Positions 1 through 64,000 of a DNA stretch of 64,000 bases are shown here, piece by piece (within the stretch, counting starts at the first letter, position 1; each line of letters opens with the position of its first letter). The notes beneath the pieces were generated by a model, which saw nothing but the letters and a program-made list of their open reading frames with translations, ran no database searches and was not told where the DNA came from. The stretch covers positions 6,635,754 through 6,699,753 of the forward strand of contig OX422191.1 of assembly GCA_949130485.1 (NCBI GenBank). The letters run 5' to 3'. The translations under genes and the position numbers were made by a program. The DNA is from Agelas oroides (lineage: Eukaryota; Porifera; Demospongiae; Agelasida; Agelasidae).

Positions 1-217
1 GTATTGGGCTATTTGGGATGAGGTTTTATATACTTCCAAATAGGCCAATTAGCTACTCTGGCTACAACTGGGATAATACACCTAGTTGACTAAATTTAGA
101 TAGGTACACAACTGACTGGCCGAATATAAGTGGTGAAGGAAATGTTGGCATGCCATAGTACACAACAAAATTGTTATGTGTGTCTATGCAGCACCCTTTG
201 TAAATGCACCATTGCTG

Positions 218-345
218 CTGTCATGGAGATCCACTGATGAAGATTCGTTGTTGGCTACAATCGCAACTACTACCACCCACAGTAAATTGCTTACAATAAC
301 ATGCCAACCTACTTGTCCACAACAACCATCCCACTAAGGTAAAAT
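218..345 (+). repeat. dispersed ~130-bp repeat, copy 1
   Basis: This block runs from a CATGGAGAT segment through TTGTTGGCTACAATCGCAAC and CTACCACCCACAG to an AACAACCATCCCACTAAGG end. Recognisable relatives occur at 1125-1225, 1697-1825, 34795-34925 and 48553-48655, and in reverse orientation at 51115-51192 and 52687-52755. It has no ORF. It could be a SINE-like element or an old part of the duplicated membrane-gene unit. Flanking bases 1-217 and 346-500 show nothing else I can name. Confidence 0.55.
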
Positions 346-499
346 ACAATATCATGACAGCTATATAAACATCTGTATATTAGGTACATCATCATGACAA
401 TATCTTGAAACCATACATGGTCATTAAGAGCAAGTGGTAAAAAAAATTAGGGTACAAAAAGTTAATTTCCTGAAATACCCGCATTCACATATTATGTTC

Positions 500-680
500 T
501 GGGGTCACTCTGTTTGCAGGTGTTTCACACAATCATGATTGGGATATTCTACATCTTCTATGTGTTGGCAAAGAAGGCAGGTGTCACTCAATATGGAATT
601 TTGTATACAGGCTATCAGAAACACAAATAAAGCTGAGACAGATGTGACAGATGAGTCTGATAATGATGACTGCCATCCTT
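500..680 (+). pseudogene. C-terminal fragment of membrane-protein family
   Basis: The plus strand reads through remnants of the last membrane segment and tail of the family whose intact copy is at 44541-46427. The recognisable pieces are a VSHTIMIGIFYI-like stretch, then YVLAKKAGVTQ, then a degraded acidic tail around TDESDND. The frame is broken after GVTQ and no upstream part is present. This is a relic, not an expressed gene. Confidence 0.6.
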
Positions 681-889
681 GGAGATGTATAGATTCCGAT
701 TGCAATCGAAGGAAATACTGGTCATGCTTCTTCACTCCAACACTCCCCGGGGTGTACAGTATTGAAGTTGCCATAAACCACCCGAGCCCGAGGGCGCAGC
801 CCAAGTGCGAGGGTTGTTTATGGACCATAAATCCCTGTGTACTGTAGTTTATCTGTATATTCTCCACTCTGATTGGTCCTTGTTGTGAT

Positions 890-1110
890 TACTAAACACA
901 CATGGTAGTTTTCACTGTAAACAAGGTATGTTATTAGTAAACATGCAAAGTAGTTTACACTGTAAACAAGGTAGCTTATAGGAAACATCATTTTACAACT
1001 TGCTGTGGGTATGTGGAACAGAATCTACAACTTCCTGTCACTATATGGAAAATAATACCCACCTGTTACCACTGAAACAAGGGTGATATATAAACATAAT
1101 TTTAGAACCA
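890..1110 (+). repeat. block shared with 47925-48060
   Basis: The segment with ACACTGTAAACAAGGTAGC, CTTATAGGAAACATC and ATACCCACCTGTT reappears, diverged, at 47925-48060. It contains a short internal duplication of the TTCACTGTAAACAAGG phrase. No coding potential is visible. It is probably an old piece of the duplicated locus. Confidence 0.5.
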
Positions 1111-1696
1111 CTTGACAGAGCAACTTGGACTCATACTGTCATGGGAATTCACTGAAGGTGGTTTGTTGGCTACATGCAACCACTATTACTACCACCCACG
1201 GTGAATTGCTTAAGTCAACCCAGTCAGCCCGCAAAATATCCCACAGAGCCAAAGTAGTGCATACAGTAGTGTTTTCTTTGCAGAATCTGATGCACAAAAA
1301 TCTGTTATTTTAGAGTACAAGTATACAGTCACAGTACAATGGACAAAACAAGTTAGTTGCACGGAAAATGCATTATGAAGACAGCAAATAGCAGTTATGT
1401 ATGACATAAGTACATTTCTGAAAACATCCTGCAATTAGGTACAAACACGTAGCTGTGTTAAACAAAAGTCAGCTAGACTAAGTGCTGTATGTTGATGAAA
1501 ACTAATCAACATAGTGAGGCACAGTAATTAGAGTGGCATGAAAGGAAATATACAGTATTGTCAATATACAATTGCACATTACACTGGCAAGAAGCCCTAC
1601 AGATAATTCTTCTCAAGAATTAAGATGTAATCTTTTACTAATGTTTCTAGTTGCATGAGAATTTAGTATTATTGTCAATATGCCATTTTACAAGAG

Positions 1697-1825
1697 GCTA
1701 CAGTCATGGAGATCTACTGCTGATAATTCGTTGTTGGCTACAATCGCAACTACTACCACCCACAGTGATTTGCTTACTTATAACTAATGTCAACCTCACT
1801 TGCCCACAACAAACATCCCACTAAG
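1697..1825 (+). repeat. dispersed ~130-bp repeat, copy 3
   Basis: This is a close relative of the 218-345 block, with the same order of CATGGAGATCTACTG, TTGTTGGCTACAATCGCAAC, CTACCACCCACAG and CATCCCACTAAGG. A weaker copy lies at 1125-1225. The stretches 1226-1696 and 1826-2224 hold no gene I can support. Confidence 0.5.
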
Positions 1826-2223
1826 GCAAAAACAAACATGAGGGCAGATTAACATCTGGCTACTAGGTACATAATTATGATGTTATGTGCATGAAATCAT
1901 TAAGATTTGAGAGCACAATAATATCTGGAATTATGATATGTAGTCATTAAGAGTAAGCAATAAGCATGTTCACTTCATTACAAATGCAATACTAGTGTCT
2001 TAAGTAATGTACAAAAGCCGACTAGACTGTTGCATGACTAACTTGTAGTGATTAGTTGTGGTCCACTCAGCAGTTACAAGATTATACATAGAGCATAATG
2101 AAGCATAAAGATTTCCTTAGTCATCCTCCTTTCTCAGTCATTATCAGGTGCTTTCATGAGCAACACGACTGTTAAATTTGCTGGAAAGCATCGCTAATGT
2201 CCAGACCCGCAAGTCACAAGTCT

Positions 2224-6092
<3,869 letters not shown>

Positions 6093-6129
<37 letters not shown>
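6093..6129. repeat. (CT)n tract between LINE copies
   Basis: This pure CT tract of about 36 bp separates the 5' end of full-length copy 1 from the 3' end of a truncated copy. Confidence 0.9.
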
Positions 6130-6132
<3 letters not shown>

Positions 6133-6657
6133 TTAAACCTCTATTGAACTTGTGAATGCAAGGTACAATGAGGGGGTGGGTATTCCATCACTAAGTATCA
6201 AAGTACTGAACGATTGTACTGCATACAATAATGGGCCACCGCAGAGATACCAATATACAATGATAATTATGTGTCTTGTATAGAATGTCAGGTTGTAGTT
6301 CTATTTCTGCTGCACCATATTGCAAATGAACCTTCAACTGCCTTTCGTGATACCTGGTGGAGCAGGGATGAGAACTCAGTTGACGAGAGTTTCAGCTCGT
6401 ACTTGAGGGTCCTTAACCCAGTCATGTGTGGTACACCTCGTGCTCCTACTTCGATGGTGGTTAGGGTAGTAGTGTAACCGGCTTGTCGTGCGCTTTGTAC
6501 AAGTTCTTCATATCTAGTTTCCTTTCTTTCTGCTGCATCTGCCATTGTTGTATCAAAGGGGATCGTGAGCTCCAGCATCTGGAGCACCTTCTTCTCATCA
6601 TTCCACCAAACAACATCTGGCTTCAGGTCTGTTGGGGTAATGTGCTGGGGAAAGTTG

Positions 6658-6661
<4 letters not shown>
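6130..6661 (-). mobile_element. 5'-truncated RLE retrotransposon of a third subfamily
   Basis: Only the 3' end of an element is present, flanked on both sides by CT repeats. The minus-strand frame at 6587-6288 encodes the nuclease tail, including MLELTIPFDT, a TTIEVGARGVPH stretch and a terminal AIWCSRN. These match the ends of the two full copies but are clearly diverged from both, so this is a third subfamily. The truncation point at 6661 falls directly in the (CT)n tract. Confidence 0.82.

Positions 6662-6731
<70 letters not shown>
6662..6731. repeat. (CT)n tract between LINE copies
   Basis: This CT tract of about 70 bp lies between the truncated third-subfamily copy and the 3' end of full-length copy 2. 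Confidence 0.93.
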
Positions 6732-6736
<5 letters not shown>

Positions 6737-9700
6737 AATATCACCTTCATTGAATTCCACATACACGGTACAATGAGGGAATGGCATAGTCCAATGCCAA
6801 TGTCTAAGTACATGACAACTGTACTGCACAAACAATTGGGCCATCGCAGCAATGAATAACAGAAACAAGAAATAACTTATAGCTACCAAATATGTATAGA
6901 CTTACATGTAAATAAATAGTTCATAAGTTCAATCTGTTCCTTGTACACCAAATTTTGTGTGAGCTGGTGATGGCTGCCTGGCAACATTGGTGAAGGAGGC
7001 TGGAAAGTTCTCGCTGAGAGATGGCTAGCTCGTGTGCTAGCGTGGTAAAGCCTGGGAGGTGTGGTATTCCCCGTGAGCCCATCTCAAGTGTTATGAGGGT
7101 GGTATTGTACCCGGCTCTCTCTGTTACTGACACAAGTTCACCGTACTTCACTTCCTTCCTCTCTCTTGCCTCCTCAAACGATGTCTCAAAGCAGACAGTT
7201 AGCTCTGCAAGCCATAACTGCTTCTGAGAGTCATCCCACCAGACCATGTCCGGACGTAAGTCGGTGGGTACAATGTGAAGGGGAAAGTGGTAGGTGGCCT
7301 CCAAGTCAGCAGTGAACTTGGTGGTGGGGGGTAGCTTCTTTGCAACGGCATTGGCTATATTTCGTAAAACTTCATCATGGCGTTCATTATACCTGCGCTG
7401 ACCCAGGGCTACTTCACAGTTGTTCAGTGCGTGGATCAGGGTCTGTCTTTCTCCGCAAAGGGGACAGCAGTCACTCTCCTTCTTATTCCATAGATGTAGG
7501 TTTGCATTATGGGGCAGTGTATCGACAGCAGCATTCAATGCAAACCTCATCTGTTCTGCTGGAAGGGACTGCACAGCCTTTGACCACAGGCTGGCACCAT
7601 CTGGGCTAGCAGTTCTCATCATCTGCCCCTGCTTCTCAAGGTTCTTCAGCTCAGTCTCCCTTCTCGCATCATCTGCCTGCTGGGTAGCTCTCTTGGCAGC
7701 AGATGCCAATGGCTTCCTGTTTCGGCTTGGATCTTCTGCAAGGGCATCTCTGACCACCACAGAGGCTTTGAACTTCTTTCTAGAGAGCGTCAGATCATGC
7801 TGTAGGCCTTTCTCTGCCAAGTACCGTACACAAGGGTCTCGGGACATTAGCAGCTGGCTCTGATGGGACACCTGGAGGCGCTTGTAGAGGGATGTAAGAG
7901 AGGGGAGGTTAATGCCTCCCTTCTTCTGGGGGAGGTAGAGCAGAGCAGTGTTTGCAGACTTGGCCAGCCCTGCCCACTTCTTCAAGTATCTTGTGGCCAT
8001 CGCTTCTAACTGTCGCTCAACCCAAGTGATGGGGAGTTCTTCAATGGTCAAGAGCCATGAGAGTCGGGGACAGATACCAGCCTTGTATAAGCGGAGCTTC
8101 TGGTGTCTTGTCACTGGGCATGCATCAACTCTGTCCAGCATCTGCTGTAGGCGGTTAATCAGGCCCTCTTTGGCATGGGCGGTGTCATGGGGGATGTGGA
8201 TTTGCATGCCAAGGAACTTGACTGGACCATTGGCAGCATATGGAATGGTGTCATTCGCTAGATGAAGTTTAGGGTCAATGAGTCTGCCAGTAGATCCTTG
8301 TAAGGCCATGCTGTGACATTTTGTAACTTTGGCTCGCATTCCTGACCAGTGCAGCCAGTCATTCACCATGTTGAGCAGATACTGGCAGGAGGCTGGGGAG
8401 TTGGATAGCAGGCAGGTATCATCTGCATACTGGAGAAGGTTAACCTGGTGGTTGGATCCGCTGATAGTGTAGCCAAGATCTAGGCGGGTTTGGAGGGTGT
8501 CAACTAAGGTGTTCATCACTGTATTAAAGATGACTACTGACAGTGGGTCACCCTGGTATACACCAATCTGAAGGGGGATGAGAGGAGTTGTCCAGTCTGT
8601 TGTGATAACTTGGGCAGAAAGTCCGGAATAGAGGGCTTCAAGGACTTGACAGAACTGAGGAGGAGCATGGTAGTGTTTGAGTGCAAACTGGATGAGTGAA
8701 TGATGCACACTCCCATAAGCATTAGCCAAGTCAAGCCAGCACACTGCAAGTGACTTATGCTTCTTCTTGGCTTCTGCAAGGATGGCTGCCAGTTTCAGAT
8801 GGTGCTCTACACAGCCTGGGGTGGTTGGCATGAATGCCTTCTGAATGGAAGGGTCTAGATAGCGATTGTGGATCAAGTAAGAGAGCCATCTATTGCGTAG
8901 AATGGTGGTGAACAACTTCCCAATGCATGGGGTGAGAGCAATGGGCCGGAAGTTGCCAGGGGTTGTAGGGTCATCTTCTGCTGAACCTTTTCCAAGCAGC
9001 TTGATGGCTGCTACTTTCCACTGGGAGGGAACAGCTGATAGGGTCCAGCAGGAGTTGAAGAGGTCACACAGGGCTTTGGATAGGGATGGACATCTTTTAA
9101 AGATCAGGTATGTGATTCGGTCGAATGGTGATGGTGATGAGGAGGACTTCATCCTCTTGACTGCTGCTTGGATTTCAACTGCAGTTATATCTTCACAGCA
9201 GAATTCTTCCTCTGGGGGTAATGGTGATGGCATCCATTCTGGCTGGGAGAAGTCCTGGGCATCAGCATGGTATACCTCCCTGAAGAAGCTGAAGGCTTCA
9301 TTTTCAGAAAACTGTGGAGGAATCTGAGAGGTGGAGTTGTCATCCAGTAGCTGCTTTGCAAACTGCCAAAAGTGGCGGTGGCAATACTGCCTGGTTTTGT
9401 TTGCCTGGTTGCGTTGTTGGGCAGATTGGGAGGCTCGCTTCAGGTGGCTGTGCTCACGTACTAGCTTGAAAAATGTGCGTGCAAGCATCTGGATACTCTC
9501 AGTTGGGAGTCCCTGCTCCTTGGCTCTCCTAAAATCCTTCCTGGCCTCCTTCTTCAGCTGCTTGACCCTCTTCAGAGCTCTCTCATGTCGTTCTCTTTTC
9601 TTCTGCTGCTTAGGTATTCTTGGGTTCCTGGTACCGTATTTCTGGGCAAAGAAACCGTAGATGCCTTCACAGAGAACTCTGTTCTTGGACTCTGGGGTGC

Positions 9701-10419
9701 TCTCTCTAAGAACTTCAGGAACAAGCACTTCAGAGAAGAATGTGTTTGCCTCTGTCCACTCTTGCTGGGAGGAAGGGAGCTTCAGGAGGGGTTTTGGCTG
9801 AGGACCAGGATGAACAGGAGGGATAGTGTTTGGACACTGTTGTTGGGTGGGAGTGGGAGTGGTAGGAGTATCTGGGGTAGCTATGCTGGGGGCATGCTGG
9901 GAAGAAGGAAGGTGTGAAGTAGGTGGATCCGGGACACTGGCCACTAACCCAGAGTCAAGAGGCTGAGTGATATTCCTGCAGGTTGCACTGTTCTTCAAGT
10001 GAGTATCTAGCCTGAGGAACATTCTGTGGCACTTTGGGCATGATCTTTTGCTGGAGGTAGATCTCTTGTCTAGGGTCTTCTTTGATAGGTAGGCTGAGTA
10101 GTCTCTACCTTGTCTCTCTTTGCAGTAGGCCAGGTGATTTCCAAGTCTTTTGAAGCTCTTCTCACAGAAAAGGCAGGCTGTCAGGAGTTCACTTGACTTC
10201 TGAACAGGGAGAGTAGCCATCATTTCCAGGTGTGAAAAAACGTCCAGCTGGTATATCTTGAGATGTAGCAAAGCAACTGTTTCCAGACTTTCTTGTAGGC
10301 AGCAGCACTACTTCTAGAGCAGATCTAGCAACTTAGACACCTACTATACTAGTTACAGCTAGCAGTTTGCAGGAACAGTAGGTCAGAGCTAAAAACCAGC
10401 ACTTGAATTAAAACTTCAC

Positions 10420-10421
<2 letters not shown>
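6732..10421 (-). mobile_element. RLE-type non-LTR retrotransposon, full-length copy 2
   Basis: This second complete element has the same orientation as copy 1. It begins near 10421 and ends at 6732, again with both ends directly in CT repeats. The 5' UTRs of the two copies are recognisably related (for example the shared CTACTTCTAGAGCAGATC-like segment near 10305 and 5975). The proteins differ throughout, so this is a separate subfamily and not a duplicate. Confidence 0.87.
6921..10223 (-). CDS. R2-like retrotransposon polyprotein, second subfamily
   Basis: The open frame is 1116 codons from 10271. I prefer the start at the paired Met codons at 10223 or 10220, because only from there does it align with the sister protein. 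It has the same domain order: two CCHC knuckles (CLFC...HLAYC and CPKC...), an RT with NFRPIALTPCIGK, DLANAYGSV, GVYQGDPLS and LLQYADD, then the CPLC...HALNNC motif and a nuclease core with RPDMVWW and AELTV. The frame is intact. Ser/Thr/Pro-rich sequence links the zinc knuckles to the RT, as in the sister copy. The role is reverse transcription and target cleavage for its own element. Confidence 0.9.
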   Translation of the reverse strand: MMATLPVQKSSELLTACLFCEKSFKRLGNHLAYCKERQGRDYSAYLSKKTLDKRSTSSKRSCPKCHRMFLRLDTHLKNSATCRNITQPLDSGLVASVPDPPTSHLPSSQHAPSIATPDTPTTPTPTQQQCPNTIPPVHPGPQPKPLLKLPSSQQEWTEANTFFSEVLVPEVLRESTPESKNRVLCEGIYGFFAQKYGTRNPRIPKQQKKRERHERALKRVKQLKKEARKDFRRAKEQGLPTESIQMLARTFFKLVREHSHLKRASQSAQQRNQANKTRQYCHRHFWQFAKQLLDDNSTSQIPPQFSENEAFSFFREVYHADAQDFSQPEWMPSPLPPEEEFCCEDITAVEIQAAVKRMKSSSSPSPFDRITYLIFKRCPSLSKALCDLFNSCWTLSAVPSQWKVAAIKLLGKGSAEDDPTTPGNFRPIALTPCIGKLFTTILRNRWLSYLIHNRYLDPSIQKAFMPTTPGCVEHHLKLAAILAEAKKKHKSLAVCWLDLANAYGSVHHSLIQFALKHYHAPPQFCQVLEALYSGLSAQVITTDWTTPLIPLQIGVYQGDPLSVVIFNTVMNTLVDTLQTRLDLGYTISGSNHQVNLLQYADDTCLLSNSPASCQYLLNMVNDWLHWSGMRAKVTKCHSMALQGSTGRLIDPKLHLANDTIPYAANGPVKFLGMQIHIPHDTAHAKEGLINRLQQMLDRVDACPVTRHQKLRLYKAGICPRLSWLLTIEELPITWVERQLEAMATRYLKKWAGLAKSANTALLYLPQKKGGINLPSLTSLYKRLQVSHQSQLLMSRDPCVRYLAEKGLQHDLTLSRKKFKASVVVRDALAEDPSRNRKPLASAAKRATQQADDARRETELKNLEKQGQMMRTASPDGASLWSKAVQSLPAEQMRFALNAAVDTLPHNANLHLWNKKESDCCPLCGERQTLIHALNNCEVALGQRRYNERHDEVLRNIANAVAKKLPPTTKFTADLEATYHFPLHIVPTDLRPDMVWWDDSQKQLWLAELTVCFETSFEEARERKEVKYGELVSVTERAGYNTTLITLEMGSRGIPHLPGFTTLAHELAISQRELSSLLHQCCQAAITSSHKIWCTRNRLNL

Positions 10422-10499
<78 letters not shown>
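10422..10499. repeat. (CT)n tract between LINE copies
   Basis: This CT tract of about 78 bp lies between the 5' end of full-length copy 2 and the 3' end of a truncated copy that matches copy 1. Confidence 0.93.
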
Positions 10500-10503
<4 letters not shown>

Positions 10504-10965
10504 GAAAAACTCTTCATTGAGTTGCAATGCAATATACATACACAACACAATGAGGGGTAGAGATGTCCAAGGTCATACTGTCTGAGTGTTCTACAAAAAG
10601 CACTGCACAATCACTTGGCTCTATCCACAGAGGTCATAAAGCTACATACACATTGTTACTAATAATAGACCATTACAAACGGATTACAATACAACATAAT
10701 TAGAACACTGAGTTTAAGGTGTTGTCTACTTTTGGTTTCTCATGCACCATATCTTGAAAGACCCAGTGATGGCCTGTCTCGATGCCGTAACCATGAGATT
10801 GACTAGTGTGGCTCTGGAGAGTCCAAGGTTTGTTTTCAGCTTGAGGAAGCCAGTGGGATTGGGTATTCCTCGTGACCCCACTTCTATTGTCACCAGGCTT
10901 GCTGTGTATCCGGCGTCCTGAATGGTATCCAGTAGTTCCTGGTACCTGTCTTCTTTCCGCTTGAT
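10500..10965 (-). mobile_element. 5'-truncated RLE retrotransposon, same subfamily as copy 1
   Basis: This 466-bp piece is essentially identical to 2353-2818, the 3' end of copy 1. It breaks off inside the coding region, at the codon pair for KRK near IKRKEDRY, where a CT-rich tract begins. The remaining frame (10965-10726, minus) encodes only the end of the nuclease domain through AITGSFKIWCMRNQK. The near identity indicates a young insertion from a copy-1-like source. Confidence 0.9.
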
Positions 10966-10982
10966 CTCTCTATCTCTCTCTC

Positions 10983-11027
<45 letters not shown>
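10966..11027. repeat. imperfect (CT)n tract, right edge of LINE cluster
   Basis: This CT tract is interrupted by CTAT units. Unique sequence resumes at 11028. Confidence 0.85.
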
Positions 11028-11030
<3 letters not shown>

Positions 11031-11200
11031 CGGCACCTCAGGGTGTGGTTGTGTGGTGCTATGGATGAAGGTTATATGTCTGCTATTTTGATAAGAACTA
11101 ATCAGTACATAGTGAGGCACAGTACAGTAGCATGAAAAACAGTATTGTCAATATACGATTGCACATTACACTGGCAAGAAGGTCTGCAGATAGTTGTTGT
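11028..11200 (+). repeat. block paralogous to 42839-42990
   Basis: The sequence from GCACGGCACCTCAGGGTGTG through TATATGTCTGCTATTTTGATA to ATTGCACATTACACTGG is repeated at 42839-42990. There it is not preceded by CT repeats, so the retrotransposon cluster and microsatellite are specific to this copy. The stretch 11201-11570 holds only a weak copy of the CATGGAGATCC repeat near 11283. Confidence 0.55.
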
Positions 11201-11570
11201 CAAATTATATAGATATTATCATTTACTAGATGCATGTAATATATACTATTTTCAATACACCATTTCACATGAGGCTGCAGTCATGGAGATCCAATGATTC
11301 ATCGTTGGCTTCGAACAAAAGTGCATGTGCATGCCCAATGTCTTAGCATTTCTTTCCCAGCCTGAGAGGACTTACTGAAGTTTGACACCACAGCTTGAAA
11401 CTGAAGTATCTACTGTGCAAGCACTAAGGTAGCACTAAGGTAGAGAGCTAGTCCACAGTGATTGCACGGGGCCATACATTTTCCATCAATGAATTGGACC
11501 TACAGCGACACAGGATTTTACAGTGGTCAAATTAGCTATCTTAACATGAAGGTCCTTACATTTGCTACAG

Positions 11571-12145
11571 ATGAGAATACCGTAATCTCTCGAAAATACG
11601 CCCATGGGCGATGAACTTAAGTGGCTCCTAAAAGAGGGGGGTGGGTGTATTTTCGAGAGTTGTGATATTTCTCTCGAAAATACGCCCACCTCACACGCAG
11701 TTAGTCTAGCCCTTGTTATTTGCACATGCAGTGATTCTTCAATGCCGCTTTTGTCAGCCCCCATCACCCATAACAAACATCCTTGATAAACCTTCAGTGG
11801 CTGGGATAGATTACTAGAGAGATATTTTGACATCGTGGGATGAGCCTGAGTGTGTGCAATTTGCTGACTGAATATTTTATCATAGCACACAAACTGTGCA
11901 AAGCAGCAGTGAAATTGGCTTGGACAGAACCCCTTTAGACTATTGACACAGATAGCGGACTGTAATATCCAGTTTTTGTATAAGTTTAGGAAGCTTTTCC
12001 TGCCATTCTGAGTCTTTTATATGTACACTACTGTGCCCCTTGTAGGGCTTTATCGATGAACCTTGAACCTAGAACCTTGAGTGATCAGTCGTTTCCGTCC
12101 GTCGGCTTTGTCTGTCGGCACAAAAAAAAAACGCCAGATCCAGGC
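11571..12145. repeat. noncoding repeat region shared with 37562-37680 and 53690-54010
   Basis: The segment around 11780-11910 (AACATCCTTGATAAACCTTCAGTGG through CAAACTGTGCAAAGCAGCAG) recurs at 37562-37678, and its end recurs at 53690-53720. At 11582-11690 two CTCTCGAAAATACGCCCA boxes face each other as a short inverted repeat. No credible gene is seen. Confidence 0.5.
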
Positions 12146-12487
12146 CGTTCTATTAGTGGTTAATACCTAAAACTGTGCAAAAATAGGAAAAAAATGCCTT
12201 GCCTGTGCTTCTTTTTGCTAGATACACTCTACACCGACCGACTACCGACCACACCCAGATACCTGGCCACATGTCCAACGTGAGACAACGTTTTCAGTGT
12301 TTCTAGGGTTCACTATACGCGTGCATGTGTGAGACGACGGTTTGTTCCCATCCACATTGAAGTACATGTGCATAGCTACGTGGCGCACGGTGTATGTTGC
12401 TGGCTGTAGTTCATAACGCCTTGTGCAGTTTAGTTCGTTGGTGCTGCTGCTCGTTAATTTCGCCGCATCGAGTAAGCGATGAATAAA

Positions 12488-12896
12488 GGGTCTCATTACT
12501 TTCACGTCGTTTCATGTCCCCTGTCACATGACCCAGGTGCAGGGTGAAAGCCGCATTACGTCGCACTTACGCCACATCGCCACAAGTGGCATTGCATGGT
12601 GTTCGTCACTTTTTAAAGCAGATAAAAAAAAGAAGGAATAAAACCCATTTCCTGTCCCTAGCCCTAACCCTAACCCTAACCTGTATACTGAGCCCTAACC
12701 ATTAGACCACAAGCAACTTCGAATGACCATGCACACTTTTCCGTCTAATGTGTACCACCCAACTGTCATACAAGTGCCATACAAGTGCCATACTACACTA
12801 CGCATGCGCAATGCAGGCTCCACCCACACATATCACGTGAGGGGGCATGAAACGACGTGAAAGTATTGAGACCCACCCGTGAAAGTATTGAGACCC
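12488..12896. mobile_element. Mutator-like nonautonomous element with 10-bp TSD
   Basis: The insert starts GGGTCTCATTACTTTCACG and ends with the inverse (CGTGAAAGTATTGAGACCC), giving terminal inverted repeats. It is flanked by perfect direct repeats GATGAATAAA at 12478-12487 and 12897-12906. The paralogous blocks at 38445 and 54785 have the uninterrupted sequence. A 9-11 bp duplication is typical of Mutator-like elements. It has no ORF. The right terminus appears duplicated in tandem. Confidence 0.85.
12662..12681 (+). repeat. telomere-like (CCCTAA)3 inside the MITE
   Basis: Three consecutive CCCTAA units, with imperfect neighbours, lie inside the Mutator-like insert. They match the animal telomere repeat TTAGGG read on the other strand. 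Confidence 0.8.
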
Positions 12897-13201
12897 GATG
12901 AATAAATTATTTTCGCCGAACTCGCACGCTTTTACTAGAATCAAGATCACATGCTGATAGCCTGCTCAGCTACGGGGGCCCCGGGGGCGATTTTCACTTG
13001 ACATTACATACGGGGCCGAGAATACAAGGCAACTTCTAGGCCTCGCTACCCTTGGCGTCACAATTATACCAATCCTTCATGATTACCATGGAAGCCTCAC
13101 TACTTCGCTGTGCTCAGCAGTGAAGATATTGGATACCAATGAGACCACTTTTAGCCTATACATGCCTTTAACATACCGTATCTCCATTTCTGTCCAAGCT
13201 G

Positions 13202-14008
13202 CAGGGGCGGATCCGGGGGGGCATGGGGGGCATGCCCCCCCCCCCCCCCCCCCCCTTCCGATCGGAACCAACGCAAATCGCGGCGGTTTGCCGCGCTCTT
13301 AGCGCACGTCGATGAAGCGCAGAAGTTTATGCAGACATAAAACGCTCAAAACTGCAGCTTCCGAGAGACAGTTTTGTGGTAGCTGCCATGAGATAGTGAT
13401 GTGGCAGTGCCTTGGATACACTGGGGACTGATCAGAAAGGATGGAGGGGCTTTGTGAACGCGCCCTTTCCACGCATGCCTAATACTTCATATCTAGCTCG
13501 ACGGCCATGAAAATTTGGTATGCCGCGTAGTATTATTTACAGAGAGAGATGACAATCTCAGCTTATTGCTTCTGGGTGAAGCGATAGGCTGGCAGAGCCT
13601 AAATAAGTGTAAGGGCTATCGCTTGTGCTCTCGGCGAGCGCCGCCATCCAGCTTCGTTCGTCTACCTCCACGCTTACTGTAGCCCTTCGATTTCTGAGTA
13701 CTAACCGTAAATAGTACGCTTTATGACAGGATAGACTTTCATTTGAGTTAAGACAGTTTGAAGTAGGACTACAGTACATTGAAACGTGAATCACTCGCTA
13801 TTGGCTCGAGCTGATGTGAAAGATTCCTCGCGAAAAATAAACTGTCATGATAAGATCGGTGACTTCTTTCAACGGTAGGTAATTACAGTATATACATATC
13901 TTGCTAAGTAGTGAGACTATTTAACAGTTCCTGACCAGCCGATAATGTCGCATAACCCCAGCCATCATAAAATGAACCCCCCTTCTTCAATCTCTGGATC
14001 CGCCCCTG
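13202..14008. mobile_element. hAT-like MITE with 5-bp TSD
   Basis: Terminal inverted repeats CAGGGGCGGATCC and GGATCCGCCCCTG bound an 807-bp insert flanked by AGCTG at 13197-13201 and 14009-14013. The empty site is seen in the paralogous blocks near 38761, 39058 and 55110 (GTCCAAGCTGTGA). CAG...CTG termini fit the hAT superfamily, although hAT elements more often make 8-bp duplications. It has no transposase ORF. A poly-C/poly-G rich segment lies just inside the left end (13217-13258). Confidence 0.82.
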
Positions 14009-14301
14009 AGCTGTGACTACAAAACTGAACCCAACTCCACTTCCAGCCTTAGTAAGCGGACCCGTGCCTTAACCACGCCCACTCATTAACGAGCACGCCA
14101 TAGTCTGCACTCTCTGTTATCACCCTGCGGGTGTCCTCACCCCCCCCCCCCCCCCCCCCCCCCTCCCTCCCATCCCACCCTTTCTGCCGACGCAGAACCC
14201 GCGCGCAAGCGCGCAGAAACTACCTTTTCTGCAGTATGATGTAACCAAAATTGCACTATATAGAGGGTTTAAAGGGTTAACATACATGGCCCAATAAACA
14301 A

Positions 14302-14432
14302 CTTGACTTCATCAAAATGCGATACGGGTGTCGGAAATAATAGAAGAAAGTCCGACAACTAGACTAAGTGATTAACTTGCAGTCATTAGTGCATGGAACA
14401 AGGGCAGTTACTATTACACCGACTAGTGCATA
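14302..14432 (+). promoter_or_regulatory. conserved proximal promoter / 5' leader of membrane gene A
   Basis: About 130 bp directly before the ATG are conserved with 39297-39419 and 63177-63305. The shared text includes ACTTCA(T/C)CAAAATGCGATAC, AAGAAAGTCCGACAACT and GATTAACTTGCAGTCATTAG. Conservation across three copies, while flanks differ, suggests a core promoter plus short 5' UTR. No canonical TATA box is evident. Confidence 0.5.
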
Positions 14433-16842
14433 ATGAAAGCAATGGAGATTTTCTTGCTCTTCCTCTTGTTCAGTTTCGCAGTGCAGACTACTGGCCAGCA
14501 GGATGTTTGCCCTCCATGGTTCATTCCTGACAACAGCTCAAGTACTGGATGCTCTTGCAGTCCAGACGTGCACAGATATGTTCAATGTGGTTCAGACTTT
14601 CCATTAGTGCGTTTCGGCGACTGTATGACCTACAACAGTGAAAATGAGGCTACTGAAGTTGGACCTTGTCCATACATTCAGCACTACAATACTACTACTA
14701 TTGTTGATAATACCTTACGTTTTCAGCTGCCAAGTAATGTATCCTTACTTAATGAGTTCATGTGTGGACCACTAAATCGAGAAGGCACACTGTGTGGAAA
14801 GTGTAAAGATGGTTATGGCATTGCACTGTACTCATACACTTTGGAATGCAGTAAGTGCTGGGGCCATGGCTATGGATGGGTCCTGTACTATTTCCTGGAA
14901 CTCTTTCCGATAACTGTGATGTACTTTCTGGTGGTGATCTTCCACATAAGAGCTACCTCCTCTCCACTGAGTGCCCTTGTGTTCATGAGTCAGATTGTGG
15001 TGTACACATTTCGACTGAATGTAGCCCTACTCCTGAACATTGAGAATGAACTGAAAGGGTTTTCATATGGAACAGTTCAAGTTCTGTTAATACTGTGTGG
15101 TATATGGAGCTTAGACTTCTTTCGTTCCGTTATTCCACCATTTTGTGTAAGCAGCAACGTCAAGACATACCATGGACTTGCACTTGAGTATCTAGTGGCA
15201 TTTTACCCAATTTTTCTCATTTTTATCACTTATGTATGTATAAAGCTCCATAACAACAACTTCAGACCAGTTGTTTGGCTGTGGAAGCCATTTCATAAAC
15301 ATTTTGTTCACCTCAGGAGGAGATGGGACCCCAAAGCATCAATAATCAATGCTTTCACAACATTTCGGCTTCTCTCCTTCTCCAAGATTTTATTCATATC
15401 CTTCACATTGTTGTACACATTTTTTGTTCGTTACAATCCAATATTCCAAGTAAGTGTGTTTTGTATTACAACCCAACAGTGGAATGCCATACAACGGAGT
15501 ATTACACATTTGCAGCTCTAGCTTGTTGTGTATTAAACACATTATTTTTTGTACTGTCCCATTCTCTTTTGCGCAGTTTTTGATATTTTGTGTGAAATCT
15601 TTAGCAAAGCGCAAAAAGTTAAGTAAAAATCTTGTAAATATTTAGCACGCTGCCTAAATTTAGGCAGCACATCATCCAAACTTTTATCAATAAATGCCTG
15701 TAGATTTCCATTATTTTGCATCAAAATTGATGAGATGCCTACATTTAGGCACATCCAGACACAAATTTTACTACAGGTGCCTAAATTTAGGCAGGGCTTA
15801 TTTATGTGCACCATTTAGACTACCTCCATAGCATGGCTGCCTAAATTTAGGCAGGCACTGCTATAGATTAGCTGAAACTGAAGACCTTATGAATTATGGC
15901 TGCCTAAATTTAGGCATCCTTATGTACTTAAAATTTGACCAAAGTGCCTAAATTTAGGCAGCTTCACTAAAGATTTGAACAAATCAAGCCATTTATGGAG
16001 AAAAATCCTAAAGATTTACAGAAACAAGATCAAATTCCTGCAAAAGAGAATGGGAAAATAAAAAAGATAATGTGTTATTAGTAGTTTTTATCATTTCTCC
16101 AACAATTCTTCTCATTCTGTACCCCACAAGGCTGTTCAGAAAGTGCATCTCGTGCTGTGGATTTCGAAGGTGGCATGCTCTGTACATGTTTGTGGAATCA
16201 TTCCTGGGACAGTACAAGGATGGAACCAATGGTACTCGAGACTTCAGAATGGTTTCTGCATCATTCCTCCTTCTCAGGATACTGATACTGGCCTCATTTC
16301 ATGTTTCTTCTTGGTATGTTTCAGCAGGACCACAAGCCGCAGTACTGCTATGTGCTCTTTGTTTCCATGCTATTGTGAAGCCATACAAAATGAACTGTAG
16401 AAATAATGTTGATATTTTGATTCTAGCTTTGCTGATGGTATTTTCAGTTGAACTTCTTGTTGCAGCATATGCCTATCCAAAAGAACCAAATTTTACACAC
16501 TGTGCTCTCGGATCAGCACTACTGTTAAGTGTTCCACACATGACTCTGATATTCTACATCTGCTATGTGTTGTCAAAGAAGGCAGGCATCACTCAATGCC
16601 TAGAAAGGAAGTACAAAACTCTGAAAGCATGTGTGCAGGCTACCAGACACATAAGTCAAGCTGAAGATGCTGAGTCTGATACCAACTCTCTGCCAGACCG
16701 GGTGATAAACCCAGGAGAATATGAACAGCTATTACCCACCATGAAAGAACATGCAGCTGCTGAGTCCACAGAAAACAGAATTCCCACCAATGGAGAACCA
16801 AGATGTTTGACTCCTGTGTATACTTACGGTTCCATTAAGTGA
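14433..16842 (+). pseudogene. membrane-protein family copy A, frameshifted and MITE-disrupted
   Basis: The copy starts MKAMEIFLLFLL (signal peptide) and has the Cys-rich ectodomain with MCGPLNREGTLCGKCKDGYG and the first hydrophobic segments. Near 15432 one base is missing relative to copy C (AATCCAATATTCC against AATTTTAATATTCC), which shifts the frame. A 541-bp MITE then interrupts codons for ACCVL at 15535. After it (16081-16842) the frame continues normally through the remaining membrane segments to the tail with INPGEYEQLLP and YTYGSIK. With both lesions the full protein cannot be made. A truncated ectodomain-plus-5-TM product of 362 residues is possible from 14433-15521. Confidence 0.85.
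15536..16076. mobile_element. MITE carrying six 16-bp palindromes
   Basis: The insert begins AACACATTATTTTTT and ends AAAAAAGATAATGTGTT, an inverted terminal repeat. It is flanked by ATTA at 15532-15535 and 16077-16080. The uninterrupted sequence is visible at 40520-40530 in copy C. Six near-perfect copies of the palindrome TGCCTAAATTTAGGCA lie at about 15653, 15738, 15778, 15838, 15900 and 15944. There is no ORF of note. Confidence 0.85.
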
Positions 16843-17199
16843 TTATACCACCTGCAAATCGTACAATTTAAACTTTTTTTGCAGTATATAGAAGTATCAA
16901 CTATTGAAGAAGCAGCATCATTTTGAATTATTGCCTAGTAGTAAAGCAGTTGGTATTTTTGAGTTTCTTATAAATGCAGTTGCACTCATGTCTGTTGTAG
17001 GGAAAAATGCCAAATAACTCTCAGGACTGAAACAGTATTCGTAAACGTATGTAGGAGGATCTTTTGGTCTACAATGAGAACATGTAGAATGCATGCCATT
17101 TCACATCTTTAGCATTTGGCTGCCTTTACAAGTTATACGAGCCAAACGTTGTGCTTCTTGAGCTGTACCACGTCAACATAAATGGACTAGCATATTGAA
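16843..17199 (+). repeat. 3' flank of copy A, duplicated at 41297-41660
   Basis: The region after the stop codon matches the 3' flank of copy C, including ATACCACCTGCAAAT, TTTAAACTTTTTTTGCAGTA and GTAGGAGGATCTTTTGGTC. It marks the shared duplication unit. No separate gene is seen. Confidence 0.6.
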
Positions 17200-17825
17200 C
17201 ACAACCGAGTGCACTGCATGGCTTATGTCAACTCACTTGTTCTACAACAAACACCCAAGAAAAGCAAAATACAGGATAACCATCTGGCGGCTAGTTGTTG
17301 AAGGTGGTTTCAAAGTACACTCTGCAATCACCTTGTTTATCATGCATCATATGACCATCTATGGTAAATACTTAGAGAAAGTCAACCAAGCAAAATGTTG
17401 CATGAGCATAACTCAGTGTATACAGCTTGAGCAGATAAGGACAACGTAAACTTTCTCACTCGTCAGTTTCTCAGAGCAGACTACTGCCCAACAAGATGTC
17501 TTTTCCCTCCTTGGTTCACACATCTATATACTATAGCACTAGATGCTCTTGCCACTCAACCTACTACAGTACAACTGAATCTACTCAACTTGCAATTGGA
17601 CCTTGTTTATATACTGTACACTACACTACAATACTACTAGTGGTGTTAATGATGTTTACATTGAAAATGTAAAGTTCCGTATGACTAAATAGTTCAGTAG
17701 TGCCATACTAGTTTAGCTACCAGTACAGCATAAGCAACTGAATATGTACAGATTAACCTAGGAATAGACCTTGCCAAGCACAAACTAAAACAAAACAAAA
17801 TGAATAATCATTCACGTTTGTGTTT
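17200..17825 (+). pseudogene. degenerate N-terminal cassette of membrane family, copy 1
   Basis: A leader-like stretch (CTTATGTCAACTCACTTG, CATCTGGCGG) is followed near 17460-17650 by a decayed ectodomain start. It can be read as EQTTAQQDV with a damaged CPPWF region, and later GPCLYTVHY. Related cassettes lie at 42130-42755 and 47465-47925. All have frameshifts and lack the rest of the gene. The stretch 17826-18118 shows no feature apart from a presumed promoter for the next copy. Confidence 0.55.
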
Positions 17826-18118
17826 CATATCAAATATGAAGGCGTTTTACTTAGAACCAAACTACAAGTTATTCAAAACATCAAGCTTTAAATGGCTGGT
17901 TTAGAAAACATTAAATTCATGACATCAATCTCTGAATGTAAAGAAACATCATTGAGCATGAATATCTAGTTTATCACAACATCAAGCCATGAATGACAAA
18001 CAGTAAAAGGCGAGGTGCAATGTTTTTTTGGAGTTGGCTATTGCAAAGTTGAACGTTGCTAGCTAGGGTGTTAGATCTGGACTAAATTTGTATAGTCTGG
18101 TAGTCATAGTAGTATGTT

Positions 18119-19904
18119 ATGGAGGCAGATTGGTTCTCCTTGATTATTCTTTTGCTCGGTTTCATGCAGTGGGTTACTGCCCAACAAGGTGTCTGCCCTC
18201 CATGGTTCATCCTGGACAACAAAACTAGCACTGGATGCTCTTGCACAAGTTTGCACACCACAGAAGTCATGTGTGGCCCTGACTTCCCATTATTGCACTT
18301 TGGGCTCTGTATGACATACAACAGTACAAATGAGACTACAGAATATGGACTTTGTCCATACATTGGACACTATAAAACTACTGCTGTTGACAATCTTTAT
18401 ATTCTGCTGCCAAGCAATGCATCTTGACTTAATGAGATCATGTGTGGGCCGCTAAATCGAGAAGGCACACTGTGTGGGAAGTGTAAAGATGGATATGGCA
18501 TTGCACTATACTCTTACACTCTGGAATGCAGTAAGTGCTGGGGACATGGGTATGGATGGGTCCTGTATTATTTCCTGGAACTTTTCCCAATAACTGTGAT
18601 GTACTTCATTGTGGTGATCTTCCACATAAGAGCCACTTCCTCCCCACTGAGTGCCCTTGTATTTATGAGTCATTTTGTTGTGTATACAATACGACTGAAT
18701 GTACCCTTGCACATGTACATCGAGAATGAAATCACAGGATTTCTGTATGTTGCAGTGAAAGTGCTACTTGTATTGTGTGGCATATGGAGCTTAGACTTTT
18801 TTCATTCTGTTATTCCACCATTTTGTGTAAGCAGCAACATCAAGACTGTTCATGCACTTGCGCTTGAGTATCTAGTGGCATTTTTTTCTCATTTTATTTA
18901 CTTATGCATGTATAAAACTCCACGACAACAATTTTAAACCTGTTGTTTGGTTATGGAAGCCATTTCACAGACATTTTGCTCACTTCAGGAGGAGATGGGA
19001 TTCCAAAGCATCAATAGTCAATGCCTTCACAACGTTTCTGGTTATCTCTTTCTCAAAAATTTTGTTTGTATCCTTCACACTGCTCTACCCCTTCTATATT
19101 CGCTATAATTATGGTGATATCCCAACAAAGTTGGTTTTATACTATGACCCAACAGTGGAATTCCATACACAGGAGTATTCCATATTTGCAGCTATAGCAG
19201 TTTGTGTTTTGGTAGCATTTATTATTTGTCCAACAGTTACTCTCATTCTGTACCCCACAAGACTCTTCAGAAGGTGTGTCTCATGTTGTGGGTTTCGCAG
19301 ATGGCATGCTCTGCACATCTTCGTTGAATCATTTCAGGGACAGTACAAGGATGGAACCAATGGTACTTGGGACTTCAGGACGGTTTCTGCTTCATTCCTC
19401 ATTCTCAGGATACTGATACTGGCAACATTTCTAAATCACAGGCTTGGGTTTGCAGCTAGAGAACTACAATGTGCATTAATGGTATGTGCTGCTTGCTTTT
19501 ATGCTGTTGTGCGGCCATACAGACGAAACTATTTGAATAATGTTGATTTTCTAATCTTAGCTTTGCTGGAGGTTTTAACATTTGAATTGCTTTCTGCGAC
19601 ATACCACACGCCTAAAACAACCTTCATATACTATTGTCTGGCTACTGTACTGCTGTTAGGTGCTCCACACATGATTCTGATCTTATACATGTGTTATGTG
19701 TTGGTGAAAAACGCAGGTGTCACTCAGTGCCTAAAAGGAAAGTGCAAAACTTTGAAAAGCTGCATGCTGGCTACCAGACATGTAACTCATGAAACAGATG
19801 TGGAGGCTGAGTCTGATACTGGATCTCTCCCAGACCAACTGATAAATCCAGAGAAGTACAAACCACTGTTACGCACTGCAGCTGCTGAGCCGAGTGTTCG
19901 TTAG
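18119..19904 (+). pseudogene. membrane-protein family copy B, nonsense and frameshift
   Basis: The copy starts MEADWFSLIILLLGF and has the CPPWFILDN ectodomain start. An in-frame TGA interrupts SNAS*LNE at about 18424. The frame resumes with MCGPLNREGTLCGKCKDGYG and runs to about 18895, where a short deletion in the VAFYPIFL segment shifts it. The rest is readable at 19062-19904 through YPTRLFRRCVSCCGFRRWH and a tail with INPEKYKPLL. The usual YTYGSI end is lost, with an early stop at SVR. It is closest to the intact minus-strand gene at 44541 in signal peptide and several segments. Confidence 0.85.
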
Positions 19905-20050
19905 TGAAGACGCAAGAAGACTGACTTCAATGTCCCCACTGTATATAGTTATAAAAAACTATATGTAAAATGCAACGAAACAGCAGTGTGTGTTCTGTAA
20001 AAATGCAATTAATCTGATTTTAGTTTTCATTTTAAAGTAAGTGTTCCAAA

Positions 20051-20245
20051 GGGTCGTACAGAAATTAGTGTAAAAATAGAGTTTAAACCTAGAGTTACTC
20101 TAGGGGAAACTTTAAATGAGCAAAACCTAGAGTAACTCATGGGACAACTTTAAACCAGCACAACCTTGATGTACTCTAGGGGGAATTTTAAACCAATGTA
20201 AAGAGTGTAAAAATCCCAGGATATATGCATTACATTGCTATTTAT
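20051..20245 (+). repeat. left terminal inverted repeat with iterated GAGTWACTC boxes
   Basis: The unit contains three degenerate repeats spaced about 40-45 bp, each with a TAGAGTTACTCTAGG-like box followed by a TTTAAA motif. The same boxes appear in reverse at 27386-27573. Regular palindromic boxes near termini are plausible transposase binding sites. Confidence 0.75.
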
Positions 20246-20247
20246 AT

Positions 20248-20627
20248 GGGACAATTTTAAACCACTTCAGGATGAATGGCTTACGAAGGGGCACACTCAC
20301 ACAAATGAACCCAGGATTAATGCACTGCATTGCTACTTATATGGGACAATTTTAAACCACTTCAGGATGAATGGCTTACGAAGGGGCACACTCACACAAA
20401 TGAACCCAGGATTAATGCACTGCATTGCTACTTATATGGGACAATTTTAAACCACTTCAGGATGGATGGCTTACGAAGGGGCACACTCACACAAATGAAC
20501 CCAGGATTAATGCACTATGTTGCTACTTATATGGGACAATTTTAAACCACTTCAGGATGGATGGCTTACGAAGGGGCACACTCACACAAATGAACCCAGG
20601 ATTAATGCACTATGTTATGAAGGGACG
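20248..20627 (+). repeat. 95-bp tandem repeat, four units, left subterminal
   Basis: Units begin at 20248, 20343, 20438 and 20533 with GGGACAATTTTAAACCACTT and are nearly identical. Matching units in reverse orientation occupy about 27160-27385 (about two and a half copies). The short open frames across this array are by-products of the repeat. Confidence 0.95.
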
Positions 20628-20674
20628 TACTCGATTTATGGGCATAGTCACAAAATTTACCTCGATCAGATTGC

Positions 20675-20745
20675 AGTGACACTGTTGCCAAGTGTTTAAA
20701 GCATTTGACTGTGGACCAAAAGGTCCCAGCTGTGAATCCCACCTG
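20675..20745 (+). other. possible tRNA-like (SINE-type) remnant
   Basis: TTGCCAAGTGTTTA resembles an A box, and AGCTGTGAATCCC about 40 bases later resembles a B box (GGTTCGAATCC). Between them is a CTGTGGACCAAAAG anticodon-arm-like stretch. The acceptor ends pair only partly, so this is at best a decayed tRNA-derived sequence inside the transposon. Confidence 0.3.
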
Positions 20746-21196
20746 TCACTTCGCAGATAGTTTTTTGTTTGCACCGCAGGTAAGTTGTCTTTTTCATCCC
20801 TGGGATATCAGCCTTTGCCTGAAAGTAAGTATTATACATGTTCAGCTTTTAACTGTTCTTGTGCATAAATTATGGCAAATTTACACCTAAAACAACAGTC
20901 TGGATGTCTTAAGCTCCAACAGACTTTTACATGTATTGCTGACCACTTCAGGAAGGTTTTAGCTACACACTTAGCCTCACTACTAAACTGTTACAACACT
21001 ACGTAACGTACTGAACCTGTACTGTACCTCCAGCTAAATTCTCGGTAGGCTCGCTGTTACCTTTCACCTTTGACCCCAGCATGGGTGGAGCTCATGCGTT
21101 GTATGCAAAGATGGATGGAGGCGGAGCTGACTGCGTGTGAATGGCGCCTTAAGCGTACGTGGCGCCGGCGGGATTTCTGCGACCTAGCTGTGTAAG

Positions 21197-24100
21197 ATGA
21201 AGTTGTTGAAGGCGCTAATCCTGATCTGTTTGCTTGGGGGTGACCGTGGTCCTGATCCTGCTTCTCTAGAGGCATTCCCCTTAGCAGCTCGTGGATGTGA
21301 TGGGAGAGCAAACATTCTATGTGTGCCAGCTGCCTACCCTGTCCTTCTCTATCGTGGACACTTTTCTGTTGAAAGTACTCTACTGGCAGGAGTTCTACTT
21401 ACGATGATTGGACTGCTTAGGCACTCCACAGACCTTGGAAGGCCTATATCAACAGTTTTGATTGAGATGACTTCAAAATGTAGAGGAACAAGGTTTGCCT
21501 ATAAAGTCATACTACTGTTACACTACTAGCTACTCAAGTTGTTCACTGTAGGATCCCTGCAGTTGTGTCAGCATGCTGTTCTGTGGTCAGAAACAGAGTA
21601 ATGAGCTTCAGCACATGGTAAGACTATGCCATTGGTGTTGTTGATCTGTTAGTTATTGTGATATGTGTTCCATATGCAGGCAGGGTATCTATGCCACGTA
21701 CAGAAGAAATGTTGATGGAATATTGACTCTAATGGGTTCACTGTCAGATGAATCACTTTCTCCATCTACGAACCCAGATGGTCACTCAGTTGTGCATGTC
21801 AACCTTAAGTGTCCGTCAGGAGTTATGCAACCGATCACTCTCAAGTACAGTTGCAATGTTCTGAGCGTAGTATTGTTCAAAGAGGTTGAGAAGATTACTG
21901 GCGTCCCGACATCCTTGCAAATGCTCACTTATGGAATGCATTTTTTGCGGCCAGATGTCCCACTCAACCATTATCAACTGCAGGATGGATGTATCATCAA
22001 TCTCTCGGTTAGGGGTGTTGGTGGTGCAGGATCTGATACAGGTATCTCCATCAGAGTTAGTATAAATTATTGTAATTAATATGGTGTATATTGTGGCACA
22101 CACTGTGATTCTGCTACAATCAGAATCAGATGATGAGGGAGATGTCTCTGATGAATGTGAGTCATGTGGGGAAAGGGCAGATGTCTACTGTGTGGACTGC
22201 CATTCTTCACGATGCCACCTTTGCAATGAACAATGGCATAAGCACCCTAAGAGAAAGCACCACCAAACCAAGGTGAACAGTTGCACAAAGTCACATAAGA
22301 CCCATATTAAAAGATTGTGCTGTGTTTAACACAATAATGTCATATATTAACCGCATCAAGCTTTCAGAGTGCCCAAAGACATCACCCCAAATCCTGGGTA
22401 GCTGCAGGTGTTATCAATGAATCATCAGTCACATTAACAGTTCTGGGATAATTTTTGCAAGGTCTATCAGCTGTATACTTTCCATGCCACGTGCCACATT
22501 GCCGAGGTGTGGAAGATATATTAGCATCTGGACTACACCCTTTATGTACATGCATACAGATGTACTCTAACTATATACACCATGAATACTTCGCCTGTGG
22601 TACCATTTTAGTAAACTATTCCTTAACACAATCTAGCAATTTCCATCCTTTGAGTGTCTGGTGGACCCCACCAGGACTACTGTGGCTGTTTGTCACCTAA
22701 ATATTATTCAGTTAGCACCACCTGAGTCTTGAGATCAAAGTGGGGAATGGTTGCGGGCTTTTAGCATTGGTGTTGTGAAGATGGCCAGACCTGGACTGTG
22801 GGCTGTGGACTGGAACATGGACTGGAAGCAGGTCTTAATAATGGACTCCTATTGTTGTAGAGTTCATCAGGGGTCAAAAGATGCATCTACTCAGCAGCAA
22901 ATTTCCAATGTTCCTTGATGTTGCCAGCTTTTATAGTCATATCCTGACAAGTGTGTTCAATTACATTTTCCAGGTGGTCAAGCAACAAGGCATTGACAGT
23001 ACAGAAGATCAGGATGATTATGGTATGGATGATTACAATATTTTCAACTCGCCGTCAGTGGAAGAGTCATTCCAGCAGGCCACACTTATCGCTACGTTGG
23101 CTGAAAAGTTTGGAATGACTTCTTTTAAACCATTTCAGAAGAATGTAATCAGTGCAACTTTAGACGGAAGGGATACACTTGTTATTCATCCTACTGGTAG
23201 TGGTAAAAGTCTCTGTTTCCAGTTTCCCCCGGTTTACCAGAACAAGAAAGCAATTGTAGTAACTCCAACCATTAGTCTAATGCAAGACCAAGTGCATGCA
23301 CTGAATAGCAAAGGAATTCCATGCGTACTTGTGGGGTCTGCACAGGTTGATAAGCAAGTTGAAATGCATGCGCTAGAACCAGACAGTAAAGAACTACTTA
23401 TCTTTGTTACACCGGAGTGGATGACGAAGCCCGCAAATCAGGCCAAATTGCATACCCTTGTACGTGCCAATCAGTTGTCACTCATTGCAATTGATGAGGC
23501 TCACTTGTTTACTGAATGGAGCGAATTTCGCACTGCTTTCAGTGATCTGAGAAATATCAAATCACATTTTCCATCCATCCCAATAATGTGTTTGACAGCT
23601 ACAGCAACTCCAGCTGTGGAGGAAGATATAAAGCTTCTGCTTAGAAACCCATTTGTGCAAAAGATGTCCATGAATCGCCCAAATGTTACCCTAAATGTAG
23701 AGGAGCTAAAAGAAGACAAATCACTGAACCATGCCGAACAGTTTGCAAAAAGGGCCTCTGAGATATGTGGTTCAAGTTCTTCAATAGTTTACACAGACTT
23801 TATTGCTGACATTGGGCCCATTGTGAGTGCCCTACAGCAAGTGGGAGTTGAAGCAGTTGGATATCATGGTGAAATGGATGCTCCATCTAGGCAGGAGTCC
23901 TACCTCAAATGGAAGTCTGGGCAAGTACAAACAATTGTGGCAACTAAGGCTTTTGGAATGGGCATAGACAAGCCAGACATTAGACATGTCATCAGAAGCG
24001 GTGTCCCTGAAAGCATTCTTTCTTGGGCACAGGAACTTGGCAGAGCTGGCCGTGATGGCCAGCAGGCGTGTGCAACAATTTTGTACAGAAGATCAGATAT

Positions 24101-26862
24101 TTCACATGCAAATGCTTGGATTCTTAACAATCTGTCCAATAAAGAGAGGTGCAGGCGTATACTATCTAAGATTTGTTAATGCAAATCTTGCAGGGATGTG
24201 CCGAAGAAAACTTCTTCTCGAGATGTTTGGTGAGGAGAGCACTTCCTCCACTTACACAGAAGACTGTTGTGATGTTTGTATGTATGAAGAACACATTCAC
24301 TCTGATTTCAAAGAAGAGCTAAAGGTCCTTATAGATGCTGTTGATCATCTTGGAGGCATGGGTGAGGTTAAAATAGCTGAGTGGATCAGAGGGTCAAAAA
24401 TAGCATGGACAAATGGTTTCGATAAGAATTGTCTCTCATATGGCAATCATAAAGGTAAAGATATGAACTTTTGGAGGACATTCATCAGGCAATGCAATGT
24501 AATCTCATTGGTACAACTGGAACTCAAGTCCATGATCAAAGGTAGTGGTCTCTATACTGTGAATGGTGTGTACTATGTCACACCAAAAGGCAGAGAAGCA
24601 TTAGTTGAGTCCGAGTCATTGCTGTTGCCTGATAAAAGTACAGATGGGAAGGAGACCAGCAGTGCAACTGCACAGGGTGGTGTGTCTTTGGAGAACCTAC
24701 AAGCTAAGAAGAAGAGACTTGGAAAGGGTAGCAACATTTTAACTACTGTTAGAAAGCTTCTTTCTGAATCGGAAAACTGGTTTAATATAGAGAATAAAAG
24801 CAACTACCAATATCCTGGTGTACTACCTAAACCTTGCTTTCAGCAACTTTTTTACACAGCAAATCTGTCAAGCCTTGCACAGAGTTGTGAAGACCCACAC
24901 TTCATCTGGAAGGATATACAGCTATTGAAAGGGCAACTGAATAGAGATCGCTTGATCTCTGTTGAAATACATGGAAAGACTGAGGAAGTATACTATAGAT
25001 CTGCACCTTGTTTGGGGGTGAAGATCTGTCCTCGGGGAGGATGTAATCATGTTGTGCCAATTCGTGACAAAAGAAACTGTCCTGAGCACAATATTGCCCT
25101 CGAGAAAATGTATGACTGCCCTGTTGTGTTTGTATACATGTATCCAAAGAGCAGTGCAGATAGTAGGCGTTGGTTTGGAGGAATAGTTCGATGCCAGAAG
25201 GCTCCAGCAGGAAATTTACACAATCATGAAATTCATGCTCCCAATAGAATTGCCCAGTGCATCAAAGAAAAGATCACTGATGCAATATCTGCTAATCCAG
25301 CTTTAACACCTTCAGAGATAGCTTGCGGAAAAGGATTGGGATTTATCCCATCTGCTGTTGATGGTGCTAGCAGTCACACAGGGAAGGTGTCTCAAGAGAT
25401 AAGGAAGACAAAGCAAAGAAAGGGTCTTATGGATAAGGACTGGTCGCCAATGAACTTTGAAGAGGTAGCTGATACAATTGATGAAGAAGACAATGAAATA
25501 AGTGGAGATGACAGTGAAAAGCTGAAAAAGTACAAACGTCATGGAAGACCATACTTAGTGGCATTTGGACTCGAGGATGGAATCAAGTTCATTTTTACCA
25601 TGTCACCTATCATGACCAAAGTTGCCAGTGAGGCTGATTTTATTCAATGTGACATTACCTATGATAGCTGCAAAGACTATCCATATATATTCAATGTAGT
25701 AGCCTTTGACAAGGTTACAATGGAGTGGCTGGTTGTTGCTAGGCTTAGATTAGACAAACAAGACTCTTTTGCATATGGACTCGCTTTTAAGAAGTTATTT
25801 GATAAGTGTAAAAGTAGTTGTGGTGATTTTGAACTTGGATCGACATTAATGGGTGTAGTCACAGACTGGTCTGATGCAGAAATCAATGGCCTGAGGATGG
25901 CTGTTGGCAAGGATACAGCAGAGAAATTGCTCAAAGGCTGCAAAGTGCATTGGCAACGCTCATGTCAACGTGTTGCTGACAAGGTGGCTAAATCAAAAGA
26001 CAGAAAAAGGGAGAAATTTATCTTTCTGAAGATTTCGTCACAAATTCAAAAATTAGACAGTTCTCTAGGTATTGTTGCTTGTTTTGAAACACTGTGTGGC
26101 GTTTGTTCTGTCAAGCAGCTTCTTGACATTTTACCTACAGTTTGTTCAGTCAGTGATGCAGTGTTTGTAGATACAAGCTGTGACTGGTCATCTGCAAAAC
26201 ACTGGGCACAGTGGTGGGCTAGGTGCGATCATTTGAAGATGCTCTCAAAATCATTTTCTATGATGGAAGACAAAATATGGAAACAGTGTCCCACTACCAC
26301 AAATGCCGTGGAAAGGAGAAACAAGGATTGCAAGGGTGATGTACCACAATCCCTAAAATTAGCCATGATCAAAGTATACAAGTTGGACAAGGTGGCATGC
26401 TTAAAACACATTTCAGCAGAAGAAGGTGCTGGCTTGTCATACAGATCAAGAACAGAAGAAGCAAGAAGAATGTTAGCTGAGAAAAGGCAGAAGCAGAGAA
26501 TGAAATCAGTTCCTGACAAGTCATCACAGTTTGGCCCACCTGATCGCTCTGATAACTTTGTGACAGGTCCCAGCACATCACGAAAGAGGGCTGACAAATC
26601 ACCTCAGTTGGATAATGCCCCCAAGCGTCTGGCAGTATGTGTAGACAACAGCACAGTACAATACATCCCTAATAACCATCCCGAAATCCTTGGAAAGCGT
26701 GCAAGAATGAGATTCGAGAGTGAGTCAGGCAAAGAGGAATGGTATGAGGGAGTGATATCCTCGTATAATGGGCTCACTGGCAAATTTGGACTCTACTTTC
26801 CCTGTGATGGAAAGACTGAAGATGCATCGTTTGATGATGAGGACATGGAACTAATTGATTAG
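21197..26862 (+). CDS. Ubl-B-box-RecQ helicase-MULE transposase fusion (spliced)
   Basis: Six exons keep one frame: 21197-21492, 21552-21617, 21680-22041, 22124-22272, 22974-24156 and 24194-26862 (1574 aa; the first two are least certain). Exon 3 encodes a ubiquitin-like fold ending LSVRGVGGAGSD. Exon 4 encodes a B-box (CESCGERADVYCVDC...CHLC...H). Exon 5 is a RecQ core: PTGSGKS near 364, IDEAH near 464, LTATATP, KAFGMGIDKPD and LGRAGRDGQ near 645. Exon 6 continues with the RecQ zinc motif (MCRRKLLLEMFGE...CCDVC) and a winged-helix region. Next come a CPRGGC/NHEIH zinc-type DNA-binding segment and a Mutator-like DDE core: DITYD near 1172, TDWSDAE near 1242, CKVHW and ERRNKDC near 1392. A Tudor-like end follows (WYEGVISSYNG). 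The inferred role is transposition with built-in unwinding. A separate helicase gene is less likely, because the frames join precisely at GT-AG sites. Confidence 0.8.
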
Positions 26863-26897
26863 CTACACTCAACTTAATCACCATGCATGGACACTTT

Positions 26898-27095
26898 CAA
26901 TTCCTTATTGATTTTCTTGATATTGCAACTGATCAACATTTTATAGCATCAATGAATAATTATATCATTCTACATAATCATATCATCCTGTACAATTCCT
27001 TATTGATTTTCTTGATATTGCAACTGATCAACATTTGTATAGCATCAATGAATAATTATATCATTCTGCATAATCATATCATCCTGTACATTACG
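26898..27095 (+). repeat. 95-bp direct repeat, two units
   Basis: CAATTCCTTATTGATTTTC begins at 26898 and again at 26993, each followed by the same text to ATATCATCCTGTACA. It lies between the stop codon and the right inverted repeat of the transposon. The sequence is unrelated to the 95-bp subterminal unit despite the same period. Confidence 0.85.
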
Positions 27096-27154
27096 AGTCC
27101 AATTTACGACAAAGTTCACCTTTGAGGTCACACAGACTGAGTAAGACTTCTTTA

Positions 27155-27573
27155 ATATCCAGTGGTTTAAAATTGTGCCATATAAGTAGCAATGCAGTGC
27201 ATTATACCAGGGTTCATTTGTGTGAGTGTGCCCCTTCGTAAGCCATTCATCCTGAAGTGGTTTAAAATTGTCCCATATAAGTAGCAATGCAGTGCATTAT
27301 ACCAGGGTTCATTTGTGTGAGTGTGCCCCTTCGTAAGCCATTCATCCTGAAGTGGTTTAAAATTGTGCCATATAAGTAGCAATGTTATGCATATATCCTG
27401 GGATTTTTACACTCTTTACATTGGTTTAAAATTCCCCCTAGAGTACATCAAGCAGCAAGGTTGTGCTGGTTTAAAATTGCCCCATGAGTTACTCTAGGTT
27501 TTGCTCATTTAAAGTTTCCCCTAGAGTAACTCTAGGCTCAAAACCCCATTTTAAACTAACTTCTACATGACCC
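27155..27573 (-). repeat. right terminal inverted repeat
   Basis: This is the reverse complement of the left end: about two and a half 95-bp units to about 27385, then the box-bearing outer part to 27573. It ends ATGACCC. Divergence from the left end is visible near the tip, while the inner part is close. Confidence 0.88.
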
Positions 27574-28339
27574 AAGGCGTGCTGCTCGTACAGCTGCAGA
27601 GGTTGTCTCGCCTAGCCACGCCCAGATTATAGCCCATAGAGTCTAGCTCAACCTTGACTGAACAGCGCTAGCTGCACAAGTTAGAGGTCTGCACTGTGTA
27701 CAATGACCATCCCATTCCATTTTCCATTCCACCTTTCCATATTCCACCGTTCCATTCCATATTCCAGTTCAGCGATTAGAGACATCCGCCACTGGTTGCT
27801 CAGGCTTGCCCCACAATTCAACGCATTCTGCTAGTGTAAATGAACCATTTAAACAAGTTATGTAGAGTAAACCATCAATAATTGGACACCAGCGATAATC
27901 GGACGCTCGTACACGGAGACTAAGCCACGCAGATACTCGGTTATGCCATGGAAATTAAGGCGGAGTCTACAATTGTTCTTGATTCATGTACTTCAGAAAT
28001 TGAGTTTCGCCCGTATGAAGGCGTTGTATCTCGGGTACCACACAACGCATAAAGACGAGACTTGCACCGTTACGTTGGTAAGGACCTGTAGATTCCAATG
28101 ATGCCAGTATTGTTGGCCTATTACGTGGCTTGGGGTGTCCACGGCGAAAAAATACGTAAATCCATTGTCCAATCATTGATGCAGCAATCCACTCAATTTT
28201 CGTCAACACCCCTCAGCGCCCAAGGCAGCTATGGTGACGAAGATCAGGCTTGCAGCAGCAGGGTGCATTTCACAAAGGGAACTCCTGTTTATGTTCTGTG
28301 TGTGTATTGCTTTTTGCTGTTGTTTTCTGTCTGCTCAGT
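27574..28339. other. noncoding spacer with ATTCC-rich tract
   Basis: The stretch 27706-27770 is a degenerate run of CCATTCCA/CATATTCCA units. The remainder shows no gene that I can support. Open frames here are short and lack any recognisable motif. Confidence 0.5.
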
Positions 28340-30717
28340 ATTGGGCGAGTTACAGAATGAATGAACAAAGACCACCCCTATTTTTGTAGACTTCAGAGTA
28401 TACTCCAGTCTTTCTCACTTTCACAAGTCGTACATTCCCCTACCCACATAAACTCTAATGGGCATGCCTCTCTAATTGATTTGGCTCTTGTGTCAAGCAA
28501 AACACAGCTTCTTGACTGCTCAGTAATTCCACCTCTTGCAAATGCGGATCACAATGGCCTTGAACTGTTCTTCAAATGGAAGCACTGTGATAAACAAGTA
28601 CGTGTAACACCAAGAACAATTTGGAGGTATAAGGATGCAGACTACAGAAAAGCATGTCAGATGATTGATGAAACAAACTGGGATGACCTCCTCCATATGA
28701 AGATGATATTGACCGCTCTGCCACCAACTGGCACAACAGGTTCATGGAAATCATGTCTACTTGCATTCCACAACAGTCCCTAAAACGTAGGAGGAATGTG
28801 CCATGGCTGAAAAAGAACATTACTCGACACATAAAAATGTGAAATGCCGCATTTCAAGCTGCTAGGAGATCTGCTAAGCCTGCACAATACTCCAAAAATT
28901 CAGGAGACTACGCAACAAAGTTGTGAAAATGATTCGGAATGCCAAGTCATCCTACTTCAAAAATCTAAATCCTAGAAACAAAAAACAATTTTGGAAAGCT
29001 GTAAAATACCTCAACTAACAACAGTCAATCATCCCAACACTCCACCATCACGGTACTGCTGCTGAATCTGACTCAGAGAAGGCCAGTCTGCTCAACGAGT
29101 GTTTCTCAGCCTGCTTCAACAGAGACACTCCTCCTCTCTCATTTGTAAATGATGACAATCACACTGTGCATTTCAGTCCATGCCCAGATGAGCTCCTCTG
29201 TAGCTACAGCTGAGGAAGTTATTATTCTTATAATGTCCCTTGACCCATCAAAAGCTAATGGGCCTGATGGAATCTCAGCTCAAATGCTTAAAGGTACAGC
29301 ATACAGCATTGCTTCATCTCTCACCAAACTTTTCAATATCTCCATTCACCAAGGTTGCTTCCCTGAGTGCTGGAAAACTTCTTCTGTTGTTCCCATTCCT
29401 AAATCTGCAAATCCCAGTGAAGCTACTGACTACAGACCCATTTCCTTACTCTCAGTAGTAAGCAAAATGTTGGAGCGACATTTTCACCAGTATGTCACCA
29501 AACATCTCAATGAATACCACCCACTATCCAACAAACAATGGGGTTTCCAGTCTGGCAAGTCAACAGTTACAGCTCTCCTCTCTGTTACTCATGATTGGTT
29601 TCAAGCACTCGAGGCTGGGCAGGAAGTGTGTTCCATCTTTTCTGATCTCAGAAAGGCCTTTGACTCGGTTCCTCATCGGCCACTGGTGGATAAATTAGCC
29701 AACCTTGGACTTAATGCTCATGCCCTTTCTTGGATCACCAGCTATCTAACTAACCGGAAGCAACATGTGGTTGTGGGTGGAGAATCATCCCTGGACACAC
29801 CTGTTCTCTCTGGTGTACCCCAGGGCTCTGTGTTGGGTCCCCTACTATTTCTGGTCTACATTGATGATGTTTCTGACGTCCTCCTTTCAGACGGAAGCAC
29901 ACTCAATATTTATGCAGATGACATGCTGCTGTACAAACCCATAAAATCAATTGAAGACATTCACCACCTGCAAATAGACATTGATCGCATCAGTGGTTGG
30001 GTGGACTGCAATAACTTAACACTGATCAATCCTAACAAGTGCAAGACAATGGTAATCTCACGAAAACGGAACTCGGTCAAACCACATGCATAGTTTACCT
30101 TGAATAGCAGTCCACTTGAGCAGGTAGAGACCTTCAAGTACTTAGGACTTCTCCTCTCATCAGACCTTTCATGGTCTTCACATATTGATTTTATATGTGC
30201 CAAGGCCAGAAAACTGATTGGCCTGCTGTACAGGAGATTCTATGGAAATGTCAACAACCGCAGCTTACTCGAATTATACAGTGTTCTTGTTCGTCCTCAT
30301 CTTGAATATGCCGCCCCCATCTGGGACCCGCACTTCATTAAAGATACTAACAAACTTGAAAGTGTTCAAAGGTTTGCTTTAAAAATGTGTTTGAAACAAT
30401 GGGACCTAGGATACCAGGACCTTCTTGACCTGTCTCAATTCCCTACCCTTGAGAATCATAGGTTATATTTAAAGCTCTGTACACTTTATAAAATTATACA
30501 CGGTTACTTCTACTTCCCACCAATGTATTTGTACCCCAAGTAAGTAGACATAGTCACTCCTTACCTTTAATACATGAACCTCGTGCACATACTAATGCTT
30601 TTCAGTCATCCTTTGTACCAAGCACTGTCTCTGTTTGGAATCACTTACCTCACGAAGCACTTACAGCACACTCCATCAATTCCTTTAAATCACTTGTTGC
30701 ACCACTGTTTTTGTAAA
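28340..30717 (+). pseudogene. 5'-truncated APE-type LINE (jockey/CR1-like), decayed
   Basis: The first frame (28361-28783) carries the end of an AP-type endonuclease, with the ADHNGLEL motif and then the linker. A frameshift near 28690 and a stop near 28840 follow. The RT lies at 29149-30093 with ANGPDGIS, DYRPISLLSVVSKMLE, SDLRKAFDSV, LSGVPQGSVLGPLLF and IYADDM. A stop follows, and the C-terminal part (30100-30543) continues with TFKYLGLLLSSDLSW and RPHLEYAAPIWDPH. A further stop precedes the final SFKSLVAPLFL. The 5' half of the endonuclease is missing. The element cannot be active. Confidence 0.88.
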
Positions 30718-30759
30718 TCGTAACTGGGTACACACCCGTATTAGCTTACCAGCTATTTG

Positions 30760-31273
30760 TGTAACCTTGGGGGGAGAAATACCATTCCATGTAATTGGAA
30801 GGAAATATACAGAGGGTAGAAACTCTCGGCCACATGCGTACAACACTCTAAGTGTATATGTACATAGAGGGTGAGGCATGGCAAGAACCCTTACAAGAAA
30901 TGAACTGTTAAAAATGTACACTATACTTATATATACCAATGTGACTGTAAAACAGGGTTCAAAAAGACAACAAGGAAGGGGGTGACCAGCTGGGGGAGTT
31001 CCTTGCAAGGAAAATGTGGTAAGAGCATGAGATGGCTGCTTTGGCACAGTGGTCTAGGAGGTCTTGTGTTGGCTTTTTGGGAAGGTCTAATACTGATGAT
31101 AAAAGAGGGCGCATCTCCCTTTGGTAGTGTCCTAGGGAGCCTATCTCTAGAGTTTCATAGTTGACTGTCCAGCCTTGGTTGGCCATGTCTGAGAATAGAA
31201 TCCCATATGCCTCTTTGTTCTGCTTTCTGGAGCGTGCTGCAGATAAGTTTGATTTTGTGTTTGTTTTTTGCAT
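30760..31273 (-). pseudogene. fragment of another retroelement C-terminus
   Basis: The minus frame at 31273-30959 includes ETLEIGSLGHY and AISCSYHIFLARNS. These parallel the TIEVGSRG and AITGSFKIWCMRN ends of the R2-like elements at 2-11 kb. The downstream 200 bases may be its 3' UTR. No RT is attached and no CT tract flanks it. It could derive from a different RLE element or a related nuclease-like gene. Confidence 0.5.
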
Positions 31274-31557
31274 TATTTAATGCAAAGTTTCATAGAAAAA
31301 AAAATTGACTTTGAACGGACGACAGGGCCAAGATGGCGTGTGCAAGTGCTCTCTCTGAATAATAGAGTCTGCCTCGCTCGATGGAACCTGCTTTGCTCGC
31401 CCATTGACGAAAGGGATATTTCTCTGGATCGCGATACGCATTCCATATCGACCGGAGGCAGAGAACTGTCGTGCTGAGCGTTTCATGAGACTTGTGGCAG
31501 CTTGATGTGTACACATGGCGGGCGAAACAAATACTCGTCACAGAGTCGCGCCCACCT
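31274..31557. other. unassigned sequence
   Basis: Short overlapping frames exist on both strands, but none has a recognisable motif or a duplicate in the window. I see no supported gene here. Confidence 0.4.
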
Positions 31558-32076
31558 GCAGGGGCGTAGCTAGCAATGAGGCAGAGGAGACAGTTGCCTC
31601 CTCACTTTTCTGCGTAAGGACGCGCGCGCACGCATTGGCGATGTCTATGAATATCTAGCGCATGCGTAAAGTAAATTACATCACTATGACAGAACTCACC
31701 CACACTACAAATAAAGACCTGGCTGGGTAAAGACCAGCAGCGTTGACAACTTTCTTTACAAAGAAGGGCCGTAGCCACCGGTCCGGTTAGTCCGGTTTCA
31801 ACCGGACTGAAACCGGACCACTTTTTCCTCCACCCATGGCTTGCTTGGTGTCGCCAAATAGGGCCAATGCTCGGCAAACGCCCATGGCACGTACACAGCG
31901 TGGTGACATGTTGCAACATAATTCGAGATGGCTGCGAACAGTGCGAAAGACCGAGTCTTCCAACAATTTTCCGTTCATCTATAACCGAACGATCTGCAAA
32001 GGGTGTGGCTTGTGAGATTAGCGAACGATCTGAAAGCCGAAACCAAGCAGTGCTATATGGCGCAACGGGCAGAAAG
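31558..32076. mobile_element. probable MITE debris, CAGGGGCGTAGCTAG start
   Basis: The phrase CAGGGGCGTAGCTAG at about 31559 looks like an hAT-type terminus, but I cannot find its partner. At 31769-31826 a palindrome occurs in which CCGGTCCGGTTAGTCCGG faces CCGGACTGAAACCGGACC. Frames across it are not convincing genes. Confidence 0.4.
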
Positions 32077-32176
32077 TAGCCTCGTTCCCAGGCCCCGCCC
32101 AGCTTTCCGTCGCTTGCAGTACGGAAAAGCCGTGTAATAAGCGACGGAAAGCTGGCGGGGCCTGGGAACGAGGCTA
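32077..32176. repeat. 100-bp hairpin of the TAGCCTCG family
   Basis: TAGCCTCGTTCCCAGGC at the left is met by the inverse at 32160-32176, and the arms continue inward with CAGCTTTCCGTCGCTT against its complement. The result is a nearly perfect stem of more than 40 bp. Related shorter hairpins lie at 36915, 37014, 37130, 57683 and 57762. Confidence 0.9.
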
Positions 32177-32643
32177 GGCAGAAAGGGTAGATGCTCATGC
32201 ATGTAAAACTCTGTCGTCTAGCCTCCGAGAAGCATCGTTTTGGCCCAAAAATGGTCTCAGAAGCAACCTCATAGCCTCTAAATTCCAAAAATTTTCTGGG
32301 GGGCCATGCCCCCAGACCAGGTCTATCAACCCAAATGTCACTTGTGCAGAACATCTGATCACAAAAAAAGTCCCTCCCCATTCACTCTCCTGAACATATT
32401 TTGCACAGCCATCGAGAACTTTGAAGACTCAGTTTTTGGACTTTCTAAAGTTATTTCTAACTTATTGTTTTCATTCCACTCTGCATAGTTGTGTACCTTC
32501 ATGTTTGTTTATACCATGCATATCCCATGACGGGGCGCAATGAACTTTGAAACTAATTACTAATTAACCAACGTCAAAAGTACGTAAATGTAGAAAAAGT
32601 ATCTAAGTTACCTTTCCTTCCACGCTTTGCAGGGCCGTGGCCA
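32177..32643. other. unassigned, repeat-like sequence
   Basis: A GGGGGGCCATGCCCCC palindrome lies near 32298. No coding signal is supported. The region ends at a decayed LINE on the minus strand. Confidence 0.35.
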
Positions 32644-33501
32644 TCAAATTTGGAGTGGTGAGGTTAGTGTACAGTATTGACATCTGTCGTTAAAAACTGG
32701 TGTGGCTAGGTATCGAATCAGTTTCTGAATGGCTATTGTGGCTGCACAGCCTCTGTCCAAAGCCTTGTCCCACACACGCAGCCAGCACTTAATGTTCAGG
32801 ATGTGCTTTAGAGATTGATGTTTACTTGCTTCCGTCACGGTAAGATGTTTGTCCTTTTTGAGGAGATCGAGTTCTGCCTTGTGAACGATGGATGTAGCTT
32901 CCTCAGGATATCTTAGACATCTGTCAGTTATACTGTCATGGGTAAAGTGGCTCTCAAGCCATCGGCACTGTTGGACAAGGCTGATATCATCCACATTACA
33001 CATTGCCAGGATCCGAAATGTAGTTGGTCCAAGTGTGTAATCATTGCTGGTAAGGAGGTGAGCCAGGAAATGCAATTTCCTAATGAGAATTTGAACTCTC
33101 ATGGATGGTAACTGCAAAGTCACTCTTGACAGCAGGTTGGCATTATAGTGCTTTGGGATCTTGAGTATCCTCTTGTCCATCTGAGACTGAAACGTTTCAA
33201 GTCTTGCAATGGTTTGCTCGGTAAGGATCCAGTTTTCAGACCCGTAGAGAAGGGTTGGGACTACACAGGTGTTGAATAAGGATATTGAACTGAGAGGGTT
33301 TAGAGTTCCTTGATAGGCACCAATAGCGCCGGCGGCAAAAAAGGCTTTCCTCGCCTTCTCAATGTTGGCTTCAACTGACTTAGCTGAACCAAGATTAGAT
33401 TTCCGCCAATACCCGAGACACTTGGCTTCTTGGTGGCCTGCAACTGAAAAAGTGATACTAGTTGTAATAAAGTTAAGACCATGCACCGTGGTGAAACGCA
33501 C
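32644..33501 (-). pseudogene. LINE RT C-terminal fragment (distinct family)
   Basis: The 285-codon frame has the thumb/post-RT signature YGSENWILTE with a preceding LFNTCVVPTLL, then QSQMDKRILKIPKH. This is typical of the region after the RT palm in RTE/CR1-like LINEs. No YADD or earlier motif is present, so the copy is 5'-truncated. The frame is open but starts inside the gene, and its first residues may be non-element sequence. Confidence 0.7.
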
Positions 33502-34250
33502 AAGTTTAATGCACTAAGCTGTTAGATGTTGTCTTTCATGAATATGAAGTGATTTTGATCACAATTTAAGTACAAATAGCAAACTCTAGACCAATAATTT
33601 GATGCACTATTCTGGTTATGTACAGCACTATTTATGCCTCTTCTATGAATGGTAGACAATTGCTCAGTATTTTCCTTTTTTCCTATCTCCCCTAGAGTAG
33701 TGTCTCCAAAATTGATTCCCATCAGGGGGAGCTCACTCTGGCTCTGACTGTGGTTCTGATGCCTCTCTCCTCACTGACATATGGTGTAACCCTCCATGTG
33801 ACTAGCTGACATGAGACCAACAACCAACACATCCTGCCCGACACATCCCTGCCACACCATCTCTAATGAGTATGCAACATGACCCGTGCAGATCTTATGC
33901 TGCTAGGTGACATTACATCAGTATGCAGTTGGATAGCAGACAATCACCTTGTTTTGAACATTTTGAAATGCTGTTACATGGTCTTCTCTAGAAAACATCA
34001 TCCAACCCTTCCAAATGCCCCACTCTATGTTGCAGATCTTATGCTGCTATTTTTTGCCAGGCAATCACACTTCGACCTGACCATAGTAAGTATCCACCGA
34101 TTGGAACTAGTTCAGTGCAATGGTACTGACTAGGTTGTATGTAGCTCTTGTGTTGGTCTTACTTTCAAGGACATCTCCAAGGTGAAAGAAGCTTAGTTTG
34201 TTTACTGTGCTAGAGCTCATGTGGTTCAAGTTAGTAATGGTGATAGCCCA
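33462..34250 (+). repeat. repeat block shared with 52985-53690
   Basis: The order AATAAAGTTAAGACCATGCACC, TATGAAGTGATTTTGATCACA, GAGCTCACTCTGGCTCTGAC and CACCTTGGAGATG-like text recurs at 52985-53690. The copy here carries a 126-bp insert at 33905-34030 that the other lacks. The identity of the block is unknown and it has no good ORF. Confidence 0.65.
33905..34030 (+). mobile_element. 126-bp internal LINE fragment with 18-bp TSD
   Basis: The insert equals 34973-35098 of the neighbouring LINE, an internal coding piece (TSVCSWIADNHLVLNIL...). It is flanked by TGCAGATCTTATGCTGCT at 33887-33904 and 34031-34048. The empty site is at about 53449-53466. It has neither the LINE 5' end nor its 3' end. 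Confidence 0.85.
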
Positions 34251-34959
34251 TCACAACCTACTTTGGATCGTATCCACATTCTGTTCAGACACCCAAGGTC
34301 ATTGACTGCATCTTCCAGGATAGCTATTGTAGTGCACTTGGGGTAATTGACAGTCAGCCCCCCAGGGCTAGTTATGTCATTGTGAGACTCTAGCTGCATG
34401 GTGGAGCCCCTCTCCCCCATCCAGGCTTAGTATTATACAAAATATATGTCATTGTAAGACTGGTATAGCAAGTTTTCTACAATCTGATTTCCATGCAATT
34501 CTACCTGTTCTAGTTTTGCATCACTAGAGTATATAGGTAATCTACAATGTGTTGCTCAAGTCCTATAATGCAACACTGAGTCATTTTTTGCATAAACATA
34601 GGTGCTCTCATGGTATTTGGTCACTGAGTATTTACGTCTATGAACGTGTAAGACTGCACAGTAGTCAGTAGTCAGTATTCACGTGTCAAGATCCACTGAT
34701 GATGCACCCATGCTTACAACAACCACAGATGTCCCTATATAGTAGGTATTCATGCAACAATATTGACCATGCACTGCACAATAGGCTGCTATCATGGAGT
34801 TGCACTGTGGATGATTCTTTGTTAGCTACAGTTTACAATTACAACTACTATACCATCCACACCATCCACAGTGAATTGTTTATGATAACTTATGTCAACC
34901 CCAATCACCCATAAGAAACATCTTTGCTCTCTATAAAATCATTAGAAATCCTAGAGACT
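34251..34959. other. noncoding; one dispersed ~130-bp repeat copy at 34795-34925
   Basis: The only recognisable item is a diverged copy of the dispersed repeat (CATGGAGTTGCACTG, ACTATACCATCCACA, CATAAGAAACATC). Nothing else is supported. Confidence 0.45.
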
Positions 34960-35745
34960 ACACTCTGTTGCAAGGTGACATTACATCAGTATGCAGTTGG
35001 ATAGCAGACAATCACCTTGTTTTGAACATTTTGAAATGCTGTTACATGGTCTTCTCTAGAAAACATCATCCAACCCTTCCAAATGCCCCACTCTATGTTG
35101 GAGATTCACAAGCTCTCAACAAAAGAGATCATTTTAAGTACCTTGGAGTCAACTCGACAGATCTTACCTGGTCCTACCACATCAATACAATTTGCAAGAA
35201 AACTCGAAAGCTAATAGGACTATTGTACAGAAAATTCTATCAATTCTCGAACCCCTCAACACTTTTGAAACTATACAAATCTCTGATTCGTCCTCACATG
35301 GAGTATGCCTGCGCGGTATGGGACCCTCATCTTGCGAAAGACGTCAAGTTGATAGAAGATGTACAGAAGTTTGCTGTGAGAGTTTGTTCAAAATCATGGA
35401 ACTCAAATTATGAGTCTCTTCTCAGCTACTGCCGCGTACCCACCTTATCCAACAGAAGAAAAGTCCTAAAGCTCTGTTTATTGTTTAACATCATAACTGG
35501 CAGGGTTGTTTACCCAAACAAACCTTTTGAAAGGGCAATTGCCCACTATCCCAATCGTCATGCTAACGCCACCCAGCTGTCAGTACCGTTTGCAAGAACA
35601 AACAATTTTAATAACTCTTACTTTCCCTCGACCACTGCTCTATGGAACTCTCTAAATTTTGACACCAGCTGCATCAGCTCATTGACATCATTCAAACATG
35701 CGCTTTTCAAAGAGTTTGAATCGCCTGACTCTTGACTCTTGTATT
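34960..35745 (+). pseudogene. 5'-truncated APE-type LINE, 3' end
   Basis: The open frame 34968-35735 begins after the RT active site with SVCSWIADNHLVLNILK and FKYLGVNSTDLTW. It runs through RPHMEYACAVWDPH to a complete C-terminus (LTSFKHALFKEFESPDS). It belongs to the same broad clade as the 28340-30717 copy but a different family. The frame is intact though partial. It is a dead-on-arrival insertion that also supplied, or shares a source with, the 126-bp insert at 33905. Confidence 0.8.
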
Positions 35746-36094
35746 GTTAAGTAATTGTCTGTGTTTATACATATTCATATTGACATATTTATATATCAGA
35801 GAGTCGGTAGACTCTCTATGTAGGGATGGCGCCGACGCGCAATATATGCAATACTTAAGCAAAAGCCATATAACTTCACCACAAACGCACTAAAAGCTTA
35901 TTTAAGCGCCCAGGCTTCCTCTTTGAGTGCCTTTGTGATCAGCAAGACTCATATAGTTGCCCAAAACCCACGCGGAAGACAGCTAAACGCAAAAGTGTGC
36001 GGTAGCAAAAGTGCCATTTTTCGTATTCTTTCTTTCTTCTTTGTTCAGACCACTTGTCAAACGACGATAACCCGAAAACGGTTCAAGCACTCAC

Positions 36095-36160
36095 CTTGAT
36101 TTTAGCACGAAACGAATGCTCATCACAGCGTGCAGCTTCCCAACCACTCAGCAACTTCAT
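36095..36160 (-). CDS. conserved first-exon-like ORF in repeat X
   Basis: On the minus strand, 22 codons (MKLLSGWEAARCDEH then SFRAKIK) are followed exactly by a GTGAGT splice donor. The other copy, at 58647-58712, encodes MKTLSGWEAERCDEH then PFRAKIK with the same donor. Preservation of frame and donor in both copies suggests a genuine first coding exon. No continuing exon is recognisable in either copy, and no protein family is recognised. Confidence 0.4.
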
Positions 36161-36750
36161 AGCTTCAAATTCACCCTGGTCAACAAAAGCCATTCACAAC
36201 ACTCTGAGGCTGCTGTCCGTTGCTTAGGACGCCATTTTCTAATTTTGTACGCATGCGCACACGAAGTCTCATTCCCAGACCAAAGACCACGGTCATTGGT
36301 CTGGAAGCGAGACTAGTACACAAGCGAAATGGCCAGCGGGCAGTACGCGTGGCTGGTACGGTCTTTCCCAGGTTCCCCCCGCGGCATTGGGCAAGGCTTA
36401 TGAACACCACGTAGGTAAGGCGCTACCTACTTGTAGCTATACACTAAAATAGCCTACTCACAGCTTTAGTGAACTGTAAAGCTAGGATGGTCAGTTGTCA
36501 GTATGATAGTTTTCTGTGCTGCAGCTGGTCAGTCGTCATGACAACTGAATCATGAAATTTGTTTCACAAAGTTTGGTAGGGAGAGTGGTTGGCCCTTCAT
36601 CAGGTTCTAGCTGCTATACCGGTATTACACATAATTATTACATACCTGGAACCACTACTAAACTGTCAACGCCGTTTCAAAAGTTCTGGTGTTGCGGTTA
36701 CACTTGGTCTAACTGTAACTGAGAATAACATCAAAAAAGTACAGAAACAA

Positions 36751-37393
36751 GACTTAAAAAAACATTAAAAATGTAAAAAGATGTAGGGATGGCATGCCAA
36801 AAAGTAGGCAAACAAGATAGGGATAATGCATGAAAGCAAAGGTCAACATATTGGCAAAGCCCCATCCCTACATCTTTTTCACACTACAGCTGATGCAATG
36901 CTGCTAGATCATATTAGCCTCGTTATGAGCCGGCATGTGGGAGAAGAAAAGGGCCTGGGGACGAGGCTAGAACCATGCCATATACTTTAAAGACACTATC
37001 ACAAGTCTGCAGTTAGCCTCGTTCCCAGGTCGAACAGGCCTGGGGACGAGGCTAGTCTGCAGTCTACTCCAACTAACTGCTTAAGTTGTTGAAGAGGTTC
37101 CGTATAACATAATGCTACCAAGGTCATACTAGCCTCCTTCCCAGACCACGTGGGAGGAGGAAGTGGCCTGAGAACAAGGCTACGGCCATGAACTGCCAGT
37201 GAAGGTTGTGAACTTGTGGTACGTTTTAGGAAGACCCCCATGCACTGTCTAACTGTAGTGTGAAAAAGCTGTAGGGATGGCGCTTTGCCAATATGTTGAC
37301 CTTTGCTTTCATGCATTATCCCTATCTTGTTTGCCTACTTTTTGGCATGCCATCCCTACATCTTTTTACATTTTTAATGTTTTTTTAAGTCTT
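36751..37393. repeat. foldback segment with nested TAGCCTCG hairpins
   Basis: Arms of about 130 bp face each other. The left arm has GATGTAGGGATGGCATGCC and AACATATTGGCAAAG, and the right arm has the inverse from about 37255 to 37385. Three TAGCCTCG-type hairpins lie in the loop at 36915-36969, 37014-37054 and 37130-37182. The copy at 57458-58028 has the same arms with two hairpins. Confidence 0.85.
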
Positions 37394-37529
37394 TATATAT
37401 ATATATAACTATTGTGTAGTGCTTTTTTTTGTCTCTGTACTGGGTCCAAGATTAATATTAGCTATTAGTCTCTTATGTATGTAGCTATCTTCTTGTGACC
37501 TTTGCTGTTGCATAAACCTGTTTTCATAA

Positions 37530-37561
<32 letters not shown>

Positions 37562-37964
37562 AAACATCTTCGATAAACCTTCAGTGGTTACTAGGGAGAT
37601 ATTTTGTCATCATAGGGTGAGCAGCAATTTGCTGACTGAATATTTTATCATAGCACACAAACTATGCAAAGCAGCAGGGTCTGTCACTTCTGCTGTCACA
37701 TGAGCCTGATGGGACAACAACTAAGTCAAACTGTATTAAATGTAGACATGGACTTAAGCTTCACACTTGCTTGAATGATTCCTGCCGTTTATAGGCATTC
37801 TTTAGGCCAGGCAAGCTAGTTTCTGGTCCCCACCCGCAGAGGTCTAGTCAGAGCTCTCTCACAGCTCCAGTCTGTGCTTGAAGCTGGCAAACTACGCATG
37901 TACTTACTGCAGCACAGGCAAGGCAACCACCGCGCAAATTTCCAAGGGGTTGCAGGCCATTCTA
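37394..37964. repeat. AT microsatellite then block shared with 11780-11910 and 53690-54010
   Basis: The stretch 37394-37560 is AT-rich, with a short (TA)n and an A-rich run. The stretch 37562-37800 shares CATAGCACACAAACTATGC and GGGTCTGTCACTTCTGCTG with the two other loci. No gene is seen. Confidence 0.5.
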
Positions 37965-39296
37965 TTAGTGGTAAATACCTTTAAACTGTGCAAAAATAGG
38001 AAAAACTGCCTTGCCTGTGCTTCTTTTTGCTAGATACACTCTACAAGCGCTGCGTTTTAAGTTAGCATCCATGGGCACGCCTACCGACCACACCCGGATA
38101 CCTGGCCACATGTCCAACATGAGACAACGTTTTCAGTGTTCCTATACAGCGTGCATGTGTGAGACGACGGTTTGTTCCTATCTTCATTGAAGCACATGCA
38201 TAGCTACGTGTATGTTGCTGGCTCTAGTTCGTAACGCCTTGTGCAGTTTAGTTCGTTGGTGCTGCTGCTCGTCAATTTCGCCGCGTCGAGTACATATTTC
38301 GTGGGCAAATTTGCTTGGCCTAGATGACGGTCACTGACAGAAACTTTAGACGAATCTGTAGAAACTGCTGAGTGATGTAGCTAGTTGGATGCCGAGCTCG
38401 TTCGCTTGTTCAGTGTTGCTATCTACGTCGAGATCATAAGCGATGAAAAAATCATTCTCGCCGAACTCGCCCGCTTTTACTCGAATCAAGATCACACGCT
38501 GATTGGCTGCTCAGCGCGGGCATGGAGATCCTGTTCGCCTATAGGACTTACGGGGGCCCCGGAGGCGATTTACACTTGACATTACGTACGGGGCCGAGAA
38601 TACAAGGTAACTTCTAGGCCTCGTTACCCTTACGTCACGATTACCAAGCCTTCACGATTACCATGCAAGCCTCACTGCGCTTCGCTGTGCTCAGCAATGA
38701 TATAGAATACACCAGTTTTAGCCTACACATGCCCTTAACGCACCGTATCTCCATTTCTGTCCAAGCTGTGAACCCAACTCCACTTCCAGCCTTCGTAAGC
38801 AGACTCGTGACCTTAACCACGCCCACTCATAACGAACATGCAATAGTCAGCACTCTCGGCTGTCATCCTGTGGGTGTCCTCACCCACCTCCCCCTGTCCT
38901 GCCCTTTCTGCTGACCCAGAACCCGCGCGCAAGCGCGCAGAGACTATCGATTATATAGGATACCTTAATTAATCCCTTAAACCCTAAATTTTTTTTCTCT
39001 TGGGACCACATTTAGCCTATACATGCCTTTAACGCACCGTATCTCCATTTCTGTCCAAGCTGTGACTCCAAAACTGAACCCACTTCCAGCCTTAGTAAGC
39101 AGACACGTGACCTTAACCGCGCCCACTCATTCAGTGGTCTGCTGTCAAACACCCGCTCAGAACCCAAATGATCTTGCCTGCCAGTTGACGCAGAACCCAT
39201 GCGCGCAAGCGCGCAGTTTTTCTGCGCACTGCGCAGTATGATGTAACCCAAAGTGCACTACAGTATACGGGTTAAAACATACATGGTCCTGATAAA
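37965..39296 (+). repeat. upstream block of membrane-gene unit, copy C, with internal tandem duplication
   Basis: This is the same block as 12146-14301 without the two MITEs. Within it a unit of about 230 bp (ACGCACCGTATCTCCATTTC through GCGCGCAAGCGCGCAG) occurs twice, at about 38712-38942 and 39008-39220. The units are separated by a T-rich spacer. It lies directly upstream of the conserved proximal segment of gene C. Confidence 0.65.
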
Positions 39297-39419
39297 CAAG
39301 TTGACTTCACCAAAATGCGATACAAGCAATAGAAGAAAGTCCGACAACTAGACTAAGTGATTAACTTGCAGTCATTAGTGGAACAAGGGCAGGAGTTACA
39401 ATTGCAAGATTAGTGCATA
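39297..39419 (+). promoter_or_regulatory. conserved proximal promoter / 5' leader of membrane gene C
   Basis: This is the counterpart of 14302-14432 and 63177-63305, with the same AAGAAAGTCCGACAACT and GATTAACTTGCAGTCATTAG phrases and the same distance to the ATG. Confidence 0.5.
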
Positions 39420-41296
39420 ATGAAAGCAATGGAGATTTTCTTGCTCTTCCTCTTGTTCAGTTTCGCAGTGCAGACTACTGGCCAGCAAGATGCTTGCCCT
39501 CCGTGGTTCATTCCTGACAACAGCTCAAGTACTGGATGCTCTTGCAGTCCAGACGTGCACAGATATGTTCAATGTGGTTCAGACTTTCCATTAGTGCGTT
39601 TCAGCAACTGTATGACCTACAACAAATCAACTGAGAGTACTGAAGTTGGACCTTGTCCATACATCACACGCTACAATACTAATACTACTATTGTTGACCA
39701 TGTCTTCTATATTCAGCTGCCGAGTAATGTGTCCTTACTTAATAACTTCATGTGTGGACCACTAAATCGAGAAGGCACACTGTGTGGAAAATGTAAAGAC
39801 GGTTATGGCATTGCACTGTACTCATACACTTTGGAATGCAGTAAGTGCTGGGGACATGGCTATGGTTGGGTCTTGTACTATTTTCTAGAACTCTTTCCGA
39901 TAACTGTGCTGTACTTTCTGGTGGTAATTTTCCACATAAGAGCTACATCCTCTCCACTAAGTGCCCTTGGGTTCATGAGTCAGATTATAGTGTACACATT
40001 TCGACTGAATGTAGCCCTCCTCCTGTACGTTGAGAATGAACTAAAAGGGTTTTCATATGTGACAGTTCAAGTTCTGCTAACACTGTGTGGTATATGGAGC
40101 TTAGACTTCTTTTGTTCCGTTATTCCACCATTTTGTGTAAGCAGCAACGTCAAGACTTACCATGGACTTGCACTTGAGTATCTAGTGGCATTTTACCCAA
40201 TTTTTCTCATTTTTATCACTTATGTATGTATAAAGCTCCATGACAACAACTTCAGGCCAGTTGTTTGGCTGTGGAAACCATTTCACAGACATTTTGTCTA
40301 CTTCAGGAGGAGATGGGACCCCAAAGCATCAATAATCAATGCTTTCACAACATTTCTGCTTCTCTCCTTCTCCAAGATTTTATTCATATCCTTCACATTG
40401 TTGTACACATTTTCTGTTAGTTACAATTTTAATATTCCAAGTAAGTGTGTTTTGTATTACAACCCAACAGTGGAATGCCATACAACGGAGTATTACACAT
40501 TGCAGCTCTAGCTTGTTGTGCATTAGTAGTTTTTATCATTTCTCCAACAATTATCCTCATTTTGTACCCCACAAGACTGTTCAGAAAGTGCATCTCATGC
40601 TGTGGATTTCGAAGGTGGCATGCTCTGTACATGTTTGTGGAATCATTCCTGGGACAGTACAAGGATGGAACCAATGGTACTCGAGACTTCAGGATGGTTT
40701 CTGCATCATTCTTCATCCTCAGGATACTGATACTGGCCTCATTTCATGATTATTCTTTGCGGATTTCAGCAGGACCGCAAACTGCTGTACTGCTATGTGC
40801 TCTTTGTTTCCATGCTATTGTGAAGCCATACAAAATGAACTGTAGAAATAATGTTGATATTTTGATTCTAGCTTTGCTGATGGTATTTTCAGTTGAACTT
40901 CTTGTTGCAGCATATGCCCCTCCAAAAGAACCAAATTTTACATACTCTGCTCTCGGATCAGCACTGTTGTTAGGTGTTCCACACATGGCTCTGATATTCT
41001 ACATCTGCTATATGTTGGCAAAGAAGGCAGGCATCACTCAATGCCTTAAAAGGAAGTATAAAAGTCTGAAAGCATGTGTGCAGGCTACCAGACACATAAG
41101 TGAAGCTGAAGATAATATGGATGCTGAGTCCGATACCAACTCTCTGCCAGACCGGGTGATAAACCCAGGAGAATATGAACAGCTATTACCCACCATGAAA
41201 GAACATACAGCTGCTGAGTCCACAGAAAACAGAATACCCACCAATGGAGAACCAAGATGTTTGACTCCTGTGTATACTTACGGTTCCATTAAGTGA
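39420..41296 (+). pseudogene. membrane-protein family copy C, single 1-bp frameshift
   Basis: The protein starts MKAMEIFLLFLLFSF and is open to 40511. At about 40501 one T is missing (ACATTGCAG against ACATTTGCAG in copy A), which moves the frame. From there the second frame, open to 41296, carries the remaining five segments, the SCCGFRRWHALYMF loop and the tail with INPGEYEQLLP and YTYGSIK. If the base is restored the length would match the family's 620-630 residues. The lesion is in a short T run, so an assembly or allele error is possible. The copy is otherwise undamaged and more than 90 percent similar by eye to copy A. Confidence 0.8.
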
Positions 41297-42129
41297 TTAT
41301 ACCACCTGCAAATTGTACAATTTAAACTTTTTTTGCAGTAGAAAGTATCAACTATTGAAGAAGCAGCTTACTTATCACCTAGTAGTAGTAAAGTAGTTGG
41401 TATTTTTGAGTTTCTTATGAATGCAGTTGCACTCATATACAGTCTTCAAGTTCATGTCTGTAGTGGCAAATAACTCTCGGGACTGAAACAGTATTTGTAA
41501 ACGTATGTAGGAGGATCTTTTGGTCTACAATGAGAACATGTAGAATGCATGTCATTTCACATCTTTAGCATTTGGCTGCCTTTACAAGTTATATGAGCCA
41601 AATTTTGTGCTTCTTGAGCTGCACCATGTCAACATAAATGGACTAGCACGTTAAACACAACTGAGTTGTAGTGGTTGCTATATAGAATCTCTCCACACTT
41701 CAAGGATAGAGCTACAAGGAATCACCCATCTCATACGTAGCTAATTTTCATTGCAAGTTACAATAGAGTACTTACCCAGAGAGAAGAATCAACATTAAAT
41801 ATAACAGGTTGAAACTGTTCTATGGGTACCAGGTGTCTAATAGAAAAGCTGCAGAAAAGAAAAGATAGATTGAAGTTGCCACTGAAGTCAACATTCTGGG
41901 AAGAATAAGAGTTAAGCATCAGAGTAACGAGTACCTATAGCTGTTTTAGGAATCTGGTATTGTGCTAACTAAACGAAGCCTCTGTGGCCACATGTGAACT
42001 AAAGTGTATCTACAAATAATAGCAAATGAGTATTTACTTTTATCATTTAGAAATGAACAAGAGATTCAGTCTCTGAACAAGTTTGTCTGGAGCCCAACTG
42101 CATGATGATGATGATGATGATGATGATGA
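41297..42129 (+). repeat. 3' flank of copy C, and unassigned sequence
   Basis: The stretch 41297-41660 duplicates the 3' flank of copy A. The stretch 41661-42102 shows nothing recognisable. A short (GAT)n run of about nine units lies at 42103-42131. Confidence 0.5.
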
Positions 42130-42755
42130 TGTTTACAATCACAACTGCTGCCACCCACACTGCATGGCTTATGTCAACTCACTTGCTCTACAACAAACAT
42201 CCAAGAAAAGCAAAATGCAGGATAACCATCTGGCGGTTAGTTGTTGAAGGTGGTTTCAAAGTACACTCTGCAATCACCTAGTTTATCATGCATTATATGA
42301 CCATCTATGGTAAATACTTGAAGAAAGTCAACCAAGCAAAATGTTGCATGAACTAATATAGCTTGAGCAGACAATGACAACATAAACTTTCTTACTCATC
42401 CTTTTTATCAGTTTTACAGAGCAGACTACTGCCCAACAAGATGTCTTTTCCCTCCTTGGTTCACACATCTATATACTATAGCACTAGATGCTCTTGCCAC
42501 TCAACCTACTACAGTACAACTGAAACTACTCAACTTGCAATTGGACCTTGTTTATATACTGTACACTACAATACAATACTACTAGTGCTGTTAATGATGT
42601 TTACATTGAAAACGTAAAGTTCCGTATGACTAAATAGTTCAATAGAGCAATACCAGTATAGCTACCAGTGCAGCATAAACAACTGAATATGTACAAATTA
42701 ACCTAGGAATAGATCTTGCCAAGCACAAAACAAAATCAATAATCATTCATGTTTA
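42130..42755 (+). pseudogene. degenerate N-terminal cassette of membrane family, copy 2
   Basis: This is nearly collinear with 17200-17825, including the decayed EQTTAQQDV start near 42420 and GPCLYTVHY later. It is not translatable as a whole. It is followed at 42839-42990 by the block shared with 11028-11200. Confidence 0.55.
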
Positions 42756-43017
42756 CACAAAGCACTGATGTAGTTTTCATACTTCATGTCAGGTTATTTC
42801 TTTTAAGGTCCACCAACAGAAACTTGTTACTGTTGACTGCACGGCACCTCAGGGTGTGGTTGTGTGATGGTATGGATGAAGGTTATATGTCTGCTATTTT
42901 GATAACTAATCAACATAGTGAGGCACAGTACAGTAGCATGAAAAGCAATATACAGTATTGTTAATATACGATTGCACATTACACTGGATGTTCATGCCAC
43001 AGTTCACAACGAGCTGT

Positions 43018-43680
43018 TAAGTGTGGTTCAGACTTTCCATTACTGCATTTGGGCTACTGTACGACCTACAACAGTGCAACTAGTGGCATTTTATCCTATC
43101 TTTCTCATTTTACTCACTTATGTATGTATAAAACTCCATGACAACAACTTTAGGCCAGTTGTTTGGCTATGGAAGCCATTTCACAGACAGTTTGCTCGTT
43201 TCAGGAGGAGATGGGACTCCAAAGCATCCATAATCAATGCTTTCACAACATTTCTGGTTCTTTCCTTCTCCAAAATCGTATTTGTATCCTTCACACTGCT
43301 GTTCTACACTTATACTTACACTGTACACTTTCCATGTTAAAATCATTATACTCCAAGCTACTGTGTTTTGTATTATGACCCAACAGTAGAATGTCATACA
43401 CTAGAGTATTCCATGTTTGCAGCTGTAGCTGGTTGTGTGTTAGTGATATTTGTGTGCTGGTAATATTCTCCAACGATTTTTCTCATTCTGTACCCTACAA
43501 GATTGTTCAGAAGGTGTGTGTCATGTTGTGGATTTCTGAGGTGGCATGCTCTACACATGTTTTTGGAATCATTTCAGGGACAGTTCAAGGATGGAACCAA
43601 TGGCACTCGAGACTTCAGGATGGTTTCTGCTTCATTCCTCATTCTCAGGATACTGATTGTCACTACATTTTATAGAAAGA
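43018..43680 (+). pseudogene. internally deleted membrane-family fragment
   Basis: The fragment begins with a piece of ectodomain (CGSDFPLLHLGY-like, 43020-43075) and jumps at TYNSAT directly to VAFYPIFLILLTYVCIKLHD. The ectodomain end and the first segments are therefore missing. It then continues through the FRRRWDSKASIINAFTTFLVLSF segment, a frameshift near 43335, and YPTRLFRRCVSCCGF to ILRILIVTTF. It ends near 43680. The following 43681-43920 contains no family sequence. Confidence 0.7.
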
Positions 43681-43924
43681 CAGCAGGCAAATGATACTGG
43701 AGAAAAAGATGAGCAAAAAAATAAACTACATTTCTACCAACTCATTTTAAAACATTTTCCACCCCCACCTTTTCCCACTCTTTTACACCTGTATTTTGTC
43801 AAAAAATTTCCCACCTCTGTTTCTTCGTGTTATACTACTTAAGCTGAGTTCAGTTTCAGTGCACTGATGATGGTAGCTGTATAGCTAATGAAAGGTTTTT
43901 TTGTTTTTTTTATCTGACTGGTGT

Positions 43925-44480
43925 AACAAGGTTCTTGCTGAAACATGTGCATAGTATGCCACCTGCAAAATCCACCACATGAGACATACCTTCCGAACCA
44001 TCATGTGTGATGCAAAATAAAAAATTATCAATATGCAATCAGCTATAGGTGCAAAATATGGAATGCTCCAGTGCATGGCATTCCACTGTTGGGTCATAAA
44101 ACTTTGGTATAATACCAGAACTATATCTAAATTTATGTAACAAATGCAATACACCGTAACAGAAGCAAACTAAGATTTTGGAGAATAAACATTAGTGGTT
44201 GACAATCTGACATCCAATCTTCTCCTAAACAAAACAAAATGTTTGTAAAATGGCTTCCATAGCAAAACTAAACTGGTTTGTTGTCATGAAGTTGAAAGAT
44301 AATCATGTAAATGAAATGAAGTTCATGGATACATAATATGTGTATGAAATTCGAGAAATGGGTTAAATACCCAATAAGTACTGAAGTGCAAATGCATGAA
44401 CAGTGTTGATGCTACTGCTTACAATATTATACAGGATGAAAGAATCTATGTCACACAGTACTAGTAAAACTTGCACTGCC
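43925..44480 (-). pseudogene. highly decayed membrane-family fragment
   Basis: On the minus strand, patches match the family: a TQQWNAMHWSI-like frame of the PTVEYH region, the SCCGF loop region, and further 5' the FRPV/KPFH region near 44240-44290. Many indels are present. It lies just downstream of the intact minus-strand gene and is probably an older tandem copy. Confidence 0.55.
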
Positions 44481-44540
44481 ACATATTGAAATCCAGTTAC
44501 TATGTTCACAATTATGTAAGTGTTAGCCATTATCAGACAA

Positions 44541-46427
44541 TTACACTATAGAACCATAAGTGTACACAGGAGTCAGTCTTCTTGGATCTTCATTGGCTGT
44601 CCCTACTTTGTCTTCTGTGAGCTCGGCAGCTGTGTGTTCTTCTGTGGTGGGTAACAGTGGTTCATACTCTCCTGGGTTTATCAGCCGGTCTGGCAGAGAG
44701 TCAATATCAGATTCAGCCTCCACATCTGCTTCAGCTTCACTTGTGTGTCTGGTAGCCAGCACACATGCTCTTTTCAAAGTTATGTATCTTCTTTTTGCAC
44801 ATTGAGTGATGCCTGCCTTCTTTGCCAACACATGGCAGATATAGAATATCAGTATCATGTGTGGAAAACCTAACATCAGTATTGTTACCAGACCATAGTA
44901 AGTAAACATTGTTATTGGAGTGTGGAATGCTGCAGAAAGCAATTCAAATGACAACACCTCCAACAAAGCTAAGATTAAGAAATCAACAGTATTAAAATAG
45001 TTTTGTTTATACGGCCGCACGACAGCATAAAAACACATAGCGCATACCAGTAATAGACATTGCAATCCTCTGGCTAAAAACCCAAGTCTGTGATATAGAA
45101 AGGTTGCCAGTATCAGTATCCTGAGGATGAGGAATGATGCAGAAACCATCCTGAAGTCACGAGTACCATTGGTCCCATCCTTGTACTGTCCCTGAAATGA
45201 TTCGATAAACATGTGCAGAGCATGCCACCTCCGAAATCCACAACATGAGACACACTTTCTGAACAATCTTGTGGGGTACAGAATGAGAAGAATCGCTGGA
45301 GAAATGATGAATATTGCTAACACACAACCAGCTATAGCCGCAAATATGAAATACTCTAGTGTATGGTACTCTACTGTTGGGTCATAATACAAAACAAACT
45401 TTGTTGGAATATTATCATAGTTATAATGAATATAAAAGGGGTACAACAGTGTGAAGGATACAAATAAGATTTTGGAGAAGGAAAGAACCAGAAATGTTGT
45501 GAAAGCATTGACTACTGATGCTTTGGGATCTAATCTTCTTCTGAAGTGAGTGAAGTGCCTGTGAAATGGCTTCCATAGACAAACAACTGGTCTGAAGTTG
45601 TTGTCATGTAGTTTTATACATATATATGTGAGAAAAATGAGAAAAATAGGATAAAACGCCACCACATACTCAAGTGCAAGTGCATGAACAGTCTTCATGT
45701 TGCTGCTTACACAAAATGGTGGAATAACTGAGCGAAAGAAGTCTAAGCTCCATATGCCACACAGTACTAGAAGCACTTTCAAAGCCACATACGAAAATCC
45801 TGTTATTTCATTCTCAATGTACATGTGCAAGGGTACGTTCAGTCGTATTGTGTACACAACAAAATGACTCATGAACACAAGGGCACCAAGTGGAGAGGAA
45901 GAGGCTCTTATGTTGAATATAACTACCAAAAAGTACATCACAGTTATTGGAAAGAGTTCCAAGGCCCAGTACAGGACCCATCCATATCCATGGCCCCAGC
46001 ACTTTCTGCATTCCAGAGTGTATGAATATAGTGCAGTGCCATAGCCATCTTTACACTTTCCACAGAGTTCACCTTCTCGATTTAGTGGCCCACACATGAA
46101 TTGGTTTAGTAAAGATGAATTGCTTGGCAACTGTATATAAAACACATTCATATAATCAATGGCAGTAGTATTGTAGTGTGCAATGTATGGACAAGGTCCA
46201 TACTCTGTAGTTTCAGTTGACTTGTTGTAGGTCATACAGAGGCCAAAATGGAGTAATGGGAAGTCTGAACCACATTTGACTTCTGTTCCATCCGAACTGT
46301 GACAAGAGCATCCAGTACGAGATCTGTTGTCAGGGACAAACCAAGGAGGGCAAACATCTTGTTGGGCAGTTGTCAGCTCTGTGAGACTAAACAGCAGAAT
46401 TAGCAAGAAGGACCACTTTGCTTCCAT
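44541..46427 (-). CDS. intact polytopic Cys-rich membrane protein (family member D)
   Basis: This is a complete 628-residue single-exon gene. A signal peptide covers about residues 1-21 (MEAKWSFLLILLFSL). The ectodomain, about 22-148, has 11 cysteines (26, 40, 42, 52, 64, 79, 112, 122, 125, 140, 143), several N-glycosylation sequons and a laminin-EGF-like CGKCKDGYG turn. Nine or ten hydrophobic segments follow, with a conserved basic/Cys loop (RLFRKCVSCCGFRRWH) between later ones. The cytosolic tail is acidic, with LPDRLINPGEYEPLLP (an ExxxLL dileucine-like signal) and a terminal YTYGSI (YxxPhi). I do not recognise a named family. A surface receptor or transporter is possible, but function cannot be read from sequence. 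It is the only undamaged full copy in the window. Confidence 0.88.
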   Translation of the reverse strand: MEAKWSFLLILLFSLTELTTAQQDVCPPWFVPDNRSRTGCSCHSSDGTEVKCGSDFPLLHFGLCMTYNKSTETTEYGPCPYIAHYNTTAIDYMNVFYIQLPSNSSLLNQFMCGPLNREGELCGKCKDGYGTALYSYTLECRKCWGHGYGWVLYWALELFPITVMYFLVVIFNIRASSSPLGALVFMSHFVVYTIRLNVPLHMYIENEITGFSYVALKVLLVLCGIWSLDFFRSVIPPFCVSSNMKTVHALALEYVVAFYPIFLIFLTYICIKLHDNNFRPVVCLWKPFHRHFTHFRRRLDPKASVVNAFTTFLVLSFSKILFVSFTLLYPFYIHYNYDNIPTKFVLYYDPTVEYHTLEYFIFAAIAGCVLAIFIISPAILLILYPTRLFRKCVSCCGFRRWHALHMFIESFQGQYKDGTNGTRDFRMVSASFLILRILILATFLYHRLGFLARGLQCLLLVCAMCFYAVVRPYKQNYFNTVDFLILALLEVLSFELLSAAFHTPITMFTYYGLVTILMLGFPHMILIFYICHVLAKKAGITQCAKRRYITLKRACVLATRHTSEAEADVEAESDIDSLPDRLINPGEYEPLLPTTEEHTAAELTEDKVGTANEDPRRLTPVYTYGSIV

Positions 46428-47464
46428 GATGTAATACTATGATTATGTTTCAAGCTATACCTAGTCTAACATCAATGCAGCAAACACAAGTACAGTTTCA
46501 GCTGAAGCAAGCGACCCTAAAGTATTTTCATCAAGTTAATTGTCAGATTCTAGATTACAATTTACTGCATAACATTGCATTCTCGGTGCTTTTATCACTG
46601 ATGTTGTGAGAAGATATCCTATACTATCAAAGCTTTGTGTATCAGAATATAAAAGAAAACACTGCTTAATGTATATGTACATTAGCAAGTTTCTTTATGA
46701 TATGTACCATACCACCAGATGTTTACTTAAACAATATCCTTTTGACTTAGTGGGGCTCCTTTTCTGGCCAAGTTATTGTGGGTAGCAGTAGTTGCTATTA
46801 ATATTCGTACACAACATAGAATTTCCAGCAGGGAAAGTCCAAATATAATTATGGTGGTAACTGCAAAGTCTCATATAGTTTTTAATGCTAGATGTAAGTA
46901 TTTATTGACTTTAGCTATAGCTATATTACTTTCAGCTCAAAACCAGTTAATTTCTCACTCAGTTTTCCGTGACTATAAATAAGCAGTTACAATGCAACCT
47001 GACTCCTGAAGGCACTCACTGCAGAGGAAGTGGATTATATAACTATCATAAGAAGATGCTTAAACAGCTGTAGCTAGAGGTGATACTCTTGTCTTTGCCT
47101 TAACATACTCGCCCACCAGACTGTTTAGAACTTGGCAACCTTTCTTAATCAATCAGATTACACCTGGTCACCCTGTATGCACGTTTTTCATTCTTGCAAT
47201 TATCATGTGGATCTTCAAGACCAACGCCCTAACTTGTCATGCAATAATCAAAAATGTAGCAGTTTGTAAATGTAGCAGTTTCCTCTTGGTCTCCTTGATG
47301 ATGCCTTGATGCTTCGGCTCCTTTTAGATTAGAATGGCAGGCATTGACATGTGCTGAAGGAACACCGAAAGGGGGTCCCAAGTTTACAGTGGAGATCGAG
47401 GAGGGGTGGGAGGCAATCTTAAAACTGCAGTTACTATCAGTGGAGTTCCATGGTGATGATATTT
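46428..47464. other. no supported gene; presumed upstream region of gene D
   Basis: This region is divergently placed before gene D. It contains only a weak piece of the dispersed repeat near 46775-46805 (GTGGGTAGCAGTAGTTGC). Short ORFs lack motifs. Confidence 0.4.
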
Positions 47465-47925
47465 TGATGGCTACAATCACAACTGCTGCCACCCACACTG
47501 CATAGCTTATGTCAACTCACTTGCTCTACAACAAACATCCAAGAAAATCCAAATGCAGGATAGCCATCTGGCGGTAAGTTGTCGTAAGTAACTACAATTT
47601 GCAACCAAATATGGTAAACAATTTGAGGAAAGTCAACTAAGCAAAATGTTGTATTAGTTAATAGTATGAGGACTTAGTATATAGCTTGAGCAGTATAAAG
47701 GCAGTAGAGATTTTGTTGCTCATTTTTCTGGTCAGTTTCACCGAGCAGACTATATACTGCCTAACAAGATGTCTGTCCTCCCTGGTTCACACATCTAGCA
47801 CTAGGTCCCACTCAACCCACTAGAGTAGAACTGAAAGTACTGGACCTTGTCCATATAGTGTACAGTACAGTACTACATACTAGTGCTGTTGATGATGTTT
47901 ACATTGAAAATGTGTCCTTGCTCAA
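47465..47925 (+). pseudogene. degenerate N-terminal cassette of membrane family, copy 3
   Basis: This is the third relative of the 17200 and 42130 cassettes: CTTATGTCAACTCACTTG, CATCTGGCGG, then a decayed signal peptide (LLLIFLVSFTEQT-like) and a QDVC-PPWF start near 47765. It is followed by the 47925-48060 block that is shared with 890-1110. Confidence 0.55.
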
Positions 47926-48060
47926 GGTAATTTACACTGTAAACAAAACAGCTTATAGGAAACATCCTCTTCGCAACTTTCTGTGGTATACACAACAGAA
48001 TCATATGTCTGTATATGGAATAATACCCACCTGTTGCTATAGAAAAATGGGTGAAGTGGA

Positions 48061-49152
48061 GATTATATCAAGACTGCAACTGAAGACACACAAGCTACAT
48101 AATGAGAGGTGTGGTAGTCCACTTTGATTCATTTGGTCTCCATGTTAATGTCAACAGCTCCAGTAACACAATGATGAAAGTGGTTTGGTCTGTCAATCAT
48201 TGTAAGGGGTACTTGAAATCAACTTGTCAAGTAAAGTAAAAATATGAAGCCAGAATATAATTTGGCATCTCTATAATATATGCAACACTGCAACTGAAAC
48301 TACACAGACCTAGTACTGTACAGAGTATTGCCACTCTTGGACAGGTACAGCTATATGTTTGCCACCTCAAAAGTCAACTGATGTGGTGCAGTTTGCTTCA
48401 GTTAGCAATGCAAACTGAGTTTAGAATGGTGCATCTTGCCACCCCTCAGAGAGTCCAGAGGTAAGACATACTATGCACACAGGCAAGAACATTCATCAAA
48501 CAAGATTGTTGTAACATCTCAGGATGTGATTGTGGTGTTATTCAACCCCCATAGCAGTCATGGAGATCTACTGATGACTTGGCTACAATCAGATCTACTA
48601 CCCACTACCACTACCCACAGTGAATTGCTTATGTCAACTGTCTTGCCCACAAAAGAATAGCCAACAACACCAAAAGCAATATGATAATGTATTTGAAACC
48701 ATCTACCAATTAAGTACACACCCTTTAATGGAAAAAGCATGTTAATACACAGAGCTAAACATCAAACAGTGGTTCTTTCACCCAAAAAGTATATTCCACA
48801 ACACCAAAAGTAATGTACTTAAAACCACTTAAAACATTTAGCAATGAAGAACATACGCTTAATGGTAAAAGCATTTTGATGTAGTGTACTAATGCAGTAA
48901 ATAGTAGAAAACAAAACAGAGCAAAAAGCTACAAACATAAAAGCGACATATATGTAAAATCTTATTCTTGAAACTATCTACATATTATGCTAAATAGGGG
49001 AAAACCTCAACATCAAGCATTGTAGGATCTGATGCAAATTATTTGCTAACTTATTGAAGCCATATAAAAATGCAAAGCAGCGCACTAAATATGTTAAAGG
49101 AAAGTCAGTTGCAAGTCAGTTGCATGTTGATAAAAACTAACACTGTTCTAAA
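48061..49152. other. noncoding; one dispersed ~130-bp repeat at 48553-48655
   Basis: Apart from the repeat copy (CATGGAGATCTACTG, CTACCCACAGTGAATTGC) I see no feature. The last few hundred bases presumably hold the promoter of the gene at 49153. Confidence 0.45.
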
Positions 49153-49857
49153 ATGGCACTAAGGTTTGCAGTAACTTTTCTGTTGCTTCTGTCAAGTGGA
49201 GCTGTAAAGTTGCTGGCTCAGCAGGCAAGTCCTCCTCTCAAGAAAGTTTGTACAAATGAAACAGAGCAAGATCTTATTGGTGGCTTTTCAACTGAATGCC
49301 TCGATGCTTTCCAAACCTTGAATTTCTCTAATGTTGCATCCATCCTTGATGTTAGTATGATCGTACCAGAGCATGGCACTACACTGTGTTCTGAAGCTTG
49401 CCTTCCATCGCTGGCTAAATTTCTCAGTGTGTGCTACAGCACAACTACTGGGTTTGCTGAGGTGTTTGAAAGAGGAGTGTGCCTGTTTAAGGATAGAGAA
49501 TTGTGCTTTACAGCCATTTTGAACAGTTTTCGGTCTCCATCATCTGACCCTCCATGGGTGCTTAGAGTGTGGTCTGAGTGCTTCAAAAACTTCCCAATGT
49601 TTGATGCTACACCCACTGAAAACTGCACTGGTGGTTGTAGAAGTGGCTTGCAACAAGGCAGAGATGAGCTCGGCTGTTGCATGGATGCTGTTTACAATAA
49701 CTCATTTGTGAGGAGGTATCTACCATTTGCAGAATATTCATTGTGGTCCAAGTGTAGAATAGAGACTCCTGGAGTCTGTAGCTCTGCTTCAGCACCGTCC
49801 ATGGAAATTTACCTACTTGTTGCAACCACCATTTTGAATACTATACTTTTTCACTGA
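49153..49857 (+). CDS. small secreted / GPI-anchored Cys-rich protein
   Basis: The 234-residue ORF starts MALRFAVTFLLLLSS, a clear signal peptide ending near LAQQ. The mature part has about 16 cysteines spread along its length, with CSEACLPSL, CTGGC and GCCMD clusters, and several NxS/T sites. The last 18 residues (EIYLLVATTILNTILFH) are hydrophobic and follow a small-residue SSASAPS stretch, as in a GPI-attachment signal. It is single-exon in the window and unrelated to the membrane family by eye. I recognise no named domain. An extracellular ligand or adhesion role is only a guess. Confidence 0.7.
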   Translation: MALRFAVTFLLLLSSGAVKLLAQQASPPLKKVCTNETEQDLIGGFSTECLDAFQTLNFSNVASILDVSMIVPEHGTTLCSEACLPSLAKFLSVCYSTTTGFAEVFERGVCLFKDRELCFTAILNSFRSPSSDPPWVLRVWSECFKNFPMFDATPTENCTGGCRSGLQQGRDELGCCMDAVYNNSFVRRYLPFAEYSLWSKCRIETPGVCSSASAPSMEIYLLVATTILNTILFH

Positions 49858-50624
49858 ACAACTCTGATTGCTGTGTGATATTGTTGGATACTCATAGCTT
49901 GCTGCGTTGACTTTTGTTGCTTAGAATTTTGTTCAATAGATACACATGTTAAAATACAATAATTTTTTGGCATACTGTGTGTTTGTTTACATCATGCAAC
50001 CAGACTGTGTGATTATTACTGTCAGACTATTGTTTCACTGTGTTTATCAAAAGAGGGTAGCTGGCACAACCAGGCAAAAGAAGTCATCAAATCAGTATAT
50101 GCATGTACATTCCAATAAATAGAATAGTATGCACAAAATGTAGTATTTGCAGCATCTGATTGATAAAATATGGTAAGCCATACGGTGCATGTTGCATCAT
50201 GACTGTGCCATGTCCTCCATGCACAGGGAAGTGATAACATTACGTATATCATGTTGCATGATTTACATGTTCAAAGGTACCGGTATGCCTAGCACTGCAT
50301 GGTAACTGCAACATAATAAAGACAAATGTAGCTCCGAAGTATTTTTTCAGCTGTTTTTGTAGCGGAAGAGGAGGTGGGCAAAATAGTAGTACTCAGGTTT
50401 GCATTTAGAAATGTAGTGAATCAGTATCCTGAGAAAATGTTGATAAAAGGATAAATATGTATTATCATTGCACAGCTAGCCTTAGAACAAGAAACGCATG
50501 CCAACCATGCAATTTGGCAAAATAAGTTTGAGGTGTAATAGTTGCGATTTAGAAATGTAGTGAATCAGTACCCTGAGAATTATTGATAAAAGGATAAATA
50601 TCATTACACAGCTAGCATTTGCTA
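49858..50624. other. noncoding with a ~65-bp direct repeat
   Basis: Sequence at about 50406-50470 (TTAGAAATGTAGTGAATCAG then TTGATAAAAGGATAAATA) recurs at about 50551-50610. No gene is seen. Confidence 0.5.
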
Positions 50625-51052
50625 CAAACTTTCCAGTACATTGCATTCCGGTGTTGGGTCATAATATAAAACACAGTTTCTTGGAATATCACCATAATTC
50701 TAATGAACATGGAAGTGTGAAGGATACAAATAAAACTTTGAAAAAAGGAAGTGTTGTGAAGGCATTGATTACTGATGCTTTATTTAGCAATATTACATGT
50801 TACATTGTTTAAAATTCGTGTGTTGTATATTCATTAAAACGTAACCATGCTGTAGTATGATTAGCTAATATATCCATAAGTGTACACAGGAATCAATCTT
50901 CTTGGGTCTTCATTGACTAGCTCTTTGTCTACTGTGAACTCAGCAGCTGTGTGTTCTTCTGTGGTGGGTAGCAGTGGTTCATACTTCCCTGGGTTTACCT
51001 CAGGAATTATATAATAGGAAGTACCAACTGTTGAGGGAATCATGTGTTTCAA
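50625..51052 (-). pseudogene. membrane-family fragment, mid piece joined to tail
   Basis: The minus strand at 50785-50640 retains the FTTFL / YPF..NYGDIP / YYDPT region with indels. The frame 51000-50861 retains the tail (NPGKYEPLLPTTEEHTAAE and YTYGYIS). The two pieces are in the wrong order for a simple truncated gene, so a rearrangement has occurred. Confidence 0.6.
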
Positions 51053-51942
51053 ATTGTTAAATTGAAAATTCTGGTGTTCAACTTACTCTTTTCACTTTTG
51101 ATTTGCAGAAAATTTTATGTGGGTGATTGGGTTGACATAGCTAAGTCACTGTGGGTGGTAGTAGCTATTTGTAGCCAACAAAGAATAACAATGTAAATGA
51201 AAGTACTGTGGACTGTGCATCGCATGTACAAGTTTACTGAGTTTGCCTACATCCTGCAAGTACAGCAACAAACACAAACTTTTCTTCATAAGAATATGCA
51301 TTGTATTCGGTAAACTTATGTATGCAATGAACAGTCCACAGTTCTGTCATTCTCCAGACAGCATTTCCTTAAATGTTAGAGGACCTAAAGTGCTCGAGTA
51401 TATATACATTAACCACATTTTGTTGTTATGCATATTTGTATTTCAGTTCCTTACACTTCGTATGTCAAAAAGTAACCATCATTTTTTAATTCTAAAAACG
51501 TACATATAACGATGTATGCGGCAGATTTGTTCTTGCCACGCAGGTTATTGTTTACTTTAAATGTAAGGTTAGCTAGAACTTTTCCACTTCAGAGTGCTCA
51601 TCTGAACCCACAAAGACTAACTAAAATTGTGTTACATAAAAGTTTTGTCAATTAATATGAACTCAGATGAAGCATGCAATTCACTTCCTTTTACAATTGA
51701 CAACTCTAATTTTTACTGTACCTACACACCCAACACATACTCATCACACTGGCACCTGTACACACATGCACAGCTAATACTGATTTGAAATTTACCTTTT
51801 CTAGTACTTCTGTTAGCATTATTCAATGCAATGTGCAGAAAAAGGATATACTGACAAACACATGACTACATTTGCATTGGAACTACAGTAGCTGATAATA
51901 GTTTGAATAACTAAAATGTAGAATTCTACAAGTAACTATATA
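51053..51942. other. noncoding; reverse copy of dispersed repeat at 51115-51192
   Basis: The reverse-orientation repeat is recognised by GTGGGTGATTGGGTTGACAT and TGTGGGTGGTAGTAGC. Nothing else is supported. Confidence 0.45.
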
Positions 51943-52577
51943 CTAGCTAAAGGAGCTATATGTGTACACTGAAATAAGCCTTCTTTGATCTGCATTGACT
52001 GCCTGTTTGTCTTCGGTGGCCTCAGCAGCAGTGTGTTGATCTGTGGTGGGTAGCAGTGGTTCGTACTCCTCGGGGCTTATCAGCCGGTCTGGCAGGGAGT
52101 CAATACATGGTTCATCCTCTACATCTGTTCCAGTATGTTTAATAGCTTGCACAAAAGTTTTGTACTTCCTTCTCAGGTACTGGGTGATGCCTGCTTTTCT
52201 AGTCAATATGTGGCAAATATAGCCTTCACGATTTAGTGGCCCACACATAAACTCGTTTAGTAAGGATGCATTGCTTGGTAACAGAAGATACCAGACATCA
52301 CTAAAAGTAGTAGTAGAATTGTATTGTGCAATGTATGGACAAGGTCCATACTCAGTAGTCTCACTGAACTGTTGTAGGTCATACAGAAACCAAGATGCAG
52401 TAATGGGAAGTCTGATCCACAATAGACATGTGAACCAGCATGTCGGCAAGAGCAACCAGTGCTAGATCTGTTGTCAGGAGTGAACCAAGGAGGACAGAAA
52501 TCGCGTTGGGCAGTAGCCTGCTCTGTGAAACTGAATAGAAATGCAAGCAAAACACACTGTAGCTGTACTGCTTTCAT
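51943..52577 (-). pseudogene. membrane-family copy with all TM segments deleted
   Basis: The copy starts MKAVQLQCVLLAFLFSF and carries the CPPWFTPDN ectodomain. A frameshift lies near 52365 (TYNSS/FSETTEYG). The second frame runs through LLNEFMCGPLNREG and then directly into YICHILTRKAGITQ, which in the intact protein is the end of the last membrane segment. Roughly 400 codons are missing at the junction near 52220. The tail (LPDRLISPEEYEPLLP and YTYSSFS) is preserved. Without the frameshift it would encode an ectodomain fused to the tail. Confidence 0.8.
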
Positions 52578-52984
52578 GCTTGCACCTACTGCTACCAACT
52601 AGCGAACAATTTGAACAATTCGTATGTGCATTAGCTATACATGCTTTGTTTTACTACCAGAAGTATGCTATCATGTTATTTTCAACTTTGTGGGATGTGG
52701 GTTGACATATGTTATCATAAGCAATTCACCGTGGGTGGTAGCGTTTATTATTGCAGTCAACATGGACAATGCTTTCAGGTAGTGTATGTGTACTTAGTAA
52801 AGAACAAACGGTTAATGTTGCTTTTTCCCCCTTGTTTGGCTTCACTAACAACAGAGCTATTGAACTTCCAAAACTTTGCATTTTTAAAATTGATAAGAAT
52901 AGTATTAGTTAATGGAGCCATAATAGTAGCATCATGTACAGTTTATGAAGCACAGAATCTGATTGGTTACCTCCTGCAATACAA
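52578..52984. other. noncoding; reverse copy of dispersed repeat at 52687-52755
   Basis: The repeat is identified by GGGTTGACATATG and ACCGTGGGTGGTAGC. The rest has no supported feature. Confidence 0.4.
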
Positions 52985-53690
52985 ATACTAGTAATAAAGT
53001 TAAGACCATGCACCATGTTGAGACGCACAAGTTTAATGCACTAAGCTGTTAGATGAACAATATTATAAAGACCGTTGTCTTTTATGAATATGAAGTGATT
53101 TTGATCACATTTTAAGTACAAATAGCAAACTCTAGACCAATGCTTTGATGCACTATTCTGGTTATAACACTATTTATGCAACTTCTATGTGTGGGAGACA
53201 ATTGCTCAGTATTTACCTTTTTTCCTATCTCCCTTAGCTAGTAGTGTCCCCAAAATTGTTTCCCATCAGAGGGAGCTCACTCTGGCTCTGACTGTGGTTC
53301 TGATGCCTCTCTCCTCACTGACATATGGTGTAACCTTCCATGTGACTAGCTGACATGAGACCAACAACCAACGCATCCTGCCTGACACATCCCTGCCACA
53401 CCATCTCTAATGAGTATGCAACACGACTCGTGGGCAATATTTCAACAGTGCAGATCTTATGCTGCTACTTTTTGCCAGGCAATCACACTTCGACATGGAC
53501 CTGACCATAGCAAGTATCCACCGATTGGAACTAGTGCAGTGCAATGGTACTGACTAGGTTGTATGTAGCTCTTGTGTTGGTCTTACTTTCTAGGACATCT
53601 CCAAGGTGAAAGAAGCTTAGTCTGTTTACTGTGCTAGAGCTCATGTGGTTCAGGTTAGTAATGGTGATGGTCCATCACAACCTACTATGG
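52985..53690 (+). repeat. repeat block shared with 33462-34250 (empty-site copy)
   Basis: This is collinear with the other copy but lacks the 126-bp LINE fragment. At about 53449 the single TGCAGATCTTATGCTGCT continues directly into ACTTTTTGCCAGGC. Confidence 0.65.
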
Positions 53691-54269
53691 ACAAACTATG
53701 CAAAGCAGCAGGGTCTGTCACTTCTGCTGTCACATGAGCCCGATGGGACAACAACTAAGCCAAACTGTATTAAATGTAGACATGGACTTAAGCTTCACAC
53801 TTGCTCGAATGATCCCTGCCGTTTATAAGCATTCTGTAGGCCAGGCAAACTACTTTCTGGTCCCCACCCGCAGAGGTCTAGTCATAACAGTGGCTCTCGG
53901 CTTGGTCAGAGCTCTCTCACAGCTTCCATTGTGCTTGAAGCTGGCAAACTACACATGTACTTGCTGAAGCACAGGCAAGGCAACCCCGTGCATTTGCAAG
54001 GGGTTGCAGGCCATTCTCAGTAAAATAGCTGGAAGTCCGAACTGAATATCTCAAACCAACTCTAGGCCTAGTCAAACGTCTGGAGATCAGTAAGGAACTG
54101 ATACGTGAGTGTGTAACTGTGCCTGGTTGTTGTTGCTGCATGCCACTGCTGCATAATCATTTGATGGACTCGTGCAGTTATGTACGCAAAAATACACTAG
54201 TAGCCACCAAAGGGGGGTGCATTTGCACCCCCCTTACCCCCCCCCCCCCCCCCCCTAAATCCACCACTG
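53691..54269. repeat. block shared with 37665-37960, plus G/C hairpin
   Basis: The segment with GCAGCAGGGTCTGTCACTTC and TAGACATGGACTTAAGCTTC matches the 37.7-kb locus. At 54202-54260 AAGGGGGGTGC faces GCACCCCCCTT, followed by a poly-C run, which is a likely MITE end. Confidence 0.55.
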
Positions 54270-55311
54270 ATTCTATTAGTGGTAAATACCTTTAAACTGT
54301 GCAAAAACAGGAAAAGCTGCCTTGCCTGTGCTTATTTTTGCTAGATACTCTCTACAAGCGCTGCGTTTTAAGTTAGCATCCATGGGCACGCCTACCGACC
54401 ACACCCAGATACCTGGCCACATGTCCAACGTGAGACAGTGTTCCTAGGGTTCACTATACAGCGTGCATGTGTGAGACGACGGTTTGTTCCTATCCACATT
54501 GAAGCACATGCATAGCTACGTGGCAGTGGCACCCAGGGTATGTTGCTGGCTCTAGTTCGTAACGCCTTGTGCAGTTTAGTTCGTTGGTGCCTGCTGCTCG
54601 TCAATTTCGCCGCATGAGTACATATTTCGTGGGCAAATTTGCTTGACCTAGAAAACGGTCACTGACAGAAGCATAAGACGAGTCTGTAGAAACTGCTGAG
54701 TGATGCAGCTACTTATACTTGATTCGATCTGGATGCCGAGCTCGTTCGCTTGTTCAATATTACTATCTACGTCGAGATCATAAGCGATGAATAAATTATT
54801 CTCGCCGAACTCGCCCGCTTTTACTAGAATCAAGATCACACGCTGACAGCCTGCTCAGCGCAGGCATGGAGATCCTGTTCGCCTATAGGACTTACGGGGG
54901 CGCCGGGGGGGGGGGGGATTGACATTACATACGGGGCCGGGAATACAAGGTAACATCTAGGCCTCGCTACCCTTACGTCACGATTACCAAGCCTTCACGA
55001 TTTATACCATGCAAGCTTCACTGCGCTTCGCTGTGCTCAGCAATGATATAGGATACACCACTTTTAGCCTACACATGCCCTTAACGCACCGTATCTCCAT
55101 TTCTGTCCAAGCTGTGAACCCAACTAGCCTTCGTAAGCAGACTCGTGACCTTAACCACGCCCACTCATAACGAACATGCAATAGTCAGCACTCTCGGCTG
55201 TCATCCTGTGGGTGTCCTCACCCACCTCCCCCTGTCCCACCCTTTCTGCTGACGCAGAACCCGCGCGCACTGCGCAGTATGATGTAACCAAAGTGCAATA
55301 TATAGGGTTAA
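54270..55311 (+). repeat. upstream block of membrane-gene unit, copy E (left part)
   Basis: This is collinear with 37965-39260 up to TATAGGGTTAA at 55301-55311, where a large transposon interrupts it. The continuation (GTTAACATACATGGTC) resumes at 63158. A poly-G tract lies near 54903-54917. Confidence 0.7.
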
Positions 55312-56340
55312 TACGGTGGCCGACAAGGGTCAAATTATAACGAATGACGAATACCGAAAACGTAATACTTGGTTCACCGTTTGACCTTCCACCCCCCGCC
55401 CGCGCCTTTTTGTAAACCTAAGGCGCATGTGCACGCATGCGCAGTAAAGAATCAAGCTGGACGCGGAAAAGACAGGCAACACTGTAATCGAGCTAGGGGA
55501 CCGGCAAAAAGTGATCTCTGCTTCCTTGTGGAAGGAGAGGAGAGGTAAGCATCGCTGGACACGATTTAGGTTTTGTTTTTGGGCTTAATTATGTGTGTAT
55601 ATAACTTTAGTGATGTTAGCATAGGCTGGGCCCGATTAGCCACCTGTCCAGTAGGCTAGTTGCGTAAGTAACCATTGCAAAACACAGTTACACGACTTAT
55701 TCAAGTGGCAATACTCCCATGGTCTTCTTTCTGATGCCCTGGGCAGTTTCATGGAGCGCAAAGGGTTGCTTTGCGTGAACCACGTGAGGGGTCTTGACTC
55801 CCCTGAGAAGCTGTTGAAGCTTGATTGTATGCAACTATAAGTATAGTTATAGGTTGTAATGCCTGCACAGTAATGACGGAATTATTTTGCATGGAGCATG
55901 TGCAGGGATCTTGGAATTCCTGAGATCATTTTTCAGCTTGACTGTATATACCTATACTGATAGATATAGGTTGTAATGCCTGCACAGTAAAGACAGAGTT
56001 ATTTTTCATGTACCATGTGCAGGGATCTTGGAATTCCTGAGATCATTTTTCAGCTTGACTGTATACACCTATAAAGATAGATATAGGTTGTAATGCTTGC
56101 ACAGTAAAGACAGAATTATTTTGCATGGACCATGTGCAGGGATCTTGGAATTCCTTAGAACCTGTTGAAGCTTGATTGTATGGGGGTATAGGGATAGGGA
56201 TAGGGATAGGGATAGGGATAGGGATCTTGGAATTCCTTAGAACCTGTTGAAGCTTGATTGTATACACCTATACAGGTAGATATAGGTTGTAATGCCTGCA
56301 CAGTAAAGACGTAATTATTTTGCACACCAGTATATATTGT
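55312..56340 (+). repeat. left terminal inverted repeat with 117-bp satellite
   Basis: The outer 470 bp are unique. From about 55785 a 117-bp unit (GATCTTGGAATTCCT then TAGATATAGGTTGTAATGCC) repeats about five times. Near 55532-55552 an exon-like purine tract ends AGAG followed by GTAAGC, a strong splice donor present in both inverted repeats. Confidence 0.85.
56186..56225 (+). repeat. (GGGATA)n hexamer run
   Basis: About six tandem GGGATA units lie inside one satellite unit of the left inverted repeat. The corresponding place in other units reads TATAGGTAGATATAGG, so this is a local expansion. Confidence 0.9.
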
Positions 56341-56411
56341 GTGCAAATGAATTTATTCTCAATTTTGAATATTACGTGCCATGTTTATACCTTTGTACAT
56401 ACACAATTTAG

Positions 56412-56474
56412 ATGCCTCCAAAACGTAAACTCAGAGGAGGTGTGGTTAGTGGAAGAGGCAGGAAGAGCAGACGA
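56412..56474 (+). CDS. basic first coding exon on plus strand of transposon
   Basis: An acceptor-like TTTAG precedes an ATG whose 21 codons encode a very basic peptide (MPPKRKLRGGVVSGRGRKS, then RR), with a GTAAGT donor immediately after. It lies just inside the left inverted repeat. It may start the second gene of the element and resembles a nuclear-localising N-terminus. Later exons are not identified. Confidence 0.45.
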
Positions 56475-57120
56475 GTAAGTCCAACATGTAAAATTTTGAC
56501 AGCACATGTGAAGTGTGTGGCTGCTAGTACCCAGTTTGTTGGTGGTAGTGTTACTCTTGGCTACAACAGATTTAAAAAATGCCATCCATATATAAAATTA
56601 GATTACTATTATCACAGTACATGCTCATACTTATTGTAGTGCACTGTCAACTGGCAAGGTTTATGATTAGCAATGAATAGCATGTTTCCCCCCGTACAGT
56701 TTGGGATTAATGGCACTCTTGAATGGCATATTTACACTCTGCTTCGCCTCATGCAACATTTACTCGTGCAATTAATCACAAATTCCCATTTCTCCCCACA
56801 ATATAGGTGTTGACCCTTTTTCTGACATGAGGAGTATGTGGAAGATATGGTGAACTGTACATCGCCACCTTTTCAATGAAAAACATAGTTTGCAGTGCCA
56901 TTACTTCTTTTGTACTACATTCTTGTGTCCCATGATCAAGTACACTTAGTGATTATGCAATTTGCATTGTACAGTATACTAACATCATCACAGTGAAAAG
57001 TTGTGAATAATGTTACAAAAACATTCAGCTAACAAGGTGAAGGTAAACATCATCAGCATTGTCAAGAGTGATATCAAATTGCCTGAGTCCAAATGTGTTT
57101 AATTGTGATTTTCGTTACAG

Positions 57121-57187
57121 CTCCAATGTGTTGCTTGATGCAAATATGCACGCAAAAATCAGTGATTTTGGCTTAGCTAAAAAGCAA
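57121..57187 (+). pseudogene. captured protein-kinase exon fragment
   Basis: After a TTTTCGTTACAG acceptor the plus strand encodes SNVLLDANMHAK and ISDFGLAK. This is the end of the kinase catalytic loop and the DFG motif, in the form typical of IRAK/receptor-like (TKL) kinases. The similarity stops a few codons later. It lies inside the transposon and overlaps, antisense, the predicted end of the integrase gene. No other kinase exon is present, so it is probably a captured piece of a host gene. Confidence 0.65.
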
Positions 57188-57457
57188 CCCAGCATCACAG
57201 CTCTCCTTGAAATCAGAGATATAAAAAGGTGGTGGTTTAGAAGCATACAACAGTTTAGCAGTTAGCCAAACTTCTCCATCCAAATCTGTGCACAAATAGT
57301 TCTCAGTTCCTGAAAATTCACAGAGCACGGAAATGAAGGCATAAGAAGAAAAAAAAACAAGTAGTGTTACGTAAAAACCTGTTATTTCTGGCAGAGTGTG
57401 CAGATCATCTGGTACACCAGGAGGGCACCTTGAACCATGCGTTTTCCTAATAATTAC

Positions 57458-59006
57458 AAGACTTAAAAAACATTAAAAATGTAAAAAGATGTAGGGATGG
57501 CATGCCAAAAAGTATGCGAACAAGGTAGGGATAATGCATGAAAGCAAAGGTCAACATATTGGCAAAGCTCCATCCCTACATCTTTTTCACACTGCAGTTA
57601 GACAGCGTGTTTGAGAGCTACTTGGTAGCTATCTGGTAGCTACGTACGAGGCAAACATACCAGACACAAATGCTGGATCATACTCCTCGTTCCCAGGCTA
57701 TGTGGGAGGAGCTAGGAAGGGGTCTGAGAACGAGGCTACAGCAGTAAAGTTGGTGAACTTGTAGCCTCGTTCCCAGGCCTTGAGGGAGGAACTAGGAAGT
57801 GGCCTGAGAACGAGGCTACAGCTATGAACTGCCAGTGAAGTTTGGAGTGAACTTGTGGTACATTTCAGGAAGACCCCCATGCACTGTCTAACTGCAGTGT
57901 GAAAAAGATGTAGGGATGGAGCTTTGCCAATATGTTGACCTTTGCTTTCATGCATTATCCCTACCTTGTTCGCATACTTTTTGGCATGCCATCCCTACAT
58001 CTTTTTACATTTTTAATGTTTTTTAAGTCTTGTTTCTGTACTTTTTTTGATATTAATCTCAGTTACAGTTAGACCTAAGCCTAAGAAGAATATTTCAAGT
58101 GTAACCACAACACCAGAACTTGAAGCGGCGTTGACAGTTTAGTAGTGATTCCAGTGTGACATCTGCCCTCCCTGGAGAAAAGTGTATGTGCAATATAGCC
58201 AGCTAGAACCTGATGAAGGGCCAACCACTCTCCGTACCAAACTTTGTGAAAACAATTTCATAATTGAGTTGTCAATCACATGACGACTGACCAGCTGCAG
58301 CACAGAAAACTATCATACTGACAACAGACCATCCTAGCTTTACAGTTCACTGAAGCTGTGAGTAGGCTAGTTTTAGTGTAGCTACAAGTAGGCAGCTGAA
58401 TGCAGCGCCTTACCTACGTGGTGTTCATAAGCCTTGCCCAATGCCGCGGGGGAAAAAAACCGTGCCAACCATGCCCGCCCGCTCGCTTGTGTACTCTCGC
58501 TTCCAGACCAATGACCGTGGTCTTCGGTCTGGGAACGAGACTTCGTGTGCGCATGCGTACAAAATTAGAAAATGGCATCCTTCGCAACGGACAGCAGCCT
58601 CAGAGTGTTGTGAACGGCTTTTGTTGACCAGGGTGAATTTGAAGCTATGAAGACGCTGAGTGGTTGGGAAGCTGAGCGCTGTGATGAGCATCCGTTTCGT
58701 GCTAAAATCAAGGTGAGTACTTGAGCCGTTTTCGAGTTATCATAATTTACAAAGTGGTCGGAACAAAGAAAGAAGAATAAGAAAAATGGCACTTTTGCTA
58801 GCGCACACTTTTGTGTTTAGCTGTCTTCCGCGTGGCTTTTGGCCACTTGTATGATTGTTGCTGATCACAAAGGCACTCAAAGAGGAAGCCTGGGCGCTTA
58901 AATAAGCTTTTAGCGTGTTTGTGGTGAAGTTATACGGCTTTTGCTTAAGTATTGCATATATTGCGCGTCGGCGCCATCCCTACATAGAGAGTCTACCGAC
59001 TCTCTG
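57458..59006 (-). mobile_element. 1.55-kb composite repeat X, copy 2
   Basis: This inverse copy of 35797-37393 has the same ends: AAGACTT at 57458 and the AGAGAGTC/GACTCTCT hairpin ending at 59006. It interrupts an integrase exon between codons for NRHY and the RKTHG segment, where the two sides join in frame without a duplication. Hairpins of the TAGCCTCG family lie at 57683-57738 and 57762-57818. Confidence 0.8.
58647..58712 (+). CDS. conserved first-exon-like ORF in repeat X, copy 2
   Basis: Twenty-two codons (MKTLSGWEAERCDEH then PFRAKIK) are followed by GTGAGT, matching the copy at 36095-36160 with a few substitutions. The continuing exon is not recognisable. This may be the start of the gene once carried by repeat X, or a captured host first exon. 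Confidence 0.4.
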
Positions 59007-60837
59007 ATAGTGTCTGTTCCAATTAGTACGAAAATCATGTAGCTCCTGCTCCAAAATATGGAAGTAGCAATATGCCAGACACTGCCTTGAGAGAAAGAAA
59101 AATAATCATAACACTTAAGAACCACAAACATAAATACAATCAGATAACGAACTTATGCAATGTGTTGTTTGGGTTGAACGTTCCATCTGCAATAATCCTC
59201 TGTGTGTTGAGGAAGTGACTCATTTCAATACTACATACTTAGTATAAGTGCATATGCCATACCTCAAAGTGCTCCATCCAGAACAATAGTTTTGATTTCT
59301 TTAGAATGGACCACCAGCCTTCAATGCGCTGTATATCAGTGACACTTGAGATTCATGTATAAAAGTACTTAAATGCAAATTCACTTACAGTATTTGTTGT
59401 GGCTTTTCCATATGTGTATGATTTGGTTCCAGCATAGGAATCAGTGTGGTCTATCCGCAGTGCTATTTGAGTTGCTGCCAGATAGCAATTCTCAGTTCCA
59501 TAGTCTGACCTCACAAGACGAGGACAGCCTACAAGGCAGGCATCAAATGGCTTTTTGGGTAATGTTAACCCACAAAAGTTCTAGGTTACCTTTGTAGTTC
59601 TCTATAGCATTCAGATAGTAATCCACCACAACACGAGGATTGTGGTTTGTCAAAGAAACCTCCAGCCACAAGATTTTTCGTGAATACCTGAGTAAAAGCA
59701 AAACATGGTGCTAATGCACCCCAATGTCATGAACTATTTTACCCCACTGACCCATCAATACATCCATGTATGCAGAAGCCGTAAGTTCGAAGTTTGTCAT
59801 TGCCATCAATATGCCATATCTCATTTGGCCCCTACAAGGTAAAAATCTACTGTCACTCACAAGTTAAATATTACATAATTAGAAACCACACTGGTACCCA
59901 GTAGAACAGCATTTTGTACACTGCATTGATATTTACCTTGCAGCAATACACACGTCGCTTAAGTCGTTTACGCCTACGTTGTCTTGCTCCCACAGGATCA
60001 AGTTGGGATATCAAATTCATCACAGTGTCCCTACATTTTGACATTTTTTTAACAATGTGTACATACAATTATTAGCAAAACTCCAACCTTCGTACATAAA
60101 GTCCATAATCCTTTCGCAGAGTGTCCCAAACAGCCCGGTAGCCTAACAACCCATGGCATCTTTTAAGCTCCATCTGTGCAGCAGTACCAAACACTAACAA
60201 GTACACCACTTCCATCCCACTTTAACATGTACATGGCTTTACCTCAACACACTGTTTGATGATTGAGGCTGAATCCCATCTCATTCTTCGGCCACGACGT
60301 GCAAGACCAAGGTAGCACATACCTCTTTTCAACCAACTCATACTATAATTGACCAGTACATCAACATGTTGGTTTAATCAGTACAGAATGACAAACTTTG
60401 ATACTAACATGCACAGTCTGTGTGCTGTGAAGTGGAGTATGCCAGTCAACAAACAATTTCAAGGCTGCTTTGTTGACCAAGGCTTCTCTCCTTAATGTAC
60501 TAGTATTCACCTCACTGAAATTCGATGCTTGCATCTTAGGTATGACAGAATGATATGGTATGGCTTCTGCTGCCTGAAATAATAGCTGATCAGTTCTAAA
60601 TGATAGACAAACAAACGAATTCACAAAGTCAATGCTTATCAGTTTTAATAAATTACCATCAGCTGCTGGTTGTGGAATAGCCATGAATGCATGTACCTAG
60701 TAATGGAAGAAGTTAGCAATAACTCCCAAATCACATTAGTGTTAACCAAGCAAATCAGTTCTCTCTCATCTTTTGTATCACTACAAACACAATTTCACTT
60801 AGTTGCTTCAATTACACTGATTACAACTACCATAGAA

Positions 60838-62700
60838 AACTGTGCAGGCATTTCAACCTAGATCACTACCATTGTATGTAGAAAACCCAACTACAACAGC
60901 CAGGTTCTCAGGAATTCCAAGATCCCTGCACATGGTCCATGCACAAGAATTCCATCATTACTGTGCAGGCATTACAACCTGTATCTATCTGTACAGGTGT
61001 ATACGATCAAGCTGAAAAATGATCTCAGGAATTCCAAGATCCCTGCACATGGTCCATGCAAAATAATTCCATAATTACTGTGCAGGCATTACAACCTATA
61101 TCTATCCCTATACCTGTGTACAATCAAGCTTCAACAGGTTCTAAGGAATTCCAAGATCCCTGCACATGGTCCATGCAAAATAACTCTGTCTTTACTGTGC
61201 AAGCATTACAACCTATATCTATCTGTATAGGTGTATACAGTCTAGCTGAAAAATGATCTCAGGAATTCCAAGATCCCTGCACATTGTGCATGCACAAGAA
61301 TTCCGTCATTACTGTGCAGGCATTACAACCTATATCTATCTGTATAGGTGTATACAGTCAAGCTGAAAAATGATCTCAGGAATTCCAAGATCCCTGCACA
61401 TGGTACATGCACAAGAATTCCGTCATTACTGTGCAGGCATTACAACCTATATCTATCTGTACAGGTGTGTACAGTCAAGCTGAAAAATGATCTCAGGAAT
61501 TCCAAGATCCCTGCACATGGTACATGCAAAACATTCTGTCTTTACTGTGCAAGCATTACAACCTATATCTATCTGTATAGGTGTGTACAGTCAAGCTGAA
61601 AAATGATCTCAGGAATTCCAAGACCCCTGCACATGGTCCATGCAAAATAATTCCATCATTACTGTGCAGGCATTACAACCTGTTTCTGTTCCTATAGCTG
61701 CATACAATCAAGCTTCAACAGGTTCTAAGGAATTCCAAGATCCCTGCACATGGTCCATGCAAAATAACTCTGTCTTTACTGTGCAAGCATTACAACCTAT
61801 ATCTATCTGTATAGATGTATACAGTCAAGCTGAAAAATGATCTCAGGAATTCCAAGATCCCTGCACATGGTCCATGCAAAATAATTCTGTCTTTACTGTG
61901 CAAGCATTACAACCTATATCTATTTATATAGGTGTGTACAGTCAAGCTGAAAAATGATCTCAGGAATTCCAAGATCCCTGCACATGGTCCATGCAAAATA
62001 ATTCCGTCATTACTGTGCAGGCATTACAACCTGTATCTATCTGTACAGGTGTGTACAGTCAAGCTGAAAAATGATCTCAGGAATTCCAAGATCCCTGCAC
62101 ATGGTACATGCAAAATAATTCCGTCATTACTGCGCAGGCATTACAACCTGTATCTATCTGTATAGGTGTGTACAGTCAAGCTGAAAAATGATCTCAGGAA
62201 TTCCAAGATCCCTGCACATGGTACATGCAAAAATATTTTGTCTTTACTGTGCAAGCATTACAACCTATATCTATCTGTATAGGTGTGTACAATCAAGCTG
62301 AAAACTGATCTCAGGAATTCCAAGATCCCTGCACATGGTCCATGCAAAATAATTCCGTCATTACTGTGCAGGCATTACAACCTGTATCTATCCCTATACC
62401 TGCATACAATCAAGCTTCAACAGGTTCTAAGGAATTCCAAGATCCCTGCACATGGTCCATGCAAAATAACTCTGTCTTTACTGTGCAGGCATTACAACCT
62501 ATATCTATCTGTATAGGTGTATACAGTCAAGCTGAAAAACGACCTCAGGAATTCCAAGATCCCTGCACATGCTCCATGCAAAATAATTCCGTCATTACTG
62601 TGCAGGCATTACAACCTATAACTATACTTATAGTTGCATACAATCAAGCTTCAACAGCTTCTCAGGGGAGTCAAGACCCCTCACGTGGTTCACGCAAAGC
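60838..62700 (-). repeat. 117-bp satellite array, right subterminal, ~15 units
   Basis: GATCCCTGCACATGGTCCAT starts units at 60921, 61038, 61155, 61272 and 61389, and so on to about 62560, with a strict 117-bp period. The unit is the inverse of the left array. The many small frames across it are repeat artefacts. It is three times longer than the left array. Confidence 0.95.
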
Positions 62701-63155
62701 AACCCTTTGCACTCCATGAAACTGCCCAGGGCATCAGAAAGAAGACCATGGGAGTATTGCCACTTGAATAAGTCGTGTAACTGTGTTTTGCAATGGTTAC
62801 TTACGCAACTAGCCTACTGGACAGGTGGCTAATCGGGCCCAGCCTATGCTAACATCACTAAAGTTATATACACACATAATTAAGCCCAAAAACAAAACCT
62901 AAATCGTGTCCAGCGATGCTTACCTCTCCTCTCCTTCCACAAGGAAACAGAGATCACTTTTTGCCGGTCCCCTAGCTCGATTACAGTGTTGCCTGTCTTT
63001 TCCGCGTCCAGCTTGATTCTTTACTGCGCATGCGTGCACATGCGCCTTAGGTTTACAAAAAGGCGCGGGCGGGGGGTGGAAGGTCAAACGGTGAACCAAG
63101 TATTACGTTTTCGGTATTCGTCATTCGTTATAATTTGATCCTTCTCGGCCACCGT
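62640..63155 (-). repeat. right terminal inverted repeat, outer part
   Basis: This is the reverse complement of 55312-55850 with few differences, including CGCGCC next to the GGGGGGTGG run and the GCTTACCTCTCC (inverse AGGTAAGC) donor. It ends TCGGCCACCGTA. Confidence 0.9.
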
Positions 63156-63176
63156 AGCGTTAACATACATGGTCAA

Positions 63177-63305
63177 CTTGACTTCACAAAAATGCGATAC
63201 AAGTGTCGGAAATAGTAGAAGAAAGTCCGACAACTCGACTGAGTGATTAACTTGCAGTCATTAGTGGAACAAGGGCAGGAGTTACAATTGCAAGATTAGT
63301 GCATA
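63177..63305 (+). promoter_or_regulatory. conserved proximal promoter / 5' leader of membrane gene E
   Basis: This matches 14302-14432 and 39297-39419. The big transposon ends only 22 bp upstream, so the proximal segment is intact but its distal block is now about 7.8 kb away. Confidence 0.5.
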
Positions 63306-64000
63306 ATGAAAGCAATGGAGATTTTCTTGCTCAACCTTTTGCTGAGTTTCGCAGTGCAGACTACTGGCCAGAAAGATGTCTGCCCTCCCTGGTTCATTCC
63401 TGACAACAGCTCAAGTACTGGATGCTCTTGCACTTCAGACTTGCACGGATATGTTAAATGTAGTTCAGACTTTCCATTAGTGCGTTTCGGCAACTGTATG
63501 ACCTACAACAGTGAAAATGAGGCTACTGAAGTTGGACCTTGTCCATACATTCAGCACTACAATACTACTACTATCATTGATAATATCTTATTTTTTCAGC
63601 TGCCAAGTAATGTATCCTTGCTTAATGAGTTCATGTGTGGGCCACTAAATCAAGAAGGCGCACTGTGTGGAAAGTGTAAAGATGACTATGGCATTGCACT
63701 GTACTCATACACTCTGGAATGCAGTAAGTGCTGGGGACATGGTTATGGGTGGGTCCTGTACTATTTTCTAGAACTCTTTCCGATAACTGTGCTGTACTTT
63801 CTGGTGGTGATTTTCCACGTAAGAGCTACATCCTCCCCACTGAGTGCCCTTGTGTTCATGAGTCAGATTGTAGTGTACACATTTCGACTGAATGTATCCC
63901 TCCTCCTGTATGTTGAGAATGAACTAAAAGGGTTTTCATATGTGACAGTTGAAGTTCTGCTCACACTATGTGGTATATGGAGCTTGGACATTTTTCGTTT
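63306..64000 (+). CDS. membrane-protein family copy E, partial at window edge
   Basis: The ATG at 63306 starts MKAMEIFLLNLLLSF, then QKDVCPPWFIPDN, the ectodomain with the variant MCGPLNQEGALCGKCKDDYG, and the first three hydrophobic segments to LCGIWSLDIF at the edge. The 231 codons visible are open. The R-to-Q and G-to-D changes in the conserved CGPLNREG...KDGYG motif are unusual, since all other copies keep them. Whether the rest is intact cannot be seen. Confidence 0.85.
   Translation, partial: MKAMEIFLLNLLLSFAVQTTGQKDVCPPWFIPDNSSSTGCSCTSDLHGYVKCSSDFPLVRFGNCMTYNSENEATEVGPCPYIQHYNTTTIIDNILFFQLPSNVSLLNEFMCGPLNQEGALCGKCKDDYGIALYSYTLECSKCWGHGYGWVLYYFLELFPITVLYFLVVIFHVRATSSPLSALVFMSQIVVYTFRLNVSLLLYVENELKGFSYVTVEVLLTLCGIWSLDIFR

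Follow-up and report, generated by a model that had tools for sequence, protein, structure and literature searches.

The 64,000-nt stretch of Agelas oroides DNA analysed here (the window) raises the question of whether one mobile element can encode, in a single protein, a ubiquitin-like (Ubl) fold, a B-box, a RecQ helicase, a DDE transposase and a Tudor-like end. The features of the locus are collected in Table 1. Directly to the left of the element there is a gene whose large open frames contain many hydrophobic stretches (18113-19904, +), and near its right end a non-LTR retrotransposon with reverse transcriptase frames (29149-30543, +), both named by eye.

Table 1. Features of the element and of its predicted protein (window positions).
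Feature	Position	Strand	Remarks
DNA transposon with long inverted ends	20052-27572		bounds are the inverted arms
Left terminal inverted repeat	20052-20611	+	begins GGTC; 95-bp tandem sub-repeats from about 20215
Upstream ORF or first exon (MKLLKAL...GCDGRANIL)	21197-21526	+	conserved in second family
Ubl exon	21732-22041	+	start is an ATG within the open frame; di-glycine in GVGGAG 22014-22031
B-box zinc finger exon	22124-22272	+	cysteine-histidine signature 22156-22245
RecQ helicase core	22974-24156	+	PTGSGKS 23190-23210; DEAH 23493-23504; motif VI 24030-24059
37-nt stretch (an intron in the earlier note)	24157-24193	+	17-bp frameshifting deletion site at about 24168
RecQ zinc region and RQC winged-helix domain	24194-24630	+	CRR 24199; CCDVC 24265-24279
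Cysteine/histidine-rich module before DDE, zinc-finger-like (by eye)	25006-25240	+	from the alignment
DDE transposase domain	25252-26418	+	D 25651; D 25864; C..H 25939-25950; E 26311
Tudor/Spindlin-like C-terminal domain and stop codon	26674-26862	+	
Right terminal inverted repeat	27161-27572	-	end is GACC; contains 95-bp sub-repeats

Joining the window frame over the introns of 82 and 701 nt and over the 37-nt stretch gave a protein of 1,436 residues. The last intron of the earlier note, at 24157-24193, was rejected because the interruption is a 17-bp deletion private to the window copy, the two other long copies described below reading through it. No Pfam match was found for the cysteine/histidine-rich module. 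Compared with the second family, the upstream ORF (MKLLKALILICLLGGDRGPDPASLEA...GCDGRANIL) has an amino acid identity of 51-56% (best E 1.7e-10), and it is identical in the stretch seen for the two other long copies. It has a hydrophobic start, after which there is a motif that we take to resemble loosely the 2A peptides.

A 650-bp query taken from the element's left end found 23 matches in the genome (259 Mb in 141 contigs), and eight of these loci (L009-L016) were examined in detail. Two of them are further long copies, L009 (7,103 bp) and L010 (7,290 bp), whose domains and domain order are those of the window copy, so that the refuting condition set in the earlier note, the lack of any other such copy, does not apply. 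The three long copies are 99.4-99.5% identical to each other over aligned bases. L011 and L012 are short derivatives with both ends, and L013 is a one-ended piece. Perfect 9-bp target duplications, differing in sequence (GGCTTTGCC and CGTTGATAC), were identified at two of the five two-ended copies of the family (L011 and L012); at the three long copies, where they were also sought, there were none. The element has been mobile in the recent past. No intact copy was found among the three long ones, each being broken by its own frame-breaking deletion in the coding part (337 bp in L009, 47 bp in L010 and the 17 bp of the window copy). Stop codons are absent from the codons of L009 and L010 comparable with the window frame; silent versus changing codons number 5 versus 13 in L009 and 4 versus 10 in L010, and by these counts protein constraint is not visible among the three recent copies. 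A direct repeat of about 95 bp, in which stretches of 44 and 56 nt match, lies between the stop codon and the right arm of the window copy (26898-27090), and 95 bp are missing from L009 at this place. In addition, TCGTACAG of the left end (20053-20062) was found again just beyond the right end (27584-27594), perhaps by chance or as a vestige of an earlier end.

A whole-length protein search, in which 7,978 candidates were scored and 1,634 passed, provided the relatives of the fusion. Among the best 120 of these 1,634, 31 (P0001-P0031) were unnamed fusions or fusion pieces, and the remainder had RecQ-type domains, many of them named BLM, WRN or plant RecQ. Searches with the DDE part and with a DDE profile yielded 42 proteins and 58 proteins (E up to 1), respectively, and none of the four pattern matches in viral_contigs or the 27 in genome_contigs was confirmed as a relative. 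Two proteins, P0006 and P0008, contain everything from Ubl through Tudor within one predicted protein, and would be without introns. Seventeen sequences, including 16 of the 31 relatives, made up alignment A1, in which P0020 has lost the D2 and C..H region; alignment A2, used for the catalytic residue count, had 35 rows (the window and 34 of 56 relatives) and left P0020 out. In the 14 fusion sequences of A1 that hold both RecQ and DDE, the distances of the two parts correlate (Mantel r 0.918; 0 of 10,000), both parts being inherited together. For the RecQ tree, 12 RecQ proteins were chosen and three were dropped, their cutting motif being unmatched; in the resulting set of 23 sequences a 100/100 branch separates the 14 fusion RecQs from the nine other proteins. 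This unrooted tree fits a single, old capture of RecQ among the 14 fusions. The Ubl-B-box-RecQ-DDE-Tudor fusion is real, since a single predicted protein spans all the parts in P0006 and again in P0008, and the RecQ part has diverged together with the DDE part. L009, L010 and the one-protein relatives bear out the earlier claim that these parts lie in one mobile element between inverted repeats.

L014, L015 and L016 form a second family, with ends related to those of the window element. In L014 and L015 the Ubl and the B-box are joined to the part from residue 1157 on (C-terminal DDE/Tudor), and L016 holds C-terminal pieces only. The possibility that this family was a RecQ-less ancestor was rejected because L014 and L015 lack RecQ together with the two catalytic Asp and the C..H pair, a joint loss that we interpret as an internal deletion. 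No RecQ match was obtained in five more regions of the second family (L017-L021, stretches of 9.9 kb). Target duplications were found neither at L014 nor at L015; L016 has an 8-bp match near its guessed ends.

The Ubl was then compared in all the sequences reaching it. A B-box signature within the first 400 residues was present in 14 of 178 sequences (the window fusion and 177 proteins), and all 14 have a Gly-Gly between Ubl and B-box. With one second-family sequence added, the Gly-Gly is found in 15/15 sequences reaching the Ubl/B-box junction, some of which start inside the Ubl; G.P and GG are the only invariant positions of the Ubl part, the rest of it varying strongly. When P0030 was aligned to ubiquitin, the alignment ended exactly at the C-terminal GG of ubiquitin. 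The P0030 model has a strand-strand-helix-strand-helix-strand order up to residue 85 and low confidence at 87-90, the start of the GG run. The ubiquitin fold and the Gly-Gly register were thus seen in P0030, and the Ubl of the window itself is assigned by alignment. Ubiquitin fusion precursors (ubiquitin-eS31 and ubiquitin-eL40) were among the PDB matches of the Ubl search. Like them, the element places a ubiquitin fold ending in Gly-Gly ahead of another domain; unlike them, its Ubl is diverged, the partner is a transposon protein and the cleavage is predicted. The guess of the earlier note about a host-control module can thereby be sharpened to a Ubl that ends in an invariant Gly-Gly. A Gly-Gly-ended Ubl on a transposase-helicase is the strongest new point of this work, and appears to be new.

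Regarding the enzymatic parts, the helicase has the core, zinc and RQC domains of RecQ, and its core was closest to WRN among PDB sequences (219 bits), followed by bacterial RecQ (207), RECQ1 (199) and BLM (190). For the DDE part, the window's own protein gave no match to Pfam MULE. Among members, this profile stayed below its curated cut-off, being found weakly in 3/17 (best 0.02) and 1/21 (best 0.01), and an unrelated family, Methyltransf_23, scores similarly (3/21, best 0.024). A DDE profile run against PDB sequences had as best match an antibody chain (E 0.15). In the fold search with the P0030 model, RecQ chains took up the whole list of matches. In the Foldseek search that concerned the DDE, the three of 728 matches at E up to 0.001 were RecQ/WRN chains only, and the first DDE matches, from E 2.7e-3, were retroviral integrases. 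ISCth4 was the best DDE fold match after re-alignment only. The DDE looks MULE/IS256-like by fold, its profile matches being at noise level. Separately, a viral-structure search with model md9b0bbea301d returned a fold match to the bracovirus protein O92526 (566 columns, E 8.9e-12), which may be a transposase that a wasp virus carries in its genome.

The earlier note knew of no named superfamily with this architecture. Helicase-carrying DDE transposons are, however, already named, as Academ/AcademH and KolobokH. Academ carries a RecQ helicase (PMC3627910), target duplications of AcademH measure 9 or 10 bp (PMC10045372) and KolobokH has a transposase with a RecQ helicase (PMC9587614). By its description, AcademH is like the element in its RecQ-type helicase with a DDE transposase and in its 9-10 bp duplications, whereas the Ubl-GG, B-box and Tudor parts are unmentioned in the accessible parts of its descriptions. 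KolobokH, reported from fungi only, combines transposase and RecQ, and the GG...CC ends of the element fit the 5'-RR...YY-3' rule of Kolobok. Although this terminal rule holds, membership in KolobokH is excluded, because Kolobok duplications are TTAA and those of the element are 9 bp of varied sequence, and because RecQ is downstream of the transposase in KolobokH but upstream in the element. AcademH reportedly occurs in animals and fungi, going by the title of a cited paper. MULE/IS256 elements resemble ours in their 9-bp duplications and long inverted ends, and probably also in the fold of the DDE domain, which has a C..H motif and a long insertion between D2 and E; they differ in that the element's DDE falls below the Pfam MULE cut-off. 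To our knowledge that family does not include RecQ, Ubl or B-box parts.

We consider it probable that the locus is a cut-and-paste transposon making one Ubl-GlyGly/B-box/RecQ/DDE/Tudor-like protein, with the Ubl as a ubiquitin-type fusion partner. Points that count against this reading are the broken frames of all three long copies, their want of target duplications and of visible protein constraint, the weak Pfam MULE matches and the long linker after the Gly-Gly of the window. The other readings concern the lineage, the fate of the Ubl and the state of the locus. The element could be a member of the AcademH lineage (Academ superfamily) to which the Ubl-B-box and Tudor parts were added locally, a reading that falls somewhat short of even chances; its RecQ and 9-bp duplications, both known for AcademH by description, speak for it, but no Academ protein was among the best 120 of 1,634 matches, a weak and indirect argument from a search that needs shared 5-residue words. 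That it is a Mutator-like (MULE) lineage which captured and kept host RecQ and ubiquitin-type genes is conceivable, if on the doubtful side. ISCth4 as the re-aligned fold match and Transposase_mut in 4/21 members (best 0.0021) and 1/17 (0.014) point in this direction, as do the 9-bp duplications, which MuDr-type elements also have (PMC3627910).

It is rather unlikely that the Ubl stays attached, docking to ubiquitin receptors or acting with the B-box, and that the Gly-Gly is a flexible linker. The linker is longer in the window and in the second family (16 residues from Gly-Gly to the first B-box Cys in the window versus 2-3 in 13 relatives), which favours attachment, yet in the 15 sequences the Gly-Gly is kept while the rest of the Ubl, G.P apart, varies. 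This invariance speaks for processing or conjugation of the Ubl. Finally, the three frame-broken long copies would suit a dead relic or the chance juxtaposition of a RecQ pseudogene beside a transposase; the fused relatives, the matched divergence of RecQ and DDE and the nearly identical copies at other loci led us to reject chance juxtaposition and make the whole reading very improbable.

On the preferred reading of a ubiquitin-type fusion transposon, a single protein of about 1,450 residues would be made, consisting of Ubl-GlyGly, B-box, WRN-like RecQ with zinc and RQC regions, zinc-like module, DDE of MULE-IS256 type and Tudor-like end. By analogy with the ubiquitin-ribosomal protein fusions, host proteases may cleave after the Gly-Gly; a de-ubiquitinase or Ubl protease of the host would thus free the B-box-RecQ-transposase. 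The DDE part would cut and join the element ends, and the RecQ part would open the long repeat-rich inverted ends, with their hairpins and forks, and feed 3' ends into donor-site gap repair. Targeting may be helped by the Tudor-like part, if it recognises methylated histones.

More tentatively, and with some doubt on our side, the lineage might make its helicase-transposase as a ubiquitin-type precursor, leaving the maturation, dosage or shielding of the transposition machinery to de-ubiquitinases of the host; once released, the Ubl may itself disturb ubiquitin/SUMO silencing there. As helicase and transposase are one chain and have co-diverged, a role of the helicase in transposition can be tested with one protein. 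No report of a transposase needing host ubiquitin-fusion processing came up in the open-licence literature searched and, if processing at the Gly-Gly is true, no earlier DNA transposon with a transposase that relies on it would be known to us.
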